Shown here: piece by piece, positions 1 to 63,424 of the stretch
Position numbering within the stretch: position 1 is the first letter of the stretch
How the letters are laid out: each line of letters opens with the position of its first letter
Virus record (IMG/VR): IMGVR_UViG_3300028025_001987
Location: 1-63,424 of that record
Length of the DNA stretch: 63,424 bases
Strand: one strand, 5' to 3'
Origin: a virus
The notes under the pieces: generated by a model
Seen by the model: the letters and a program-made list of their open reading frames with translations, nothing else
What the model was told of the DNA's origin: nothing
The model's database searches: none
Made by a program: the position numbers and the translations under genes

Positions 1-74
1 GCCCAAACACTACTAGTATCTAAAAAAAGTTTTATCTTTACTCTGAAATATTTCAAACTTCAAAAAAAATTATT

Positions 75-332
75 ATGAAACTAAAATTTGGAAATTCTGT
101 TTACAAGAAGGATTTGTCTAACAGCATCTATCAGCAGAAGGGAGCAAGTTTTGGGTTGACTGTAAACAAGGGTATGGAGATTAATAACCGCCCTGATGGT
201 CAAACCGGAATTAGACAAGCTGCCGATGTTAAGAAGGTTGTCAAAAAAGCTGAGAAGGTTCAGATGATGGCTGAGGCTGTATTCTTGGGCAACATTCGTT
301 CTGAGATGATGGAAGGTCCTGAGATGGACTAG
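75..332 (+). CDS. Small hypothetical protein (85 aa)
   Basis: I do not recognise this protein. It is basic and lysine-rich in its middle (KKVVKKAEK near residues 53-61) and acidic at its C-terminus (EMMEGPEMD). There is no signal peptide or membrane segment. The start is an ATG behind an A-rich leader without a Shine-Dalgarno site, as elsewhere in this genome, and a strong terminator follows the stop within 20 nt, so it looks like a complete single-gene unit or the last gene of an operon. A small virion or DNA-binding protein is possible but not shown. Confidence 0.65.
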   Translation: MKLKFGNSVYKKDLSNSIYQQKGASFGLTVNKGMEINNRPDGQTGIRQAADVKKVVKKAEKVQMMAEAVFLGNIRSEMMEGPEMD

Positions 333-350
333 TAAAACTTCATTACTTTA

Positions 351-385
351 GGAGACCCAATATTAGCATATTGGGTTTCTTTTTG
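351..385 (+). terminator. Rho-independent terminator
   Basis: A hairpin with arms CCCAATAT and ATATTGGG around a TAGC loop, extended by A-T and G-T pairs, runs directly into a T-rich tract (TTTCTTTTTG). It lies 18 nt after the stop of the 85-aa gene and should end rightward transcription there. Confidence 0.85.
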
Positions 386-391
386 TCTTGT

Positions 392-409
392 AATGTCAAT
401 ATTGACATT
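392..409. promoter_or_regulatory. 18-bp perfect palindrome, candidate operator
   Basis: AATGTCAATATTGACATT is a perfect 18-bp palindrome. It stands at the left edge of the TGTCG iteron field and resembles those motifs (TGTCA against TGTCG), so it may be a dimer binding site for the same regulator. The role is inferred. Confidence 0.5.
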
Positions 410-423
410 TTTGTCTTGATTTT

Positions 424-705
424 ATGTCGTTTTTATGTCGATTTTATTTTTATAATTTATTGATTATTAATACTTTATTCTTTTAATGTCGAAAATGTCG
501 ATTTTAAAGAGAAAATAATACAGGAAAAAAAATAAAAGGAGGGGAATATATATAAGAAGAAGTAGGAAATTTTTCTGCATTCTCGTCATAAAGATGATGA
601 AAACTCTGTAAATCCTTTATACCATTGCATTTCAGACAATGTCGTTTATTTTAAAGTCGACATAAATCTGTCATAAATCGACATTTCTATGTTAAAAATC
701 GACAT
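424..705. repeat. TGTCG iteron field in a 538-bp non-coding region
   Basis: The gap from 333 to 870 has no credible gene. It holds ATGTCG on the + strand at 424, 435, 486, 495 and 639, and CGACAT, its reverse, near 659, 679 and 700. A hairpin CTGCAA/TTGCAG follows at 710-731, and a direct repeat GTGCAATCTA lies at 733-742 and 756-765. The iteron layout (pair spaced 11 bp, then a pair spaced 9 bp) recurs upstream of the primase gene. A replication origin or a master regulatory region is likely; I cannot separate the two by eye. Confidence 0.7.
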
Positions 706-794
706 TATGCTGCAATTTTTTAACATTGCAGAGTGCAATCTACTCATCCTAACGGGTGCAATCTATCTTATGGAATAAATATTTTTCTAAAAAG

Positions 795-826
795 GTGGTT
801 AATATACCACAGGTTGACTATATTTG
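795..826 (+). promoter_or_regulatory. Bacteroidota-type promoter with upstream hairpin
   Basis: TATATTTG at 819-826 matches the Bacteroidota -7 element TAnnTTTG. Just upstream is an inverted repeat, GTGGT/ACCAC, at 795-810 that could be an operator. It is placed to drive the chaperonin operon. No convincing -33 TTTG box is seen at the usual spacing. Confidence 0.65.
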
Positions 827-924
827 TACAATGATAAAGATATTTAAACAAATATGGCTTGGTATTATAATTGCAGAGTCAAATAGAGATAAATGTCAAT
901 TCGGTAAATTTTAAATTCAATCAA

Positions 925-2541
925 ATGGTAGAAACATCAGGCATTGGGTACTCACCCAAAGATTTGCAGTTCGGTTCAGAAGGAAGGAAAAAACTTATTA
1001 GTGGTGTCGTTAAGATGTCTAAGGCTGTTAAGTCAACTCTTGGACCAAGTGGTAACACTGTACTCATTGAGAGTCCACATCACACACACGGCATCACAGT
1101 TACTAAGGATGGTGTAACAGTTGCTAAGTCAATTGACCTCATTGACCCAAGCGAAAACCTTGCGGTTAAGATGATGAAGGAAGCGGCAGACAAAACAGCT
1201 ACCGCTGCAGGGGATGGAACGACAACAGCAATTGTGTTGACTGAGGGATTGGTACTTGGAGGACTTGAGCATATCAAAGAGGATATGAACAGAACCGAGG
1301 TATTAAGACATATGGTGGACATTAGTAACAAGGTGGTGGACAAGTTAAGGCGTAAGGCTAAAAAGGTCAGCAGCACGATGCTATTAGACGTGGCGAGCAT
1401 TTCTGCCAACAACGACAGAGAGATTGGTCGCATTATTGCGGAGGTTTATAAGGATGTGGGTAAGACGGGTATTGTGACAGTGGAAAGAAGTCAGACATCA
1501 GAGACCTATGCAGAGACAACTAAGGGGTTGAAATTTGACAGGGGTTATTTGAGTCCGATGTTTATCAACGATGCTAAGAAAGACGAGTGTGTGTTTGAGG
1601 ATGTGATGGTTTTGGTATGTGATATGGAGATAGCGAATATTTTACAGATTGAGAATGTGTTGAAACCAATTATATCAGAAGGCAAGAAGCTGCTTATCAT
1701 CTCTCCGTGTAACACAAATGTGGTGAACACGCTTGCAGCAAACTCAGTTAAGGGGAACTTGAAAGTGGTAGCTGTGCCTCCGCCAAACTTTGGATACAAG
1801 CAGCACGAGTTGATGCAAGACATTGCAATTAGCGTTGGAGCAACATACTACAGCGAGAAGACGGGTGATGACTTAAGCCATATCAACTATGGAGACTTGG
1901 GGCACGCAGGTAAGGTAATAGTGAGCAAAGATAAGACGGTGATTATAAGAAGTACAGCTAAAGCTGATGAGAAATTAGTTGACGAAAGGGTTAAGCAGTT
2001 ATGGGATGCACACAAAGAAGCGACTAAGAAAGGTGACAAAGACTTTTTGTTGGAGAGAATAGCATCACTTACGGGTGGCATTGGGGTAATATTCGTAGGT
2101 GGTCAGACTGACCTTGAGCAAAAAGAGTTGTATGACAGGGTTGATGATGCAGTTTGTGCAGTTCGTTCCGCACTTGAGGAAGGAATACTACCGGGAGCCG
2201 GTAAGGCATTGCTTGATGAAGCATCTGACTTAGGTGCTCCAAGTCATAGTCTTGAATATAATGCAGCACTTGATATTGTTCGTAACGCATTAATGGCTCC
2301 ATTCCAACAGATATTAGCTAACGCAGGTCTTAAACCAAGCGATGTGTATAAAGATGCTACTCCACTTGGTCACGGGTACAACCTGAAGACCGGTCAGATG
2401 GGTGACTTGGTTGAGATGGGTGTTATTGACCCATTGAAAGTTACAAGGTCAGCGTTGCAAAACGCAGTCAGCGTAGCTGTAACCATCCTAAGTACAAACG
2501 CAATTATCACAATGGCTCGTACATATGAGCAACAACAATAA
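925..2541 (+). CDS. groEL: Phage-encoded GroEL-type chaperonin
   Basis: This is a group I chaperonin that folds proteins inside an ATP-driven ring. Family marks in order are the N-terminal KFG-like start (LQFGSEGRKKL), the nucleotide loop TLGPSG, the ATP-binding GDGTTT motif, the GG-x-VG segment, and the VDDAVCAVRSALEEG helix carrying the Asp equivalent to E. coli Asp398. Length is about 538 aa, close to the usual 548, but it ends in ARTYEQQQ without the Gly-Gly-Met tail. An in-frame TTG at 871 would add 18 residues; I prefer the ATG at 925 because it has the phage-typical leader TTCAATCAAATG and matches the normal GroEL N-terminus. A GroES-like gene follows, so the phage appears to bring its own folding chamber, perhaps for its very large virion proteins. 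Confidence 0.95.
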   Translation: MVETSGIGYSPKDLQFGSEGRKKLISGVVKMSKAVKSTLGPSGNTVLIESPHHTHGITVTKDGVTVAKSIDLIDPSENLAVKMMKEAADKTATAAGDGTTTAIVLTEGLVLGGLEHIKEDMNRTEVLRHMVDISNKVVDKLRRKAKKVSSTMLLDVASISANNDREIGRIIAEVYKDVGKTGIVTVERSQTSETYAETTKGLKFDRGYLSPMFINDAKKDECVFEDVMVLVCDMEIANILQIENVLKPIISEGKKLLIISPCNTNVVNTLAANSVKGNLKVVAVPPPNFGYKQHELMQDIAISVGATYYSEKTGDDLSHINYGDLGHAGKVIVSKDKTVIIRSTAKADEKLVDERVKQLWDAHKEATKKGDKDFLLERIASLTGGIGVIFVGGQTDLEQKELYDRVDDAVCAVRSALEEGILPGAGKALLDEASDLGAPSHSLEYNAALDIVRNALMAPFQQILANAGLKPSDVYKDATPLGHGYNLKTGQMGDLVEMGVIDPLKVTRSALQNAVSVAVTILSTNAIITMARTYEQQQ

Positions 2542-2544
2542 TCC

Positions 2545-2560
2545 GTAGGCTTTAGCCTAC
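2545..2560 (+). promoter_or_regulatory. Intercistronic hairpin after groEL
   Basis: GTAGGC-TTTA-GCCTAC forms a compact stem-loop 4 nt after the groEL stop. It is followed by an A-run rather than a T-run, so it is more likely an mRNA 3'-stabilising or attenuating hairpin than a terminator. Confidence 0.55.
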
Positions 2561-2581
2561 AAAAAATTAAAATTAAATACT

Positions 2582-2833
2582 ATGAATTTTGGACAAGCAT
2601 TAGAAGATTTAAAAATTGGAGCAAAGATTGCTCGCAAAGGATGGAATGGTAAAGGAATTTTTATTGAATTACAAATTCCTGATGAGCATTCTAAAATGAC
2701 AAGCCCATATATCTTCATTGATACAACAGAGTTACAAACAGAAAATCCGGACGCTCCTAAAAGCAGAGTCCCTTGGTTAGCATCTCAAACTGATATGCTT
2801 GCTGAAGATTGGGTAATAGTATTAAACGATTAG
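2582..2833 (+). CDS. DUF2829 / Tad2-like anti-Thoeris protein
   Basis: The 83-residue protein has the DUF2829 layout: an N-terminal FGQALEDLKIGAKIARKGW segment with the conserved R-x-GW, a central YIFI strand, and the C-terminal ASQTDMLAEDWVIV signature. Some members (Tad2) are small homomeric proteins that bind and sequester the cyclic ADP-ribose signal made by Thoeris antiphage systems, shutting off NAD-degrading or effector responses. Family membership is clear from sequence; the anti-defence role is inferred from characterised relatives. It lies between groEL and the GroES-like gene, 40 nt after groEL and 3 nt before the next start, so the three are probably co-transcribed. Confidence 0.85.
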   Translation: MNFGQALEDLKIGAKIARKGWNGKGIFIELQIPDEHSKMTSPYIFIDTTELQTENPDAPKSRVPWLASQTDMLAEDWVIVLND

Positions 2834-2836
2834 AAA

Positions 2837-3094
2837 ATGAAACCAATAGGCAAATACATTATCGTAAAAGACATCCAAGAGACAATAACAACTGAAAGCG
2901 GTTTGTTATTGTCAGGGGAGGATACCAATCAGTTACGCTACAAGCGTGCGATGGTGATTGAGTCCGGAACTGACGTAAGTGTTATTGAACAGGGCGATGA
3001 GTTGTACTACGACAAGGCACACAGCTTTACAATGCTGATTGATGATATGCAATATACCATTATTTCTGAGAGGGATGTGGTGGTTGTGGTGTAG
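2837..3094 (+). CDS. GroES-like co-chaperonin
   Basis: At 85 aa it is slightly shorter than cellular GroES (about 97). It shows the family order: an N-terminal PIGKYIIVKD strand, a mobile-loop-like segment with a hydrophobic triplet (ESGLLLSGED, compare IVL in GroES), a GDELYYD strand like the GroES VGD-x-V region, and a terminal SERDVVVVV strand like SESDILAIV. It would cap the phage GroEL ring. It follows the Tad2-like gene by 3 nt. Its 3' end overlaps the convergent winged-helix gene by 35 bp. Confidence 0.8.
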   Translation: MKPIGKYIIVKDIQETITTESGLLLSGEDTNQLRYKRAMVIESGTDVSVIEQGDELYYDKAHSFTMLIDDMQYTIISERDVVVVV

Positions 3095-3530
3095 GGCTTC
3101 GGTACTTATTGGCTCTTTGATAAGCGTTCATACTAACAATCATATTGCGGTAGACCTTATCATTGTAGGATACATTCTTTAAAAATAGAGGGTTAGACGA
3201 TAGACTGACGGGGATTTCTTCCCCGTTTAGTTTTTTATAGATGTCTACCACCAAGTTATTAGCTTTATAGGATAGTTGATAGAGTGCTCTTCCGTTACTA
3301 CTTCTTGTTCTAAACTTTTCAATCCACCCATCTTTGCGTAAGCGTTCAAATCTTCCTACTTCCCAACTAACAAGTTCATTAAACTCGTCAAACTTCTCTT
3401 TTCCAAAGTAGCTTTCTGAGTAAAGGAACAGAATGGTGTCTAGGTCAGCTTGGCTAAGTCCGTGCTTTGCCTTCATATAATACCTGATGACCCTCCAAAA
3501 TTTTAGGTAATCATTTGGTGGTGATTTCAT
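3060..3530 (-). CDS. Winged-helix (MarR-like) DNA-binding protein
   Basis: This 156-residue protein is the only - strand gene in the left half. The central part (residues 25-100) reads like a winged helix: LSQADLDTILFLY, then a recognition-helix-like segment SWEVGRFERLRKDGWIEKF, then a wing RTRSSNGRALYQLS. The C-terminus is basic and Pro/Gln-rich. It faces away from the small-gene cluster that starts at 3580, with a 49-bp divergent gap holding a promoter, so it may be a regulator of late genes or of itself. The function is inferred from fold-like features only. Confidence 0.65.
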   Translation of the reverse strand: MKSPPNDYLKFWRVIRYYMKAKHGLSQADLDTILFLYSESYFGKEKFDEFNELVSWEVGRFERLRKDGWIEKFRTRSSNGRALYQLSYKANNLVVDIYKKLNGEEIPVSLSSNPLFLKNVSYNDKVYRNMIVSMNAYQRANKYRSPTPQPPHPSQK

Positions 3531-3545
3531 TTCATTAAATTTTAT

Positions 3546-3553
3546 TACATTTG
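3546..3553 (+). promoter_or_regulatory. Bacteroidota-type promoter TACATTTG
   Basis: TACATTTG fits TAnnTTTG and sits 26 nt before the start at 3580, between the divergent winged-helix gene and the rightward small-gene cluster. Confidence 0.7.
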
Positions 3554-3579
3554 TACTGTAAAGTTAATAATTTTAATTT

Positions 3580-3783
3580 ATGGTACAAGGCAAAAAAGTA
3601 GAGACTCTTCAAGAAACATTGAATGGTATTACATTCAAGAATGAGCAAGCAAGAAAAATTAAAGCTATGCAAGAAGGTAAAGAGAGATTAAAAGATGGAC
3701 TAGGTAGGGCTAAAGCTATTAAGCAAAGTGCTATTAGTCGTGTTAAAGGATTAAAAGGTTTACAAGGTTTACAATCATTATAA
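3580..3783 (+). CDS. Small basic helical protein (67 aa)
   Basis: It is lysine/arginine-rich and predicted helical, with a C-terminal repeat-like stretch KGLKGLQGLQSL. It is not recognised. It is the first gene after the TACATTTG promoter and heads a run of very small, basic genes of the kind often found near virion genes in crAss-like phages. Confidence 0.65.
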   Translation: MVQGKKVETLQETLNGITFKNEQARKIKAMQEGKERLKDGLGRAKAIKQSAISRVKGLKGLQGLQSL

Positions 3784-3803
3784 AAAAAATAAAAATTAAA
3801 AAA

Positions 3804-3980
3804 ATGGCAAAGTCAACTCCAAATTTACCCGCTTCATCAAGAATGCAAATGCCTTCAGGCGGTGGACCATCAATCAAAGGTGCAATCAAAGTAAAAGCAT
3901 TAGGTATGGTAGGTGGTGTTCCTTCTAAAGGAAAGATTACAGGTGCAGGTAAAGGTGCAACTAAAAAAGCAATGTATTAA
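3804..3980 (+). CDS. Small Gly/Lys-rich protein (58 aa)
   Basis: Starts MAKSTPNLPASS after an A-rich leader and ends GATKKAMY. It is low in complexity, with many Gly, Lys and Pro-Ser residues, and probably disordered. The next gene also begins MAKS, and the leader-start pattern (TTAAAAAAATGGC) is intact, which supports real translation. The function is unknown; a minor virion or nucleoid protein is possible. Confidence 0.6.
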   Translation: MAKSTPNLPASSRMQMPSGGGPSIKGAIKVKALGMVGGVPSKGKITGAGKGATKKAMY

Positions 3981-3997
3981 TCTTTAAAACAAAAGTT

Positions 3998-4174
3998 ATG
4001 GCAAAGTCAAAACTAATTGATGAAGTAATTCAAGAAGATGTTGTGGTATCTGAAGAGGTAGTTGCTGAAGTAAAAAAAGCAGTTGCTCCAAAAGATGCTT
4101 ACGCTATTCCTGAAATAAAAGAAGAAGATAAACCCCAAGAGCCGGGTCATTCAAGAAGAGATTTTAGAAACTAA
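3998..4174 (+). CDS. Small acidic protein (58 aa)
   Basis: Starts MAKSKLIDEVIQ, is Glu/Val-rich in the first half, and ends with a charged tail PGHSRRDFRN. It is probably disordered. It lies 17 nt after one small gene and 5 nt before the next, so it is part of the same operon. Not recognised. Confidence 0.6.
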   Translation: MAKSKLIDEVIQEDVVVSEEVVAEVKKAVAPKDAYAIPEIKEEDKPQEPGHSRRDFRN

Positions 4175-4179
4175 TCTAT

Positions 4180-4470
4180 ATGGCTGATAAGTCAAAAATG
4201 CAATGTAACCGTCCTACTGCTTCGGATAGACCGGGGAAGAAGAAGATGGTTAAAGCCTGTTCCAATGGGGAGGAGAAACTCCTCCACTTTGGAGCAAAGG
4301 GATATGGGAATAATTATTCTGCTGCTGCTCGTAAAAGTTTTAAAGCAAGACATAGTTGCGATACAGCTACAGATAAATTAACTCCAAGATATTGGGCGTG
4401 CAAAAACTTATGGGCAGGTCCGGGTGGTTCAACAACAAGTAATCCTAAAGGTCGTAAAGGAAAATATTAA
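4180..4470 (+). CDS. DUF5872-like small protein (96 aa)
   Basis: Contains the pattern KLLHFGAKGYGNNY, then KARHSCD, then PRYWACKNLWAGPGG. This resembles the HFG-x-x-GY ... RARH ... FW-x-x-x-LW signature of DUF5872 proteins known from phages and large viruses, where it is thought to be a small structural or DNA-associated protein. It ends in a basic tail (PKGRKGKY). The family assignment is by motif memory only. Confidence 0.6.
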   Translation: MADKSKMQCNRPTASDRPGKKKMVKACSNGEEKLLHFGAKGYGNNYSAAARKSFKARHSCDTATDKLTPRYWACKNLWAGPGGSTTSNPKGRKGKY

Positions 4471-4480
4471 ATCAAATCAA

Positions 4481-4657
4481 ATGGAACAAGAAGAAAAAAA
4501 AAGTAAAGGTCTTGGCGATACTATTGAAAAGTTCACAACAGCTACCGGAATTAAGAAGGTAGTAGAAACTGTAGCTAAAGTAACAGGTAAAGATTGTGGA
4601 TGCAAAGCACGCAAAGACGCATTAAATAGAGCATTTCCTTATCAAGATAAAAAATAA
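4481..4657 (+). CDS. Small Cys-containing protein (58 aa)
   Basis: A longer open frame exists upstream to 4424, but the ATG at 4481 has the characteristic leader AAATCAAATCAAATGG and avoids overlapping the previous gene. The protein is charged and helical with a C-terminal CGC motif (KDCGCKARKDALNRAFPY). Many Bacteroidota phages carry a comparable small protein with this CGC-x-x-R tail; its function is unknown. Confidence 0.65.
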   Translation: MEQEEKKSKGLGDTIEKFTTATGIKKVVETVAKVTGKDCGCKARKDALNRAFPYQDKK

Positions 4658-4662
4658 AAAAT

Positions 4663-5154
4663 ATGTCAGTTTTTAAAACAACATTTTCAAGAGCATTAAG
4701 AGTTATACCTACTGATAATGCGGTTGTTCCTTCTCCTCAAACTATAAGTACAGGAACAAATACTTCTGCTGTAACCAATCAATTGGTTAACTCAGCAGGC
4801 GACTTCCTAAACTTAAACGTAGCCGTTGGTGATGTTGTTTACAACACAACTGATGGAACAGCAGCAACCGTGGTATCTGTATCAAGTGCAACTGTAGTTG
4901 TTCTTAATGCAGACATATTCACAGCTACTTCTAAGACTTATGTTATTTATCAGCAATCTCCTCAAACAAGCTATGGCAACAATGGTTGTTATTTGTTTAT
5001 TGGCGGTGCAGGTAACGTAGCAGTTACAACTATCGGTGGTGATGACGTTATATTTAACGCAGTTCCAATTGGAACAGTATTACCGGTACAAGTATTGAAA
5101 GTTAAGTCCTCAGGTAGTGGTACAACAGCAACACTTATTAACGCACTTTGGTAA
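4663..5154 (+). CDS. Putative minor virion protein with beta module
   Basis: A 163-residue, Thr/Val/Ser-rich beta protein. Residues about 25-88 share a clear pattern with the connector-like protein at 27444: GTNTSAV then QLV-S, then VGD-V-NTT-G-ATVVSVSS, then a D-IF-A-SKTY strand. This suggests a common beta-sandwich module used in at least two virion proteins. The second half is Gly/Val-rich. A capsid-decoration or head-fibre role is plausible but inferred. Confidence 0.6.
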   Translation: MSVFKTTFSRALRVIPTDNAVVPSPQTISTGTNTSAVTNQLVNSAGDFLNLNVAVGDVVYNTTDGTAATVVSVSSATVVVLNADIFTATSKTYVIYQQSPQTSYGNNGCYLFIGGAGNVAVTTIGGDDVIFNAVPIGTVLPVQVLKVKSSGSGTTATLINALW

Positions 5155-5164
5155 TTCAAGGATT

Positions 5165-5458
5165 ATGATGAGTAACCAAGACAACAGCAGACTTGATATT
5201 ATGGCAGACGAGTTAGAGTCTATCAAGACAGAGGTATCTGAGATGAAGGCTATGCTAAAAGATGTATATACTTTATTAGCCGGTAATCCAATAGATAAAG
5301 ATTCAAGTGGGCTCATAGGTAACTTCAAAGAAGTTAAAAAGGAGGTGTATGAGTTAAAAGTCGAACTAAAAAAGTACAAGGCTTACTTCTATGCGTTGGT
5401 TACGTTGGTTGGATTAGGTGCATTAAAAGTTATTACTGAATATATAGTTAGAAAATAA
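5165..5458 (+). CDS. Coiled-coil protein with C-terminal membrane anchor
   Basis: The open frame reaches back to 5117, but that would overlap the previous gene; ATGATG at 5165-5170 just after its stop is the better start (97 aa). It has a coiled coil (residues 10-65, heptad-like ESIKTEVSEMKAMLKDV) followed by a single C-terminal membrane segment (FYALVTLVGLGALKVITEYIV). The layout resembles XhlA-type holin accessory proteins, and the endolysin is 1.1 kb downstream. The next gene's ATG overlaps its stop. Confidence 0.65.
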   Translation: MMSNQDNSRLDIMADELESIKTEVSEMKAMLKDVYTLLAGNPIDKDSSGLIGNFKEVKKEVYELKVELKKYKAYFYALVTLVGLGALKVITEYIVRK

Positions 5459-5589
5459 TGGCAAAATCAACAAGTGGCAGTTCTTATATTAAGAAGCCAA
5501 AGAAAAGAGGACTTGCGGCAAAGACACAAACAAGCAAGACGAAGACAAGTAAACTTTATAAAAAAGCGTACCGAGGTCAAGGTCGATAA
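5458..5589 (+). CDS. Tiny highly basic protein (43 aa)
   Basis: Its ATG overlaps the previous stop (TAATG), which implies translational coupling. The sequence is nearly all Lys/Arg/Ser/Thr/Gly, with KKPKKRGLAAKTQTSKTKTSK and the tail YKKAYRGQGR. Very similar tiny basic proteins ending in YRGQGR are common in crAss-like phages; nucleic-acid binding is likely, but no function is established that I know of. Confidence 0.7.
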   Translation: MAKSTSGSSYIKKPKKRGLAAKTQTSKTKTSKLYKKAYRGQGR

Positions 5590-5600
5590 ATAATAGTACA

Positions 5601-5894
5601 ATGGCAGTTAAAAACCTAAATCCTGTAACGAGCATAATGGACTTCAAGACATTTGCAAAGAATCCAATTGTTGCTACGTTATTCTTAGTATTGATAGCAA
5701 TATCATACCTATACATAGACGTTAAGTCTACTTTTAAAGAGCAGATAGTTTCTCAGAATGTAAAGGTTGAGAAGTTAGAAGGCAAAGTTGAGGTGATGCA
5801 GATTACACTTAGAAGAACTGACTCATCATTGGCTGCGGCTACTTCAAAACTTAGTACGTTAGAGCAATTAGGTAAAATTCAAAACATAAAGTAA
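5601..5894 (+). CDS. Single-pass membrane coiled-coil protein
   Basis: A membrane segment at residues about 23-40 (IVATLFLVLIAISYLYI) is followed by a long coiled coil (VEKLEGKVEVMQITLRRTDSSL). This type II topology with a periplasmic coiled coil is what is expected of an inner-membrane spanin, and the next gene, overlapping by 1 bp, is a lipoprotein. A two-component spanin pair is a reasonable reading, although a unimolecular spanin is also present downstream. Confidence 0.65.
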   Translation: MAVKNLNPVTSIMDFKTFAKNPIVATLFLVLIAISYLYIDVKSTFKEQIVSQNVKVEKLEGKVEVMQITLRRTDSSLAAATSKLSTLEQLGKIQNIK

Positions 5895-6250
5895 TGAAAT
5901 ACTTATTTTTTCTTTTCTTGACAGGATGCACACTTAGTGCTCAACAACAAGATGCTGAGACGCAAAAAGATGCGGAGTTTCATAAGTTAATTACTAAGGC
6001 AAAAGAGAATCACACTAACTTTCATCACGTTCATAAAAAAGCTAAAGCTAAAGAAGAGATTTTGGTTGCTCAGGCAATTACTAAAATTGTAACTTTGAAA
6101 GCAGAAGTGAAAGACCTTAAAAATGAGATTAGTCAAATTAACGGTATTAAAGTTAGGATTGATACGGTATATATACACGATACCATTCAGATAAAAGAGA
6201 AGAAGAATTTTTGGGGAAAGACTAAAGTTGACACTACAAATAATGATTAA
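5894..6250 (+). CDS. Outer-membrane spanin-like lipoprotein
   Basis: Starts MKYLFFLFLTGC: a very short signal sequence ending in a lipobox (FLTGC), so the mature protein would be a lipoprotein from Cys-12. The rest is a charged coiled coil. Overlap with the preceding membrane coiled-coil gene (ATG/TAA sharing one base) and location in the lysis cassette suggest the partner of an i-spanin. A regulatory or exclusion lipoprotein is an alternative. Confidence 0.65.
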   Translation: MKYLFFLFLTGCTLSAQQQDAETQKDAEFHKLITKAKENHTNFHHVHKKAKAKEEILVAQAITKIVTLKAEVKDLKNEISQINGIKVRIDTVYIHDTIQIKEKKNFWGKTKVDTTNND

Positions 6251-6517
6251 ATGAAAAAAGTATTTGGATGGCTTTCAGGATTTTTTTCCTCAGAAAGCGG
6301 AACATCAAGCAAGAGATTAGTAGGTATAATTGGTGCGTTTGTGCTATTTTATACTTTGTATGATAACTCAAAGTCTACAGATAATTATGCTCCGGCAGAT
6401 TCTCTTGTATGGGCAACGTTTGCACTTAGTGCTGTAGCATTAGGTCTTACAACCATTGAGTCAGTAACAACCCTTGTAAAAGGATTTAAAGGAAACGATA
6501 CTAAAAAAGAAGAATAA
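6251..6517 (+). CDS. Putative holin (two membrane segments)
   Basis: 88 residues with two hydrophobic segments (about 25-37 and 53-73), a short charged N-terminus and a Lys/Glu-rich C-terminal tail (FKGNDTKKEE), typical of class II holins. Its stop overlaps the endolysin start by one base, so the two are translated together. It would form the lesions that release the endolysin at the end of infection. Confidence 0.7.
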   Translation: MKKVFGWLSGFFSSESGTSSKRLVGIIGAFVLFYTLYDNSKSTDNYAPADSLVWATFALSAVALGLTTIESVTTLVKGFKGNDTKKEE

Positions 6518-7023
6518 TGAAAGACCAAAAAACATTAGAGCGAATCCAATTGCTCCACCCTAAATTAAGAGAAGAAGCGTTGGCTATGTATGATGAGATT
6601 GTGGCAGCTTTAACAGGCACGGCAGCTTGTCGTTTTGCTTATACGCTTAGAACATTTGCTGAGCAAGATGCATTATATGCTCAAGGAAGAACAAAACCGG
6701 GAGCCATTGTAACAAAAGCTAAAGGTGGTCAGTCTTACCATAATTATGGCTTGGCTATTGATATTGTTCTATTAGTAGATAAAGATAAGAACGGAACATT
6801 TGAGACGGCAAGTTGGGACTTAAAGACTGACTTTGATGGTGATGGTAAGAGTGATTGGCAGGAAGTAGTGGCTATTTTTAAAAGATATGGCTACGAATGG
6901 GGTGGTGATTGGAAATTTAATGATGCTCCTCACTTCCAAAAAACACTTGGTAAATCTGTTTCTGAACTACAAGCATTACATAACACAGGCAAAGTTGACA
7001 AGAATGGCTTTGTATTAATCTAA
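6517..7023 (+). CDS. M15-family peptidoglycan peptidase endolysin
   Basis: 168 residues with the zinc peptidase pattern of VanY/L-Ala-D-Glu endopeptidases: SYHNYGLAID (zinc ligands His-75 and Asp-82) and the C-terminal DAPHFQ with the third ligand His-139. There is no signal peptide, so export through the adjacent holin is expected. It would cleave peptide cross-links in the host wall. The gene overlaps the holin gene by one base and is followed 7 bp later by the spanin. Confidence 0.9.
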   Translation: MKDQKTLERIQLLHPKLREEALAMYDEIVAALTGTAACRFAYTLRTFAEQDALYAQGRTKPGAIVTKAKGGQSYHNYGLAIDIVLLVDKDKNGTFETASWDLKTDFDGDGKSDWQEVVAIFKRYGYEWGGDWKFNDAPHFQKTLGKSVSELQALHNTGKVDKNGFVLI

Positions 7024-7029
7024 TAATAT

Positions 7030-7485
7030 ATGGGGAAGTATCTTACATTATTGTTGGTTAGTTCCCTATTATTCTCTTGTGCAGCAAGGAAGGTGGCGGT
7101 TACTAAGACACAAGTAGAAACACATATTGACAGCACGGCTGTCGAAAAAAAGGATAGCGTCTCTGTACAACAGAACGCTATTTCTATTAAAGAGGACATT
7201 GATGAGATTGAGATAATCCCCATTGATACAGCTAAGCCATTAATAATTGATGGTAAGCAGTACTTTAATGCTACAGTTAGGCTTAAAAAAACACGTAGAC
7301 ACGTAGTGGATACGTCCAAGATAACTATATCTCAGTCGTCAGAGAACACGGTATTAGTAAAGAAGGATGTAAAAGAAAAAGGATTTGAGAAGAAGACTGA
7401 AAAGAAGGCAAATTTCTTATTTTACATATGGTTATGCCTTATACCTATTTGTCTTTGGCTTATATGGAGATTTGGAATAAAATGA
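7030..7485 (+). CDS. Unimolecular spanin-like lipoprotein
   Basis: N-terminal signal with lipobox LLFSCAA (Cys-17) and a single strong C-terminal membrane segment (FLFYIWLCLIPICLWLIW, about residues 128-146) joined by a charged, beta/coil-rich periplasmic part. This one-protein link from outer to inner membrane is the hallmark of u-spanins such as T1 gp11, which fuse the membranes in the last step of lysis. Its position straight after the endolysin supports the call. Confidence 0.8.
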   Translation: MGKYLTLLLVSSLLFSCAARKVAVTKTQVETHIDSTAVEKKDSVSVQQNAISIKEDIDEIEIIPIDTAKPLIIDGKQYFNATVRLKKTRRHVVDTSKITISQSSENTVLVKKDVKEKGFEKKTEKKANFLFYIWLCLIPICLWLIWRFGIK

Positions 7486-7499
7486 TAATTTTTATTTAC

Positions 7500-7581
7500 T
7501 ATATTTGTATAAATTAAAAATTAAGTCACTCCGTAGAGTAGTACGGAAATAAAAGATATACTTTGTGCTACTCTACAGAGT
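7500..7581 (+). promoter_or_regulatory. Promoter and 5'-UTR hairpin of the tail-fibre operon
   Basis: TATATTTG at 7500-7507 fits the TAnnTTTG promoter. Shortly downstream, arms at 7528-7541 and 7568-7581 form a stem of 13 pairs with one mismatch (GTAGAGTAG/CTACTCTAC plus ACTC/GAGT) around a 26-nt loop. The hairpin would be close to the 5' end of the transcript and 16 nt before the next ATG, so it may protect the mRNA or control translation. Confidence 0.7.
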
Positions 7582-7597
7582 AAATAAATCAAATTAA

Positions 7598-7840
7598 ATG
7601 GCAAATTTAACAGCAGAAGAATTAGACTTTATTAAGACAGGTTCAGCAGAGTACACTAAGATAAAAATAGGTCTTGGCGAACTTGAATTGCAAAAACAAG
7701 GGTTAATCAAACAGGCACACACTATTGTTGAAGCCTTTACTAACAATGAGAAGATTCTTATTGATAAGTATGGTGCTGATTCAATAATTAATATGCAAAC
7801 GGGCGAAGTAACTCAAAAAGAAAAAGAAAAAAATGAGTAA
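7598..7840 (+). CDS. Small helical protein ahead of tail fibre (80 aa)
   Basis: A charged, all-helical protein (MANLTAEELDFIKTG start, Lys/Glu-rich end) with the leader AAATCAAATTAAATGG. Similar small proteins precede fibre genes in other Bacteroidota phages, but no function is known to me; a fibre-assembly helper is a guess. It overlaps the next gene by 8 bp. Confidence 0.65.
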   Translation: MANLTAEELDFIKTGSAEYTKIKIGLGELELQKQGLIKQAHTIVEAFTNNEKILIDKYGADSIINMQTGEVTQKEKEKNE

Positions 7841-8102
7841 AATTAATTCATATAGTGTTGTTGCGTTACCAAAATTAACAGACAAACTTATAGGAACAAG
7901 CATTGATGGTGTTCCTGCGGATGTCACTTATAATTTTACGTTACAGCAGCTATTAAATTTATTTTCCGCAAATTTTAGTGCTTCAACTATTATAATAGGA
8001 AGTGTCCCAATTTATGCAGACAATGCCGCTGCTGTTGCAGGAGGATTGGCAATAGGAAAACTTTATAGGACAGGAGATACCTTGAAGATAGTTCACGTTT
8101 AA
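7833..8102 (+). CDS. Short protein sharing the tail-fibre N-terminal domain
   Basis: The first 50 residues closely parallel the N-terminus of the giant fibre encoded next: SVVALPKLTDKLIGTSIDG against EVAPVPKLADKLVGTSVGG, then TYNFTL-LLNLF in both. That shared part is probably the virion-attachment domain. The remaining 40 residues form a small beta tail. It could be a short baseplate or adaptor protein, or a remnant of a fibre gene duplication. Confidence 0.7.
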   Translation: MSKINSYSVVALPKLTDKLIGTSIDGVPADVTYNFTLQQLLNLFSANFSASTIIIGSVPIYADNAAAVAGGLAIGKLYRTGDTLKIVHV

Positions 8103-8115
8103 AATTTTATAGCGG

Positions 8116-11100
8116 ATGTCAAAGATTAGTATATACGAAGTTGCTCCTGTACCTAAACTTGCCGACAAGCTAGTAGGTACAAGCGTAGGCGGAGAGCCTG
8201 AGGATATAACATATAACTTTACGTTAAGTGAGTTATTGAACTTATTCATCCCTAATATTCCGGGAAATACCTTACAAGGAGTATTGAATTTTGGTAATAC
8301 CGCAACTCAGAATATTAATCTTACAGGAATTATTACTACTACTACTTTAAATGTAGGTAGTACCGCTAATATATTAAACAGCAATTTAACGGGTCAAACT
8401 AAAATAACAGGCGGATTATATGATAGGTTAAACTCTATCGGTACTGCCGGGCAGGTATTAAGAAGTACAGGAACTCAAGTAGAGTGGTACAGCATTCCTA
8501 ATGTAATACCTACTTTACAACAAGTTCTTGCATCAGGCAATACTGCTGACATAAATGTTATTTTAACTTCTAATATTCAGGCTTTGACGGCTACTGCTAA
8601 TAATGTAGTATCTAATACAAGTTTGAGTGTTAATGGCACTTTAAAAGACAAAGACGCATCAGTTGGAACAGCAGGTCAATTACTATCTTCTACGGGAACA
8701 AAAGTTCAATGGGTAGATTTACCTGTTTATACGGCTACAAGTCCTTTAAGTATAAATAGTATTACTAGGAATATATCAATTCAACAAGCAAGCAGTACTC
8801 AAAATGGGTATTTATCAAGTGCAGATTGGATTACATTTGATGGAAAGCAGGGGGCAGTAAGTTTAACAACTGTTGGCTCAAGTGGACCTGCAACATTAGT
8901 TGGAAGTGTAATTAATGTTCCTAACTATACATTATCAGGTCTTGGCGGTGTACCATTAACAAGAACGCTTACAATTAATGGTGTTACTTATAATTTAGCA
9001 GCAGATAGGTCTTGGACGCTTGCTACAGGCGTTTCGTCTGTTACAGCAACAACTCCATTGTCTTCAACAGGAGGTGCTAATCCTAACATATCAATACAAC
9101 AATCAAGTAGTAGCTTAAGTGGATATCTTTCAAGTACTGATTGGTTGATGTTTAACGATAAGCAACCTGCAGGTAATTATATTACCTCATTAACAGGCGA
9201 AGCCACAGGTGCGGGTCCGGGAGCAGCATCAGTTACACTTAGCAATGCTGCTGTGATAGGTAAACTTTTAACAGGATTAAATATTACAGGAAGTGCAATA
9301 TCTTCTTCAGATAGTATTTTAACAGCTTTTGGTAAAGTACAGAATCAAATTAATGGATTAATTGGCGGTGTTCAATACCAAGGTGTATGGAATGCGGCTA
9401 CTAACACACCTGCTTTAGTAAGTAGTGTAGGTACGCAAGGATATTATTATATTGTAAGTGTAGCAGGTAATACCAACTTAAATGGTATTACTGATTGGCA
9501 AGTGGGCGATTGGGCAATATTTAATGGCTCTACGTGGAACAAAGTAGACAATACAGACTTAGTTACTTCTGTCAATGGACAGGTTGGAGCAGTAAGTCTT
9601 ACGACTGACAATATTCCGGAGGGAGCAACAAATTTATATTACTTAGACTCAAGAGCAAGAGCGGCACTTTCATTTGCTGCAGGTTCAGGAGCGTATAATA
9701 GTACAACAGGGGTAATTACAATACCAACTGACAATAATCAGATATTAAATGGAGCAGGATATATTACATTAGTTTCATTAAGTGCAACATCTCCGTTAAG
9801 TTATAACAATCTTACAGGAGCATTTTCTATTCAAGTAGCAAATACTACTCAGAATGGTTATTTAAGTAGTGCTGATTGGAACACGTTTAATGGTAAGCAA
9901 AATTACTTAAACGGTACGGGCTTAGTTAAGTCTGTTGCCGGTGTTATTTCATATATCACTGACAACTCAGCTAATTGGAATACAGCATACAATGATTCAA
10001 TTATAAGTGCTGCAGTTACGGGTACAGCAACAAAGACACTGACGCTTAACCAACAAGATGGTGGCACAATTACTGCAAGTTGGTCTGATATTGATACGGG
10101 ATTAACGTCAGTAGGTGTAAGTATGCCTGCTGCATTTAGTGTTGCAAACTCACCATTGACTTCAAATGGCACAATTGCCGTTACGGGAGCCGGTACAACA
10201 CTTCAGTATATTGATGGAACGGGAGCACTTAGAACATTCCCGGGATTAACAGGATACGTTCCTTATACAGGGGCAACTACCAATGTTGACCTTGGGGAGT
10301 TTGGCATTTCTGCAGGATACTTCCAAGCTGACTTGACACCAACAGGTGCATTGCAGGTTGGACGTATGCAGTGGAACTCTACCGATGGAACAATGGATTT
10401 AAGATTGATGGGTAACAATGTTACTCTTCAAATCGGACAGGAAATGGTTACAAGGGTAGTAAATAAATCAGGCATTGACTTACTTGAAGCAAATTATCAA
10501 GTTGTAAGAATAAGAAAAGTAGCAGAAGGTGGAGCACAAGGACAGCGTCTCGCTGTTGTCTTGGCTCAAGGTAATAATGAGAATAATAGTACTGAGGTAA
10601 TAGGTCTTGTTACTGAAACAATTAATAATAACCAAGAAGGATTTGTTACTTCTCTTGGTGAGGTTAAAAGTATTAACACAACCGGTTCTCTTCAAGGAGA
10701 AACTTGGGTAGATGGAGATATTCTTTATCTATCAAGCACAATTGCAGGTCAACTTACAAACGTAAGACCTGTTGCTCCTAATCACTCAGTAATTGTTGGA
10801 TATGTAGTATATGCTCACGCTAACAATGGTAAGATTTATATGGCAATTGATACGGGTTACGAACTCGGTGAATTGCACAACGTCTATGCTCCAAGTCCTA
10901 CAGCTAATCAAAGTATCTATTGGGATACTACTAATAGCAGATACCAATTAAATACTATTGGTGGCATATTAGGATACACTCCGGCAAATGCTGCAACAAC
11001 TATTTCAACTACTGCTCCATTACAAGGAGGAGGTGATTTGAGTGAAAACAGAACATTTAGCATTACACAATCAGGAGCGTCAACTAATGGATACCTTTCT

Positions 11101-14100
11101 TCTACAGATTGGAATACATTTAATGATAAGCAACCACTTATTACTGCAGGAACAACTTTGCAGTATTATAGAGGAGATAAAACTTTTCAAACATTAAATA
11201 CAACAGTTGTTCCTGAAGGAACAAATCTTTACTATTTAGATAGTAGAGCAAGAGCGGCTATTAGTTTAACAACTACAGGTTCGAGTGGTGCTGCTACATA
11301 TAATAGCACTACAGGTGTATTTAACATTCCTGATTACGGGTCTGCTTTAAGTGGATATGTACCAACGTCAAGGCAGTTAACCATTAATGGTACTGCATAC
11401 GACTTAAGTGCAGATAGAAGTTGGAGTGTGGGTACAGTTACATCAGTAGCTGCATTAACATTAGGAACAACAGGAACTGATTTAAGTTCAAGCGTGGCAA
11501 CAGGAACAACAACTCCTGTAATCACATTGAACGTACCTACAGCGAGTGCTGCTAATCGTGGTGCTTTAAGTGCTGCTGATTGGTCAACATTTAATACTAA
11601 GGTAGGTGGCGTAACAGCAAGTAGTCCATTAGCATCAAGCGGTGGTTCTACTCCAAACATTACAATTCAACAATCAAGTGGTAGTCAGGATGGATATTTA
11701 AGTTCAACTGATTGGACGACTTTTAATAGCAAACAAGTAGCCGGCAACTACATTACCTCATTAACGGGTGAGGCAACGGCTACAGGTCCGGGTGCTGCTG
11801 CAGTTACATTAAACAACGCATCAGTAACAGGAAAGGTTCTTACGGGAGTTAATATTACCGGAGGAACTGTTCAAGCGACTGATACAATGCTTACGGCATT
11901 TGGTAAGTTACAAAATCAAATCAATGGTTTGATTGGTAGTACCATTTATCAAGGCACTTGGAACGCAGCGACTAATACACCTGCTTTAGCGAGTGGTGTT
12001 GGCGTGCAAGGATATTACTACATTGTTTCAGTGGCAGGTACTACAAATCTTGATGGAATTACAGATTGGTTTGTGGGCGATTGGGCAATATTTAATGGAG
12101 GTGTATGGCAGCAGGTAGATAATACTGACGCTGTGGTAAGTGTGAACGGACAGACAGGTGCTGTTAGTTTAACTACTGACAATATTCCTGAAGGTGCGAC
12201 TAACCAATATTACTTAGATAGTAGAGCACGTGCGGCATTGTCATTTACGGCAGGTAGTGGTGCTTACAATAGCACTACAGGTATTATAACTATACCAACC
12301 AATACAAGTCAGCTAACCAATGGTGCTAACTTTATTACATTAGCTTCATTAAGCGGAACGGCTCCTATTGTGTATAGTAATATTACAGGTGCAATAAGCA
12401 TTACACAGTCAGGTACTGCAAGCGATGGATACCTTTCAAGTACTGATTGGAATACGTTTAATAATAAGCAAGCTACAATAACTTTAACAACTACGGGTAC
12501 GAGTGGTGCTGCTACTTTGGTAGGTGCTACTTTAAACATTCCTCAATATCAAAGTGCATTAACTAATCCGGTTACAGGTACAGGAAATGCTAACTATATA
12601 CCTAAATTTACAGGTACAAGTGCAATAGCAAATAGTGTTATATATGATAATAGTGGAAACATATTAATAGGAACCGGAAACATAACATCAGCACATAAAT
12701 TAACTGTTTATTCAGCAACGGCAACAGCACAAATTAGGGCAGCAGGTGCTGCTCCCGCAATTTTATTTACAAATACTGATACCAATACAAATAGCTATTC
12801 AGGTTATGTAGGTATAGCAACGGCAGTAAATAACTTTATGGCAGGCACTGCTGCAGGTGATATGGTGGTTCAAAACTATTCAGGTTATCCAATATTATTT
12901 GGAATTGGGAATATTATAAAGATGCGATTAGAAGCATCAGGACAGCTTGTATTGACCTCAACTATTAGTAATGGTACTTATACATATACACTTCCGGGTG
13001 CAACAGGCACTTTAGCCTTAACAAGTCAAATACCTTCTTTAACAGGTTATGTTCCATATACAGGAGCGACTACAAGTGTTGATTTAGGTGTTTATAATTT
13101 AACTTCTAATTTACAATATAATAAAGGTATAATAGTTAATAAATCAAGTACCACTGCTAATTCATTAAATATTGAAATTGCGGCATCTGCATCAATAAGT
13201 GGGGTTGGATATATTTCATTAACATCAATAGCAACTGATTCTTTAAGTGTATATTTTGGTGGCAGTACAAAAGTAGCTATATTATCAGGTTCTTCATTAA
13301 GTGCAAATAGAACTTACACTTTACCTGATACAAGTGGTACATTGGCTTTAGTTGGAGGTTCAGGCATTGGTACAGTTACATCAGTAGCAGCTTTAACAAT
13401 TGGAACAACAGGCACTGACTTGTCAAGTACAGTTGCTAATAGTACTACAACACCTGTAATTACATTAAATGTACCTACTGCATCGGCAGCTAATCGTGGT
13501 GCCTTAAGTGCCGCAGATTGGACTACGTTTAATAATAAGCAATCAGCTTTAACTAATCCGGTTACAGGGACAGGTACAGCGGGTTATGTTCCTAAATGGA
13601 CAAGTGGCAGTGCAATAGGAAATAGTATTTTACAAGATTCAGGTACAAGGCTTACAATGACAAGTGGGGATGGATTTCAAATATCAACAGGGTCTAGTGA
13701 TACAGTAGGTGCAGGTTCATTTATTGCTTTAACTAATGTTGGTGCAACAAATTGGCAATTACAACAAATGAATGCCGCTTATGGATTAGATTGGTGGACT
13801 TTAGCAAGTGGGGGTGGTTGGGAAAGAAGAATGGTTTTAACAAATCCCGGTAATTTAATTGTAGGAACTACTAATACATCAACAGGACATAGATTAACTG
13901 TTTATTCAGCAACTGAAACTGCACAATTTAGAGCAGCAGGTGCTGCCCCTGCAATTGCATTTACAAATACTGATACCAATACAAATAGCTATGTAGGTTA
14001 TTTGGGTATGGCAACAGCAGTAAATAATTTTATTACAGGAGCAGCAGCAGGTGACTTTGTTTTACATAACTATTCAGGTGGACCAATTTTATTTGGTATT

Positions 14101-16668
14101 AACAATAGTGAGAAAGTCCGAATAGCGTCATCAGGTCTTGCTACTTTTGTAGGAGCAATAAGTGCAGGAGGAAATATCACAGGTGCTTATATATTTGGAA
14201 GTTATTTCAATGCTTCTGCAGGTAACTCTGAAAACCCTACTATAGGTCAAATATGGACACAAAATACAACTGATAACTATTTAAGAAAATCAACACCTGC
14301 TCATTTTAGAAGTCAAGTTACAGATGGATATTATGTTCCTTCAACAAGTCAAACAACTTGGAATAGTTCTACAGTTATTGGTAATGTTGTAGGATTGTTA
14401 GCTTGGAAAAACTATGGTAATAATCACGTTATATTTGATGCATCTCAAAGCACTTCTCCAAGTGGAACAAGTGTAAATTCCACTAATCCTTCAAGTAATT
14501 GGGTTGCCTCCTACCCTACATTAATGGGATGGAATGGAGCAGGTACTTATGGTGTAAGAGTAGATAGTGCAAGAGTTTCTGATAATACAACAGGTAATGC
14601 TGCCACTGCAACAGCAGCACAGAACTCTTCATTTTTAACTCAAGCTAATGCTACATGGGGTGGAAGAATACAATTAGGGGGGGATGGGGGTGGCGGTACT
14701 GCTTTAATTGCAGTGGTTCAATCTACCAATGGTAATTTACATATGGATGCAGGAAATGGTAATTCTATGTATTTAAATTATTATAATAATGGTATTATAT
14801 ATTTAAATGGAGCTACTTATAATATTAGTTCTAATGGTTCACAATATAATGGTAATGCTGCTTCAGCTACAACAACAACAGGTAATGCAGGCTCTGTCAC
14901 TTACTTGCCTAATAGAACTGATGCAGCCGCTTATCCGGTCCTTTGGGGAGCTGCTTATACAAATACTATAGGAACGATAGCATACTCTTGTGCTGCAGTT
15001 ACTATTCAATCTAGTACAGGTACATTACAAGCTACAAATTTATATGCTACTTTATTGGCTACTTCAAGAACAAGTGGTGATTATAGACAAGCTACACTTG
15101 GAACACTTACAGGAGCAGGGTTGTATGTTACAAATGTTTCAGCAGGTAATGCTTATGGTTTATTAGTAGGTAGTAGTTATACTTATGGTGATGTATGGTT
15201 ACAAGCAGGCAGAGCAGATGGAAATGCTACTCCTTATAATATATCATTAAATGCGTCAGGTGGTACTGTAACTGTTGGAACAGTAACACCACAATCAGGT
15301 TATGACTTAACTGTTAGTGGGGCAGGATATTTTTCAACTAATGTAACAGCAACTCGTTCTTATGCAGCTATGGCACCAACAGTATCAAATGGAAATTGGG
15401 TTACATCTTTTCAGGCTACACCTGTTTCTGCAATGGCTTGGGGTGGTGATGTATCAGCAGGTGGTCCTTTAGGTACTTGGTGGTTCCAAGTAAATATGCG
15501 TCATAGTAATGCATCAAATTATTGGGGAACTCAATTAGCTTATGGATGGGAAGATAATGCAAATGAGATTTATCAACGTAATGTAACGGGTGGTAGTTAT
15601 AGCGGATGGGTTAGGTATTTGAATAGTAATAATTACAATTTATTTGCTTTACCATTAACAGGTGGTAATTTAAGTGGTACACTTACTTTCTCACAACCTG
15701 TGGGTCTTGGTTTTGCAAATGGACAATACGTTAAAGATAATGGGAGTGGTGGTTTTGTTATATATGGTGCTGCATTAATACAACTTAATTCTAATGTACA
15801 AACCTCTAATTATATGCTGATTGGAGGTAATTACACAAATAATGCCTATAGTTCAGTAAGTTCTACTAGATTAATGTTTGGTGGTGGTGATGCTGACGCT
15901 CAAGGTAATTACTACATTGGTACAAATCTGAATAATTATGGTGGCAATTTTACTAAACTTGATTTAGCTTGGCACACAGGTATCCGTATGGGTGCACAAC
16001 CGTCATATGGTGGTATTCGTATGTTTAATACTGAAGATTTAAGTACACAAATATTTTCTGTAGGAGAAACTGATAATAATGTAAGAGTACCTTATAAATT
16101 AGCAGTAGGAACACAAACTACAACAAATCAAAATTTAACAGTATATAGTGCTACAGGAGCAGGTCAAGTTAGAATTGGAGGAGCAGCACCTACTATTTAT
16201 TTTACTAATGTACTAACCGACCCTGCTACTTATGTAGGATTATTAGGATTAGCAACATCTAGCAATAACTTTTTTACAGGAACGGCAGCAGGTGATTTTG
16301 TAATGTATAATTCATCTAGCGGATATAACTTATTTGTTGTAAATTTTAGCGGTGGTGTATATTTGACAAGTGGTGCTACATCTTGGACTGCTAACTCGGA
16401 TATTAGACTTAAAAACATAAATAGTCATATTGAGAACGCAGTTGAAAAATTATCTACCTTGCAGACCATAAACTTCTCTTATAAAGATGACAAGTTTAAA
16501 AAACAAAATCTTGGTTTAATAGCACAAGAGGTAGAAAAGATATTTCCTGAACTAATTGATAAAAATAATGATGGAATGTTAGGAGTAAGATATACAGAAT
16601 TGGTGCCTGTATTAATCAAAGCAATTCAAGAACTTAAATTAGAAATAGAAACTTTAAAAAATAAATAA
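8116..16668 (+). CDS. Giant tail fibre with S74 intramolecular chaperone
   Basis: A 2850-residue receptor-binding fibre. The N-terminal 50 residues are an attachment domain shared with the preceding gene. The shaft carries eight copies of a G-x-LS-x-x-DW-x-x-F-x-x-K motif and two long related blocks starting near 9352 and 11929 (YQG-WNAATNTPAL ... SRARAALSF). A third repeat (FTNTDTNTNSY, VGLLGLAT) occurs three times towards the C-terminus. The last 90 residues are a peptidase S74 domain: SDIRLKN with the Ser-Lys dyad, then LGLIAQEVE and a terminal coiled coil. The S74 domain folds the trimer and then cuts itself off. The protein should decide host range, and the repeats make it prone to recombination. 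Confidence 0.93.
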   Translation: MSKISIYEVAPVPKLADKLVGTSVGGEPEDITYNFTLSELLNLFIPNIPGNTLQGVLNFGNTATQNINLTGIITTTTLNVGSTANILNSNLTGQTKITGGLYDRLNSIGTAGQVLRSTGTQVEWYSIPNVIPTLQQVLASGNTADINVILTSNIQALTATANNVVSNTSLSVNGTLKDKDASVGTAGQLLSSTGTKVQWVDLPVYTATSPLSINSITRNISIQQASSTQNGYLSSADWITFDGKQGAVSLTTVGSSGPATLVGSVINVPNYTLSGLGGVPLTRTLTINGVTYNLAADRSWTLATGVSSVTATTPLSSTGGANPNISIQQSSSSLSGYLSSTDWLMFNDKQPAGNYITSLTGEATGAGPGAASVTLSNAAVIGKLLTGLNITGSAISSSDSILTAFGKVQNQINGLIGGVQYQGVWNAATNTPALVSSVGTQGYYYIVSVAGNTNLNGITDWQVGDWAIFNGSTWNKVDNTDLVTSVNGQVGAVSLTTDNIPEGATNLYYLDSRARAALSFAAGSGAYNSTTGVITIPTDNNQILNGAGYITLVSLSATSPLSYNNLTGAFSIQVANTTQNGYLSSADWNTFNGKQNYLNGTGLVKSVAGVISYITDNSANWNTAYNDSIISAAVTGTATKTLTLNQQDGGTITASWSDIDTGLTSVGVSMPAAFSVANSPLTSNGTIAVTGAGTTLQYIDGTGALRTFPGLTGYVPYTGATTNVDLGEFGISAGYFQADLTPTGALQVGRMQWNSTDGTMDLRLMGNNVTLQIGQEMVTRVVNKSGIDLLEANYQVVRIRKVAEGGAQGQRLAVVLAQGNNENNSTEVIGLVTETINNNQEGFVTSLGEVKSINTTGSLQGETWVDGDILYLSSTIAGQLTNVRPVAPNHSVIVGYVVYAHANNGKIYMAIDTGYELGELHNVYAPSPTANQSIYWDTTNSRYQLNTIGGILGYTPANAATTISTTAPLQGGGDLSENRTFSITQSGASTNGYLSSTDWNTFNDKQPLITAGTTLQYYRGDKTFQTLNTTVVPEGTNLYYLDSRARAAISLTTTGSSGAATYNSTTGVFNIPDYGSALSGYVPTSRQLTINGTAYDLSADRSWSVGTVTSVAALTLGTTGTDLSSSVATGTTTPVITLNVPTASAANRGALSAADWSTFNTKVGGVTASSPLASSGGSTPNITIQQSSGSQDGYLSSTDWTTFNSKQVAGNYITSLTGEATATGPGAAAVTLNNASVTGKVLTGVNITGGTVQATDTMLTAFGKLQNQINGLIGSTIYQGTWNAATNTPALASGVGVQGYYYIVSVAGTTNLDGITDWFVGDWAIFNGGVWQQVDNTDAVVSVNGQTGAVSLTTDNIPEGATNQYYLDSRARAALSFTAGSGAYNSTTGIITIPTNTSQLTNGANFITLASLSGTAPIVYSNITGAISITQSGTASDGYLSSTDWNTFNNKQATITLTTTGTSGAATLVGATLNIPQYQSALTNPVTGTGNANYIPKFTGTSAIANSVIYDNSGNILIGTGNITSAHKLTVYSATATAQIRAAGAAPAILFTNTDTNTNSYSGYVGIATAVNNFMAGTAAGDMVVQNYSGYPILFGIGNIIKMRLEASGQLVLTSTISNGTYTYTLPGATGTLALTSQIPSLTGYVPYTGATTSVDLGVYNLTSNLQYNKGIIVNKSSTTANSLNIEIAASASISGVGYISLTSIATDSLSVYFGGSTKVAILSGSSLSANRTYTLPDTSGTLALVGGSGIGTVTSVAALTIGTTGTDLSSTVANSTTTPVITLNVPTASAANRGALSAADWTTFNNKQSALTNPVTGTGTAGYVPKWTSGSAIGNSILQDSGTRLTMTSGDGFQISTGSSDTVGAGSFIALTNVGATNWQLQQMNAAYGLDWWTLASGGGWERRMVLTNPGNLIVGTTNTSTGHRLTVYSATETAQFRAAGAAPAIAFTNTDTNTNSYVGYLGMATAVNNFITGAAAGDFVLHNYSGGPILFGINNSEKVRIASSGLATFVGAISAGGNITGAYIFGSYFNASAGNSENPTIGQIWTQNTTDNYLRKSTPAHFRSQVTDGYYVPSTSQTTWNSSTVIGNVVGLLAWKNYGNNHVIFDASQSTSPSGTSVNSTNPSSNWVASYPTLMGWNGAGTYGVRVDSARVSDNTTGNAATATAAQNSSFLTQANATWGGRIQLGGDGGGGTALIAVVQSTNGNLHMDAGNGNSMYLNYYNNGIIYLNGATYNISSNGSQYNGNAASATTTTGNAGSVTYLPNRTDAAAYPVLWGAAYTNTIGTIAYSCAAVTIQSSTGTLQATNLYATLLATSRTSGDYRQATLGTLTGAGLYVTNVSAGNAYGLLVGSSYTYGDVWLQAGRADGNATPYNISLNASGGTVTVGTVTPQSGYDLTVSGAGYFSTNVTATRSYAAMAPTVSNGNWVTSFQATPVSAMAWGGDVSAGGPLGTWWFQVNMRHSNASNYWGTQLAYGWEDNANEIYQRNVTGGSYSGWVRYLNSNNYNLFALPLTGGNLSGTLTFSQPVGLGFANGQYVKDNGSGGFVIYGAALIQLNSNVQTSNYMLIGGNYTNNAYSSVSSTRLMFGGGDADAQGNYYIGTNLNNYGGNFTKLDLAWHTGIRMGAQPSYGGIRMFNTEDLSTQIFSVGETDNNVRVPYKLAVGTQTTTNQNLTVYSATGAGQVRIGGAAPTIYFTNVLTDPATYVGLLGLATSSNNFFTGTAAGDFVMYNSSSGYNLFVVNFSGGVYLTSGATSWTANSDIRLKNINSHIENAVEKLSTLQTINFSYKDDKFKKQNLGLIAQEVEKIFPELIDKNNDGMLGVRYTELVPVLIKAIQELKLEIETLKNK

Positions 16669-16669
16669 A

Positions 16670-16957
16670 ATGAAAGAAATTCAACCCGTAACAATGTGGA
16701 ATGGAGTAGAGGGAATCTACTTAAACGCTTGGGCAGTAAATGTAATTTTAGAAACAAGTGCAGTATTTAGTTATAATATCTTAAATGCTAGTCAGGAAAG
16801 ATTAGTATCGGGAGAATTGACTATGACAGGCGAAGCATACACCCAATGGACTATTGACCAATACGCTTGGGATTGGGTAGCTGAACAATTAAACCTTACA
16901 ATAATAGGAGATTATGTCCCACCTGTTATTGAAGAAATAAAATCAAGTAGTATTTAA
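16670..16957 (+). CDS. Fibre-adjacent paralogue A (95 aa)
   Basis: It begins 1 nt after the fibre stop. It is a paralogue of the next gene: both start with a K-IQPV-x-W motif, have a central SGELTM/NGSLTM strand-turn, and end with LNLTII-D. It is beta-rich with conserved Trp residues. A small virion or fibre-tip protein is likely from position; no family is recognised. Confidence 0.7.
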   Translation: MKEIQPVTMWNGVEGIYLNAWAVNVILETSAVFSYNILNASQERLVSGELTMTGEAYTQWTIDQYAWDWVAEQLNLTIIGDYVPPVIEEIKSSSI

Positions 16958-16976
16958 ACAATAAAATAAAATAAAA

Positions 16977-17294
16977 ATGGCAAAAACAATTCAACCCGTT
17001 TCCTCTTGGCAAAATGGCGAAGAGAAAGAAGCAACACAATTTGTATTAAGTTCTTCTTATGACAACTTATCCACAAGTGCAAACTTTCAGTATCAGTTAA
17101 ATGAGCTTATAACTCCTCCTCCTACTCCTCCTACTCCAATGCTTATGTATAATACATTGGTAAATGGTTCATTGACCATGTCAGGACAAGATTATTTGGA
17201 TTGGGATGCTGCTTCAGACGCAAATGAGTGGGCTTATACTTGGGCTGCAGGGAAGTTAAATCTTACAATTATTTCTGACGAAGTAGTTGCATAG
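16977..17294 (+). CDS. Fibre-adjacent paralogue B (105 aa)
   Basis: A second copy of the same small fold as the preceding gene (IQPVSSW, NGSLTMSGQDYLDW, KLNLTIISD), with a Pro-Thr-rich insertion (TPPPTPPTPM) in the middle. Tandem duplication followed by divergence is the simplest history. It is the last gene before a hairpin at 17321-17342. Confidence 0.7.
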   Translation: MAKTIQPVSSWQNGEEKEATQFVLSSSYDNLSTSANFQYQLNELITPPPTPPTPMLMYNTLVNGSLTMSGQDYLDWDAASDANEWAYTWAAGKLNLTIISDEVVA

Positions 17295-17310
17295 TTCAAT
17301 AAATATTCAT

Positions 17311-17342
17311 TACTTTTACATAACTATGCATAAGCATAGTTA
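17311..17342 (+). promoter_or_regulatory. Promoter-like TACTTTTA and 5' hairpin
   Basis: TACTTTTA (17311-17318) is one base from TAnnTTTG. It is followed at once by a perfect 9-bp hairpin, TAACTATGC-ATAA-GCATAGTTA (17321-17342), 17 nt before the ATG at 17360. As at 7528-7581, a promoter is followed by a hairpin at the mRNA 5' end. There is no T-run, so it is not an obvious terminator. Confidence 0.6.
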
Positions 17343-17359
17343 TATTAAAATTTAATCAA

Positions 17360-17761
17360 ATGGAAATCAAAAAAAAGTACAATCAATTAAACATTTTAGT
17401 CGCATCAATTAATGCGGTTATCGGGTCTCAAGAGACAAAAATTCAAAAGAAGTTATTCAAGTTGTACGAGAAGGTTAAACCTACTCACGAAAGTTATCAA
17501 TCCCAAGTGGAAGACTTAAGACTTGACAATGCTTCTACTGACGACAAAGACATTCTTTTATTAGATGACAAAGGTGGCTATAAGTTCACTAAAGATGGTG
17601 TTAAAAAACTAACTGCTCAAATTAAAGAATTGGGTGAAAAAGAGTTTGACTTTAAGCCTATTGATGTTATTAATGCAAAAGGTCTTGAAGTTTTTACATT
17701 TCTTGAAGATTGGACCGAAGGTATTGAGTTTATCAAAGATGAAGAAGAGGAGGAGTTATAA
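17360..17761 (+). CDS. Hypothetical acidic protein (133 aa)
   Basis: Helical N-terminal half (YNQLNILVASINAVIG, then coiled-coil-like), an acidic middle (STDDKDILLLDDKGGY), and a strongly acidic tail (KDEEEEEL). It has the leader TTAATCAAATGG. Its stop shares a base with the next start, so it leads a tightly packed block that runs into the terminase genes. The family is not recognised. Confidence 0.65.
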   Translation: MEIKKKYNQLNILVASINAVIGSQETKIQKKLFKLYEKVKPTHESYQSQVEDLRLDNASTDDKDILLLDDKGGYKFTKDGVKKLTAQIKELGEKEFDFKPIDVINAKGLEVFTFLEDWTEGIEFIKDEEEEEL

Positions 17762-17988
17762 TGGACATTCGTAAAATATCAATAGGACCCGACTACAAAG
17801 GTGGTGCTATGCACTATATTGTAGGGCAGAAAATCCTTGGTGATACTAACGAAATTCATCTTATCAGGCTTAATCCTGAGAAAAAGTCTATCCAAATCTT
17901 TATTATAAATGAGAAGGCGGAGGTAGTGCTTTGGAAAGAGTTTACCTCCACCATTCCTATATCTATTGAATATAACATCAATATCTAA
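17761..17988 (+). CDS. Hypothetical small beta protein (75 aa)
   Basis: Short beta-rich protein with DYKGGAMHYIVGQKILG at the start and alternating hydrophobic strands. Both ends share a base with the neighbouring genes (TAATG junctions), so it is translationally coupled. It resembles a small conserved protein seen before terminase genes in other phages; function unknown. Confidence 0.65.
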   Translation: MDIRKISIGPDYKGGAMHYIVGQKILGDTNEIHLIRLNPEKKSIQIFIINEKAEVVLWKEFTSTIPISIEYNINI

Positions 17989-18551
17989 TGCAGTCTCCAT
18001 TCTATTTCATAGCCAAGCCGGTTAATGGAAGAAGATACGACAATACAAAAGAGATAGGAGGTATTGACTTTATTGTCAGCACTTCCGAGGAGGACCATAA
18101 GTTTTCCAACCGATTTGCAGAAGTCGTTGAACTTCCATTGGGTTACAACGGTCCTATCAGAGCAGGTGACACTTTACTTGTGCACCATAACGTATTCAAG
18201 TTTTATAACGATATGAAAGGTAGGCAGAAGAGTGGCAAGTCTTTTTTTAAAGACGACCTATTCTTTATTGAGACCGAGCAGTTCTATATGTATAAGCAAG
18301 ACTCCACGTGGAACGCTTACGATAGGTATTGCTTTATCAAACCCATTTCTGCTACAGAAAGCTATATCAAAAAACCATTTTCAGAGGAACCCCTTATGGG
18401 TATTATGAAGTACCCTAACGAGTACTTACTTGAGCGTGGTATCAAGGCAGGAGATATGGTATGTTTTAGCCCTGATAGTGAATACGAGTTTACGGTAGAT
18501 GATGAGAAATTATATAGGATGTATGACCACCAAATAACAATGAAATTATGA
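17988..18551 (+). CDS. Putative tandem GroES-fold phage protein
   Basis: 187 residues that look like two copies of a GroES-like barrel. The first half has IRAGDTLLVHHNVF then FFIETEQFYMY. The second has GIKAGDMVCFSPDSEYEF then KLYRMYDHQITMKL, compare the GroES pattern VGD-x-V-F ... E-x-x-I-x-x-x-DIL. If right, this is a second GroES-related protein in the genome and could be an alternative lid for the phage GroEL or a structural adaptor. Similarity is weak and judged by eye. It overlaps the oxygenase gene by 4 bp. Confidence 0.5.
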   Translation: MQSPFYFIAKPVNGRRYDNTKEIGGIDFIVSTSEEDHKFSNRFAEVVELPLGYNGPIRAGDTLLVHHNVFKFYNDMKGRQKSGKSFFKDDLFFIETEQFYMYKQDSTWNAYDRYCFIKPISATESYIKKPFSEEPLMGIMKYPNEYLLERGIKAGDMVCFSPDSEYEFTVDDEKLYRMYDHQITMKL

Positions 18552-19021
18552 ATCTAATCACATTCGACAATATTATCAAAAACCCATTATCATATGTGGA
18601 AGATATACACTTACACGGATTCCAAGACGTGGCAGACGGGGAGTACACTTTCAGAAATATTCAACCAAGGGATAGTAACGATGAGTTTGCCCTATACGTC
18701 ACTAATTTATTCTCTGATTACAAGATAGATTTAAACTTTATTCGTAAGTCACCACTTAATCAAGAAGAGCCAAATTTTGTACATACAGATGAAATGATGG
18801 GTGACATCACCTGTCTTTTGTATTTAAATGAGCAGGCTCCTGAGGATGATGGGACTACTATTTACGATGAAGACAAGAAACCACTGCTTACAATGTACTC
18901 TAAGTTCAATCGTATGATAGCTTTTAACTCAGACGCTCCACACTCGAGGAATTTATTCCATAATTTTGGAGAAGCACAAACTGCAAGGTTAGTTCAGATA
19001 ATATTTTTAAAGGCTAAATAA
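18548..19021 (+). CDS. 2OG-Fe(II) oxygenase-like protein
   Basis: 157 residues with the HxD...H facial triad of prolyl-4-hydroxylase-type dioxygenases: His-79 and Asp-81 in FVHTDEMMGDITCLLYLN, His-132 in DAPHSRN, and a candidate 2-oxoglutarate-binding Arg-147. Such enzymes hydroxylate proteins, nucleobases or small molecules with O2 and 2-oxoglutarate. The target here is unknown; its place just before terminase could mean a virion protein or DNA. ATG overlaps with both neighbours suggest coupled translation. Confidence 0.75.
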   Translation: MNLITFDNIIKNPLSYVEDIHLHGFQDVADGEYTFRNIQPRDSNDEFALYVTNLFSDYKIDLNFIRKSPLNQEEPNFVHTDEMMGDITCLLYLNEQAPEDDGTTIYDEDKKPLLTMYSKFNRMIAFNSDAPHSRNLFHNFGEAQTARLVQIIFLKAK

Positions 19022-19308
19022 TGAGAGACACTAAAGAAATAAAACTACGTATTATTGAAGCGGGGTACAAGGCGGTTAACCACCTTGTAAAAGTAGCTGA
19101 GGAGGATATTATTAATACCGAGTCAGATACAGACGTGTCAGCAGATAAGATGAAAAACGCAGCAGCGGCTAAGAAATTAGCCATCTTTGATGCATTTGAG
19201 ATACTAAGTAGGATAGAAGCGGAGAAAGAAAATTTGGATTCCGCAGACAGAGGAATAAGTAAAACAGATACAAAACAAGGATTTGCAGAAAGAAGGTCAA
19301 AGCAATAG
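19021..19308 (+). CDS. Putative small terminase subunit
   Basis: A 95-residue helical, charged protein directly upstream of the large terminase, overlapping it by 26 bp. The N-terminal part (TKEIKLRIIEAGYKAVNHLV) could be the DNA-binding helices and the rest a coiled oligomerisation segment. Small terminases diverge beyond recognition, so the call rests on size, helical character and gene order. Confidence 0.55.
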   Translation: MRDTKEIKLRIIEAGYKAVNHLVKVAEEDIINTESDTDVSADKMKNAAAAKKLAIFDAFEILSRIEAEKENLDSADRGISKTDTKQGFAERRSKQ

Positions 19309-21532
19309 TTTATGCCGTATAGTGGATAACCATATACCGGCTGCCGTCATCTCTAATAAAAATAGGGTGAGGTCGTGGTTGTATGGTTATAATCCGCAGT
19401 ATAATGTTATTGTTATCTCAAAGACCGGACAGATAGGACAGATAGTAGAGATAGAGGGATTATTTATTGCTCTTCCTGCTACACCCGAAAAGTGTCTTCA
19501 AAGACACTCCACTAAAGCTGAACAATATTGGGAGCGTCAAGAACTGCCACGAGAGTTGTTTAAAATACAATCCATATTTCAATGGAATGAAAAGCCAAAA
19601 GAATTTAAAGACCGTTGGGTTGATTATATTGAACAGGAGTTCGACTATAGAGACCAAGGTTTTTGGTTTATGAATAATGGGGTCAAGACCTACATAACAG
19701 GCTCACATTATATGTACTTGCAGTGGTCAAGCATTGACATAGGGTACCCTGATTTTCGTGAAGCGAATAGAGTCTATTGGATATTTTGGGAGGCTTGTCG
19801 TGCTGACCCAAGGTCTTTTGGTATGATATATCTAAAGATTAGACGTTCGGGATTCTCATTTATGTCATCTTCGGAGTGTATTAACATAGGTACGCTCGCA
19901 CGTGACGCACGTATAGGTATCCTGTCCAAGACGGGTGCTGATGCTAAAAAGATGTTTACCGACAAGGTAGTTCCTATCAATAGTCGTTTGCCTTTCTTTT
20001 TTAAGCCCGTTATGGATGGTATGGACAAGCCAAAGACTGAGTTGGCATTTAGAGTTCCTGCATCTAAGATTACCAAGAAGAATATGTATGAATCTAACGA
20101 CAATGAGATTGACGGATTAGATACATCAATAGATTGGAAGAATACGGAAGACAACTCATATGATGGAGAAAAACTATTGTTCTTGGCTCACGATGAGTCT
20201 GCCAAGTGGACTAAACCTGTAAACATCAAAGAGAATTGGCGTGTAACTAAAACCTGTTTGCGTTTAGGTAGTAAAATTATTGGTAAGTGTATGATGGGTT
20301 CAACGTCTAATGCTTTAAGCAAAGGAGGTCAGAACTACAAAGATATCTACGAGGATTCAAATGTAAAAGTTCGTAATGCTAACGGACAGACTAAGAGTGG
20401 CTTATATGCCCTATTTGTGCCGATGGAATGGAATATGGAAGGATTCATTGATAGATATGGTCATCCTGTATTTCGCAAGCCTGATGAGCCTATAATGGGC
20501 GTAGATGGCAATTGGATTATAAACGGAGCCATTGACTATTGGGAAGCAGAGGTTGAATCTTTAAAAAGTGATGCTGACGCACTAAACGAATTTTATCGTC
20601 AGTTTCCACGTACAGAGTCTCACGCTTTCAGAGATGAGAGCAAGCAGGCTTTGTTTAATTTAACAAAACTATATCAGCAGATTGATTATAATGACTCAAT
20701 GATTAAGGAGCATTACCTTACTCGTGGGTCTTTTTCGTGGAAAGATGGCATTAAGGATACTGAGGTTATTTGGACACCTGATACTCGTGGTAGGTTTAAT
20801 ATTGCTTGGGCACCACCTAAGCATATGCAGAATAATATTCACATACGCAATGGGATTAAATATCCCGGCAATGACCATCTTGGCTCATTTGGGTGTGACT
20901 CGTATGATATCTCAGCCGTGGTTGGAGGACGTGGGTCTAATGGTGCACTACACGGTATGACTAAGTTTCATATGGATGACGCTCCTGTCAATCAATTCTT
21001 TTTGGAGTACATTGCTCGTCCACAAACAGCAGAAATATTTTTTGAAGAGGTACTAATGGCGTGTATATTCTACGGAATGCCTATCTTAGTGGAGAATAAC
21101 AAGCCAAGACTTTTGTATCATATTAAAAATAGAGGGTACAGAGGTTTTTCTGTTAATAGACCTGATAAGCAAATGGCTAAGTTAACAAAGACTGAGAAAG
21201 AGTTAGGAGGTATTCCAAACTCATCAGAAGATGTAAAGCAAGCACACGCTTCTGCAATTGAGTCTTACATCGAGAAGTTTGTAGGATTAGATTTGGAAGC
21301 AAAATATAGAGACCCTGAGGAGATGGGCACGATGCCATTTACAAGAACTCTTGAAGATTGGGCAAGGTTTGATATAAACGATAGAACAAAATTTGATGCC
21401 TCTATTAGTTCAGGTTTATGTATAATGGCTAACCAAAAGCATTTATATATGCCTGAGAAAAAAGAATCAAATTTAATTATTAACTTTGCTAAGTATAAAA
21501 ACGATGGAACAACAAGTCAATTAATTAGATGA
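19283..21532 (+). CDS. terL: Terminase large subunit
   Basis: The packaging motor that cuts concatemeric DNA and pumps it into the prohead. The ATPase half has a deviant Walker A (KIRRSGFSFMSS, about residues 184-195) as in crAss-like terminases, and Walker B with catalytic Glu in LLFLAHDESAKW. The C-terminal RNase H-like nuclease shows acidic motif GCDSYDISAV. About 749 aa, normal for this group. The start given is TTG at 19283, which overlaps the previous gene; GTG at 19322 is possible and no good ATG lies nearby. One copy of the 16-bp palindrome falls inside the gene at 19492-19507. The portal gene overlaps its end by 4 bp. Confidence 0.92.
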   Translation: MQKEGQSNSLCRIVDNHIPAAVISNKNRVRSWLYGYNPQYNVIVISKTGQIGQIVEIEGLFIALPATPEKCLQRHSTKAEQYWERQELPRELFKIQSIFQWNEKPKEFKDRWVDYIEQEFDYRDQGFWFMNNGVKTYITGSHYMYLQWSSIDIGYPDFREANRVYWIFWEACRADPRSFGMIYLKIRRSGFSFMSSSECINIGTLARDARIGILSKTGADAKKMFTDKVVPINSRLPFFFKPVMDGMDKPKTELAFRVPASKITKKNMYESNDNEIDGLDTSIDWKNTEDNSYDGEKLLFLAHDESAKWTKPVNIKENWRVTKTCLRLGSKIIGKCMMGSTSNALSKGGQNYKDIYEDSNVKVRNANGQTKSGLYALFVPMEWNMEGFIDRYGHPVFRKPDEPIMGVDGNWIINGAIDYWEAEVESLKSDADALNEFYRQFPRTESHAFRDESKQALFNLTKLYQQIDYNDSMIKEHYLTRGSFSWKDGIKDTEVIWTPDTRGRFNIAWAPPKHMQNNIHIRNGIKYPGNDHLGSFGCDSYDISAVVGGRGSNGALHGMTKFHMDDAPVNQFFLEYIARPQTAEIFFEEVLMACIFYGMPILVENNKPRLLYHIKNRGYRGFSVNRPDKQMAKLTKTEKELGGIPNSSEDVKQAHASAIESYIEKFVGLDLEAKYRDPEEMGTMPFTRTLEDWARFDINDRTKFDASISSGLCIMANQKHLYMPEKKESNLIINFAKYKNDGTTSQLIR
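19492..19507. repeat. 16-bp palindrome, copy 1 (inside terL)
   Basis: GTGTCTTCAAAGACAC, one of ten copies of GTGTCTTYRAAGACAC in the window. This copy is inside a coding sequence, which argues that the motif may have a role at the DNA level as well as in RNA. Confidence 0.85.
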
Positions 21533-23964
21533 AAAATGTAACAGTACAAATAAATGCCACATCTTTCCCAAGTCAATTAGCAACTGATGCGGAAAGAGCA
21601 TCGAAGGAATTTGGACTTCAAGTGGGGCAAGGCATACAATATGAGTGGTTCCGTAAAGATGGTAACTCTTGTAGGTACTATAGCCAATGGAGAGATTTCC
21701 GTAGGCTAAGACTATATGCAAGAGGAGAACAACCAATTGGTAAATACAAAAACGAATTAGCTGTTGATGGTGATTTATCTTATTTAAATTTAGATTGGAC
21801 TCCTGTACCTATCATACCAAAGTTTGTTGACATTGTTGTTAACGGAATGTCTGATAGGCTTTTTAAGGTTAAGGCATATGCACAAGATGCAATGTCTCAA
21901 GCTAAAAGAAGTAAGTATCAAGATATGGTTGAGTCTCAAATGGTATCAAAAGATATTTTGACAACTATAAAAGACAAGACAGGTGTTGACGCATTTATGA
22001 TGGACCCTGAGCAACTTCCTGAAACAGACGAAGAGTTGTCGTTGTATATGCAGCTTAAGTTTAAGCCTGCGATTGAAATTGCAGAAGAAGAAGCAATCAA
22101 TACTATTTTTGATGAGAATCATTATGATGACTTAAGAAAGAGACTTGACTATGATGCAACAGTAATTGGTATTGAGGTTGCAAAGCACGAATTTTTACAA
22201 GGTACAGGCGTTCAAATTTCTTATGTTGACCCTGCTAATATTGTTTATAGTTATACTGAAGACCCATTCTTTAAAGATTGTTTTTATTGGGGTGAGATTA
22301 AAACGCTTCCAATAGGAGAGTTAATGAAGATTGACCAATCTTTAACTAGAGAAGATTTACAAGAGATTACGCAATATAGCCAAGCGTGGTATGATTATTA
22401 TAATGTAGCACAGTTCTATGAGAACAGTATGTTTAATCGTGATACTTGCACTTTATTATATTTTAATTATAAGACCACTAAAAAAGTAGTTTATAAAAAG
22501 AAAATTTTAGAAGGTGGTGGTTCTCGTATTATCGAGAAAGATGAAACTTTTAATCCTCCTACCGAGATGATGGAGGAAGGAAATTTTGAGAAAATAGAGA
22601 AAACTATTGACGTTTGGTATGAAGGTATTATGGTAATGGGTACCAATATCTTATTACAATGGAAGATGTCTGAAAATATGGTTCGTCCTAAGTCAGCATC
22701 TCAACACGCACTACCAAACTATGTAGCTTGTGCTCCACGTATGTATAAGGGAGTTATTGAGTCATTATGTAGAAGGATGATACCATTTGCTGATTTGATT
22801 CAAATTACGCATTTAAAATTACAACAAGTTATTGCACGTACAGTTCCGGATGGTGTCTTTATTGATGCTGATGGTTTAAACGAGATTGACTTAGGCACGG
22901 GTAACGCATACAATCCTGAGGATGCTTTAAGATTATACTTCCAAACGGGTAGTGTAATTGGACGTAGCTTTACTCAAGATGGTGACTTTAACAACGCAAG
23001 AGTGCCTATTACTCAGTTAAACTCTAACTCAGGTGCTGCTAAAACGCAGATGTTAATTACCAATATGAATCACTACGTTGATATGATTAGGTCTGTGACC
23101 GGTCTTAACGAAGCAAGAGATGGTTCTAATCCTGACCCTAACTCATTAGTTGGTCTACAAAAGATGGCTGCCTTAAACTCAAATACAGCTACAAGACACA
23201 TCCTTGATGGTTCTTTGTATGTTTATCGTTCATTAGCAGAGGCTTTAACTTATAGAATTGCTGACATTTTGCAATATGCTGACTTTAAAGACGAGTTTGC
23301 TAATCAAATTGGTAAGTACAATGTATCTATATTAGAAGAGATAAAAGACCTATATATTTATGACTTTGGTATATTCATTGAGGTTTCACCTGATGAAGAG
23401 CAAAAGGCACAATTAGAAGGTAATATCCAAATGGCATTATCTAAAGGTGACATTAACCTTGAGGATGCAATTGACATACGTGAGATTCGCAATATTAAAC
23501 TTGCTAATCAATTATTAAAGATGAAGCGTATTAAAACTCAAGAGCGTTTAGAGAAGAATGAGATGCAGAAGCAGGCAATGATTGCTCAGCAACAATTGAA
23601 GTCTCAAGAGATGGCAGGACAGGTTGCTATGCAAAAGATTGATTTGGAGACAAGGTCTAAGATGCAGATTAAACAAGCAGAGGTAGCCTTTGATATCCAA
23701 AAAATGGAGAAAGAAGCGGAGATGAAATCTTATTTGATGCGTGAGGAGTTTGACTACAACTTGCAGCTTCGTGGTATGGAGACAAGTAATATAAATAGCA
23801 GAGAGCAAACAAAAGAAGATGCTAAAGCAAAAAGAATTAGCCAACAAAATACAGAGCAATCTAAATTAATTAATCAAAGAAAGAACAATCTACCTCCAAT
23901 AAGTTTTGAATCAAATGAGGATAGTTTAGATGGCTTTGATTTAGCTGAATTTGAACCTAGATAA
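21529..23964 (+). CDS. Portal protein
   Basis: An 811-residue protein in the portal position, between terminase and scaffold. Motifs resemble crAss-like portals: WRDFRRLRLYARGEQ, LDWTPVPIIPKFVDIVVNGM and LNEARDGSNPDPNSLVGLQ. It should form the dodecameric DNA channel at one capsid vertex. The C-terminal 150 residues are a Gln/Met/Lys-rich coiled coil (QKQAMIAQQQLKSQEMAG), which would form the barrel reaching into the capsid. Confidence 0.9.
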   Translation: MKNVTVQINATSFPSQLATDAERASKEFGLQVGQGIQYEWFRKDGNSCRYYSQWRDFRRLRLYARGEQPIGKYKNELAVDGDLSYLNLDWTPVPIIPKFVDIVVNGMSDRLFKVKAYAQDAMSQAKRSKYQDMVESQMVSKDILTTIKDKTGVDAFMMDPEQLPETDEELSLYMQLKFKPAIEIAEEEAINTIFDENHYDDLRKRLDYDATVIGIEVAKHEFLQGTGVQISYVDPANIVYSYTEDPFFKDCFYWGEIKTLPIGELMKIDQSLTREDLQEITQYSQAWYDYYNVAQFYENSMFNRDTCTLLYFNYKTTKKVVYKKKILEGGGSRIIEKDETFNPPTEMMEEGNFEKIEKTIDVWYEGIMVMGTNILLQWKMSENMVRPKSASQHALPNYVACAPRMYKGVIESLCRRMIPFADLIQITHLKLQQVIARTVPDGVFIDADGLNEIDLGTGNAYNPEDALRLYFQTGSVIGRSFTQDGDFNNARVPITQLNSNSGAAKTQMLITNMNHYVDMIRSVTGLNEARDGSNPDPNSLVGLQKMAALNSNTATRHILDGSLYVYRSLAEALTYRIADILQYADFKDEFANQIGKYNVSILEEIKDLYIYDFGIFIEVSPDEEQKAQLEGNIQMALSKGDINLEDAIDIREIRNIKLANQLLKMKRIKTQERLEKNEMQKQAMIAQQQLKSQEMAGQVAMQKIDLETRSKMQIKQAEVAFDIQKMEKEAEMKSYLMREEFDYNLQLRGMETSNINSREQTKEDAKAKRISQQNTEQSKLINQRKNNLPPISFESNEDSLDGFDLAEFEPR

Positions 23965-23982
23965 AATGTCGAAATTTTTATC

Positions 23983-23990
23983 TATTTTTG
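23983..23990 (+). promoter_or_regulatory. Bacteroidota-type promoter TATTTTTG
   Basis: TATTTTTG fits TAnnTTTG, 21 nt before the scaffold ATG and after the portal stop. It would start a separate capsid transcript. Confidence 0.65.
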
Positions 23991-24010
23991 TATAAATAAA
24001 ATCAAATCAA

Positions 24011-25096
24011 ATGGAATATAAAGTTAGAGCCGTAGAAATGCTTGAACCTAAAAGTGTTCAAGAAGTGGAACAACAGTTACTTGATAAACACGAAGAGTCG
24101 TTAAATCAAGAAAACAATGAAGTAGATAAAGAGGTTGTAATAGACCCAATACCTGCGGGTGTTGATTTAAAGGATGAAGACGTTCTTTCATATATTGGTA
24201 AAAGATATAACAAGCAGATAAATTCATTGGATGAATTGGTAGCTGAGCGTAAAGAAGCTGAGCAATTACCTGAAGATGTAGCTGCTTTTATGAAATATAA
24301 GCAAGATACAGGTCGTGGATTTGAAGACTTTGTAAAATTGGGAAAGGACTTTGAAAAAATGGACCCTGACCAATTGCTTAAAGAATACCTTTCTTCCACA
24401 CAGGAAGGTCTTGATAGTGATGACATTGAGACTTTAATGGATGAGTACAAGTTTGACACTGAGTTAGATGATGAGTCAACTATTAAAAAGGCAAAAATCG
24501 CAAAAAAGAAAGTTCTTGCTGAAGCTAAGAAATATTTCACTTCCCAAAAGGAACAATACAAAATGCCCCTTGAGTCAAGAACGGCATTTATTCCAAATGA
24601 GGAGAAAGAAATATACGATAGCTATAAGCAATATGCCCAACAGGCAAAGACCATAGAAGAGGAGAACAATCGTAAACGTCAATGGTTTGACCAAAAGACG
24701 AACGATGTTTTTAGCGGAGAGTTCAAAGGTTTTGAGTTCAATGTTAATGACAAGAAGTTCACGTTTGCTCCCGGAGATGCTAGTGAGTTGAAAAAGAACC
24801 AAGCTACACCACAGAACTTTATTAACAAGTTCTTAGATGAGCAAGGTTTAATGAAAGACGCAGCAGGCTATCATAGGTCATTGTCGATAGCAATGCATCC
24901 TGACAAATTTGCTAAATTCTTTTATGAACAAGGGCTGTCTGATGCTACTGAAGATGTAATGCGTAAAACCAAAAACATCAATATGTCAGAGCGTAAAGCA
25001 CCCGAGGTTAGCAAATTAACGAATGGAATGCAGGTGAAAGCGATAAACCCTGATTCAGGACGAAACCTGAAAATTCGCAGTATAAAAAAAATATAA
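24011..25096 (+). CDS. Putative capsid scaffold protein
   Basis: A 361-residue, highly charged, helical protein rich in Glu, Lys and Asp, directly before the major capsid gene. This is the classic place and composition for a scaffold that directs capsid assembly and is later removed. The N-terminal region is Glu/Gln-rich and the C-terminus basic (DSGRNLKIRSIKKI), which may bind capsid protein. It has the leader AAATCAAATCAAATGG. No sequence family is claimed. Confidence 0.7.
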   Translation: MEYKVRAVEMLEPKSVQEVEQQLLDKHEESLNQENNEVDKEVVIDPIPAGVDLKDEDVLSYIGKRYNKQINSLDELVAERKEAEQLPEDVAAFMKYKQDTGRGFEDFVKLGKDFEKMDPDQLLKEYLSSTQEGLDSDDIETLMDEYKFDTELDDESTIKKAKIAKKKVLAEAKKYFTSQKEQYKMPLESRTAFIPNEEKEIYDSYKQYAQQAKTIEEENNRKRQWFDQKTNDVFSGEFKGFEFNVNDKKFTFAPGDASELKKNQATPQNFINKFLDEQGLMKDAAGYHRSLSIAMHPDKFAKFFYEQGLSDATEDVMRKTKNINMSERKAPEVSKLTNGMQVKAINPDSGRNLKIRSIKKI

Positions 25097-25116
25097 ACAA
25101 TTAAAAATTTAAAAAA

Positions 25117-26535
25117 ATGGCAAGTGCACTTTTAAGTTCCCCTACCTATGCCCTGCAGCCTTCTGCAGAACAGGTAGCGTTACAAACAAACTACATTACC
25201 AACTTCAACTTTTTGAATCAGTATCTTCCTGATACTTATGAGAAAGAATTTGAGCGTTATGGTAATAGAACAATCGCATCTTTCTTACGTATGGTAGGAG
25301 CAGAGATGCCGTCTAATTCTGACCAAATCAAATGGGCAGAGCAAGGACGTTTACACATCAAGTACACAAGTTGTACTTCAGCAGCAGCAGCAGGTGCTTC
25401 AACAGCAACTTTTACTGTAGCTGATAGTGGTGTGACTTATATCGCTATTCGTGTTGGACAAACTTTGATGATTCAAAATAATACATCAGGTGTTTTCAAC
25501 AAGGCTATCGTAACTGCAGTTCCTTCAGCAACTACTTTCACAGTAGCTTACTACGAGACTGCAGGTCAATCTTTCGCTGTTTCTACAGCTTGTACTGTAT
25601 TCATTTACGGTTCTGAATTTAAGAAAGGAACTAACGGAATGGTTGGTTCATTAGAATCAGAAGATGATATCTACAGCAACAACCCTATTATCATTAAAGA
25701 TAAGTATGCGGTTAATGGTTCAGATATGGCTCAAATCGGTTGGGTTGAAGTTACTACTGAGAACGGTGCTACAGGATACTTGTGGTATTTGAAATCAGAG
25801 CACGAGACTCGTTTACGTTTTGAGGATTACTTAGAGACTGCAATGATTGAAGCAGTACCTGCTGCATCTTCTTCAGGAGCTGCAACTGCAGGTTACATTG
25901 GTTCTCAAGGTATTTTCTACGTTGTAAACAATCGTGGTAACGTTTGGGGTGGTGGTACTCCAACAACTTTATCTGATTGGGATTCTATCGTTTCTCGTTT
26001 AGATAAGCAAGGTGCTATCGAAGAGAACGTAGTATTCGTAAATCGTGGATTAAGTTTCGATATTGACAATATGTTGGCTCAATTGAACGGCTACACTTCA
26101 GGTGGTGTTGCTCAATCAGCTTCATTTGGTCTTTTCGATAACGATGTTGATATGGCGTTAAATTTAGGTTTCACAGGATTCCGTAGAGGTTATGACTTCT
26201 ACAAGTCTGATTGGAAATACTTAAATGACCCAACTATGCGTGGTGGTTTAAACCAAACTGCTGCAACTGCAACCGGTACTATCACAGGTTTGATGGTTCC
26301 TGCAGGTTCTACTTCAGTGTACGACCAAATTATGGGCAAGAACGCTAAGCGTCCTTTCTTACACGTTCGTTACCGTGCTTCTGAAGCTGAAGACCGCAGA
26401 TACAAAACTTGGATTACAGGTTCTGCCGGTGGTGCTGCTACAAGCGACTTGGATGCAATGGAGGTTAACTTCCTTTCTGAGCGTTGCGTATGTACTTTGG
26501 GTGCAAACAACTTCGTGTTATTCCGTTATGGATAA
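25117..26535 (+). CDS. Major capsid protein
   Basis: 472 residues, HK97-like by family. The N-terminal LNQYLPDTYEKEFERYGNRT and GAEMPSNSDQIKWAEQGRLH match the signature of crAss-like and related phage capsid proteins. Residues about 85-170 (TFTVADSGVTYIAIRVGQTL ...) are a beta-rich insertion, probably the surface P-type domain. Codon use shifts to strongly preferred codons, as expected for a highly expressed gene. A terminator follows within 50 nt. Confidence 0.92.
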   Translation: MASALLSSPTYALQPSAEQVALQTNYITNFNFLNQYLPDTYEKEFERYGNRTIASFLRMVGAEMPSNSDQIKWAEQGRLHIKYTSCTSAAAAGASTATFTVADSGVTYIAIRVGQTLMIQNNTSGVFNKAIVTAVPSATTFTVAYYETAGQSFAVSTACTVFIYGSEFKKGTNGMVGSLESEDDIYSNNPIIIKDKYAVNGSDMAQIGWVEVTTENGATGYLWYLKSEHETRLRFEDYLETAMIEAVPAASSSGAATAGYIGSQGIFYVVNNRGNVWGGGTPTTLSDWDSIVSRLDKQGAIEENVVFVNRGLSFDIDNMLAQLNGYTSGGVAQSASFGLFDNDVDMALNLGFTGFRRGYDFYKSDWKYLNDPTMRGGLNQTAATATGTITGLMVPAGSTSVYDQIMGKNAKRPFLHVRYRASEAEDRRYKTWITGSAGGAATSDLDAMEVNFLSERCVCTLGANNFVLFRYG

Positions 26536-26550
26536 TAGGTGGTAAATATA

Positions 26551-26587
26551 ATGGGAGGGTGTCTTTAAAGACACTCTCCTTTTTTTA
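26551..26587 (+). terminator. Terminator after the capsid gene, built on the palindrome
   Basis: GGGAGGGTGTCTTTAAAGACACTCTCC followed by TTTTTTT is a clear intrinsic terminator, 15 nt after the capsid stop. Its core is the GTGTCTTTAAAGACAC palindrome (26559-26574) found at nine other places, here extended by flanking pairs and a T-run. Confidence 0.9.
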
Positions 26588-26610
26588 AATCAAATCAAAT
26601 TAAATATAAA

Positions 26611-27354
26611 ATGTCAAAAGTTATTTCGTCTGTAGATAAAGTTTATAAACTTAAAATAGGCAACCCGCTATCTTATACGTTAGCATCAAGAAACCATCCT
26701 CGATTCCCACTAATGTGGTTCGATGAGAAAAACAACCAAAACCGTGCTCTTAGGTATTCCACAAATCAGAAGTCTCCTTTCGAGGATGAGCAAGATGGGA
26801 ATGCTATTATTGAACCAATCATATTTGAAGATGGGTTCTTAAGAGTACCAAGAACAAACCCCGTACTACAGCAGTTTTTACATTACCATCCTTTAAATGG
26901 TAATATTTTTGTTGAAATAGACAAAGAGAAAGACGCAAGTGCTGAGGTTGAAGATTTAAACATTGAAGTTGATGCCTTAATTGAGGCTCGCCAACTTACA
27001 CTTGACCAAATTGAAACTCTAACAAGAGTGATGTTTGGGAAAGACCCATCTACCGTATCTACTGCCGAATTAAAGCGTGATATATTGGTATTTGCTAAAA
27101 AAGACCCAAGAGAGTTTTTAAATATATTGAATGACCCTGAATTAAAATTCCAAGCAAAAATCCGCACATTCTTTGAAAACAAGTTATTAGTATTAAGAAA
27201 TGGAGAAAAAGAGGTGTGGTTTAATACAGCTACTAATAAGAAAAAGATGTTGTCAGTTCCTTTTGGAGAAGACCCTTATGCTATGGTAGCCCATTTCTTA
27301 CAAAGTGATGAAGGCATAGATTCACTTAAGATGTTAGAAGCTACTTTATCGTAG
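26611..27354 (+). CDS. Virion-associated protein after the capsid gene (247 aa)
   Basis: It follows the capsid terminator and has an AAATCAAATCAAATTAAAT leader. It is mixed alpha/beta with a helical, acidic middle (VEDLNIEVDALIEAR) and a beta C-terminal part (KEVWFNTATNKKKMLSVPFG). Similar-sized proteins at this place in crAss-like phages are capsid-auxiliary proteins. I do not recognise a family. It ends just before a terminator at 27386. Confidence 0.65.
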   Translation: MSKVISSVDKVYKLKIGNPLSYTLASRNHPRFPLMWFDEKNNQNRALRYSTNQKSPFEDEQDGNAIIEPIIFEDGFLRVPRTNPVLQQFLHYHPLNGNIFVEIDKEKDASAEVEDLNIEVDALIEARQLTLDQIETLTRVMFGKDPSTVSTAELKRDILVFAKKDPREFLNILNDPELKFQAKIRTFFENKLLVLRNGEKEVWFNTATNKKKMLSVPFGEDPYAMVAHFLQSDEGIDSLKMLEATLS

Positions 27355-27385
27355 ATATATTTGGTTATTGATTGATTGATAGGTT

Positions 27386-27419
27386 AGAGGGGGTACTGAT
27401 TGTACCCTCTTTTTTTTTA
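27386..27419 (+). terminator. Rho-independent terminator
   Basis: Inverted repeat GGGTAC-TGATT-GTACCC with extra flanking A-G/C-T pairs, followed by a run of nine T. It closes the capsid-auxiliary transcript just before the next promoter. Confidence 0.85.
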
Positions 27420-27421
27420 TG

Positions 27422-27429
27422 TATATTTG
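27422..27429 (+). promoter_or_regulatory. Bacteroidota-type promoter TATATTTG
   Basis: A perfect TAnnTTTG element 14 nt before the ATG at 27444, directly after a terminator, so a new transcript for the connector and tail genes begins here. Confidence 0.75.
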
Positions 27430-27443
27430 TAAAAAAAAGACTA

Positions 27444-28382
27444 ATGATAAACTCAGTAAGAAATACGGTATTGTCTGTGTTGAATAAGAACAACTACGGA
27501 TACATATCTCCTTCTGATTTTAACTTGTATTCACAGAATGCTCAAGTTGAGATTTATGAAGAATATTTCAGCAGCTATAACAAAGTTATAAATGCTGAGA
27601 ATGCAAGGATGTCAGGTGTTGATTATGCAGATATGGAGCAGCCTATTGCAGAGGTATTAGAATATTTTTTAAGAACAGACTATTTAACAAAAATAGCTGC
27701 TAATAAATTCTCAATGCCTACGCCTGCGACAACAGGATATTATACTTATATGTTATTGGACATCAAGTGTAAACCGGTTACATTAAGAACAGGGACAAAC
27801 ACATCTGTGGTAGCTAGTCAATTAGTTGATAGCACTGCCTTATTTACTACTTATGGTATTTCAGCAGGAGATATTGTTACCAATATAACTACAGGTTTAG
27901 TATCTACCGTAACATCGGTAGTTAGTAATACTGTATTAGCATTAGATTCAAATATATTTTTAGCATCCGCAAACTCTTATGGAGTTTTTTCTTCATCTAC
28001 TAATGTTCAAGCAGAGAAGGTGATTAATAATAAACTTGCCTTATTAGTTAACTCTAATTTGACACAGCCAACTAAGGAGTTCCCTGTTTATGCATTACAA
28101 GGCGAAGAATTGACTTTCTATCCTACAACGATAAGTAACAAGGGACAAGTGCAAGCAACCTATTTTAGGTACCCTAAAGTTCCAAAATGGACGTATATTA
28201 CCTTGACAAATGGTGAGCCGGTATTTGACCAATCACAAAATGATTATCAAGATTTTGAGTTGCCTATTGAAGATGAATACAAATTGGTTACAAGGATTCT
28301 TCAATATTGCGGTATGTCTATTCGTGAGTCTGAGGTTACACAATTTAGTATGGCTAAAGAGCAACAAGAACAAAATCCATAA
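27444..28382 (+). CDS. Head-tail connector (ring) protein
   Basis: The open frame reaches back to 27372, but that would run through the terminator and promoter; ATG at 27444 is the real start (312 aa). The N-terminal half is helical (NTVLSVLNKNNYGYISPSDF), a style common in ring or adaptor proteins of crAss-like phages. Residues about 115-180 carry the GTNTSVVASQLVDS ... ITTGLVSTVTSVVS beta module shared with the minor virion protein at 4663. The gene is followed 12 nt later by another connector candidate. Confidence 0.7.
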   Translation: MINSVRNTVLSVLNKNNYGYISPSDFNLYSQNAQVEIYEEYFSSYNKVINAENARMSGVDYADMEQPIAEVLEYFLRTDYLTKIAANKFSMPTPATTGYYTYMLLDIKCKPVTLRTGTNTSVVASQLVDSTALFTTYGISAGDIVTNITTGLVSTVTSVVSNTVLALDSNIFLASANSYGVFSSSTNVQAEKVINNKLALLVNSNLTQPTKEFPVYALQGEELTFYPTTISNKGQVQATYFRYPKVPKWTYITLTNGEPVFDQSQNDYQDFELPIEDEYKLVTRILQYCGMSIRESEVTQFSMAKEQQEQNP

Positions 28383-28394
28383 AAAATTTAAGAT

Positions 28395-29318
28395 ATGGCA
28401 TATATATCACAGTATCAATATTACGAGAATGGAGGAGTTGTTCCTGAAGACACCAATTGGGGGTCTTATCAGTTTATTAGTTTAACTGATATTGTCAATA
28501 ATTTCTTGCTAATGTATGCAGGAAACCATTCATTGGTTAATAACGAAGAAAGATACAAAATATTATTTCACGCAAAGCGTGCTATTCAAGAACTTAATTA
28601 TGATGCTTTTAAAGAAATTAAAGTATTAGAATTGACCGTACCTGACAATTTAAGGTACATATTTCCATCTGACTATGTCAATTGGGTACGTGTATCTTTA
28701 TATAAAGATGGTTGGCTTAGACCTTTAACTGAAAATATTCAAACACTTTCATCTAAGGCTTATCTTCAAGACAATACGGGTCGTATTTTATTTGACCAAT
28801 ATGGGAATGCTTTATCTCCACAATACTCAACTATTGATTTGAATAGATTAGCTAAAACAAAAAAAAGCATTTATCTTAATCAAGGTAATCAATATAATGG
28901 GCAGTTAGGATGGAACTATGATGGAATGTGGTATTTTGAAGCAAACATTGGGGCGGCATATGGACTAAATACAGAGACTGCAAACTTTAATCCTACTTTT
29001 AATATTGATAGAAAATCAGGAGTTATTAACTTTGACTCATCTATGTCAGGGTTATCTTGTATTCTTGAGTATGTGTCTGATGGTATGGAACAAGGAGACA
29101 ATTCTTTGATTACAGTAAACAAGTTATTTGAAGCATATATTTATGCAGCAATCGAGTACGAGATACTTAGTTCTAAACTTGGTGTCCAAGAATATATTGT
29201 TGCCCGTTCTCGTAAAAAAAGAAAGGCTTTGTTAAGTAATGCTAAAATAAGAATCAGTAACATTCATCCCGGTAGACTCTTAATGAATATGAGAGGTATG
29301 GACAAGCAAATAAAATAA
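28395..29318 (+). CDS. Head-tail connector / tail hub protein
   Basis: 307 residues. The order and motif style (FHAKRAIQELNYDAFKEIK, LRYIFPSDYVNWVRVS) match proteins annotated as tail or ring connectors in crAss-like phages. The C-terminal part is helical and basic (YIVARSRKKRKALLSNAKIR). It ends 1 nt before the next ATG, so the two are co-translated. Confidence 0.7.
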   Translation: MAYISQYQYYENGGVVPEDTNWGSYQFISLTDIVNNFLLMYAGNHSLVNNEERYKILFHAKRAIQELNYDAFKEIKVLELTVPDNLRYIFPSDYVNWVRVSLYKDGWLRPLTENIQTLSSKAYLQDNTGRILFDQYGNALSPQYSTIDLNRLAKTKKSIYLNQGNQYNGQLGWNYDGMWYFEANIGAAYGLNTETANFNPTFNIDRKSGVINFDSSMSGLSCILEYVSDGMEQGDNSLITVNKLFEAYIYAAIEYEILSSKLGVQEYIVARSRKKRKALLSNAKIRISNIHPGRLLMNMRGMDKQIK

Positions 29319-29319
29319 A

Positions 29320-32300
29320 ATGGCAAATTTTACAAGAAACTTTATAGCAGGTAGAATGAACAAGGTAGTAGACCAACGTTTACTTCCTGAGGGTGAGTAT
29401 GTTGATGCTATGAATATTAGAATGGGTTCAACCGAGAACGCTGAGATGGGAGTAGTAGAGAATACCAAAGGGAATCTTTCTCTTACCACATTAAAATATA
29501 ATGGGACATCTCTTAGTTCGTCAGCAAGATGTATTGGGGCGATTGAGGATAGTGCAAACGAAACCATTTATTGGTTTGTTCACGACTCAGCTTTCCCGGT
29601 AGGTGCTACGGGTAAACTTGATTTAATCTTGTCATTTAATGTTTTTACTAATATATTAACCTATCACGTAATAAGCATTAACAATGGCGGAAACGTTAAT
29701 ACTGTGTTAAACTTTAATCCAAGTTATTTGATTACGGGGATTAATGTACTAAACGATTTATTGTTTTTTACGGATGATTATAATCCACCTAGATTTATAA
29801 ATACCAATAGAAATTACGCTAATCCCGTATCTAATATAGACCAATTTACAGCAGAGTCTTTACTTGTTATTAAAAAACCACCGGTAGAATCCCCTGATGT
29901 AGAGCCTATTGTAACTAATGGACAAGAGAATTTTTTAACTACAAGATTCATTTGTTTTGCTTACAGATATAAATATATTGATGGCGAGTATAGTGCTACT
30001 TCTCAGTGGTCTCAACCTGCTTTTGTACCTAATCCTTTTAGTTTTAGTACTGAGAGTTTTTTAAACGAGGGGATGACCAACTTCTGTAACTCTGCACGAA
30101 TCACATACAACTCAGGAAGTTCTCTTGTAGTTGGTATTGATTTATTATTTAAAAGAGCAGATGGTACCGTAATAAAAGTTATCGAGAAACTTGACAAGAC
30201 TAATTTAGGTCTTTCAAATAATACAGAGTATCAATATACATTTACTAATAGCAAAATATTTACAATACTATCTGAGTCTGAATTATTGAGATTATACGAT
30301 AACGTACCTCGTTTTGCCAAGGCTCAGACTATTATGGGCAATAGATTAATGTACGGAAACTACATAGAGGGATACGATTTAGTAGACCAATATGGAGTTC
30401 CTGTTAAGTTTGAATATACTACCGACTTGGTTTCATTGCCTATTGGAAATTCTGATATTAACGATGCTACTTCAGCAGGAAATTATAATATTAATGGAAG
30501 CGTAAGTGTTCCAAGTTCAATAGTTTCATTTGACTTAACAGGTAAAAATTTAGTTGCAGGTTCTGCAGTTAGTTTGGCTGTAACAATTGAGCACGCTCAG
30601 TTTTCAGGTCAAACACCTTTTCCTACAGAAGAAACGGCTGATGTAAATTTAAACTTTTCATTTTTCTTAACTAAAACTTATACATCTGTATATCAATTAG
30701 CAACAAGTGTAGAGTTTCAAACTGCAGTAGGTACATCTGCTAATATCCAATCATTTGCGAATGCGTGTGTTGGTACAACATTTACTGACTCAGTTAACTG
30801 CTTATTACCAAATACTTTAGATGCTTATACAGCTACAGGTAGTGGTATAAGTGCATTAGCACAACCGGTTGGTATTGTAACAAGTCCAATTAGCAATTGG
30901 ATTGGATTCCAATTCATTGCACAAAAATTTGTAAACAACGTATCAACTCCTACTCAAACTTTTTATGAGTACTATCAAGTTGCTTTAGCTGAGGCAACTT
31001 TTCAAGAAGTTGCTAACCCTCAAAGTTTACATAGTAATCGTGACTATGAGATTGGTATTGTTTATATGGATGAATTTAATAGAGCATCTACTGCTCTTGT
31101 AAGTCCTAACAATACAGAGCACGTTCCTTGTGGATTATCGTCATATAAAAATTCAATTAAAGTAACGATACCTGCTACTCAAAAACCTCCGGGATGGGCT
31201 ACTAGGTATAAGTTTGTAATAAAGCCTGACCAAGAGAATTATGAGACAATTTATTGTAGCATATTCTTCCAAGACCCTATAACAAATAATGCATTCTTTT
31301 TATTAGAAGGAGAGAATGCAAAAAAAATAGAGGCGGGAGATAGGTTAATTGTAAAGGCTGATTCAAGTGGAGTAACATCATCTTGCGTATATGCAACTGT
31401 TCTTGAGAAATCTTCTCAAGCATCAAACTTTATTGAAATACCAACAGAAGAAGACCCCGAAGTATTTTTACCAATTCCTGCAGGCGTTTATATGAAAATA
31501 AACCCAAATAGTTTTAGTACAGTTACAGATGAGTATGCTATTATTGCTCCGGGTAAAATAACAGAAAGGGCACCAAGTCCGGGCATATTTGGTTCCGGAA
31601 CTTACCCTATTTTATATTACCCAATGAACACTGCTCAAACAGTAGGATTTGACCCTGCTCATCCAACTTGGGAATTTTCTGATTACACTGTACCTGCAGG
31701 AAGCAGAATTGTATTAGACATAAAACAATTTAGAGGTGGCAAAGGTTGTCAATGCGAAGAAAGAACAAATACTTTAGAGAAAACACTTGTCTCGTCAAAG
31801 ACGTATGACAATATGTATGATTGGTTTGTTGGAGATAACATAGAGCAATTTTTAAATGATGGAGTTAGATATGCTTCTTGTGGAGCCGATGTCCCTGAAA
31901 ATGAATTTGTTCCGGGTACAGGAAGTTCTACATTGATACCTAATAGTGGAATCAATTACTATCAATTTTATAGGAATCCAACAACCAATGAATTATATTT
32001 AATGGTTTCAGGTACTAAAAGCTGTCCGGGAATTGATTATCCAAATTCACGTGCTTCTAATGTTGAGGTAAATATTACAGTATTCCGTTCTGATAAAACA
32101 ATAATATTTGAAACAGAACCAACTGACGCTCTTCCTGACGTATTCTTTGAAAACGAAATGTCTTTTGCTATTACGGGTGGTAACCATATGGGTAACATCC
32201 AAAACCAAAATATAGGAGCAGGTACATCTGCTATAATTGACACTAAGTTTTTTAACTGCTTTGCATTTGGAAACGGAGCGGAGAGTTATAAGATTCGTGA

Positions 32301-34212
32301 TTCAATTATTGGGGGTTCATTTAACTTTGGAAATAGAGTGACAAGCGTTTCTGCTCAAGACTATAAAGCGGCAGATAGATTTGCTGACATCACATATAGT
32401 GGCGTGTATAGTGCTGAGTCAAACGTAAATAAGTTAAATGAATTTAATTTGGGCTTGCTTAACTATAAAGTTTGTGAGCCATCATTTGGAGAGATATTTA
32501 TATTAGACGGAAGGCAAACAGATGTACTTGTATTACAAGAAGATAAGATTTCATACGTATTAGCTGATAAAAATTTATTATCAGATTCTACAGGTGGTGG
32601 GGTTGTGGCTTCAGTCCCTGAAGTGTTAGGCACACAGATTGCCCGTAGCGAAAAGTATGGCATTAGCTTTAATCCTGAGAGTTATATACAATGGGGTTAC
32701 GATAGATATTTTACTGACGTAAAACGTGGTGCTGTTATTCAACTACGTGGAACTTCATATTCTAGTGAGGAACTCAAAGTTGTTTCTGAAATGAATATGA
32801 GAACTTGGTTTAGAGATACATTCAATGAATCTTTTAATACTCAAAAACTTGGTGGATTTGACCCTTATATGAATGAGTATGTCTTAACAAGTAATACTAT
32901 TGCTATACCATCAAATCCTCAGTGTATAAATTGTGGTATTACTCAAACATTTACATTGTCATCTGCGACAAGTGCAACAACAACTTATTGTGTTGACTTA
33001 GGTCCAACGGTAGGACTAACGGATATAAACTATACTGTTTCTTCAATAAGTGCAGGAGGTAATTTCCAAATAGTAGCTACTTATAATGGCACACCATACA
33101 CTACAGGTATAGTTACAACAGGCGGAACGTTATCTTTTACTAAGAATAATGTATCAGTAGAGACTGTAACTCTTGTAATAACTTATATAGGGAATATTAC
33201 ATTAGGCGTTGAGGTAGAGTGTCCTCAGGCAGCATCCTTAAGTATTGTTCAAATAGTGCTTACAAATGATTATGACTCAGGTCAAACCACTAATGCTCAA
33301 TATAGATATGTAAATGGCTCTTATACATCGCCACTACAATCTACCTTGGTGACATTTGCTAGTGGAACAACAAACCCACTTGTGTCATTATATAACATAA
33401 CAACAAATTATGTTGGTACGGGTGGTTTCCCTCCTGCAGGAAGTACAATGAGTTTGATTTCAAATAAACTTGCTACTGACACCTTTATATTTAATCCTGC
33501 TACTGATAAGTTTAGATACCTTGCTAGCAATACTTTATATAATAATACTACAGCAAACATAAATTCATTGTTAGCGTTAACAACAGTTGCCACTCCTAAT
33601 CAGGGTAGTGGAGGTAATAATTATGCAAACTTTACGGTACCTGCTCTTCAAAATTATTTGTATTTAGTATGGGACTTTAGGTCTTCAGTTGCTGTAGAAT
33701 TATGTTATTCTAATTTAAATACAGAAGATGCTTGTTGTGGTTGTGAATTAGAGCCAATATCATATAATTGTATTGATGGTAACTGTGTAGACCCGGGCGA
33801 TGGAACAGGCACATATGCTAGTTTAGCTTCTTGTGAAGCAAATTGTGCTGCCCCTACAACGGTTAGATTAGATTGGAACGTTGGTCAGCAATCAGGAGGA
33901 GCATTAGTAATATTTAACAATGTTGGGTCTCAATTACTAAATGTAACATCTACAGCAGGAACTGCTCAAAGTGGAACAATATATCCTTTGATAAGTCAGT
34001 TACCTTATACCATCCGTGGTGAGTGGGTATCGGGTTCAGGAAATATTATACAATTTAATTTATGTAATATAATAGATGGCGGAACAATATTTACAAGCGG
34101 AGAAATTACTAGCGTAGAGGGTTATGAGGACTATTTAGTTACACCAACGCCTGTTCACGGATTAGTTAGTTTAACTGCACAGAATGTAACACCACCTACT
34201 TGTCCTGTATAA
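29320..34212 (+). CDS. Tail stabilisation / tubular protein (1630 aa)
   Basis: The N-terminus (TRNFIAGRMNKVVDQRLLPEGEYVDAMNIRMGS ... GVVENTKGN, given here in fragments) is the hallmark of tail stabilisation proteins of crAss-like and related podoviruses, which bind below the ring proteins. The body is beta-rich, likely propeller-like. Near the C-terminus is a Cys-rich module, SYNCIDGNC-DPGDGTGTY, which occurs twice more in the next gene. At 1630 residues it is large for the family and may include fused adhesin domains in its last 400 residues. Confidence 0.75.
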   Translation: MANFTRNFIAGRMNKVVDQRLLPEGEYVDAMNIRMGSTENAEMGVVENTKGNLSLTTLKYNGTSLSSSARCIGAIEDSANETIYWFVHDSAFPVGATGKLDLILSFNVFTNILTYHVISINNGGNVNTVLNFNPSYLITGINVLNDLLFFTDDYNPPRFINTNRNYANPVSNIDQFTAESLLVIKKPPVESPDVEPIVTNGQENFLTTRFICFAYRYKYIDGEYSATSQWSQPAFVPNPFSFSTESFLNEGMTNFCNSARITYNSGSSLVVGIDLLFKRADGTVIKVIEKLDKTNLGLSNNTEYQYTFTNSKIFTILSESELLRLYDNVPRFAKAQTIMGNRLMYGNYIEGYDLVDQYGVPVKFEYTTDLVSLPIGNSDINDATSAGNYNINGSVSVPSSIVSFDLTGKNLVAGSAVSLAVTIEHAQFSGQTPFPTEETADVNLNFSFFLTKTYTSVYQLATSVEFQTAVGTSANIQSFANACVGTTFTDSVNCLLPNTLDAYTATGSGISALAQPVGIVTSPISNWIGFQFIAQKFVNNVSTPTQTFYEYYQVALAEATFQEVANPQSLHSNRDYEIGIVYMDEFNRASTALVSPNNTEHVPCGLSSYKNSIKVTIPATQKPPGWATRYKFVIKPDQENYETIYCSIFFQDPITNNAFFLLEGENAKKIEAGDRLIVKADSSGVTSSCVYATVLEKSSQASNFIEIPTEEDPEVFLPIPAGVYMKINPNSFSTVTDEYAIIAPGKITERAPSPGIFGSGTYPILYYPMNTAQTVGFDPAHPTWEFSDYTVPAGSRIVLDIKQFRGGKGCQCEERTNTLEKTLVSSKTYDNMYDWFVGDNIEQFLNDGVRYASCGADVPENEFVPGTGSSTLIPNSGINYYQFYRNPTTNELYLMVSGTKSCPGIDYPNSRASNVEVNITVFRSDKTIIFETEPTDALPDVFFENEMSFAITGGNHMGNIQNQNIGAGTSAIIDTKFFNCFAFGNGAESYKIRDSIIGGSFNFGNRVTSVSAQDYKAADRFADITYSGVYSAESNVNKLNEFNLGLLNYKVCEPSFGEIFILDGRQTDVLVLQEDKISYVLADKNLLSDSTGGGVVASVPEVLGTQIARSEKYGISFNPESYIQWGYDRYFTDVKRGAVIQLRGTSYSSEELKVVSEMNMRTWFRDTFNESFNTQKLGGFDPYMNEYVLTSNTIAIPSNPQCINCGITQTFTLSSATSATTTYCVDLGPTVGLTDINYTVSSISAGGNFQIVATYNGTPYTTGIVTTGGTLSFTKNNVSVETVTLVITYIGNITLGVEVECPQAASLSIVQIVLTNDYDSGQTTNAQYRYVNGSYTSPLQSTLVTFASGTTNPLVSLYNITTNYVGTGGFPPAGSTMSLISNKLATDTFIFNPATDKFRYLASNTLYNNTTANINSLLALTTVATPNQGSGGNNYANFTVPALQNYLYLVWDFRSSVAVELCYSNLNTEDACCGCELEPISYNCIDGNCVDPGDGTGTYASLASCEANCAAPTTVRLDWNVGQQSGGALVIFNNVGSQLLNVTSTAGTAQSGTIYPLISQLPYTIRGEWVSGSGNIIQFNLCNIIDGGTIFTSGEITSVEGYEDYLVTPTPVHGLVSLTAQNVTPPTCPV

Positions 34213-34231
34213 TTAAAATAAAATATAAAAA

Positions 34232-34858
34232 ATGGCAACAAGTTCAACATACTATCTAAATGCACCATCACTTGGTTCGGCAACTGCCGTGTTTACAAAT
34301 AGCACACTAGCAACTTGTGCTCCTAATGGATTTTATTCAGACGGAGTAATTACAAGACAACAAGTGGGATGTGTTTTATTACCACAGCAAACTTGTCCTG
34401 CGTGTGATGGCGTTTCATATAACTGCGTTGAAGGAACTTGCACGGACCCGGGAGACGGAACAGGAACGTATGAGACATTGGCAGCTTGCCAAGCAGTATG
34501 TGGCTCAGGTGAGTCATACAATTGTATAGACGGAGTTTGTGTTGACCCCGGAGATGGTAGCGGAACATACGCAACATTAGGAGCGTGTGAGGGTGCTTGC
34601 AATCCTGAGGTATATACTATTGATTCATTTGCAACAGGCTCATCGGCTACTGCTTGCAGTACCGGAAGTCCATCGGTTACCGTTTATGCTTTACCCGGAT
34701 ATACGGTTCCAATTGTTACAATGATTTTTTATACCGATTTAGCTTTAACAACTCCTTACGTTGGCGGAGCGGGATGGCGTAAATTTACAAATGGGACTAC
34801 AAACTATGCAGGAGAAGTTGATGCTACAGGAGAACTTACAAATTATGTAACTTGCTAA
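34232..34858 (+). CDS. Cys-rich repeat virion protein (208 aa)
   Basis: It contains two tandem copies of a 35-residue Cys module: YNC-EGTC-DPGDGTGTY-TL-ACQ-VC and YNCIDGVCVDPGDGSGTY-TLGACEGAC. The third copy is at the C-terminus of the preceding 1630-residue protein. Each module has four Cys and probably forms a disulfide- or metal-stabilised knob outside the cell. A tail-surface or adhesion role is likely. The C-terminal 60 residues form a separate beta domain. Confidence 0.7.
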   Translation: MATSSTYYLNAPSLGSATAVFTNSTLATCAPNGFYSDGVITRQQVGCVLLPQQTCPACDGVSYNCVEGTCTDPGDGTGTYETLAACQAVCGSGESYNCIDGVCVDPGDGSGTYATLGACEGACNPEVYTIDSFATGSSATACSTGSPSVTVYALPGYTVPIVTMIFYTDLALTTPYVGGAGWRKFTNGTTNYAGEVDATGELTNYVTC

Positions 34859-34867
34859 TAAATAAAT

Positions 34868-35641
34868 ATGCCAAATTATACATTATCATATAGCGATTTA
34901 GTAGGGGGATGGGTATCCTTCTACTCTTACAATCCTGATTTTATGATAGGGATGAACAACTACTTTTACACGTTTAAAGGAGGCAATCTTTACAGACATA
35001 ACGTAAATGCTAACAGGAACACATTCTACGGCACTTTTACGCCATCGTCTATACAAAGTGTGTTTAATACGGCACCTCTTGAAAACAAGCTATTTAAGAC
35101 CATTAACATACAAGGTGATGCTGCTTGGGCTGCAACATTAGAAACGGACTTACAGTACTCAGGATTTATACAAGTAGATTGGTTTTCTAAGAAAGAGGCT
35201 GCTTACTTTGCCTTTATAAGAAATAACTCAGTTGGCGAACTTGCACTTAGAAGTGTTAATGGTATCGGCAAAAGCTACCAAGTGACGGGGTCAGGAGCGG
35301 CTGTGATAGTTAAATTTGCTGTAGAAATAGGAAGCATTATTAGTATTGGGGATTATTTGTACTATTCGGTATCTCCTTATGTGACTCCAATACTTGCAGG
35401 TAAAGTGACAGCTATTACTATTAACCCTTTAAGTTCGGTTAATCAACTTACAATAGATACTACAATCTCAGGAACAACACCTATACCAATACAAGATGCG
35501 TTTTTCTTGTACATCAAAAACTCAGTAGCTGAGTCTCACGGGGTGTTAGGACATTATTGTACATTTACACTATCAAACACTTCTACAAGTAAAGTTGAAT
35601 TGTTTGCAGTGCAGTCAGATGTTATGAAAAGTTTTCCTTAA
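34868..35641 (+). CDS. Virion structural protein (257 aa)
   Basis: Aromatic- and Asn-rich beta protein that starts MPNYTLSYSDLVGGWVSFYSY-NPDFM. This start is typical of a structural protein found next to the stabilisation protein in crAss-like phages. The middle reads like a beta barrel and there is no signal or membrane segment. The role within the tail (helper of the muzzle or fibre attachment) is inferred from position. Confidence 0.65.
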   Translation: MPNYTLSYSDLVGGWVSFYSYNPDFMIGMNNYFYTFKGGNLYRHNVNANRNTFYGTFTPSSIQSVFNTAPLENKLFKTINIQGDAAWAATLETDLQYSGFIQVDWFSKKEAAYFAFIRNNSVGELALRSVNGIGKSYQVTGSGAAVIVKFAVEIGSIISIGDYLYYSVSPYVTPILAGKVTAITINPLSSVNQLTIDTTISGTTPIPIQDAFFLYIKNSVAESHGVLGHYCTFTLSNTSTSKVELFAVQSDVMKSFP

Positions 35642-35647
35642 ATTTAA

Positions 35648-35655
35648 TATCTTTG
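35648..35655 (+). promoter_or_regulatory. Bacteroidota-type promoter TATCTTTG
   Basis: TATCTTTG fits TAnnTTTG and lies 7 nt before the ATG of the GNAT gene. It would start the ejection-protein transcript with almost no leader. Confidence 0.6.
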
Positions 35656-35662
35656 TAAGAAT

Positions 35663-36073
35663 ATGGAATTGTATATACGAGAACTGAACGAAACAGACTA
35701 CGATGAGATACTTGTAGGATGGTGGAAAGATTGGGGATGGAATGCTCCTCCAAGAGATTTTCTTCCTCGTGATGGCAGAGGTGGTATAATGGTTTTAGAT
35801 GAAGAAATACCGGTTTGTGCAGGATTTATGTATATTACCAATTCAAAGGTGGCTTGGGTAGATTGGATAATATCGAACAAGGAATATACCAAAAAGCCAC
35901 AAAGAAAAGACGCCATTAAGTTATTGGTGTCAGCGTTGACGGATATATGCAAAACAGCAGGTAGTAAATATGTTTATGCGTTAATAAAAAACGAAAGTTT
36001 AATGAGCACATATCAAGAATTAGGGTATGTAAAGGGAGATAATTATACAACAGAAATGATAAAAGTATTATAA
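35663..36073 (+). CDS. GNAT-fold N-acetyltransferase (136 aa)
   Basis: A small GNAT-like protein: the start LYIRELNETDYDEI is the usual first strand and helix, the middle has VCAGFMYITNSKVAWVDWI (strands 3-4), and the C-terminus ends ...SLMSTYQELGYVKGD, the typical GNAT close. The acetyl-CoA loop is not the textbook Q-x-x-G-x-G/A. Phages often carry such a gene next to internal virion proteins; the substrate is unknown. Confidence 0.75.
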   Translation: MELYIRELNETDYDEILVGWWKDWGWNAPPRDFLPRDGRGGIMVLDEEIPVCAGFMYITNSKVAWVDWIISNKEYTKKPQRKDAIKLLVSALTDICKTAGSKYVYALIKNESLMSTYQELGYVKGDNYTTEMIKVL

Positions 36074-36074
36074 T

Positions 36075-36905
36075 ATGGCAGCATTTACTACAATCGCAGC
36101 AGGAATTGGGTTAGCCGCAACAGCAGCTACAACTACAATGTCCTTTACTCAAGCAGGCAAACAAAAAAAGGCACAACGTCAAGCTGAAAAAGATGCCGAT
36201 GAGGCTATGGCTGATGCACGTAAAAAATTGGAAACAAATTTTTATGCTGCACAAGGAATACAAAAAGAGCCATATGAGTTAGAAAGAGAAGCGTTGCTTT
36301 CTCAAGGAGCAGGTGCAATTCAAGCAGGTGTAGAAAGTGAAAGAGGTGCGGCTGCAACAGCAGGTCGTATTCAATTAGCACAACAACAAGGTCAAGCAGC
36401 AGTTAGAAGTGCAATGGGTCAAGAGATGATGGCATTAGAAAACAAGCAATTAGCAGAAGAAAGTCGTTTACGTGATATTGGTGTTCAATTAGATTTAGGT
36501 GAAGTAGAGGGTGCTCAATTAGCTGCAGCAAATGCGGAAAGGCTAAGAGCACAATCAATACAACAAGGAATGCAAGGGGTAACAAGTTTTGCACAACAAG
36601 CAGCCGCTGCTCTTCCATTGTTTAGTGGTACTGCAGGTGTAGCCGATGTAAGTGAAGTAAGTGCAACGCCATTAGAACCGATTGAATATATGCCTAGAGC
36701 AAATTTAACTATGCCTGTTGCACCTCAAACTATTAATCCAAATCTTCAGCCTGCTAATATTAGTCCAATAGGAGGAGATGCTAGATTACCTTATCAAGGG
36801 TATCAAGGTCCATTACCTCTTTATTTACAAAAACCAAAAGATTTTAGATTTTATAATCCACCTACGTATAATGACCCTTTTAGTATATACGGTAAAAGAA
36901 ATTAA
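36075..36905 (+). CDS. Internal virion / ejection protein 1
   Basis: 276 residues: N-terminal hydrophobic Ala/Thr-rich segment (FTTIAAGIGLAATAATTTMS), then a long Ala/Gln/Glu-rich helix, then a Pro-rich end. This is the composition and place of T7 gp14-type proteins, which are ejected first and line a channel in the host envelope. It is followed by two further large proteins, as in the T7 gp14-gp15-gp16 order. There is no sequence homology claim. Confidence 0.65.
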   Translation: MAAFTTIAAGIGLAATAATTTMSFTQAGKQKKAQRQAEKDADEAMADARKKLETNFYAAQGIQKEPYELEREALLSQGAGAIQAGVESERGAAATAGRIQLAQQQGQAAVRSAMGQEMMALENKQLAEESRLRDIGVQLDLGEVEGAQLAAANAERLRAQSIQQGMQGVTSFAQQAAAALPLFSGTAGVADVSEVSATPLEPIEYMPRANLTMPVAPQTINPNLQPANISPIGGDARLPYQGYQGPLPLYLQKPKDFRFYNPPTYNDPFSIYGKRN

Positions 36906-36907
36906 TT

Positions 36908-38485
36908 ATGGCAACATATTATAAATATGCAGAACGAAGTGCGGATAGTCAGGTCAATTGGGCTGAGGTAGGAAAGGGTATATCTGATATGCTTACCGAA
37001 GAGGTAAAAATTCGTGAAGAAAAAAAAGCTGCAATTGATAAATCAACTCGTGAGTTTCAGCAAACTTTGCAGAATGCCCCTCAAGGTCAGTTTCAAGATG
37101 CTAATAAGTTTACTAATGACTATGCTCATTCTATGATGGAGCAGCAAATGATTGATACCAAGTTATTAAAGTCGGGTAAAATGAAGTTGCAGGATTATAC
37201 TTTAAGAAGACAAAACTACATAGATGGTACAAATACGTTATTTGATTTACAAAAATTGTATCAAGAGAATTATAAACAAAAAATGGATGGTGTTCAAAGC
37301 GGAGAGTTTCAACCATTAACAGGTGCTAATATGGCTTCCGTAGAAGGCTTTTCTGATTTTTCAAAGTCAAAAGCCGTAATTGACCCTGCAACAGGTATTG
37401 TAAATGTTGGTATATTAGAACCTGACCCCAATAATAATGGTGTGATGAGATTAACTAATGATGTAGTTCCTGTTAATGTTATCAGAGGAAAGATATTAAC
37501 AAACATTCCTGCTTTTAAAGTTGAGGAAGCTATGAACAATACGGTTAAAGTTTTTGGTGATAGGGTTCAAACACTATATGATATTGCTACTAAAACAAAA
37601 TCAGGTACTATTACTGAACTAACAGGTATAGGTGCATTACAAGCATACCCTCAATTTAAAGGTGAAATAGAGCAATTTAATAAAGCAATAGACCAAACTA
37701 TTGACGGATATTTCGCAGACCCTTACCACTTGTCATCTGTACTTACAATGCAACTAGATAAGTATGATGCTACTTCATTTACGTATGATAAAGAGTTAGC
37801 TAAAAAAGACCCAAGCAAATTACTTTTAAAAATTAATCCAACTACAGGTCTTGGGATATTAGATGAATCAGGTGCTCATTATAAAGTACAAGAAAAAGAA
37901 GCTAAAGATTGGGTTAGAAACCAATTGTTGGCTAAGATGGATTCTAAAAAAACAATAAAAGAAACAGGAACTGTACCTTATGGTCCGCAACAGCAACAAT
38001 GGGCAGCTATTCAACAACAAAGCGGTCAAAATGATGTTCAGATTTCAAGAAGCATTGGCAGTTTATGGGGTGGTAATGATGCCTCTATACAATCTGCTAC
38101 AACTTATTTTAGAGATATTAATCCTGCAATACAAAGCGTTAAAAGAGACAATACAGGAGTTACAGTTTCATTTATTGGTAAAGACAATAGAGTTCAAGAG
38201 AAAACATTACCATTTAAGACCGCTAGCGGGAATGTAATGAGTCAAGCAGATTTTATTAAATCAGCGGCTCCATTGTTAGTTGGCAATCCAAATATAGGAA
38301 CAGCAATAGAAAGAGGAGGTTTAATAAAAAATGCTACCTTTAATCCAACGGGGAGTGCGTTGTCTCAGACGATAAAACAGGAAGCACCAAAACCTGTTAA
38401 TCCGTTTATTCCTCTAGGATATATTCCTAAGGTTATACAAACACAAACACCAACAACTGTTACAGGTGGAAATATTAGGAAGTAA
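36908..38485 (+). CDS. Internal virion / ejection protein 2
   Basis: 525 residues, mostly helical, with no signal peptide. It starts ATYYKYAERSADSQVNWAEVGKG, a form common to cargo proteins placed behind a gp14-like gene in Bacteroidota podoviruses. The C-terminus is Pro/Thr-rich and may be flexible. It lies between the small ejection protein and the giant cargo protein with gaps of 2 and 18 nt. Confidence 0.65.
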   Translation: MATYYKYAERSADSQVNWAEVGKGISDMLTEEVKIREEKKAAIDKSTREFQQTLQNAPQGQFQDANKFTNDYAHSMMEQQMIDTKLLKSGKMKLQDYTLRRQNYIDGTNTLFDLQKLYQENYKQKMDGVQSGEFQPLTGANMASVEGFSDFSKSKAVIDPATGIVNVGILEPDPNNNGVMRLTNDVVPVNVIRGKILTNIPAFKVEEAMNNTVKVFGDRVQTLYDIATKTKSGTITELTGIGALQAYPQFKGEIEQFNKAIDQTIDGYFADPYHLSSVLTMQLDKYDATSFTYDKELAKKDPSKLLLKINPTTGLGILDESGAHYKVQEKEAKDWVRNQLLAKMDSKKTIKETGTVPYGPQQQQWAAIQQQSGQNDVQISRSIGSLWGGNDASIQSATTYFRDINPAIQSVKRDNTGVTVSFIGKDNRVQEKTLPFKTASGNVMSQADFIKSAAPLLVGNPNIGTAIERGGLIKNATFNPTGSALSQTIKQEAPKPVNPFIPLGYIPKVIQTQTPTTVTGGNIRK

Positions 38486-38503
38486 AAGATAAAATAATTA
38501 ATT

Positions 38504-41500
38504 ATGCCGGATTTAAAACAAGCGTTAAAAGATTTTGTAGCTACTTCTAATAGTGGTGTATATAAAGACGAGACCACTTTATTGTCTAAGTTCCCTGAGT
38601 TAAAGAGTTATGATATTAATGCATTAAAAGATTTTGTAGCTACCTCTAATAGCGGTGTATATACAAGTGAAGATGAGTTATTTTCTAAATTCCCTGAATT
38701 TGGAATTTCAAAAGAAGCCGAAGCATTAAAAAAAAAAGAGTCAATTACTACGGTATCACCTTTGGAAGATACTTTTTTGGCTTCGCAAAAACAACTTCCT
38801 AGCTTTGAGGTTAGTCCATTAAGAGCAGAGGCTCCTGTTAAAAAAGAAAAATTACTTAAAAATTTAGAAGCATTTGAACAGGCTACTGATAGAAATGCTT
38901 ATTTAGATAATATTGGTACAAGAGCATTATCAGGTGTTACTTCTTTCGATAAAATGGTTGCATCTATTCCTGAATCAATTATTAACGTAGCATCATTGCC
39001 TCAAAATGCATTAGCTTGGGCTACGGGTTGGGATATTGCGGCTAATGCTGACACATTTAAGAAAACATTAGGTATAAGCAATCCTATCTTAGATAAATTA
39101 AACGAAGAAGAAAAAAGACTTAGTGCTAAAACTGAAAAGTTTAATCAAGAAAGATATGAGAGTACAGGTATTGTAGATAATATACAAAAAGGAAATTATC
39201 AAGATGCATTTGAATTATTAGGAAGTAATATTATAGAATCTGCTCCTGTAAGTATAGCAATGATGGTTGGAGGAGCAACACTTGCTCCTACCGAATTGGC
39301 AGCAATTAGTACTGCTGCTTTTCTTGAGCAGAATAGAGAGCAGCTAGGAGAAGAAAATCCTGATATGCCTGAAGTAGAAAAGACAGTAAAAGCATTGGGA
39401 ATGGCTGCTGCAGAAACGGTATTTAGTGCTATTGGCACAGGTACAATTGGTCAAGTATATAAGGATATTATAAAAAAAGAAGGCGTAGAAGTAGGAAAGA
39501 ATATATTTAGAGATGGTTTAGTTGCTACATACAAAAGTGCATTAACTAAGTATGGTGTCCCAATAGGTCTTTTAGGAGAAGGTATAGAGGAAGCAGCTAC
39601 CCAAATTACTCAGAATGTACTTAGTGATAAATCCGCATTCCAAGGTGTTGCGGATGCATTTGTAACCGGAGCCGGAAGTGGCGTTGTATTTACTGCACCA
39701 ATTAGTGCAATAAAAGCTAGAGATAAAATAAAAGATTTTGTAGAAACTTCTCAATCTAAAAATGCAATAAAAACTGTATTAAAAGATAATGAGTTAACTC
39801 AAATTTATAATGTTCCTAAAGATAGCCCTATTACTTCTGAGCAAATAGAGATTGCTAATACCAATAAATCAAGAAATATATTGGTAAAAAATTTAGATAA
39901 AAAGGTAAAAAATGGCGAAATATCAGAAGATGACGCTAAACAATCAATATATGTATTTGATAAAATTCAACAAGTTTCAAATTCAGTAAAAGATTTAAAC
40001 GTAACTAATTCTGAAAAGGCAGAGATTGCTACTTTATTAAGCAAAAGAAATCAATTAACTACTGACATACAAAATAAAGACGATGTATTAGTAGTTAAAG
40101 AAAAACAAGAAATAGCAGATATTAATAAAAAAATTCAGGATATTATATTGGTTTCAAAACCACAACAAGTGGAAGAGGTTGCTGCTGAAACAAATTTAGG
40201 TCTTGAAAAAGAATTAAGAGAGGAATTTAATTATGATTATTATGAAGAAAACCTTAATAGCGAATTTGAGTGGCAAAGAGATTTTGCAAAAGAATTTTTA
40301 AATGACCCTAAAGCCGCTTTTGAAAAGAGTATTAAACTTTTTAAAGATGCACTACAACGAGAACCAAATAACCAATCTTACAAGGACTCATTAGATTATA
40401 ATGAAGAACGATTAAATAAGTGGAACGAAATAAATAATAAATATAAAACCGAACAAGATGCCATTCAAAAACAAATCACAGATGAAGGCTTGCTACGCAG
40501 CCAAGGACCCCAATTGGGATTGCAAAAAATGGGCGAAGGAAACCAAGGACTTGAAGTCGCTGCCACAGGGACCCAAGAAGTCGCTCCTACGCAACCGCAA
40601 CAAGAAATAGTAAAAGCAAAATTTGAAGGACCAATAACTCAAGAGTCATTAGAAACAATCCCTGAAAAAGATATTTCAGATGTGACTGAACAAATAAATA
40701 ATGGTCAAGCAAAATTAAATATAGACGCATTCCCTGCTACAGAATTAGGTACAGATAATAAAATCACAAATAACCAAAATGTATATTTATTACATTCGCA
40801 AGGTAAAGAGATTGGGATTTTAACTGTTAACAATGAAAAACTTGGTAACAGAGATGAAAGTTCAATAGCAGGTGTTGTTTTGCATCCTGACGTACAAGGA
40901 AAAGGAATCGGTAAAGAAATGTACCGATATGTAAATAATGATTTAATTGAAAATGGGAAACAGCCATTAAAATCAGATTACGATATAACTCCTGATGCAA
41001 TTAATGTATGGAAGAGTTTGGTTAAATCAGGAGAAGCAACTCAAATTGGAGTCTCTGAAAAAAATAATGTTCCTTTATTTCAAATGAACAAACCTTCTGT
41101 TGAGTTGGTGTCTTTAAAGACACAAGCACCTAAGTTTGTTAGAGACATCTCTGCTCTTATCACTCCGGCTACAGTGCGTGGATTCAGTCCACTTACTGAA
41201 AGGATTAAGAAGTTGTCGTTGAACTATGACAAACTTGTTAAGCAATACGCTAAAAAGAAAGACCCTAAAGTTCTTGCTAAAATAAAAACTGCGGAGGCTC
41301 AAATATTAAATGATGCCAAGCAGGAGATTATTGATGCAGTAGCAAATATTGATGGTGTATCTGTTCAGTTTAAAGATACCAAGCGTGGCTTATGGGATAA
41401 GAAATTTGAACCATCGTTCAATATGACCTTGTCAGTTAGTCCACAGGCGGATACTAAAAAGGTAAGCGACTTACTATTTGACTTTGCAGAGAAGTATTCT

Positions 41501-44500
41501 CAAGACGCATTTATATTAGAAACTAATTCTGACCTTGAAGATGATGTTATAAATAAGGGCAGAGAAATGCCTCTTACAGAATTTGATGAAAATAATTTAA
41601 TGAATTATCCGCAAATTATTTATACATTTGCTGAACCAATAACTGACGAGCAAGTAGCAGACCTATCTGTAGCGTTAGAAAGTGAAGGTATTGATGCATT
41701 TAATATCAATAATAATGAACTTCAGGTATCAGTAATTAAATTTCTTTCACAAGACGAACAAAACAATTTAACCAATGATGAACAATATCAAGAACGCACA
41801 AGAGACTTCGACTCAAAAACAATCGCAATCGCAAAAGCCACGTCTGACGTACTCGGAAGCGATGGCAAGGGTGCAAGCAGCATTCGCATCAAAAAATCTT
41901 CTTACCAAGGAGCAACCAATGAAGGAAGTGCAGACCAAACAAGACAATTCAATAGGAGTGACGTTTTTAAAGCGTTCAAAGAGTCAACCACAAAAGTAGA
42001 AACACTTGCAGTTGAACTTGCTGACTTACGCCAAAAAGAAATAGACCTACAAAAAGAAGGAAAAAAATTATCTACTGAAGACCAAACTCGATTTAACGAG
42101 TTAGTTAAAAAAGTACAGCCTGTAGTACAGCGTACATTTGAAGCAAATAAAAAACTTTATGAAGATGCTAAGACTGAGGTAGAAGGTATCGCACAAGATG
42201 CCATCTCTCAAGTTGACGCATCCATATCTCCATTCCCAATTAAACGTGCCGAGCGTGCATCTGTTAAAGCTATCAGATGGTATAATGCATTCACCGAAAA
42301 ACTTGGTGATGGTTCACGTGTAAATATCGTAGTAGATACTGACGCTAATGCTGATAAAGTATTTAAAATTATTGACGAGAAGTATCCGGGGGATACAGAA
42401 GTAAGAAGAATCACGGAGACTACAGAATTGGGTTACCCAAAAAGACTTATTGAAATTCGTACATCTAATGGTACGCTTGCAGAAATTCAAGTGATTACCA
42501 ATGAAGCCTATTTGGCTAAGGATGGCATCAAAGGATTTACCGGAGATGAAAAGCAAAAAGCTACAGCTAAACAAAAGTTAGATGAAGTACGTGCTCGTCT
42601 TGGATGGAATATACCTGATGGACTTGGTCATTATTTCTACGAGATTCAAAGAGATACCAATGTAGATGATACTTTAAGAGATGAGGCTGCAAGATTAAGC
42701 GACCTATATTATGATGCATTTACTAATCCAAAGTCTACACTTACTGAGTCTTTTATGAATGATGTAAATACATTTAAAAATAATGTAGATGCTGCTGATA
42801 AATCACAATGGGATGTAGGAAACAATGGTAAGGCTCCACAATCTTTAATAGATTATAAACCTGTTCAGGCTGAAGCTGCACTTATGATAGAAGAAGAGCA
42901 GTTTATTCCTATGAAAGCATCTGAGGTTAAGAATGATGCGTTTACCAAAGACAATGCAATAGACTATATTGAAGATGAAAAAGATACTGATAGCGGAAGA
43001 ACTGTAACATATATCTCATCACTTACCGTTGAAGCACGTAATATAGATGGTGAACCTATTGGAACAATAACAAAACTTACCGATGAAGATAAAATATTCT
43101 CATTTACTGCAACAGATATTGATGGTAATGAGATTAATTTTGATGGATTTGAGACATTAGGAGAAGTAAAACAAGCACTTGCTGACAAGAACAATAAGAT
43201 TCAGAAGAAAGAATTTGATAAAGAGCAAAAGAAAAGGGCTAAAGAAAAAGCTAAAGTTGAGGCTAAAAAAGCTAAAGCTAAAGCAAAAGCTAAGCCTACA
43301 GTAGAAGAGCAAGTAACGGGTGCATTAGATGACTTACTTGCATTAGACCCTAACGATAAGACTACATTAAAGAAAATCTCAAATAGCCTTGACCAAGTGA
43401 TTAAGGATATTGATAAGTTTGAGAAAGAAAATCTTGGTGTAAATATAGCATTGCCTGTAATGAAGACCATCCTTAAAGCAATCAAGGCATTGGTTGACGC
43501 AGGTGTTGTATTACAAGATGCAATTAAAAGAGTTGCTAAAGACAACAATGTAAATAGCCGTGATGTAATTGATGGTATCAATGCTATTAGTCAAATTGCT
43601 CCTATTCAATCGCAGTATGATGCATTAATGGCAAAGGCTGATGATTTAATTGCACGTCAAAAATTAAGAAATATAGCTGATGCTAAAATAGTATCTAACT
43701 TAGATACGTTTATTAGAAATTCAGATATTTACAAAGAGAGTAATGATGCACAGAAGAAAATAATGGAGCGTGAGGCTAGACTTAAAATGGGAGTTGGTGC
43801 TAAGCGTGCGGTGTCAATTGGACGTGTGCTTGGTGCATTAAAAGATATTACCAATATATCGAGAGAAGAAAAGATGCTTGTCATCAAGCAAATTAGAGAC
43901 TTATCAAGAGATGCAGCTAAGGAATTGGCTAAGGATATTAGAGAGATGGCATCAAAAGGAAAGATTACATCAATCCAAGCAGCTAATATTGTATCAAGAT
44001 TTGGCAAGGTAAATATGCTTAATGAGATTTCAGTGTCAAACTTTGTTGACTATATGGCTAAGGTATTTGCAAACGCAGAGTATGCTGATAAGATTGATGT
44101 GGCTAAGAGTAAGTTGAAGATGGCTAAGAAAAACATTGTTACCAAGATTGGTATTGCTGATGGGTTGGTTGGAAAATTAAATCAATTATTTTCTATGAAT
44201 CCAACACTTATACCTAATGAATATCTTGGTCGTTACTTAGAATTAGTTGATATGTTTGGTGCAAGACAAGCAGTGCTTACACTTGACGAGAAGTCTGCAG
44301 TGACTAAAGATGTTCAAGCAATTCTTGATGAGATTGACAACGAGCAGTCAAAAGCTGACGAGTTAGCTGATAGATTTAATGCTTCTGAGAATAAAGTATT
44401 TAAAGATGACGAATTAGATTACGCAGCATCAATTAAAAAAATGCTTGACGGGAAAGAGATTGACGAGAAGGAAGCAGAGACTATGCGTAAATATAAAGAG

Positions 44501-47413
44501 GACATTGCTCCTCAAGTTGAAGAGACTGAACTTACTGAAGATGAATTAGCGGCAGAAAGAAAAGAATTAACAGATGCAGTAAAAAAATCGACCATTGATG
44601 GCTCCGGTCTTTCTACTAAATATGAAAGAGATACGGTTAAAGAATTAACTAGACTTATTAGAACTGACGCAGTAGATAGTTTAACTAATACTGAATTAAA
44701 AAATTTACTTAAAGTTATTGACAACATTAACAACAACTACTTACCTCACTACGGAGAGATAATGCTAGAGAAGTTAGATGGACTTAATACTGACAAGGTT
44801 TTAACTAAAGCTGTTGAGCAGAGCAAGATGTATAAGTTCTCTGAATTATATTCAAAAGCAAAAGCTGCTGTTGCGATGCAAGGAAGAACAGGTGTTTTAG
44901 AAATGGTTAGAAGAAACCCTTTATTTTATATTGACCAATTATTTGGGAATTTTAAAACAAAAGAAATATTTAATTCGTTATTTAATGAACCTGCAAAAGC
45001 CGTTGCTGTATTTAAAACTCAATTAAATAGAGTTCAAAACATTTTAGAAAAGGCTGAAGAAAAGGTGGCTAAGTCATTTGGACTTGAACCTAATGCAGTA
45101 ACTATGTCTAAATTTAAGATGATGACTTATATGGTTCAACTTGAATTTGAATCTAACAAAGGGAATAAAGAAGTTAATCCCGCATCTGATTATTTAAAAG
45201 CTACTATAAAGCATATTGATGCAGGAAAGTCTCGATTTGGAGAACGTGATGCTGATATGTTACAACAAATACTTAAAGATTTTGCTCCTGATGGCAACAT
45301 TGATAACGAAAAACTTTACAACTCATTTAATCAAGCTGAGAAAGATGCCATTAAAGACATTCGTGGTATAAACGAATCACTAAGAGAGAAGGCTGAATTT
45401 ACTGCAGCGATTATTCGTGGCGATAGGATTGACCCATTGAATAACTATGTGCACTTAAATGTATTACACGAGTATCAGCCAAACGATTTAACATCGGGCA
45501 GTGCGTTTGTAACTGAGTACAATAATGCAATGAGACCATCTACTAAAGCAAAGTCTTTGATAGCGAGAACAGGTAAGGTATCCCCATTAAACTTTGACAT
45601 ATTTGCAAGTGCTCAGCGTGGTGCCAAATTTGTCTTGATGGATTTCAACTTAACAAAACCAATACGTACATCTCGTAAAACAATCAGCGGCACTATTGCT
45701 AATTTAGAAAGTAAAGGAAGAATACCTAAAGAACAAAGACAAATAATAAATGCTATTAATGCTGCGTTTGAAGAGTCTATTGAAACGTTATTGACAAATA
45801 CATTCACTCAAGATTCAGCATTAGATATAGCTATTGATTACATAAGCAAACAAGGATACCGTGCAGTACTTGCGGGTACAAATAGGTTTACATCTGAGTT
45901 AACATCAAACATAGGATTTGCTGTAATTAGTGACCCTAAGGCTCTCATTACAGGTATAAAATACAGAGGTGTTATTATGTCTTCTGATGCTCCTATGATA
46001 ATGGAGAATTTAAAAAGCAAGCAAACTAATAGAGTTTTTCCTACAGATACATTATCAGGAAGATTAGTTGATACATCAATATTAAGTCAAGCAAGTGGTA
46101 TTAAAGGTGCTGTATCAAAAAATCCTGTTAAAAATAAAATTCAACAAATTTGGAACAGGTCAGGAAAAAAATATGTTAATGCAATTGAACTTCAAGCTGA
46201 TGCTTTGATTTCAACTCCTGATAAACTTACAATGAGACCTATGTGGTTTGGCTCCTTTGCAAATCAATTTGAAAATATCACAGGCAATGAAGTAGACTTT
46301 AAAAAAATTGCAGAGAATGATGAGACATATATGGAAGCCAATAAGGAGGCTCTTGATAAAGCTACTCAACTTGCAGACGAAAGGTCTGTAATGGTGGGAG
46401 CCACAGACAATCCATTTATGGGTATTTTAAAAGGAAACATAAAGCCTGACCAAAAACTTGCGTTAAGAGCATTTAATAACTTCAATAACTTTATGACAAA
46501 GTTCTTGATATTTGAATATGTTACAGCACGTACAGCTATTATGGCAGCTATTGGTAATGGGTCATTAACTAAAAAACAAGGAGGTGCAGTTCTTGGAGCA
46601 GTTGCTACACGTATGGTAGTATATGGATTAATTCTTCAAATGATGGGCACAGGTCTTATGGGATTATTCTTTGATGATGATGAGCCTGAAACAGAAAAGT
46701 CGTTTATGCAAAAACTTGGTCAAGCATTCGCTTCTGCATTTAGTTCGTTATTAATTGGAAGAGATTTTGGAAATGCTGTTAAGACTGTATTAAACTATGG
46801 TATAGAAGAAGCAAATGAAAAGTACCTTGACTTCTTAAGAGAGGGAGAATACGACCCGTATAAAGATGGCATTGCTTACACATTAATACCAAGAGATGAT
46901 AGTAAACAAACAGACTTAGGTAAGCTACTTATGAATATGGGAGGTGCTTATACACCTGCATTAAATACGGCTGCATTTATTGTTAAAAAGGCAACAGAAA
47001 AACCAAAAGTAAAAGAGGATGCTATTGCAAGAAGAGAGAAAGAGATTAAGATAAGGATTCCTCTTGAGGTATTGGGTAACGCAGGTCTTATTCCTTTATA
47101 CAAAGATATCCGTAAGGCTGTAATGAAAGATATGTATAAAGACCTTGAGAATGCTGATAAGACTAAGGGAGATAAAAAGAAAGCTGAGGCTGAAAAACTT
47201 CAAGGATTTAAGAACCAAGAAGATATGAAGCGTTACGATTACGAACTTTGGTATAGAACATTCGGACCTGACGCTGTTGACTTTGATGCAAAGCAAGCAG
47301 AAAAATTGATTAAGAAAACAAAGGATAGCTTGGAGAGAGCAATGAAAGATGATATGTACGACTACACTCCAAAACCTAAAAATAGTAAAGAAGGACTAGA
47401 GAAACTATATTAA
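38504..47413 (+). CDS. Giant polyvalent cargo protein (2969 aa)
   Basis: A very large protein, probably packaged and injected with the DNA. The N-terminus has two copies of a short repeat, LKDFVATSNSGVY. A membrane-like glycine/alanine region lies near residues 240-300. Residues about 775-865 look like a GNAT acetyltransferase (GVVLHPDVQGKGIGKEMY). Residues about 1245-1380 resemble a RelA/SpoT-type nucleotidyltransferase region (GSRVNIVV, YPKRLIEIRTSNGTLAEIQVI, FYEIQRD). Long coiled coils follow, then a C-terminal membrane segment (GAVATRMVVYGLILQMMG, about 2690-2710) of the LPD38-like sort. Such multi-domain phage polyvalent proteins are thought to act early on the host. One copy of the 16-bp palindrome lies at 41108-41123. 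Confidence 0.8.
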   Translation: MPDLKQALKDFVATSNSGVYKDETTLLSKFPELKSYDINALKDFVATSNSGVYTSEDELFSKFPEFGISKEAEALKKKESITTVSPLEDTFLASQKQLPSFEVSPLRAEAPVKKEKLLKNLEAFEQATDRNAYLDNIGTRALSGVTSFDKMVASIPESIINVASLPQNALAWATGWDIAANADTFKKTLGISNPILDKLNEEEKRLSAKTEKFNQERYESTGIVDNIQKGNYQDAFELLGSNIIESAPVSIAMMVGGATLAPTELAAISTAAFLEQNREQLGEENPDMPEVEKTVKALGMAAAETVFSAIGTGTIGQVYKDIIKKEGVEVGKNIFRDGLVATYKSALTKYGVPIGLLGEGIEEAATQITQNVLSDKSAFQGVADAFVTGAGSGVVFTAPISAIKARDKIKDFVETSQSKNAIKTVLKDNELTQIYNVPKDSPITSEQIEIANTNKSRNILVKNLDKKVKNGEISEDDAKQSIYVFDKIQQVSNSVKDLNVTNSEKAEIATLLSKRNQLTTDIQNKDDVLVVKEKQEIADINKKIQDIILVSKPQQVEEVAAETNLGLEKELREEFNYDYYEENLNSEFEWQRDFAKEFLNDPKAAFEKSIKLFKDALQREPNNQSYKDSLDYNEERLNKWNEINNKYKTEQDAIQKQITDEGLLRSQGPQLGLQKMGEGNQGLEVAATGTQEVAPTQPQQEIVKAKFEGPITQESLETIPEKDISDVTEQINNGQAKLNIDAFPATELGTDNKITNNQNVYLLHSQGKEIGILTVNNEKLGNRDESSIAGVVLHPDVQGKGIGKEMYRYVNNDLIENGKQPLKSDYDITPDAINVWKSLVKSGEATQIGVSEKNNVPLFQMNKPSVELVSLKTQAPKFVRDISALITPATVRGFSPLTERIKKLSLNYDKLVKQYAKKKDPKVLAKIKTAEAQILNDAKQEIIDAVANIDGVSVQFKDTKRGLWDKKFEPSFNMTLSVSPQADTKKVSDLLFDFAEKYSQDAFILETNSDLEDDVINKGREMPLTEFDENNLMNYPQIIYTFAEPITDEQVADLSVALESEGIDAFNINNNELQVSVIKFLSQDEQNNLTNDEQYQERTRDFDSKTIAIAKATSDVLGSDGKGASSIRIKKSSYQGATNEGSADQTRQFNRSDVFKAFKESTTKVETLAVELADLRQKEIDLQKEGKKLSTEDQTRFNELVKKVQPVVQRTFEANKKLYEDAKTEVEGIAQDAISQVDASISPFPIKRAERASVKAIRWYNAFTEKLGDGSRVNIVVDTDANADKVFKIIDEKYPGDTEVRRITETTELGYPKRLIEIRTSNGTLAEIQVITNEAYLAKDGIKGFTGDEKQKATAKQKLDEVRARLGWNIPDGLGHYFYEIQRDTNVDDTLRDEAARLSDLYYDAFTNPKSTLTESFMNDVNTFKNNVDAADKSQWDVGNNGKAPQSLIDYKPVQAEAALMIEEEQFIPMKASEVKNDAFTKDNAIDYIEDEKDTDSGRTVTYISSLTVEARNIDGEPIGTITKLTDEDKIFSFTATDIDGNEINFDGFETLGEVKQALADKNNKIQKKEFDKEQKKRAKEKAKVEAKKAKAKAKAKPTVEEQVTGALDDLLALDPNDKTTLKKISNSLDQVIKDIDKFEKENLGVNIALPVMKTILKAIKALVDAGVVLQDAIKRVAKDNNVNSRDVIDGINAISQIAPIQSQYDALMAKADDLIARQKLRNIADAKIVSNLDTFIRNSDIYKESNDAQKKIMEREARLKMGVGAKRAVSIGRVLGALKDITNISREEKMLVIKQIRDLSRDAAKELAKDIREMASKGKITSIQAANIVSRFGKVNMLNEISVSNFVDYMAKVFANAEYADKIDVAKSKLKMAKKNIVTKIGIADGLVGKLNQLFSMNPTLIPNEYLGRYLELVDMFGARQAVLTLDEKSAVTKDVQAILDEIDNEQSKADELADRFNASENKVFKDDELDYAASIKKMLDGKEIDEKEAETMRKYKEDIAPQVEETELTEDELAAERKELTDAVKKSTIDGSGLSTKYERDTVKELTRLIRTDAVDSLTNTELKNLLKVIDNINNNYLPHYGEIMLEKLDGLNTDKVLTKAVEQSKMYKFSELYSKAKAAVAMQGRTGVLEMVRRNPLFYIDQLFGNFKTKEIFNSLFNEPAKAVAVFKTQLNRVQNILEKAEEKVAKSFGLEPNAVTMSKFKMMTYMVQLEFESNKGNKEVNPASDYLKATIKHIDAGKSRFGERDADMLQQILKDFAPDGNIDNEKLYNSFNQAEKDAIKDIRGINESLREKAEFTAAIIRGDRIDPLNNYVHLNVLHEYQPNDLTSGSAFVTEYNNAMRPSTKAKSLIARTGKVSPLNFDIFASAQRGAKFVLMDFNLTKPIRTSRKTISGTIANLESKGRIPKEQRQIINAINAAFEESIETLLTNTFTQDSALDIAIDYISKQGYRAVLAGTNRFTSELTSNIGFAVISDPKALITGIKYRGVIMSSDAPMIMENLKSKQTNRVFPTDTLSGRLVDTSILSQASGIKGAVSKNPVKNKIQQIWNRSGKKYVNAIELQADALISTPDKLTMRPMWFGSFANQFENITGNEVDFKKIAENDETYMEANKEALDKATQLADERSVMVGATDNPFMGILKGNIKPDQKLALRAFNNFNNFMTKFLIFEYVTARTAIMAAIGNGSLTKKQGGAVLGAVATRMVVYGLILQMMGTGLMGLFFDDDEPETEKSFMQKLGQAFASAFSSLLIGRDFGNAVKTVLNYGIEEANEKYLDFLREGEYDPYKDGIAYTLIPRDDSKQTDLGKLLMNMGGAYTPALNTAAFIVKKATEKPKVKEDAIARREKEIKIRIPLEVLGNAGLIPLYKDIRKAVMKDMYKDLENADKTKGDKKKAEAEKLQGFKNQEDMKRYDYELWYRTFGPDAVDFDAKQAEKLIKKTKDSLERAMKDDMYDYTPKPKNSKEGLEKLY
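41108..41123. repeat. 16-bp palindrome, copy 3 (inside cargo gene)
   Basis: GTGTCTTTAAAGACAC in frame as Val-Ser-Leu-Lys-Thr inside the giant cargo gene. Same 16 bases as the capsid-terminator copy and the right-end copy. Confidence 0.85.
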
Positions 47414-47424
47414 ATATAAAATGT

Positions 47425-47586
47425 ATGAAAGGAAGTTCAAAAATGATTAAGAGAGCCGATGGCTCTATATCAAAGCGGGGTCTTTGGGATAACATTCGTG
47501 CTAACGCAGGTAGTGGGAAGAAGCCTACTCCTGCAATGCTTAAGCAAGAAAGAATTATAAAAAAGAAGGACGCTAAACGTACCTAA
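47425..47586 (+). CDS. Tiny basic protein at the end of the late region (53 aa)
   Basis: Reads MKGSSKMIKRADGSISKRG then LWDNIRANAGSGKKPTPAML and a Lys-rich end. The KRADGS-S-RGLWDNIR pattern is a recurrent tiny protein of crAss-like phages, function unknown. It starts 9 nt after the giant cargo stop and its stop overlaps the 3' end of the convergent early gene by 14 bp, marking the late/early boundary. Confidence 0.7.
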   Translation: MKGSSKMIKRADGSISKRGLWDNIRANAGSGKKPTPAMLKQERIIKKKDAKRT

Positions 47587-47986
47587 TATATTTTAGTTCT
47601 TTCTGCTTGTCATAGTAGACCATCATCTCAGCATCATTAACCGCACCGTCACGGGGAGGGCGACCTCCCCATTTAATTTCTCCTTGCAGTTTATTGGCTT
47701 TGCCATAGATGATACCATCTTCGCACGCCCATATAAGTACAGGTGCTATACGCTTGTCAATTAACTTGACTAATTTTTTTGCTGAAATAGGCAGCGGATA
47801 TGCTGCACGCATAGTTCTGATACGACCTTTAACTTCTGCATAAGCTATTAGACTCTTCTCTTTATCAAAAACTTTATAGTCTATATCGTGCGGGTCTAAC
47901 TTCTTAAACGACCCACCAAATATGCTGACGAATAGTTCAATTGCTTTTTTCTCCCTGATTAAGTCCGTCTCTGTTTCAAAAGTCAT
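47573..47986 (-). CDS. PD-(D/E)xK-like nuclease (137 aa)
   Basis: The core DIDYKVFDKEKSLIAYAEVKGR has the D...(E)xK arrangement of restriction-endonuclease-like enzymes, followed by a helix and strand (APVLIWACEDGIIYGK). These are usually single-domain DNA nucleases such as Holliday-junction resolvases or nicking enzymes. It is the last gene of the - strand operon, overlapping the preceding one by 11 bp. Role in DNA repair or host DNA breakdown is inferred. Confidence 0.7.
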   Translation of the reverse strand: MTFETETDLIREKKAIELFVSIFGGSFKKLDPHDIDYKVFDKEKSLIAYAEVKGRIRTMRAAYPLPISAKKLVKLIDKRIAPVLIWACEDGIIYGKANKLQGEIKWGGRPPRDGAVNDAEMMVYYDKQKELKYIRYV

Positions 47987-48170
47987 CGTCTTCTATTGAT
48001 TTTAATATCAGTCGTAGGTCTACAATTAAATTTCTTATATCTCTTTCTGCAGGGATAAACTCCCTATCTACTAAATTTTCATATATATTATTCAATAGCG
48101 AGTGCTGTTCAAGTATCCTAAAACAGATACGTTGTGCTCGTGAATTTTCGCTATTAACATTATCTTCCAT
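47976..48170 (-). CDS. Small helical protein (64 aa)
   Basis: All-helical and charged (ENSRAQRICFRILEQHSLLNNIY, then RDIRNLIVDLRLILKSIEDDDF). It is not recognised. It overlaps the nuclease-like gene by 11 bp, so the two may work together. Confidence 0.6.
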   Translation of the reverse strand: MEDNVNSENSRAQRICFRILEQHSLLNNIYENLVDREFIPAERDIRNLIVDLRLILKSIEDDDF

Positions 48171-48188
48171 ATTCCAAAATTAGTATTT

Positions 48189-48392
48189 TTAGTCAATATC
48201 TACATCTAAATTAGGTTTGATGATTAATTCATAGCAATCTATACCATTCAACCTGATTTCAGACATCCATATTTTGTACATCCTTTTCCTATCATATGTA
48301 TCAGTGTAACGATATTCTCTTATTAAGTTGTCATTTTTGAATAACTGCATTGCCCCCTTTCCTTTGTACCACTTTTCGTTTTTCTTTTTCAT
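48189..48392 (-). CDS. Small basic protein (67 aa)
   Basis: Lys-rich N-terminus (MKKKNEKWYKGKGAMQLF) and a beta-rich rest with REYRYTDTYDRKRMYKIW. The start at 48392 has the phage leader AAATCAAATG, although it overlaps the VRR-NUC gene by 62 bp. Function unknown. Confidence 0.55.
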   Translation of the reverse strand: MKKKNEKWYKGKGAMQLFKNDNLIREYRYTDTYDRKRMYKIWMSEIRLNGIDCYELIIKPNLDVDID

Positions 48393-48642
48393 TTGATTTG
48401 ATTTCTTCTCTAAACACTTCCACCTTCACTCCGTGGTTTTGTAGTTCTTTTAATCGGTACTCCTGAAGTTTAGATAGCTTACCGTTTGTGGCTTTGACCT
48501 CAATGAATATTACGTCACTGTCCCTTGGTATGGCAAGCAAGTCAGGTATCCCGTTCTTGTTTGTCATTGTAAGTTTAATGACATAGTACCCCTGAGCCTC
48601 TAACTCTTTAATTTTCTTGGCTTGGACTTGTTGTTCTTTCAT
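48331..48642 (-). CDS. VRR-NUC domain nuclease (103 aa)
   Basis: Stand-alone VRR-NUC protein: GIPDLLAIPRDSDVIFIEVKA gives the D and ExK active-site residues, followed by KLSKLQEYRLKELQNHGVKV, the conserved Q-x-x-R-L helix. The family comprises structure-specific endonucleases related to FAN1 and phage Holliday-junction or flap nucleases. It sits beside the helicase and primase genes, fitting replication or recombination. Confidence 0.88.
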   Translation of the reverse strand: MKEQQVQAKKIKELEAQGYYVIKLTMTNKNGIPDLLAIPRDSDVIFIEVKATNGKLSKLQEYRLKELQNHGVKVEVFREEIKSNEKEKRKVVQRKGGNAVIQK

Positions 48643-48940
48643 TCGTTTGTTTTAATAACTCTTTTATAGAAAGGCTTACGTGTGTACATTCCTCAATAAA
48701 GTCAATCAATTTACCAATGTCTTCATTGCTAAATGCAAACCTGTTTGCCAAAAAGAACTCATAAGGCATACAGCTTTCGTCCAAGTCAATCTCATCCAAC
48801 TGCACTGCCAAAGTTTTCTGTGGGAGAACTACCAATGTAAATATCACTGTGTACTCTTGACCTTCTTTAATCCATTTGTTCTGTGGTATTTTGCTCGGAC
48901 GATTCTTGTCGTTGATGCAGATACATTTTACCATTTTCAA
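48608..48940 (-). CDS. Hypothetical early protein (110 aa)
   Basis: Beta N-terminal half (KCICINDKNRPSKIPQNKWIKEG then YTVIFTLVVLPQKTLAVQL) and acidic/helical second half. The N-terminal part resembles a small SH3-like phage domain found in T-odd phages, but this is weak. Start could be the second Met at 48934. It overlaps both neighbours. Confidence 0.6.
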   Translation of the reverse strand: MKMVKCICINDKNRPSKIPQNKWIKEGQEYTVIFTLVVLPQKTLAVQLDEIDLDESCMPYEFFLANRFAFSNEDIGKLIDFIEECTHVSLSIKELLKQTNERTTSPSQEN

Positions 48941-49031
48941 TTAGTGTTTGTTTGTTTGCTAATAACCAATCAATAAAGTCATTTTGATTGAGTGTTTCTA
49001 ATGCTTTAAATATTTTTTCTATTGGCGTCAT
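48867..49031 (-). CDS. Tiny coupled early protein (54 aa)
   Basis: Reads MTPIEKIFKALETLNQNDFI then DWLLANKQTLIENGK. Its ATG overlaps the helicase stop (ATGA), which is a translational coupling arrangement used repeatedly in this operon. It overlaps the following gene by 74 bp in another frame. Small and not recognised, so reality is probable rather than certain. Confidence 0.5.
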   Translation of the reverse strand: MTPIEKIFKALETLNQNDFIDWLLANKQTLIENGKMYLHQRQESSEQNTTEQMD

Positions 49032-50479
49032 AAATAAAAATCTTGTTTAAAATGATTCACCGTGTAGTCTTTCTTCTTTGTGACAGCCTTGTAGATGTCG
49101 TGTTCAATACCACCCTTGGCAAAAATCCAATACACTTGATTCTCAAGCCTCTCCTTTGTAGTCATTCGGTCTTTGCTCTGCCAATAACTCGTAGCACTGA
49201 AGTCAATGTTGTAGTAAACCAAATACTCAGCGTGTCTTAAACTGATTCCTTCTCGTCCACTTACAATCTGCAATGCTATATTCTTATTGGTGTCTTCAAA
49301 GACACTTAACTCGGAGGTTAAGTCGTCACCAAATATTTGTTTGAGTGCGTTGTACTCTTCTTTAAACTTATAGAAGATTCCAATCTTGCATCCTTCAAAC
49401 TGCTCTTTGATAAACTCAGCCTTGCTCAAATCAAGTATCATACTATTCCCACTCTCAAACTTAATCGTCCCGCTGCACAACTGATGCACCTTCATCATCA
49501 ACTTCACAGGAGTGTCCCCCAAAATTATTTCTTCTTTTCCTTCTATCACTAATTCTTTCTTTAATTTTTTTATCATCGCATAAGTTGATGGCTTCATCTC
49601 TACCTCCAATATTTCTTCTTTAGTCTCAGACATAAAACCTGCCTCCTGCTGTGTGTAGTTGATAGTATATGGTTCCATCTCTTTGAGTATGGTGTCAAGT
49701 CCGCCACTATAATCATTAACAAATAGTCCGTTAATCTTACGCTGTTTTACTTTAACATACTTATCGCAGAACCTATAAAAGTTTTTAAATTCTCTGAACG
49801 GGTTGTTAGGTATCGCATATACTTGATGGTACATTTGTGAGTATGACTCAGGTGTTGGTGTACCACTAAGTAATATCACCATTGGTCTGCATTTTTTAAT
49901 TACCTCTGATACCAATTCTGCCCTCCCGCTCGGTTTTGGAAACGCCCCCATCCCGTGTGCTTCATCACAAACAATCAAGTCCCACTTCTTTTCATTCATT
50001 ACAGTGTGTAGGCTTTCATAGTTAATTACTTGCATATAATACGAAGGGCTAAGCATTGAGTAGTCCTCTGATATGGTGCTCAGTGCTTTCTTCTTGGTAA
50101 TAAATAGCACATTTCTTGCAAGCACACGCACAGCTATTCCAAGACTTGTCAATGTCTTTCCGGTACGAACCTCCATTGCTAAATACAGGAAGCCATACTT
50201 AGAAAGTATTTGCTGACCTTTCTCAATTATGTCAATCTGATAATCTCTGTAATTAAATCCTTGTTTGTCCTCCATCTCGTATAAGTTTTTATAATGCTCG
50301 CAACTGCTGATAATCTTGTCTATGATTTCTTGCTCTGTGTTATACTTAAGAACTTCTCGTATCTCAACTGCCTTGCCCCTGCCCGACTTTGTAGTCTTGG
50401 TTTGTAATACAACTTTCTTAAGCGTTTCGCAATAGTCCCACATCGCCTTGTTATTATATCCTGAGGTACGTTCAATCAT
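49028..50479 (-). CDS. SF2 (DEAH/SNF2-like) helicase
   Basis: Superfamily 2 helicase motifs in order: Walker A EVRTGKTLTSLG, motif II LIVCDEAHGMG, motif III LLSGTPTPES, and in the second RecA-like domain IVSGREGISLRHAEY and QSKDRMTTKERLE (motifs V and VI). At 483 aa it is like phage SNF2-type helicases that remodel replication or recombination structures. I chose the ATG at 50479 rather than 50509 because it overlaps the upstream stop as ATGA. One palindrome copy lies within it (49290-49305). Confidence 0.9.
   Translation of the reverse strand: MIERTSGYNNKAMWDYCETLKKVVLQTKTTKSGRGKAVEIREVLKYNTEQEIIDKIISSCEHYKNLYEMEDKQGFNYRDYQIDIIEKGQQILSKYGFLYLAMEVRTGKTLTSLGIAVRVLARNVLFITKKKALSTISEDYSMLSPSYYMQVINYESLHTVMNEKKWDLIVCDEAHGMGAFPKPSGRAELVSEVIKKCRPMVILLSGTPTPESYSQMYHQVYAIPNNPFREFKNFYRFCDKYVKVKQRKINGLFVNDYSGGLDTILKEMEPYTINYTQQEAGFMSETKEEILEVEMKPSTYAMIKKLKKELVIEGKEEIILGDTPVKLMMKVHQLCSGTIKFESGNSMILDLSKAEFIKEQFEGCKIGIFYKFKEEYNALKQIFGDDLTSELSVFEDTNKNIALQIVSGREGISLRHAEYLVYYNIDFSATSYWQSKDRMTTKERLENQVYWIFAKGGIEHDIYKAVTKKKDYTVNHFKQDFYL
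49290..49305. repeat. 16-bp palindrome, copy 4 (inside helicase)
   Basis: GTGTCTTCAAAGACAC (on the - strand GTGTCTTTGAAGACAC) read in frame as Val-Phe-Glu-Asp-Thr in the helicase. Confidence 0.85.
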
Positions 50480-50811
50480 TTTCTTATTCTTTTTTCGCAG
50501 TGACCACAATACATTTTCCTTTTATACTCTGCTATAACAGGCTGAGGACATTCGCAATCATTGCTGATGCGTGTGCCATCGTCATTGTAGTTCAGGGCAA
50601 TGTACTCCATCAAGTCTACGCAGTTCTCAAACATATCATAAGACTGAAAGTAGTCCATCATTAACTGAATCAACTCGATTGGTATATCTTCGTCCGGAAC
50701 GTGAGCAAATAAACTTACATCTGACATTCCAATCTCTTCAAGTGTATTTCTTTCTGTAATTAGGTTAAATGAATTAACCATTCCCACGTGTATCATTTGT
50801 TCTTTTGTCAT
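50476..50811 (-). CDS. Zinc-ribbon early protein (111 aa)
   Basis: Acidic, helical body and a C-terminal mini zinc ribbon (DCECPQP ... MYCGHCEKR: two Cys pairs). It is coupled to the helicase by an ATGA overlap, so it may be a loader or modulator of that enzyme. Leader AAAACAAATG. No family recognised. Confidence 0.65.
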   Translation of the reverse strand: MTKEQMIHVGMVNSFNLITERNTLEEIGMSDVSLFAHVPDEDIPIELIQLMMDYFQSYDMFENCVDLMEYIALNYNDDGTRISNDCECPQPVIAEYKRKMYCGHCEKRIRK

Positions 50812-50820
50812 TTGTTTTAA

Positions 50821-53244
50821 TTAAAAAGGTGCTTCTTCAAGTCCCTCAGGTTTGCTTTTAATGATTATCCATCTGCCTTGTTGGTCTCTATCCTCCTGTG
50901 GCATTACTCCTTCCTTATAAATACCGTAAGCGATAAGCCATTTGTAAAACTTGGTTCGACTCACGCTCATCCTACCTCTCGGTCCATAGTCAGGATACTC
51001 ATCCACAAAGTTTGAATACAACTCGTTTTTATAAAGTCTCGTATCAGCCTGCAACATAACCTCTCTGTTCTGATGCGTATCAACAAGTCCACACCACTCA
51101 ATAAACTCGTGGCAAGTCTCTGCTGACAACTGACGAATCTTAAGGTTCACAAACTTACTCTTGACAAGTCCGGTCTTGATATAGTTAGTTAAACAACCAA
51201 TCATATAATTGTCAAACTCACACCAATCCTCATCGTTCCAATCGCCAAACATCAACTTACCAAACTCATCAAGTGGCGTGAACTCTTTGGTATAATACTG
51301 ATGCAACTCCAACTCCCACTTTCTTCTTGCAAATGAATTGCCGGCTCCCTTAATCGCATAGTTCGTAGTGATGGCAATCTTCGGAGACCTACTGAATGGT
51401 ATCTTGATGGCGTCCTTGTTTTTCTTCTCGAGTGTCAACCCTTCTGTAACCACTGAAAATAATCTCTCGAAGTCAAAATGCTTTCTCACATCATCGAAGC
51501 AAAGTATCTGCGTGTCTGCTGACACCAACTGATAAGCGAAGCTACGCTCAAAAGCAAATGACTTGCCATCAATAACAACCAATTTCTTCATCTTACTAAG
51601 TGCGTTCATAAGTAGTCCCTTCCCTGTTCCACCCTCAGGGTTATCGCTGATAACCTCATCGTTCAAGATAATTGCCGGACAAAATGATAAGTTCTTATAT
51701 CCGTGCATCAAGAATCCAAGCGTACTCTCCATTGACTTAACTCGCTGCTCATCTCCACCGTTGATATTACTCACGAATTTTTTGAAGTCACATCTCTCGG
51801 TCACACTGCAGATATTAAAGTTCCTGTCTATCACGTGGTCTTTCCACACGTATCCTCCCAAGTCCAAGTAGTCAAGTGTTATTACTCCATCCTTGCTAAT
51901 CTTCACAGCACAATTCTTGTAGTACAAGTATGACGCATCTTTGGTATCAGCAATAAAATAAATCTCAATCGTTGAAAGCAAAGACAGAAACTCTTCTTTG
52001 AAGAATCTTGTATTGTCAGCGAAGTAATTGTAAACTCCAATGTCATCTAACTCCAACAAGTGCGTAAGCACGAAGTCCTTAATCTCTTTCTCAGAAGTGT
52101 GGTCAATCAAATTGTTTGTAACCTTTACGAATATGTAGTTCTTCCCACCCTCAGGGCAATACTTGTAGAAGCCATTGTCTTCCAAGAACTGCTTGAACTG
52201 TACGTGCACAATCTTTATGACTCCTCTATCGTTTCTGTCCCAAAAAGTTTGCATTGCATTCTCTTCCTCAACTTTATTAAGTACCGATTCAATAGTCTCG
52301 CTCTCCAAATTGGAGTCTTGCAATTGGATGCGAATTTCTTTTTTTGATACACCTCTCCTCAGCTTTGCTTTAATGGTATTGATACGCTCCTCATCTTCGT
52401 AGTACTTAGTACCGAAGTTCGTTGTATGCCTGTACGCAGAGTCAATGGTTGTTCCAATCTCTCTGAGTGTAAAGTCTTCTGTTGCAAACTGATTGATTAC
52501 ATAAGATGCAAGGCTCTTGTTTATACCGAAGTCATTGAACGCCATCGCAAGCACATACGCATTCTGATTACGTTGTCCCTCGTGCATAGGATACTTTTTC
52601 TCCCACCACTTTACAAGTATCTCCACAATCTTATTCTCATCCGTGATAGGAATGGTTGCCTTGTCTCTTGTTCTACTTACCTCAGTGTACTCAGGCTCCT
52701 CAATCTTATCCCAAATGCTACTATTCTCATTAATCGCAATTAGAGGGTCATACGACTCGTAACATACTCGGCTGAGGTTCTTGCTCGTCTTGTCGAAATA
52801 AGCCGAGTTAAAGTACTTTTCTAATGAATTAAAGTACATCGTGTGGTTCTCTGCATCTGCCGGAATCTTAACCAACACTTTTAGACCATTGCCCGAAGGG
52901 GAAATGAATACTGAAAACACATACTTGTTCTTTGATAAGTTCTCTTTGTCTTGCAATAATTCTTTCTGCTTGGTATATCCATCGAAGTCCAAACATATCA
53001 ATCCTGAATGCTCAAGTAATGAGGCATCTGTTCTCTTATTAAACGTACCGCTAAAACATATCGCAGGTAACTGCTTCTTTAGTTCCTGTCTCTCAGGCTT
53101 GCTCTTTTCTAATCGTATTCTCTTCACTAAATCCTTAGTAGCACCGGCTCCGTCCTTCATTCTCTCGAGTATAACGTGTACATCTCGGAAGAATGGCGTG
53201 TCAGTATCTCTAATATTTTGGAATATCGTCACGTTATGTACCAT
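50821..53244 (-). CDS. BT4734-type primase fused to SF3-like helicase
   Basis: 807 residues. The N-terminal half has LICLDFDGY and FISPSGNGLKVLVKI, the signature of BT4734-like primase domains of Bacteroides elements. The C-terminal half is a D5/SF3-type helicase with Walker A GGTGKGLLMNAL, Walker B ILCFDDVR and ITTNYAIKGAGNSFARRKWE carrying sensor and Arg-finger residues. One protein would thus unwind DNA and make primers. It is the main replication gene of the window. The iteron cluster at 53248-53314 lies directly in front of its start, consistent with an origin or autoregulation. Confidence 0.88.
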   Translation of the reverse strand: MVHNVTIFQNIRDTDTPFFRDVHVILERMKDGAGATKDLVKRIRLEKSKPERQELKKQLPAICFSGTFNKRTDASLLEHSGLICLDFDGYTKQKELLQDKENLSKNKYVFSVFISPSGNGLKVLVKIPADAENHTMYFNSLEKYFNSAYFDKTSKNLSRVCYESYDPLIAINENSSIWDKIEEPEYTEVSRTRDKATIPITDENKIVEILVKWWEKKYPMHEGQRNQNAYVLAMAFNDFGINKSLASYVINQFATEDFTLREIGTTIDSAYRHTTNFGTKYYEDEERINTIKAKLRRGVSKKEIRIQLQDSNLESETIESVLNKVEEENAMQTFWDRNDRGVIKIVHVQFKQFLEDNGFYKYCPEGGKNYIFVKVTNNLIDHTSEKEIKDFVLTHLLELDDIGVYNYFADNTRFFKEEFLSLLSTIEIYFIADTKDASYLYYKNCAVKISKDGVITLDYLDLGGYVWKDHVIDRNFNICSVTERCDFKKFVSNINGGDEQRVKSMESTLGFLMHGYKNLSFCPAIILNDEVISDNPEGGTGKGLLMNALSKMKKLVVIDGKSFAFERSFAYQLVSADTQILCFDDVRKHFDFERLFSVVTEGLTLEKKNKDAIKIPFSRSPKIAITTNYAIKGAGNSFARRKWELELHQYYTKEFTPLDEFGKLMFGDWNDEDWCEFDNYMIGCLTNYIKTGLVKSKFVNLKIRQLSAETCHEFIEWCGLVDTHQNREVMLQADTRLYKNELYSNFVDEYPDYGPRGRMSVSRTKFYKWLIAYGIYKEGVMPQEDRDQQGRWIIIKSKPEGLEEAPF

Positions 53245-53247
53245 CTT

Positions 53248-53396
53248 ATGTCGGTTTTATGTCGTTTTAAACTATCTAACTATCTGATTACTAATACTAA
53301 TGTCGATTATGTCGATTTTAAGTTCAAATTATAATCAAAGAAAATAAAAAGAATATAAAAACACATATAGAGAATATAGGGAAAACACATCGACAT
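53248..53396. repeat. TGTCG iterons upstream of primase
   Basis: ATGTCG at 53248, 53259, 53300 and 53309 on the + strand and CGACAT at 53391. The spacing (11, 41, 9 bp) and interspersed bases (TTTTATGTCG, TGATTA-TAATACT, ATGTCGATTTTAA) mirror the cluster at 424-500. The whole 53245-53470 gap has no gene. Candidate initiator or regulator binding sites. Confidence 0.75.
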
Positions 53397-53470
53397 TTTC
53401 GTCACGCATTAGAGGTAAAAAAAGGGGAAGTTTTCACTCCCCCGATTCTTTTTCTAAATGGGTGTTAATT

Positions 53471-53785
53471 CTAAAATGGAAGTTCGCCATCTTCATCTTC
53501 TGCAACCTCAGGTTCAGGTGCCTTTTGCTTAGGCGTAGCCTGTTTCTCTGATTGTGGCTTCATACCACTTTGTGCAGTCGGCTCATAGGTATCCAACTCA
53601 ATGTAATAATTGCCACTACGTGCAGTCTTTACATTAAGGTTAATCCATCCGCCCTTCTCGTGCTGTCTGATGAATGCTACTCCATCGTCTGCCTTGATTG
53701 ATAATCGCCCAACTACAAAGTCAGGTGCTTTTTCGTTCCTCTTGAATGAGAATCCGTCTGCAAAGATTTTTTCTTCGTTTGCCAT
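53471..53785 (-). CDS. ssb: Single-stranded DNA-binding protein
   Basis: 104 residues: a beta-rich OB-like body (FVVGRLSIKADDGVAFIRQH, GWINLNVKTARSGNYYIELD) and a disordered, Pro/Glu-rich linker ending in the acidic tip DEDGELPF, the classic SSB tail that recruits partner enzymes. It is followed by the iteron region and primase, with the recombination genes upstream, as expected of a replication SSB. Confidence 0.8.
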   Translation of the reverse strand: MANEEKIFADGFSFKRNEKAPDFVVGRLSIKADDGVAFIRQHEKGGWINLNVKTARSGNYYIELDTYEPTAQSGMKPQSEKQATPKQKAPEPEVAEDEDGELPF

Positions 53786-53861
53786 TTTGTTCTATTTTTT
53801 TTGTTGCCTCAGTCTATTTGTACCAATCAAAGACCTCTGAGGCTAAGCCTATAATTAGTTG

Positions 53862-53947
53862 AGGTCGGGGCAGGAATTGAACCTGCAGTAACCAATTAAC
53901 GGAATCAAGCCACTAACGTAGGTGCCACAATTTTCCGTCACCCGACC
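53862..53947 (-). tRNA. tRNA-like element 1 (non-canonical middle)
   Basis: On the - strand a perfect 7-bp acceptor stem GGTCGGG/CCCGACC is followed by T-8, and a perfect T arm GCAGG-TTCAATT-CCTGC. The 86-nt middle does not fold into normal D and anticodon arms: I find instead a 6-bp stem ACGGAA/TTCCGT enclosing 28 nt. CCA is not encoded. It may be a diverged tRNA, or a tRNA-like processing site for RNase P and RNase Z. Confidence 0.5.
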
Positions 53948-53965
53948 ATTTGCTTGTCTTTCCAA

Positions 53966-54015
53966 GCTGTCTGAATGAGGGTATTTTGTACGTAATTCAG
54001 GAACCTCTCATTATC
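53966..54015 (-). ncRNA. Candidate H-type pseudoknot between tRNA-like elements
   Basis: On the - strand, ATGAGAGG pairs with CCCTCAT (7 bp, one bulge) and CTGAA pairs with TTCAG (5 bp), in the interleaved order S1-S2-S1'-S2', with S1' and S2' directly adjacent. This is the layout of an H-type pseudoknot. It occupies the gap between the two tRNA-like elements. Seen by eye; no energy calculation. Confidence 0.4.
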
Positions 54016-54026
54016 TACCTTAGTTG

Positions 54027-54119
54027 TCGTCAGAGTGGGAATCGAACCCACACCATCTCTTACGAGTGCTCTAATTCCTCTAAGACTCCATTTAATTAGG
54101 AGCATTAAGCTATCTGACT
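54027..54119 (-). tRNA. tRNA-like element 2 (enlarged D loop, shrunken anticodon arm)
   Basis: On the - strand it has acceptor pairs GTCAGA/TCTGAC, T-8 A-9, a D-stem-like GCTT...AGAGC, and a canonical T arm GTGGG-TTCGATT-CCCAC. But the D loop carries about 28 extra nt and the anticodon arm is reduced to CTC-GTAA-GAG, with no 7-nt loop, so no anticodon can be assigned. It begins 4 nt after the palindrome hairpin at 54124-54139, the place where ribozymes stand in three other gaps. Confidence 0.5.
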
Positions 54120-54123
54120 GCCT

Positions 54124-54139
54124 GTGTCTTTGAAGACAC
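54124..54139 (-). repeat. 16-bp palindrome, copy 5
   Basis: GTGTCTTTGAAGACAC, 20 nt after the stop of the RecE-like exonuclease gene and 4 nt before the predicted 5' end of tRNA-like element 2. As RNA it folds into a short perfect hairpin. Confidence 0.85.
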
Positions 54140-54159
54140 TTGCTTCGGGGGATGCAATA

Positions 54160-54906
54160 TTATAATAAATATTCGTCAATGTAGTAGTTCACAATATCAT
54201 CTGATGGGTAAGCACTAAAATATTTATCATATATCTGAATTGCTTTGCCAACTTTGATTTCGCCACCTTTTACAAAGTCTTCTGTTGGTCTAAAAATACC
54301 AAGTACTCCGGTGCCTTTGTCAATAACGTAGAACACCAATGGCTTACCAAACAACTCCTGATAAATGTAGCACTGAGAATCGTAATTGTACTGCTTTGCT
54401 GTGTACTTAAACTTATGAATGTCACTCGTAGTCTTAAGGTCAATCACTGCATTGTCAGTAACAATATCAGCCTTCCCTTTCCACATCCTTCCTTGAATCG
54501 TTCCAACTGCCGGAGTCTCATACTCATTACCTGCTTTGTAAATCTCATCATAGAACGCAATGTTCCCATTGATAATACTTACTAAGTTTTGAATCTCGTC
54601 CTGCTCCTTCTTCAACATACAAAAAGGTAGGTTGTTTTCTTCGCAGAATAACTTATACTCTTTGGTAGTACGTGTACTCACATCTACTGCCGGCATACCC
54701 TTCGCTTTCTCAGGCTCCAAGATTAACTGATGAAAGTATCTGCCATCCATAAATGCTTTATTGTCTTCACGTGTCTTACCGAAGTCTTGAGGATTGCTAA
54801 GCAATATGCCTATGTCTGAATTAGATAAATAGTTCTTGCCATACCCATTGTAATACTCGTTGTCATCTCTGAGCAACGTTATAATTTCTGATACTTGATT
54901 TTCCAT
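54160..54906 (-). CDS. RecE/exo VIII-like PD-(D/E)xK exonuclease
   Basis: 248 residues with the layout of exodeoxyribonuclease 8-type phage nucleases: YLSNSDIGILLSNPQDF near the start (the DUF3799-like entry), then RMWKGKADIV and AVIDLKTT giving the D and ExK-type residues, and QYNYDSQCYIYQ with the conserved Q-x-x-x-Y. It would resect double-stranded ends to feed the annealing protein encoded directly upstream. The two genes share one base at the junction. Confidence 0.88.
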   Translation of the reverse strand: MENQVSEIITLLRDDNEYYNGYGKNYLSNSDIGILLSNPQDFGKTREDNKAFMDGRYFHQLILEPEKAKGMPAVDVSTRTTKEYKLFCEENNLPFCMLKKEQDEIQNLVSIINGNIAFYDEIYKAGNEYETPAVGTIQGRMWKGKADIVTDNAVIDLKTTSDIHKFKYTAKQYNYDSQCYIYQELFGKPLVFYVIDKGTGVLGIFRPTEDFVKGGEIKVGKAIQIYDKYFSAYPSDDIVNYYIDEYLL

Positions 54907-55553
54907 TACTCTGCGTTTAAAATGTTAGCGATTTCTTTCTTTAATGCCGGACTGATTTTATACTTGCGTGTAAGCTGTGCACCAATCTTCTCAATACCTA
55001 AAGACTTGTTAGCCGTTACGTATTTCACAACTGCGTTCCAATTGTCAGTACCTTTTTTCAAGTCTACCAATCCATCACCTACTGCAGGTGCTGTCTTTTT
55101 AGGAGCCTCAACTTTTGTAGCTGTAGTCTCTCCCTCAGGTAAATCTTCTCCTGCATAAATATAAATCCCCAACCCAAACATCGCTAAGTTCTTAACCAAG
55201 CAACGCATAATGGTTTTGTTAATGTCGAACGTAGTCGCTGACTCAACCTTCTTGTCGCCATAGCGTGAACTATAGCCGTACTCAGTCTTCTTCATTGATT
55301 TATTCGCCCCATCCATCACCGGCAACCACATCTCAAGCGTCTCGCCTTCGATAGTTACGGTAGTGTGGCACATAAATCCAAGTGCATCGTCATAAGTCGT
55401 TTCACCGATTTTGTACGTGGCATCAGGACACTCAGTCTTTGTCTTTGACCAAGCCCACGCCCAAGATAAATAAGTTAGATTGCTTTTCTTTTCAACGTGG
55501 TCGTTCACATTGATGGCGGATAGCCTTTCAAAAACCGTTGGTTTCTTTTCCAT
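54906..55553 (-). CDS. Sak3-like single-strand annealing protein (DUF1071)
   Basis: 215 residues with the DUF1071 signature: LTYLSWAWAW, PDATYKIG, TTVTIEGETLEMWLPVMDG and TFDINKTIMRCLVKNLAMFGLG. These are phage single-strand annealing proteins in the RecT/Sak group. With the adjacent exonuclease it forms a two-component recombination system, likely used for replication restart and concatemer formation. The leader is an unusually long AAATC/AATC array. Confidence 0.9.
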   Translation of the reverse strand: MEKKPTVFERLSAINVNDHVEKKSNLTYLSWAWAWSKTKTECPDATYKIGETTYDDALGFMCHTTVTIEGETLEMWLPVMDGANKSMKKTEYGYSSRYGDKKVESATTFDINKTIMRCLVKNLAMFGLGIYIYAGEDLPEGETTATKVEAPKKTAPAVGDGLVDLKKGTDNWNAVVKYVTANKSLGIEKIGAQLTRKYKISPALKKEIANILNAE

Positions 55554-55585
55554 TTGATTTGATTTGATTGATTGATTTGATTTGA

Positions 55586-55816
55586 TTAAGAAAGTTGATT
55601 ATTCCACGCTTCTTGCATTTCGTGTGGAGCATCAAAATACTTCTGTAATTCAGCAAGTGCTTCCTCTGTACTTGAAAACGGTATTGTCCTACATCCTACA
55701 CGGATTACGCATCCTCTTGACATAAACTGAATGTTGATTTCCCAACGACTTAAAGCCTCTTGCTTTGATGGTTTCCACTCTTGTGGCATAGGTTCTTCTC
55801 TAATTACATTTTCCAT
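55586..55816 (-). CDS. Hypothetical early protein (76 aa)
   Basis: Mixed alpha/beta with MSRGCVIRVGCRTIPFSSTEEALAEL. The middle is two strands and the end a helix with the sequence EMQEAWNNQLS. Not recognised. It has the leader AATCAATCAAATCAAATGG and precedes the annealing protein. Confidence 0.65.
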   Translation of the reverse strand: MENVIREEPMPQEWKPSKQEALSRWEINIQFMSRGCVIRVGCRTIPFSSTEEALAELQKYFDAPHEMQEAWNNQLS

Positions 55817-55846
55817 TTGATTTGATTTGATTGATTACTGATTTGA

Positions 55847-56149
55847 TTAGATAAACACCGCTCTCTCTACATCCTTGACAATAGACACGTAGTCCTTGTC
55901 TTCTGCAATCTTCTGCTCAACCGCAGTGATGCCGTGAATGATTGAGGAGTGCTTAATGTCGTAGCCTGCTTCGTTCATATACTTTTGGATATAGGTAACT
56001 TGCATAGGTCTCTTTGAGCATAGGTAATACACGAGATGCCTCGCATCCACAAACTCCCTCTTCTTTGACTTTGAGAATATATCTTCCTTATTAATATTGA
56101 ATAAGTCGGCAACCCTCTCCACATACTGATTAAAAACATCGTGCTTCAT
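55847..56149 (-). CDS. Stand-alone DnaA domain IV-like DNA-binding protein
   Basis: The open frame extends to 56194, but the promoter at 56172-56179 lies inside that extension, so ATG at 56149 is the start (100 aa). It matches the C-terminal helix-turn-helix of DnaA: ARHLVYYLCSKRPMQVTYI then HSSIIHGITAVEQKI, compare DnaA ...ARQIAMYL and DHTTVLHA. It lacks the AAA+ ATPase domain. It may bind DnaA-type sites at the phage origin or compete with host DnaA. Confidence 0.85.
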   Translation of the reverse strand: MKHDVFNQYVERVADLFNINKEDIFSKSKKREFVDARHLVYYLCSKRPMQVTYIQKYMNEAGYDIKHSSIIHGITAVEQKIAEDKDYVSIVKDVERAVFI

Positions 56150-56171
56150 AAAATAATTTAATTTAAGACAA

Positions 56172-56179
56172 CAAATATA
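56172..56179 (-). promoter_or_regulatory. Bacteroidota-type promoter TATATTTG
   Basis: On the - strand TATATTTG, 23 nt before the DnaA-like start at 56149. Confidence 0.75.
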
Positions 56180-56205
56180 CGAGAATATGTTCACAACTCG
56201 TTCAT

Positions 56206-56427
56206 TTATTTGTTAATTTTTTCCCACAATTTTATTTCTGTTTCATCAAGGGAACGGCTCTTAAACTCATCATCTAAATAAAACTCACCTGATTCTAAAA
56301 CTTGTATGTACATTCCCCCCACGTAGTGTACAACGTCAGTACAGTCCTTACGTAGCTTCTCATTTGGATTCTTGTCAAGGAAAGATTCCTTGCACATAAA
56401 ACGCCCGCTGTTGATAAATTTTTCCAT
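56206..56427 (-). CDS. Hypothetical early protein (73 aa)
   Basis: Small, charged protein: FMCKESFLDKNPNEKLRKDC, then beta VVHYVGGMYIQVLESGEFYLD. Its transcript starts at the promoter at 56482-56489 and carries a 5' hairpin. Not recognised. Confidence 0.65.
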   Translation of the reverse strand: MEKFINSGRFMCKESFLDKNPNEKLRKDCTDVVHYVGGMYIQVLESGEFYLDDEFKSRSLDETEIKLWEKINK

Positions 56428-56442
56428 TAGATTAAAGTTTAA

Positions 56443-56489
56443 GGGAGCACAAGGCTCCCGTTGATTTGATTAAATTTCGTACAAATATA
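56443..56489 (-). promoter_or_regulatory. Promoter TATATTTG with 5'-leader hairpin
   Basis: TATATTTG on the - strand at 56482-56489, then a hairpin GGGAGC-CTTGT-GCTCCC (56443-56459) within the leader, then the ATG at 56427. Same promoter-hairpin-ATG order as at 7500 and 17311. Confidence 0.65.
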
Positions 56490-56496
56490 GTTCAAT

Positions 56497-56694
56497 TTAT
56501 TTATAAAACAATAAATCGCTATACTTCACATACACAAAACCATCGTGAATGATTTTGTCTGCATTATCCCACGACTCCTTCGTGATGATATGACCCTCAG
56601 GAAAATTTGGATTAGCCTCCAACTCCTGAATTAATAAGGACGCTTGCTCCTGCAACATCCTTAGTCTGTCTATTAGTGTTTCTTGCTTATCCAT
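56497..56694 (-). CDS. Small coiled-coil early protein (65 aa)
   Basis: Helical coiled-coil N-terminal part (MDKQETLIDRLRMLQEQASL) and a short beta C-terminus with GHIITKESWDNADKII. Overlaps the next gene upstream by 8 bp. Function unknown. Confidence 0.6.
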   Translation of the reverse strand: MDKQETLIDRLRMLQEQASLLIQELEANPNFPEGHIITKESWDNADKIIHDGFVYVKYSDLLFYK

Positions 56695-57082
56695 AAACCA
56701 CCTCCCCCATAGTTAGGTATTGGAACACAACGTCTGCTGAGTCTCCATCGCCCTCTTCTTTTAAGTGCCTATCTAATGCCCACTTGTTTGGACTCTCTGC
56801 AAGCAACTGCAGGCGTGCCTGCATAGTGCCACGTGTGATGACGCCTATTACCTCATCTTCATCTTCTGCATCATTTATAGCTACCTTCACATCGTGGTCT
56901 AAGATAGCTTTTAGGATTGCTGTACTAAGGTATGGGTCTTCCTCTTTAGGAACCGCTTTGCGGATTGCTTTGATTGACTCCTCAGGTAGAAAGTACCAAT
57001 AGTTACTGCCTCCTTCTAATGCTGTTACGAAAATATCTTCTAAGACTTCTCGCTTTACTCCTTGAATGATTTTGATTTCCAT
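56687..57082 (-). CDS. Hypothetical early protein (131 aa)
   Basis: The open frame starts at 57136, but ATG at 57082 has the leader AAATCAAATCAAATAAAATGG and fits the upstream stop. Contains NYWYFLPEESIKAIRKAVPK and an acidic centre AINDAEDEDEVIGVI. A similar protein is widespread in phages as an unknown early gene. No function claimed. Confidence 0.65.
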   Translation of the reverse strand: MEIKIIQGVKREVLEDIFVTALEGGSNYWYFLPEESIKAIRKAVPKEEDPYLSTAILKAILDHDVKVAINDAEDEDEVIGVITRGTMQARLQLLAESPNKWALDRHLKEEGDGDSADVVFQYLTMGEVVYG

Positions 57083-57083
57083 T

Positions 57084-57320
57084 TTATTTGATTTGATTTG
57101 ATTGTAAATATTGAAACACTTCATCGTACACTGCATCGAACTCTTCTTGAATTTTCTCAGTGTACCTCAACTCTCCATTGCCATCATCATCTTCGTTAGT
57201 GTCGTACAAGTTAACACCCTCCCCCTCGTACTTAATTTCGATAAACAATGCGGTCATCTCTGATGCCAATTCGTTCAGGTAGAACGTGGCTTTTGGCGTG
57301 CCATTGATTACATTTTCCAT
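57084..57320 (-). CDS. Acidic early protein (78 aa)
   Basis: Acidic throughout with a GEGVNLYDTNEDDDGNG loop. It ends 1 nt before the next gene's ATG. Strong negative charge is a feature of DNA-mimic inhibitors, but nothing else supports that here. Not recognised. Confidence 0.6.
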   Translation of the reverse strand: MENVINGTPKATFYLNELASEMTALFIEIKYEGEGVNLYDTNEDDDGNGELRYTEKIQEEFDAVYDEVFQYLQSNQIK

Positions 57321-57324
57321 TTGA

Positions 57325-57639
57325 TTAGTCTTTTAATTGTTTGATTTCTAAATCCTCACACGTGTAGTCGATGGCTAAAAAGATTTGCTCCATCGTAGCA
57401 TCATTGGTCATTGCCCTGCTAAGCACATCGTAAGCCTGCTCTTTACTGCAATCGTAATTTTGCATAACGTCATCAACGCACCATAGGTTTTCTACAAAGT
57501 ACCCTTTGCTTCTGAGCAACGCACGTGCTGTCGCCCCATCATTCAATTTTTCTTTTAATCGCTTTACCTCATCCCGAAGAAAGTCGATTTCCAAGTTGGC
57601 ACTTGCCACTTGACTCATCTCGTAGTGATTTTTTGACAT
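57325..57639 (-). CDS. Coiled-coil early protein (104 aa)
   Basis: N-terminal coiled coil (VASANLEIDFLRDEVKRLKE) and a helical C-terminal half with FVENLWCVDDVMQNYDCS. The pattern of a small helix-turn-helix (EQAYDVLSRAMTND) is possible near the end. Not recognised. Confidence 0.6.
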   Translation of the reverse strand: MSKNHYEMSQVASANLEIDFLRDEVKRLKEKLNDGATARALLRSKGYFVENLWCVDDVMQNYDCSKEQAYDVLSRAMTNDATMEQIFLAIDYTCEDLEIKQLKD

Positions 57640-57773
57640 ACTGATTTGATTTGATTATAAATTAATTTGATAAAAATTATTACACATAGTAACGAATAGA
57701 TAGTGATAGCCAAAGGCACCGACACTAAGAAGAAGTAAACAAGCCCGAAGGATATTTTAAAAAACTTTTTCAT
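57615..57773 (-). CDS. Small membrane protein (52 aa)
   Basis: Starting at the ATG at 57773, the protein reads MKKFFKISFGLVYFFL then a second hydrophobic run ending in a basic tail, giving one long or two short membrane segments. The larger open frame reaching 57899 overlaps the upstream gene and has no sensible N-terminus. It may be a host-membrane effector such as superinfection exclusion, but there is no proof. Confidence 0.5.
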   Translation of the reverse strand: MKKFFKISFGLVYFFLVSVPLAITIYSLLCVIIFIKLIYNQIKSVCQKITTR

Positions 57774-57783
57774 AGCATTTGGT

Positions 57784-58008
57784 TTAAAATGAAATAACAT
57801 CGAAGTCCTGATACATCTCAACTGTTGCCTTAGGGTACGCATTTTGCAACTCAAAGACATAGTCGTCATTGTCATAAAGAATATCATTCTCCCTTTCATA
57901 GGCTACCATTGGCTGAATGATTTTTTTGATTTGTTCCTCATCTAAGGTTGTCATTAGGTAGAAGTCCTCTTCCGCCCAAGCACTCGTGTTGATTTTAAAA
58001 ACTTGCAT
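57784..58008 (-). CDS. Hypothetical early protein (74 aa)
   Basis: Acidic small protein with aromatic residues (SAWAEEDFYLMTTLDEEQ, then YDNDDYVFEL). It is the first gene after hammerhead ribozyme A, 38 nt upstream, so its mRNA would start with the 3' cleavage product. Function unknown. Confidence 0.6.
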   Translation of the reverse strand: MQVFKINTSAWAEEDFYLMTTLDEEQIKKIIQPMVAYERENDILYDNDDYVFELQNAYPKATVEMYQDFDVISF

Positions 58009-58045
58009 TGTCGTGGTTTTAATGTTTGTTAAATTTAATAAATTT

Positions 58046-58097
58046 TCCGTTTCATCTTTTCAGAATCATCAGTCGGGACAACTCATCCCGATACGGA
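58046..58097 (-). ncRNA. Hammerhead ribozyme A (type III)
   Basis: Read on the - strand: stem III 5' arm UCCG, cleavage site GUA, stem I UCGGGA with loop UGAGUUG and UCCCGA (6 perfect pairs), core CUGAUGA, stem II UUCU-GAAA-AGAU (3 pairs and a U-U at the base), core GAAA, and stem III 3' arm CGGA (4 pairs). Predicted cut is after 58092. It lies between the amidotransferase stop (58136) and the next ATG (58008). The weak closing pair of stem II could slow it. Confidence 0.8.
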
Positions 58098-58102
58098 GGG
58101 CA

Positions 58103-58118
58103 GTGTCTTTGAAGACAC
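58103..58118 (-). repeat. 16-bp palindrome, copy 6
   Basis: GTGTCTTTGAAGACAC, 17 nt after the stop of the amidotransferase fusion and about 10 nt before the predicted cut of ribozyme A. It would be left as a hairpin on the 3' end of the upstream mRNA. Confidence 0.85.
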
Positions 58119-58135
58119 CACCCATCGCCACAAGC

Positions 58136-59254
58136 CTAAGGTTGGAATCGTAATACCTCAGACTCAGTGAACCACTCATCGCAACCACTACAATGATAAT
58201 TTGCGAACGCATCGTGCTCTAAATCGTGAAAGCAATTCACACATATAGGTTTCTCATTCTCTATGTCGAACTCGCAATCGTCACACTCATCGTCCAATAT
58301 GTCTAACAAGCACACACTCTTCGGCTCATCGTAGCCCATCTGAGAAAATATGCTTTGATATTTTTTACTCTCCCTCTCATCCTCTTTCTCCCAAAAACTT
58401 AACGGCTTATAATTTTGCGTGTAAGTTTTGTGATGCTCTTTTCCGTCTGCTGTCTCACGAATGTTGAAGTATATCCAACACTTAAGCACTCCGTTCTTAG
58501 TAGTCACATCAACTTGCTTCCTGCGATACCAATCAGGATGACCCTCCAATCTATCTAACTGAGCCAACACACCTGAACTGACTTTGAATATGTCCACCTC
58601 CACGTGATGACCTTGTCCACTCTTCTCAATCAAGTAAGGTAGTCCACTGATGATAAGCGGATACTTGCTCTTCGTGTTCCCTTTGGATACAAATTTTGAA
58701 GCACTGAGGTAGTGATGGTAATTGTTGTACCCCTTCTTTAACGTGCCGTAGACAGCAATTAAATTGTCCTCAAGGACGTTGTCCTTGCTGTACCAAACGC
58801 CATCCCTCTGACTCCACAACTCTTTGTTGTAGATTTGGTATGTCCTGCTGTGCGTGTTAACCGATACAAACCTGCACTCATACTGCTCCAACTCCTTCTT
58901 CCACTTGTGGCGTGGTATCTCACCCAAGTTCTCTGCTAATACTTTTGAGTCACTCTTCTTGACATTGCCAAGTGCTCTGATAGTTCCGTTCATCATAAGC
59001 CACTCTTGTTTGTTGCTCCCGCATCTGAATGGATGCGTGTTGTCTTTGTTGATAGCACCAATCGTGGCGTATCTAAAGTGAGCAATGAATGGTCTCGCTG
59101 TGTCGAGTATCTTATACTCTGCTGATTTGTGATACGTTACCTCGAACGTATCCAACCATACAACTCCCAATCCGTGGGGATTAATTCGTGCTGAGGTCTT
59201 TGCAACCTCCTGAGGGACTTTCTTCCCTTTCTGCTTGATAATGATTACACACAT
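58136..59254 (-). CDS. Class II glutamine amidotransferase / gamma-glutamylcyclotransferase fusion
   Basis: A 372-residue three-part protein. Residues 1-150 are a class II glutamine amidotransferase: the start MC gives the N-terminal Cys-2 nucleophile, with RYATIGAINKDNTHPF (61-76) and MMNG (87-90). Residues about 165-290 are a GGCT/AIG2-like gamma-glutamylcyclotransferase: VYGTLKKGYNN and LDRLEGHPDWYRR. The end is a zinc ribbon with CxxC pairs at 324/327, 338/341 and 355/358. An amidoligase gene lies 2.2 kb upstream in the same operon. Amidoligase, GATase II and AIG2-type proteins are known to cluster, so this may build or trim gamma-glutamyl amides on a peptide, metabolite or base. The substrate is unknown. 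Confidence 0.85.
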   Translation of the reverse strand: MCVIIIKQKGKKVPQEVAKTSARINPHGLGVVWLDTFEVTYHKSAEYKILDTARPFIAHFRYATIGAINKDNTHPFRCGSNKQEWLMMNGTIRALGNVKKSDSKVLAENLGEIPRHKWKKELEQYECRFVSVNTHSRTYQIYNKELWSQRDGVWYSKDNVLEDNLIAVYGTLKKGYNNYHHYLSASKFVSKGNTKSKYPLIISGLPYLIEKSGQGHHVEVDIFKVSSGVLAQLDRLEGHPDWYRRKQVDVTTKNGVLKCWIYFNIRETADGKEHHKTYTQNYKPLSFWEKEDERESKKYQSIFSQMGYDEPKSVCLLDILDDECDDCEFDIENEKPICVNCFHDLEHDAFANYHCSGCDEWFTESEVLRFQP

Positions 59255-59276
59255 AAGCTAAATTGGTTTGTGGGCA

Positions 59277-59292
59277 GTGTCTTTGAAGACAC
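59277..59292 (-). repeat. 16-bp palindrome, copy 7
   Basis: GTGTCTTTGAAGACAC, 22 nt upstream of the amidotransferase ATG and 68 nt after the stop of the 53-aa gene. No ribozyme or tRNA-like element follows it, so this copy may act alone in the leader. Confidence 0.85.
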
Positions 59293-59360
59293 AGAACCCG
59301 ATGATTGAACTAATATTGAACGAAGATACGACATAATTTAGACATAACCAAATTTATTTT

Positions 59361-59522
59361 TCAATAAAGTTTTTTGGCTGTCATCATTTTCCTATCTATT
59401 GTCAACCCTTCTGCTGAAAATTTGTAAAACGCTTTGTCGATAGCCTCCCACTTTGTGTGGGCGACTACCAAGCAAAGACTTTTTTTCAAATAAAAAACTC
59501 TGAAACAATACTGATTCTCCAT
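59361..59522 (-). CDS. Small basic protein (53 aa)
   Basis: An ATG at 59522 with the phage leader AAATCAGATATGG opens 53 codons: MENQYCFRVFYLKKSLCLVV, then KWEAIDKAFYKFSAEG and MMTAKKLY. Beta-alpha-beta character, similar to small DUF-type early proteins. The leader and lack of any competing gene support it, but it is unrecognised. Confidence 0.5.
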   Translation of the reverse strand: MENQYCFRVFYLKKSLCLVVAHTKWEAIDKAFYKFSAEGLTIDRKMMTAKKLY

Positions 59523-59541
59523 ATCTGATTTGATTTAAGTT

Positions 59542-59564
59542 CTCTCATCCCAAAGGGATGCGAG
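59542..59564 (-). promoter_or_regulatory. Intergenic hairpin
   Basis: CATCCC-AAA-GGGATG extended by CTC/GAG, giving nine pairs with one mismatch. It lies 5 nt after the zinc-protein stop and 20 nt before the 53-aa gene's ATG. There is no - strand T-run, so it is a processing or stability hairpin rather than a terminator. Confidence 0.6.
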
Positions 59565-59569
59565 TATTT

Positions 59570-59860
59570 TTAATAATCATCCTCCAACCTCTCCCCTGCA
59601 TACGATGGGTCGAAGTATCTATCCTTACGATACGGGTACTTGTTGCTGTCATAACACTTGTCGCACCAATCCCCCGTACCATACCCGTAGGCGTCACATC
59701 TGCTTTCGACTATCTCCTTCGTGTCTTTGGTCTCGCATCCTCTACACCTCGGTAGATTCTCGTAGCACCTTTCACATAGGTCATCCTCAAACCACATATC
59801 GTGGCGTCCTTGTGGGCGTGAACAACTTGAGCACTCCCACACATCATTTGCTTTTGTCAT
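59570..59860 (-). CDS. Multi-zinc-ribbon protein (96 aa)
   Basis: Four Cys pairs: CSSC, CERC, CRGC and CDKC, spaced as two or more treble-clef or ribbon zinc sites, with an acidic aromatic tail. Such small zinc proteins in phages often bind host RNA polymerase or nucleic acid. The CxxC style resembles the zinc tail of the amidotransferase fusion encoded next. It overlaps its upstream neighbour as ATGA. Confidence 0.7.
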   Translation of the reverse strand: MTKANDVWECSSCSRPQGRHDMWFEDDLCERCYENLPRCRGCETKDTKEIVESRCDAYGYGTGDWCDKCYDSNKYPYRKDRYFDPSYAGERLEDDY

Positions 59861-60057
59861 TTTAATTTGCGTTTAGTTACGTGATAGATTCTGATTCCGT
59901 CCTCGATTTTCATATCAATGGGATACACTGATACGAGCACATCAAGGTAGTGCTTGTACTCCTCCAACTTATCCGCAGGTAAGTAAAGAAGTCTGTCGAT
60001 AACGTCCTGAATAATCTCATTACGTTGGGTCTCAATAGTCATTTGTTCTTTAGTCAT
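59857..60057 (-). CDS. Small early protein (66 aa)
   Basis: Helical then beta: MTKEQMTIETQRNEIIQDVI and a C-terminal DGIRIYHVTKRKLK. The start MTKEQM is shared with the 111-aa protein at 50476, which may reflect common leader or start selection. Coupled to the zinc protein by overlap. Unknown. Confidence 0.6.
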   Translation of the reverse strand: MTKEQMTIETQRNEIIQDVIDRLLYLPADKLEEYKHYLDVLVSVYPIDMKIEDGIRIYHVTKRKLK

Positions 60058-60068
60058 TTGAATTTGAT

Positions 60069-60365
60069 TTAAACTGTGATTGATAAAACATAATTAAAAA
60101 ACTCGTATAGAGGCATACTTGAATACTTAACCGCATCCGCATACGTATCAAAGAAGTACTCTTCATTATCCCTTTGAATTGCAAACTTAATCGCATACCC
60201 TCCCTGATAATTGGTAAAGTGGATAATCTCAATCCAATTATCTAAGACAATGTGCCCTTGCGTCTTTGTCGGGTCATAGATTGCGTACTTGATTCTTGCC
60301 GTTGGACATTGCTCGTAGTACACCACGAATAATTCCTCCATCATTTGTTGATAATCTTTAGTCAT
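60069..60365 (-). CDS. Hypothetical early protein (98 aa)
   Basis: The open frame runs back to 60476 through ribozyme B and the palindrome, but ATG at 60365 with leader AAATCAAGATGAC is the sensible start. Mixed alpha/beta: KDYQQMMEELFVVYYEQCPT, then HIVLDNWIEIIHFTNYQGGY and a final helix. It would be translated from the 3' product of ribozyme B. Not recognised. Confidence 0.6.
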   Translation of the reverse strand: MTKDYQQMMEELFVVYYEQCPTARIKYAIYDPTKTQGHIVLDNWIEIIHFTNYQGGYAIKFAIQRDNEEYFFDTYADAVKYSSMPLYEFFNYVLSITV

Positions 60366-60386
60366 CTTGATTTGATTTAAGTGGTT

Positions 60387-60437
60387 TCCGTTTCGTCCTT
60401 TGGGACTCATCAGCCCGAGCAACACACTCAGGGACGC
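60387..60437 (-). ncRNA. Hammerhead ribozyme B (type III)
   Basis: Read on the - strand: cleavage site GUC, stem I CCUGAG-UGUGUUG-CUCGGG (6 pairs), core CUGAUGA, stem II GUCC-CAAA-GGAC (4 pairs), core GAAA, then CGGA. Stem III is the weakest of the three copies: two pairs (CG/CG), a G-G mismatch, then U-A. Predicted cut is after 60433. It lies between the stop at 60464 and the ATG at 60365. Confidence 0.85.
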
Positions 60438-60438
60438 A

Positions 60439-60454
60439 GTGTCTTTGAAGACAC
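60439..60454 (-). repeat. 16-bp palindrome, copy 8
   Basis: GTGTCTTTGAAGACAC, 9 nt after the stop of the 191-aa gene and 5 nt before the predicted cut of ribozyme B. Confidence 0.85.
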
Positions 60455-60463
60455 CGCCACTTG

Positions 60464-61039
60464 TTAAGCAAGGCAATAAGCCTCAGATAAAATTCTCACC
60501 GCCTTATCTACATCCTCAGGACGGACAACTACAAAATAGTTAGGTCGATACACGCCATCAGTATCTGACTCCGTCTTTCTTGTTGGTATCCCTTCCCCGT
60601 TTAACATTGCCTCCACCGGCTCGATGCTTGCCTCTTTCAATGAATGAAACACCGCATACACCGGCTTACTGTAACCCTCCGGCATCCACTCACTCGTCAC
60701 ATCAAACTCAGGCTCCTGCACATTCGCCCCATCCACATATTCAATCCCATCATTCCACGCATCCACGTTGACCCATCCACCCTCCCACGCCCTGCCATTG
60801 AGGAACCAATTGCCCCTGACTTGTTGGATATGCACACCGCTCAATCCATTGAGCCTCTCCTTTGTGGTTTTACTCTTCCATCCTGCATTGCTTATCCATA
60901 AGCCATCCCTCCTGATTTCGGCTATCTTGTTGTCGAATAGCCATAAACTCTCACCATCCGTTCTGCTGTTGTCGATTCGTAATGAACGGCTATTTTGAAA
61001 AGCGTTCACGATATCTTGTGTTATCTGTCTCATTGTCAA
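60464..61039 (-). CDS. Two-domain hypothetical protein (191 aa)
   Basis: The N-terminal 95 residues are a Trp-rich beta domain (SLWLFDNKIAEIRRDGLWIS, NWFLNGRAWEGGWVNVD) of a kind frequent in phage early regions. The C-terminal 60 residues look like a ferredoxin-fold domain (EPVEAMLNGEGIPTRK ... YFVVVRPEDVDKAVRILSEA), similar to DUF2007-type signal-binding domains. Role unknown. It lies between the amidotransferase and amidoligase genes. Confidence 0.65.
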   Translation of the reverse strand: MTMRQITQDIVNAFQNSRSLRIDNSRTDGESLWLFDNKIAEIRRDGLWISNAGWKSKTTKERLNGLSGVHIQQVRGNWFLNGRAWEGGWVNVDAWNDGIEYVDGANVQEPEFDVTSEWMPEGYSKPVYAVFHSLKEASIEPVEAMLNGEGIPTRKTESDTDGVYRPNYFVVVRPEDVDKAVRILSEAYCLA

Positions 61040-61052
61040 TTGATTTAAATGG

Positions 61053-61247
61053 TTACTTAATTATTTTCTTTAACTCAGTCTCAAGCATTTGCATAGAGAC
61101 AGCGACTAAGAAAATTGATGACATCCATACAAAAAGGGTAACACCTGCTGACGTGTTAAACTTGTAAGGCAAATAAACTCCGATAATTGCTCCTAATAAG
61201 CCACTACCAAATAAGATTCCGATTTTTGTGATTACTGATTTTTTCAT
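61053..61247 (-). CDS. Small two-span membrane protein (64 aa)
   Basis: Two hydrophobic segments (KIGILFGSGLLGAIIGVYL and GVTLFVWMSSIFLVAV) with a short loop and a basic C-terminal helix (LETELKKIIK). It could be an early inner-membrane effector such as superinfection exclusion. Not recognised. Confidence 0.65.
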   Translation of the reverse strand: MKKSVITKIGILFGSGLLGAIIGVYLPYKFNTSAGVTLFVWMSSIFLVAVSMQMLETELKKIIK

Positions 61248-61252
61248 TTTGA

Positions 61253-61381
61253 TTAGATTTGATTGATTAATAAATTTTGTTCTGCTTGCTCCATAAAGTA
61301 GTCGAACTCAAAAATAAGACGCCACTCGTGTAAGGCTTGCTCGTTGGGAAATGTCATCCCGTTGTGGTTTACTGATTCCAT
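61253..61381 (-). CDS. Tiny acidic protein (42 aa)
   Basis: ATG at 61381 with the leader TTTAATCAAATGG gives MESVNHNGMTFPNEQALHEW, an acidic helix and a short end. It is the first gene after ribozyme C and lies 5 nt before the membrane-protein gene, so it would be translated from the ribozyme's 3' product. Small, so reality is probable rather than certain. Confidence 0.5.
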   Translation of the reverse strand: MESVNHNGMTFPNEQALHEWRLIFEFDYFMEQAEQNLLINQI

Positions 61382-61403
61382 TTGATTAAATTTTTTGTGG
61401 TTT

Positions 61404-61454
61404 GCTGTTTCGTTCTTTAGAACTCATCAGGAGGGATACTCATCCCCCGACAGC
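61404..61454 (-). ncRNA. Hammerhead ribozyme C (type III)
   Basis: Read on the - strand: stem III 5' arm GCUG, cleavage site GUC, stem I GGGGGA-UGAGUA-UCCCUC (6 pairs with one G-U), core CUGAUGA, stem II GUUC-UAAA-GAAC (4 pairs), core GAAA, stem III 3' arm CAGC (4 pairs). Predicted cut is after 61449. The stems differ in sequence from copies A and B but pair as well, which is covariation support. It lies between the amidoligase stop (61487) and the next ATG (61381). Confidence 0.88.
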
Positions 61455-61458
61455 GGAA

Positions 61459-61474
61459 GTGTCTTTGAAGACAC
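61459..61474 (-). repeat. 16-bp palindrome, copy 9
   Basis: GTGTCTTTGAAGACAC, 12 nt after the amidoligase stop and 9 nt before the predicted cut of ribozyme C. Confidence 0.85.
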
Positions 61475-61486
61475 TCCCTCTCGTGA

Positions 61487-62365
61487 TTAATAGTTTCGCA
61501 CGTATTGTGCAATATCTTGATGCACCTCACCTTTCAGAATGTACGCCCTGAATAGCTTTGATAACCTCAACACCTCGTTGGCGTCATCCTCATTGCCATT
61601 ATACATTGAAACAATGATAGGCTTGATTTTCTTAAGCAATCCTTCGTGTGAGCCATTAGGCGTTGCGATGCTGTAGTTAACAATCTCATACATTAGCTCA
61701 TATCTCCTCATCATTTGCTTAACTGACTGAAAGCGAGACGGAACCCTAAACTCAAGGCATCCACCCTTTACAAGGGCTAATTGGTACTTGTGGTGCCAAT
61801 TGGTAGACTCGGTTGAATTTTGCATCCTGCTATTGTAACTGCAATAACTATTTGCTATTCGCTTTTTGAATAGAGCAAGGACGATACCGCAATTTTTACG
61901 AATGGCATCCCTCAAGGCATCACCACTCATCCCCTCACAAGCTATGGTGATATGACCGCCACACCTTCTATCCGAAGGGCTAAACCTATCATCGATAATC
62001 TTTTCAGCCTTGTGCATCATATCATAAACTTTTGTCCTCCACCCACCTGCAGGTAACAAAGGGAGCACGTGGGTAACGGCTTCGTATCCGCACGACCCAT
62101 CACGCTCAAACCCACAAAATAATTCATATTCACGCACCGCATTACGGCTCAATTGGTTTTTCTCAACCTCAAACCCAATTGTAAATTTAGAGGCATACTC
62201 ACCGCTTTCAAACTTAATCGAACTACGCTGTTGTGCCGGCTTAAGCCCTGCAATATCGACAGCGTGTTTGCTTTTGTTTAGAAACAATGGCGAAGGCTTA
62301 GAGTGGTAACTTGCCACTTGACCCCTTCGACTTTCTCCTGTTGTTGAATAAATGATTCCGTTCAT
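61487..62365 (-). CDS. Putative amidoligase (glutamine-synthetase-like)
   Basis: 292 residues with the pattern of the putative amidoligase family PF12224: FTIGFEVEKN (64-68 giving G-x-E-x-E), ERDGSCGYEAVTHVLPL (87-102), CGGHITIA (135-142) and GGCLEFRVPSRF late in the protein. These match the acidic metal sites and GGH turn of glutamine-synthetase-fold ligases that join an amino group to a carboxylate with ATP. The family is known to cluster with GATase II and AIG2-type cyclotransferases, both fused in the nearby gene at 58136. Possible roles are modification of a peptide, host protein or base; the substrate is unknown. Confidence 0.8.
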   Translation of the reverse strand: MNGIIYSTTGESRRGQVASYHSKPSPLFLNKSKHAVDIAGLKPAQQRSSIKFESGEYASKFTIGFEVEKNQLSRNAVREYELFCGFERDGSCGYEAVTHVLPLLPAGGWRTKVYDMMHKAEKIIDDRFSPSDRRCGGHITIACEGMSGDALRDAIRKNCGIVLALFKKRIANSYCSYNSRMQNSTESTNWHHKYQLALVKGGCLEFRVPSRFQSVKQMMRRYELMYEIVNYSIATPNGSHEGLLKKIKPIIVSMYNGNEDDANEVLRLSKLFRAYILKGEVHQDIAQYVRNY

Positions 62366-62389
62366 TGTAGTAAATTTTAGGTGGTTAAA

Positions 62390-63037
62390 TTATCTATTTT
62401 GTAAACTGAAATTCAATACAGCGATTGCCTCCCTGATTTGCTCATCGCTGTTTGTGGTTTTTACTAAGCCGTTTGCATCGATACGCACTGAAACATTGCC
62501 GGCTTCGTTTTTGTACGTGAAAGTTAAAATGGTTTCAACACGTGTTTCAACTTGTGGCTCACTTTCAGCGTCTCCGCTTTCAGCGTCTCCGCCTTCTCCA
62601 CCTGCATTGGTGCCCGACTCCACCTGCTTTGCAAATTTTAATAAACCCTCAAGGCTTCTATTCGGCTCCTCACCTTGAGCCTCTACCTCATTGCATTTTG
62701 CATTGAATGACTCGATAACCTCGGGCTGTAGGCGTCCTGCTTTCACTACTTTGTAGAAAAAACTTTTTTGCCATCCAAAAACTTTTTGTCCAATCTCCTC
62801 ATTGCTCCAACTGATACCCTCATCGGTGCAAACTCTTTGCCCCTCCGGTGATTGAAACCAATCTACAGCCGTAGTAACTAACTTACTCAAGGCAAGCGTT
62901 TGCTCGAATTTCTTTTTCTTAGCATTCGTGATAGTACGTTGCACGCTCCTAATTTCGCTCAAGTTCAAGCCCTGCTTGACTTGTGGTAGGCTTAGGAAAG
63001 CCGTTTCGATTGATAGTAATTGACTCATTGTGTTCAT
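62390..63037 (-). CDS. Putative helix-turn-helix DNA-binding protein (215 aa)
   Basis: Basic N-terminal half, and residues about 78-103 (SNEEIGQKVFGWQKSFFYKV) fit a helix-turn-helix like that in ParB/KorB-type proteins. The C-terminal half is acidic, Gly/Glu-rich, then a beta end. It is the first gene after the promoter at 63068 and so the leader of the early operon. It might bind the palindrome or the TGTCG iterons; this is not tested. Residues 33-74 are copied in the inverted repeat at the right end. Confidence 0.7.
   Translation of the reverse strand: MNTMSQLLSIETAFLSLPQVKQGLNLSEIRSVQRTITNAKKKKFEQTLALSKLVTTAVDWFQSPEGQRVCTDEGISWSNEEIGQKVFGWQKSFFYKVVKAGRLQPEVIESFNAKCNEVEAQGEEPNRSLEGLLKFAKQVESGTNAGGEGGDAESGDAESEPQVETRVETILTFTYKNEAGNVSVRIDANGLVKTTNSDEQIREAIAVLNFSLQNR
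62815..62940 (-). repeat. Inverted-repeat arm, left
   Basis: This 126-bp stretch within the helix-turn-helix gene is the exact reverse complement of 63299-63424. After two mismatches, a further six bases match (62943-62948 against 63291-63296). Confidence 0.95.
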
Positions 63038-63067
63038 TTTTTGGTTATTAATTGATTAATTCTTTCA

Positions 63068-63075
63068 CAAATATA
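63068..63075 (-). promoter_or_regulatory. Bacteroidota-type promoter TATATTTG
   Basis: On the - strand TATATTTG, 31 nt upstream of the start of the early operon's first gene. Confidence 0.75.
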
Positions 63076-63230
63076 GTTTATTACTCCATTCCACCAAATA
63101 AATATTTGCTTTTTTTTGGCTCATTACGTGAAACCCTTATGAATAAAGGGCTTGAGGCTTCGATATTCTTGTACTATGTTTGAACTAAGGATGAACAAAG
63201 GAGGGGCAAAGCCTTCTTTCTAGGGGCTTT

Positions 63231-63246
63231 GTGTCTTTAAAGACAC
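63231..63246. repeat. 16-bp palindrome, copy 10
   Basis: GTGTCTTTAAAGACAC in the gap after 63037. Next to it, CAAAGCC and GGCTTTG form a 7-bp stem (near 63208-63231), and CCCTT/AAGGG lies near 63138-63150. The gap 63076-63288 otherwise holds no clear gene. Confidence 0.85.
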
Positions 63247-63260
63247 TAACAAAGGGGAAC

Positions 63261-63290
63261 GGCAGGCAATGTCAGGCAATTGCAGGCAAT
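63261..63290. repeat. Three tandem 10-bp repeats
   Basis: NNCAGGCAAT occurs three times head to tail and ends exactly where the inverted-repeat arm begins. Confidence 0.85.
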
Positions 63291-63424
63291 GAGCGTAAAA
63301 CGTACTATCACGAATGCTAAGAAAAAGAAATTCGAGCAAACGCTTGCCTTGAGTAAGTTAGTTACTACGGCTGTAGATTGGTTTCAATCACCGGAGGGGC
63401 AAAGAGTTTGCACCGATGAGGGTA
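63289..63424 (+). CDS. Partial duplicate of the HTH gene, open at window end
   Basis: ATG at 63289 opens a frame MSVKRTITNAKKKKF that runs to the last base and matches residues 31-74 of the helix-turn-helix protein with only Gln to Lys changed at the third position. It lies in the right arm of the inverted repeat. It may be a real divergent duplicate, or a fold-back artefact of assembly. No phage-type A-rich leader is present. Confidence 0.4.
   Translation, partial: MSVKRTITNAKKKKFEQTLALSKLVTTAVDWFQSPEGQRVCTDEG
63299..63424 (+). repeat. Inverted-repeat arm, right
   Basis: Exact reverse complement of 62815-62940 and runs to the last base of the window. Confidence 0.95.

Follow-up and report, generated by a model that had tools for sequence, protein, structure and literature searches.

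In the engineered tRNA scaffold the acceptor stem and the T and D arms are retained, and the anticodon stem-loop serves as the insertion region; the scaffold works in E. coli and its product is recognised by E. coli factors (PMC3753655). Among natural RNAs, the pseudo-tRNA tRNA-Other of Bacillus cereus has no translation function and has been proposed to form part of a regulatory RNA (PMC3399842). Phage tRNAs counter tRNA-cleaving defences, among them retrons (PMC11555353), PARIS (PMC12409363) and Septu (PMC13096335). Here we analyse two tRNA-like elements (TLEs), TLE1 and TLE2, encoded by a phage. With a probability of about 0.6, we regard them as belonging to a large family of phage small RNAs that do not decode and in which a tRNA frame carries a variable cargo. 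The frame, the missing canonical anticodon arm, the structure and covariation of the cargo and its modular exchange are evident at the level of sequence, and a role of the cargo in counter-defence, or in binding host proteins or RNAs, is our guess. A description of the family was not found in the open-access literature searched. By that literature the TLEs are apparently new as a natural family, and their function is a candidate only.

The window, meaning the whole stretch of DNA analysed, is a 63,424-base virus record from a tailed phage, with genes for GroEL, a large terminase, an exonuclease VIII-like protein and a Sak-like annealing protein. The phage-encoded GroEL lies at 871-2541 on the plus strand (phrog_5725). 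The closest annotated relative of the window phage is an uncultured podovirus (Manatee Spring). TLE1 and TLE2 lie on the minus strand, in the gap that separates a RecE-like exonuclease gene from an SSB-like gene, and are co-directional with both (Table 1). A PHROG search with the SSB-like gene gave no match, so its name is taken from its acidic tail and its neighbourhood. Two further RNA elements share the gap. A palindromic hairpin is conserved in many relatives whether a TLE is present or absent, and a pseudoknot that precedes the start of the SSB-like gene by about 20 nt has 14 of its 19 pairs changed on both sides (pair counts, alignment A4), which is strong covariation across 26 phages. 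We presume that this pseudoknot is perhaps an autoregulatory operator, comparable to that of T4 gene 32. In the spacer between the TLEs (54026-53948, minus strand) a AATGAGAGG/CCCTCATT hairpin could form, together with another small hairpin.

Table 1. Features of the TLE locus in the window.
Feature	Position	Strand	Basis
RecE/exonuclease VIII-like gene, upstream of TLEs	54160..54906	-	phrog_412, E 5.8e-26
Palindromic hairpin GTGTCTTCAAAGACAC, just upstream of TLE2, after the exonuclease gene	54124..54139	-	relatives
TLE2, tRNA-like element	54027..54119	-	RF00005, 35.9 bits; same-locus relatives; A2 pair counts
TLE2 D arm, 4-bp stem GCTT/GAGC, 35-nt loop	54068..54110	-	sequence; A2 columns 10-52
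TLE2 D-loop hairpin GCTCC-TAATTAAAT-GGAGT, 5 bp, 9-nt loop	54085..54103	-	covariation
TLE2 anticodon-arm replacement CTC-GTAA-GAG, 10 nt, 3-bp stem, GNRA tetraloop	54057..54066	-	sequence; relatives
TLE2 T arm GTGGG-TTCGATT-CCCAC, normal	54035..54051	-	sequence
TLE1, tRNA-like element	53862..53947	-	RF00005, 30.3 bits; frame finder
TLE1 T arm GCAGG-TTCAATT-CCTGC, normal	53870..53886	-	sequence
H-type pseudoknot, TLE1 to SSB-like gene, not part of a TLE	53806..53858	-	covariation
SSB-like gene, downstream of TLEs	53471..53785	-	acidic tail ...DEDGELPF; 68 relatives in viral_contigs

The preliminary description had placed two tRNA-like elements with intact acceptor and T arms at 53862-54139. Both are real, and the strand, which is the minus strand, was the only part of their placement that had to be corrected. 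ARAGORN reported no tRNA in the window. The Rfam tRNA model (RF00005) scored both elements above its gathering cut-off of 29 bits because of their tRNA frame, and a frame finder returned them as the sole matches on both strands of the 63 kb, compared with one match in 20 shuffled copies of the window (one strand searched). The tmRNA model (RF00023) had no match in the window, and with the tRNA-Sec model (RF01852) TLE1 reached 21.9 bits against a threshold of 47. An anticodon arm with a 5-bp stem, a 7-nt loop, U33 and a purine at position 37 is absent from both TLE1 and TLE2, in agreement with the earlier remark that no 7-nt anticodon loop could be found. The covariance model gave TLE2 an aligned anticodon stem of just 3 bp and a loop of 4 nt.

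The acceptor of TLE2 pairs 54119-54113 with 54034-54028 (AGTCAGA/TCTGACG) in six base pairs plus an A-G mismatch at 1:72, and is followed by A73 at 54027. The enlarged D loop and the 10-nt anticodon arm described earlier for this element are borne out, and the D loop contains a hairpin of its own. In this hairpin two pairs are changed on both sides and one varies between G-C and G-U (four sequences); its loop is conserved except for one base and its stem varies by compensation among the four distinct sequences, including that of the window. The covariation score of the TLE2 alignment was reached by 6 of 500 shuffles, a modest level of support from only four distinct sequences. The same design was found again in four other contigs, which represent three distinct sequences, and at the anticodon position the relatives have a GTAA, GCAA or GAAA tetraloop.

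TLE1 has the acceptor GGTCGGG/CCCGACC, with T at position 73 (53862) followed by C74. Its minimum-energy fold is not a cloverleaf and the fold of its interior is ambiguous, the options being a 3-bp D stem with a long hairpin (-23.9 kcal/mol) and a single helix stacked on the acceptor (-31.0 kcal/mol). A relative sharing the interior was sought and none was found, so there is no comparative guide between the two folds. TLE2 and the family described below retain the acceptor, T and D arms and have an insert at the anticodon position, as in the tRNA scaffold; the fit of TLE1 to this architecture is uncertain.

A search with the exonuclease as query gave 80 loci. At least one TLE is present in 29 of the 76 loci with sufficient sequence, so the element is dispensable. 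Many relatives retain the palindromic hairpin and the pseudoknot in the gap between the exonuclease and SSB-like genes, and since close relatives without a TLE keep these flanking RNA elements, separation of the exonuclease transcript from the SSB transcript does not depend on the TLE. Other relatives have quite different TLEs at the same position. When L008 and L010 are compared at this locus, the flanks are 100% and 98% identical and the interiors 62% identical, which equals the value for shuffled interiors (62%); whole TLE alleles have therefore been replaced. Downstream of the exonuclease gene, L024, L025 and L033 have another conserved, structured-looking RNA (GGGAGGCTAAGGGACCCCACC...GGTAGTCTCCC), and L027 and L026 have still other, different structured-looking RNAs. 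In L007 (3777-3863) and L011 (3846-3932) the TLE is extended by a G(-1):C73 pair, after which comes CCA, an arrangement that resembles the ends of histidine tRNAs.

IMG/VR was scanned with a T-arm/acceptor pattern and with a 5' pattern, each giving at least 120 matches, and at least 283 distinct elements with an NGTCAGR acceptor were collected, the acceptor columns being fixed by this selection. In the acceptor, the D and T arms and the residues of the D/T elbow, the 283 elements agree with real tRNAs. U8 is present in 95%, A14 in 91%, GG in the D loop in 91% and a 3-bp D stem in 90%, and the elbow (U8, A14, G18G19, T loop), at 91-95%, is close to that of other tRNA elements. At the ends, U(-1) occurs in 229, A73 in 255 (a count partly fixed by one of the search patterns) and C74 in 273 of the 283, C74 being found in 228 of 234 other tRNA elements. 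Pair 3:70 of the frame is T3-A70, as it is in TLE1. The elements are largely intergenic, only 3 of 250 overlapping an ATG-initiated ORF of 90 or more amino acids. TLEs also form arrays (eight in L187), and many adjoin ordinary tRNAs. Their neighbouring genes are a mixture of phage genes (terminase, DUF932, HNH and others) with no constant partner. Phage tmRNAs scoring above the Rfam threshold also occur in TLE loci (L134 2393-2755, L234 5938-6409, L250 5724-6218).

A canonical anticodon arm was detected in 13 of the 283 elements (4.6%), where 4.65 were expected with shuffled interiors, as against 189 of 234 (81%) other tRNA elements at the same loci. We therefore expect no codon reading by elements that lack the arm. 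Real decoding tRNAs in which an anticodon arm of unusual shape, or one interrupted by an intron, had been overlooked would explain why ARAGORN names 56 of 244 such elements, often with 2- or 4-letter anticodons, and why a few short elements score well with the tRNA model (for example L216 13031-13101, 66.3 bits). Such a hidden arm was rejected by the positional test against same-locus tRNA elements and shuffles, and in TLE2 and its relatives the GNRA-type tetraloops stand where the expected loop should be; we consider this explanation very improbable. Even less credible is that the elements are decayed tRNA pseudogenes, a view which accounts for the missing anticodon arm and nothing more, and which is opposed by compensatory changes in the cargo and in all three stems of the frame (acceptor, D, T), by intact elbow residues and by copies in the hundreds. 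The earlier suggestion that these are not decoding tRNAs is thus supported: what the family shows throughout is substitution of the anticodon arm by other RNA, and not simple damage to it.

The RNA that takes the place of the anticodon arm, here called the cargo, is highly diverse. Its length at the anticodon position ranges from 13 to 140 nt (median 52; 283 elements), and at E<=1e-4 the interiors of the NGTCAGR elements could be sorted into about 215 unrelated groups, of which 167 are singletons. Folding z-scores of the cargo average -0.67, compared with 0.04 for dinucleotide-shuffled controls (p 8e-14), values that are modest beside those of the bottom halves of real tRNAs (mean -1.3). One example is cargo family C, gathered by its cargo and part of the T arm. 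Acceptors pair in all 20 distinct copies examined, and in 16 copies compensatory pairs are found in all five helices, including both helices of the cargo. None of 500 shuffles, which leave relatedness in, reached the observed covariation, and slid partners gave far lower counts. Cargo family C is carried by an AACAGAG frame (L397) as well as by AGTCAGG, and one D-loop insert, GTGTGCCCTGTT.TTACGGGAAGTACATGG, accompanies one cargo in L024 and another in L390; the acceptor, the cargo at the anticodon position and the D-loop insert are therefore exchanged independently. In a further subfamily the interior GCGTAATGAGG...GGTT is found with varied acceptors (L212 5885-5958, L341 2431-2506, L240 314-387, L030, L064, L186, L239), and some members have an extra domain nested inside it. 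Scans of 36 loci at Rfam gathering thresholds found tRNA and tmRNA only and no known RNA family in the cargo. In a search for antisense pairing, matches of the window cargos to their own genome were no longer than those of shuffled sequences.

These observations bear on the proposal, made in the preliminary description, that the elements may be processing signals. As a complete account this would mean that the frame draws RNase P and 3' nucleases to separate or stabilise mRNA ends and that the interior is filler. The part concerning the frame remains plausible, as U(-1), A73, C74 and the elbow residues are those of ordinary tRNAs in the same phages, and TLE1 and TLE2 lie between two co-directional genes beside a hairpin and a pseudoknot. 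The part concerning the interior fares poorly, for the inserts exceed shuffles in structure, covary, recur as families on different acceptors and are exchanged between near-identical loci; many elements are moreover in arrays beside ordinary tRNAs, and the element is missing from close relatives. A pure processing signal is accordingly unlikely.

An acceptor-independent scan with a D-arm pattern, the D arm being one that we take to resemble that of bacterial tRNA-Leu, gave 65 elements that could be fitted. A canonical anticodon arm was absent from 51 of these (acceptor GTCAGG in 22, a different acceptor in 29), and 13 of the 14 canonical elements had the anticodon TAA or TAG, consistent with leucine. 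The 29 elements with other acceptors led us to reject AGTCAGG as a universal identity or signal. A host tRNA origin of the common frame was likewise rejected, its 25-nt 3' end being found in just 6 stretches among 84,980 species genomes, all of them MAG contigs. Judged by its sequence distribution, the commonest frame is restricted to phages. The phage frame is present in L375, L376 and L378, MAG contigs that bear the labels Neisseriaceae, Helicobacteraceae and Rickettsiaceae and are possibly misbinned phage contigs.

The constant ends of the elements, the replacement of alleles between near-identical flanks and the many unrelated genomic contexts might also be expected of a selfish or recombination element, in which a constant frame propagates itself and exchanges interiors through homologous recombination, or is itself an attachment site, and the phage gains nothing. 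Pairing and the end signals of tRNAs are nevertheless retained by acceptors of many different sequences, so that selection on an RNA is implied, and an associated recombinase was not found. We regard an element of this kind as improbable.

If the TLEs are instead non-decoding RNAs with a cargo, their frame (acceptor, T arm, D arm and D/T elbow) would be recognised by host RNase P, by 3'-end enzymes and possibly by EF-Tu, and excision from a longer transcript as a stable tRNA-like RNA would therefore be expected. A structured cargo would replace the anticodon arm, and sometimes the D loop as well, and would pass between elements as a module. The cargo may then have a host factor as its target in trans, and our first guess at that factor is a protein of defence or of RNA metabolism; the diversity of the cargo and the rapid replacement of alleles make us suspect an arms race with the host. 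More specifically, and tentatively, phages of Bacteroidota and perhaps others may use a natural tRNA scaffold, a single frame matured by host enzymes, to display an open-ended set of recombining cargos that inhibit or bind host proteins such as defence effectors, a proposal to which we give clearly less credence than to the family itself. Another role would be that of a decoy, in which the frame is the active part and engages host effectors targeting the body or the ends of tRNAs, and the interior varies because it has only to escape decoding or cleavage. The preserved elbow, acceptor and N73-C74 suit a decoy, as does the phage context, given that phage tRNAs counter tRNA-cleaving defences; a conserved and covarying cargo structure is not predicted by it, and we rate it slightly below the pure processing signal.

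Two cultured phages carry TLEs. In Bacteroides phage BF1-TP2 (PQ571263.1), which infects B. fragilis BL19, the element is at 3829-3943, within an ORF annotated as hypothetical. Bacteroides phage BS-TP2 (PQ571275.1), which infects B. salyersiae BG8, has an element at 19550-19656 and a second, less clear, at 13732-13812. The hypothetical protein gp8 of BF1-TP2 (PQ571263.1 3787-3951; L511 3452-3616), which covers the TLE, may be a false ORF. Cultured carriers such as these make the expression and processing of TLEs, and the function of their cargo, accessible to experiment. If our reading is correct, phages contain a large class of small RNAs that is unannotated, its members being either overlooked by tRNA finders or given odd anticodons, and oddly called tRNAs in phage genomes deserve rechecking. 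The class would be a natural counterpart of a laboratory tool and would provide new RNA inhibitors directed at bacterial proteins.

Among known systems, decoding tRNAs (RF00005) share with the TLEs the acceptor, D and T arms, the elbow residues, U(-1) and N73-C74, and differ in having the canonical anticodon arm. The tmRNA (RF00023) also has a tRNA-like end and an anticodon arm replaced by other RNA, whereas TLEs score as tRNA and keep the D stem; being mostly 70-150 nt long, against several hundred for tmRNA, they are too short for the tmRNA layout. In tmRNA the G3:U70 pair is the determinant of alanine charging, and the common TLE frame has T-A at 3:70 instead. B. cereus tRNA-Other is similarly tRNA-like and outside translation, but it was described for a single chromosomal element, whereas the TLEs are a phage family with swappable inserts. 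The defence-countering phage tRNAs are phage-borne and tRNA-shaped like the TLEs; they are specific tRNAs that let the phage escape retrons and other defences (PMC11555353), whereas TLEs have no anticodon arm and are non-decoding. Closest in design is the engineered tRNA scaffold (PMC3753655), with the same retained arms and an insert at the anticodon position. That scaffold is man-made, whereas the TLEs are natural, occur in phages, carry hundreds of cargos and sometimes have a second insert in the D loop.
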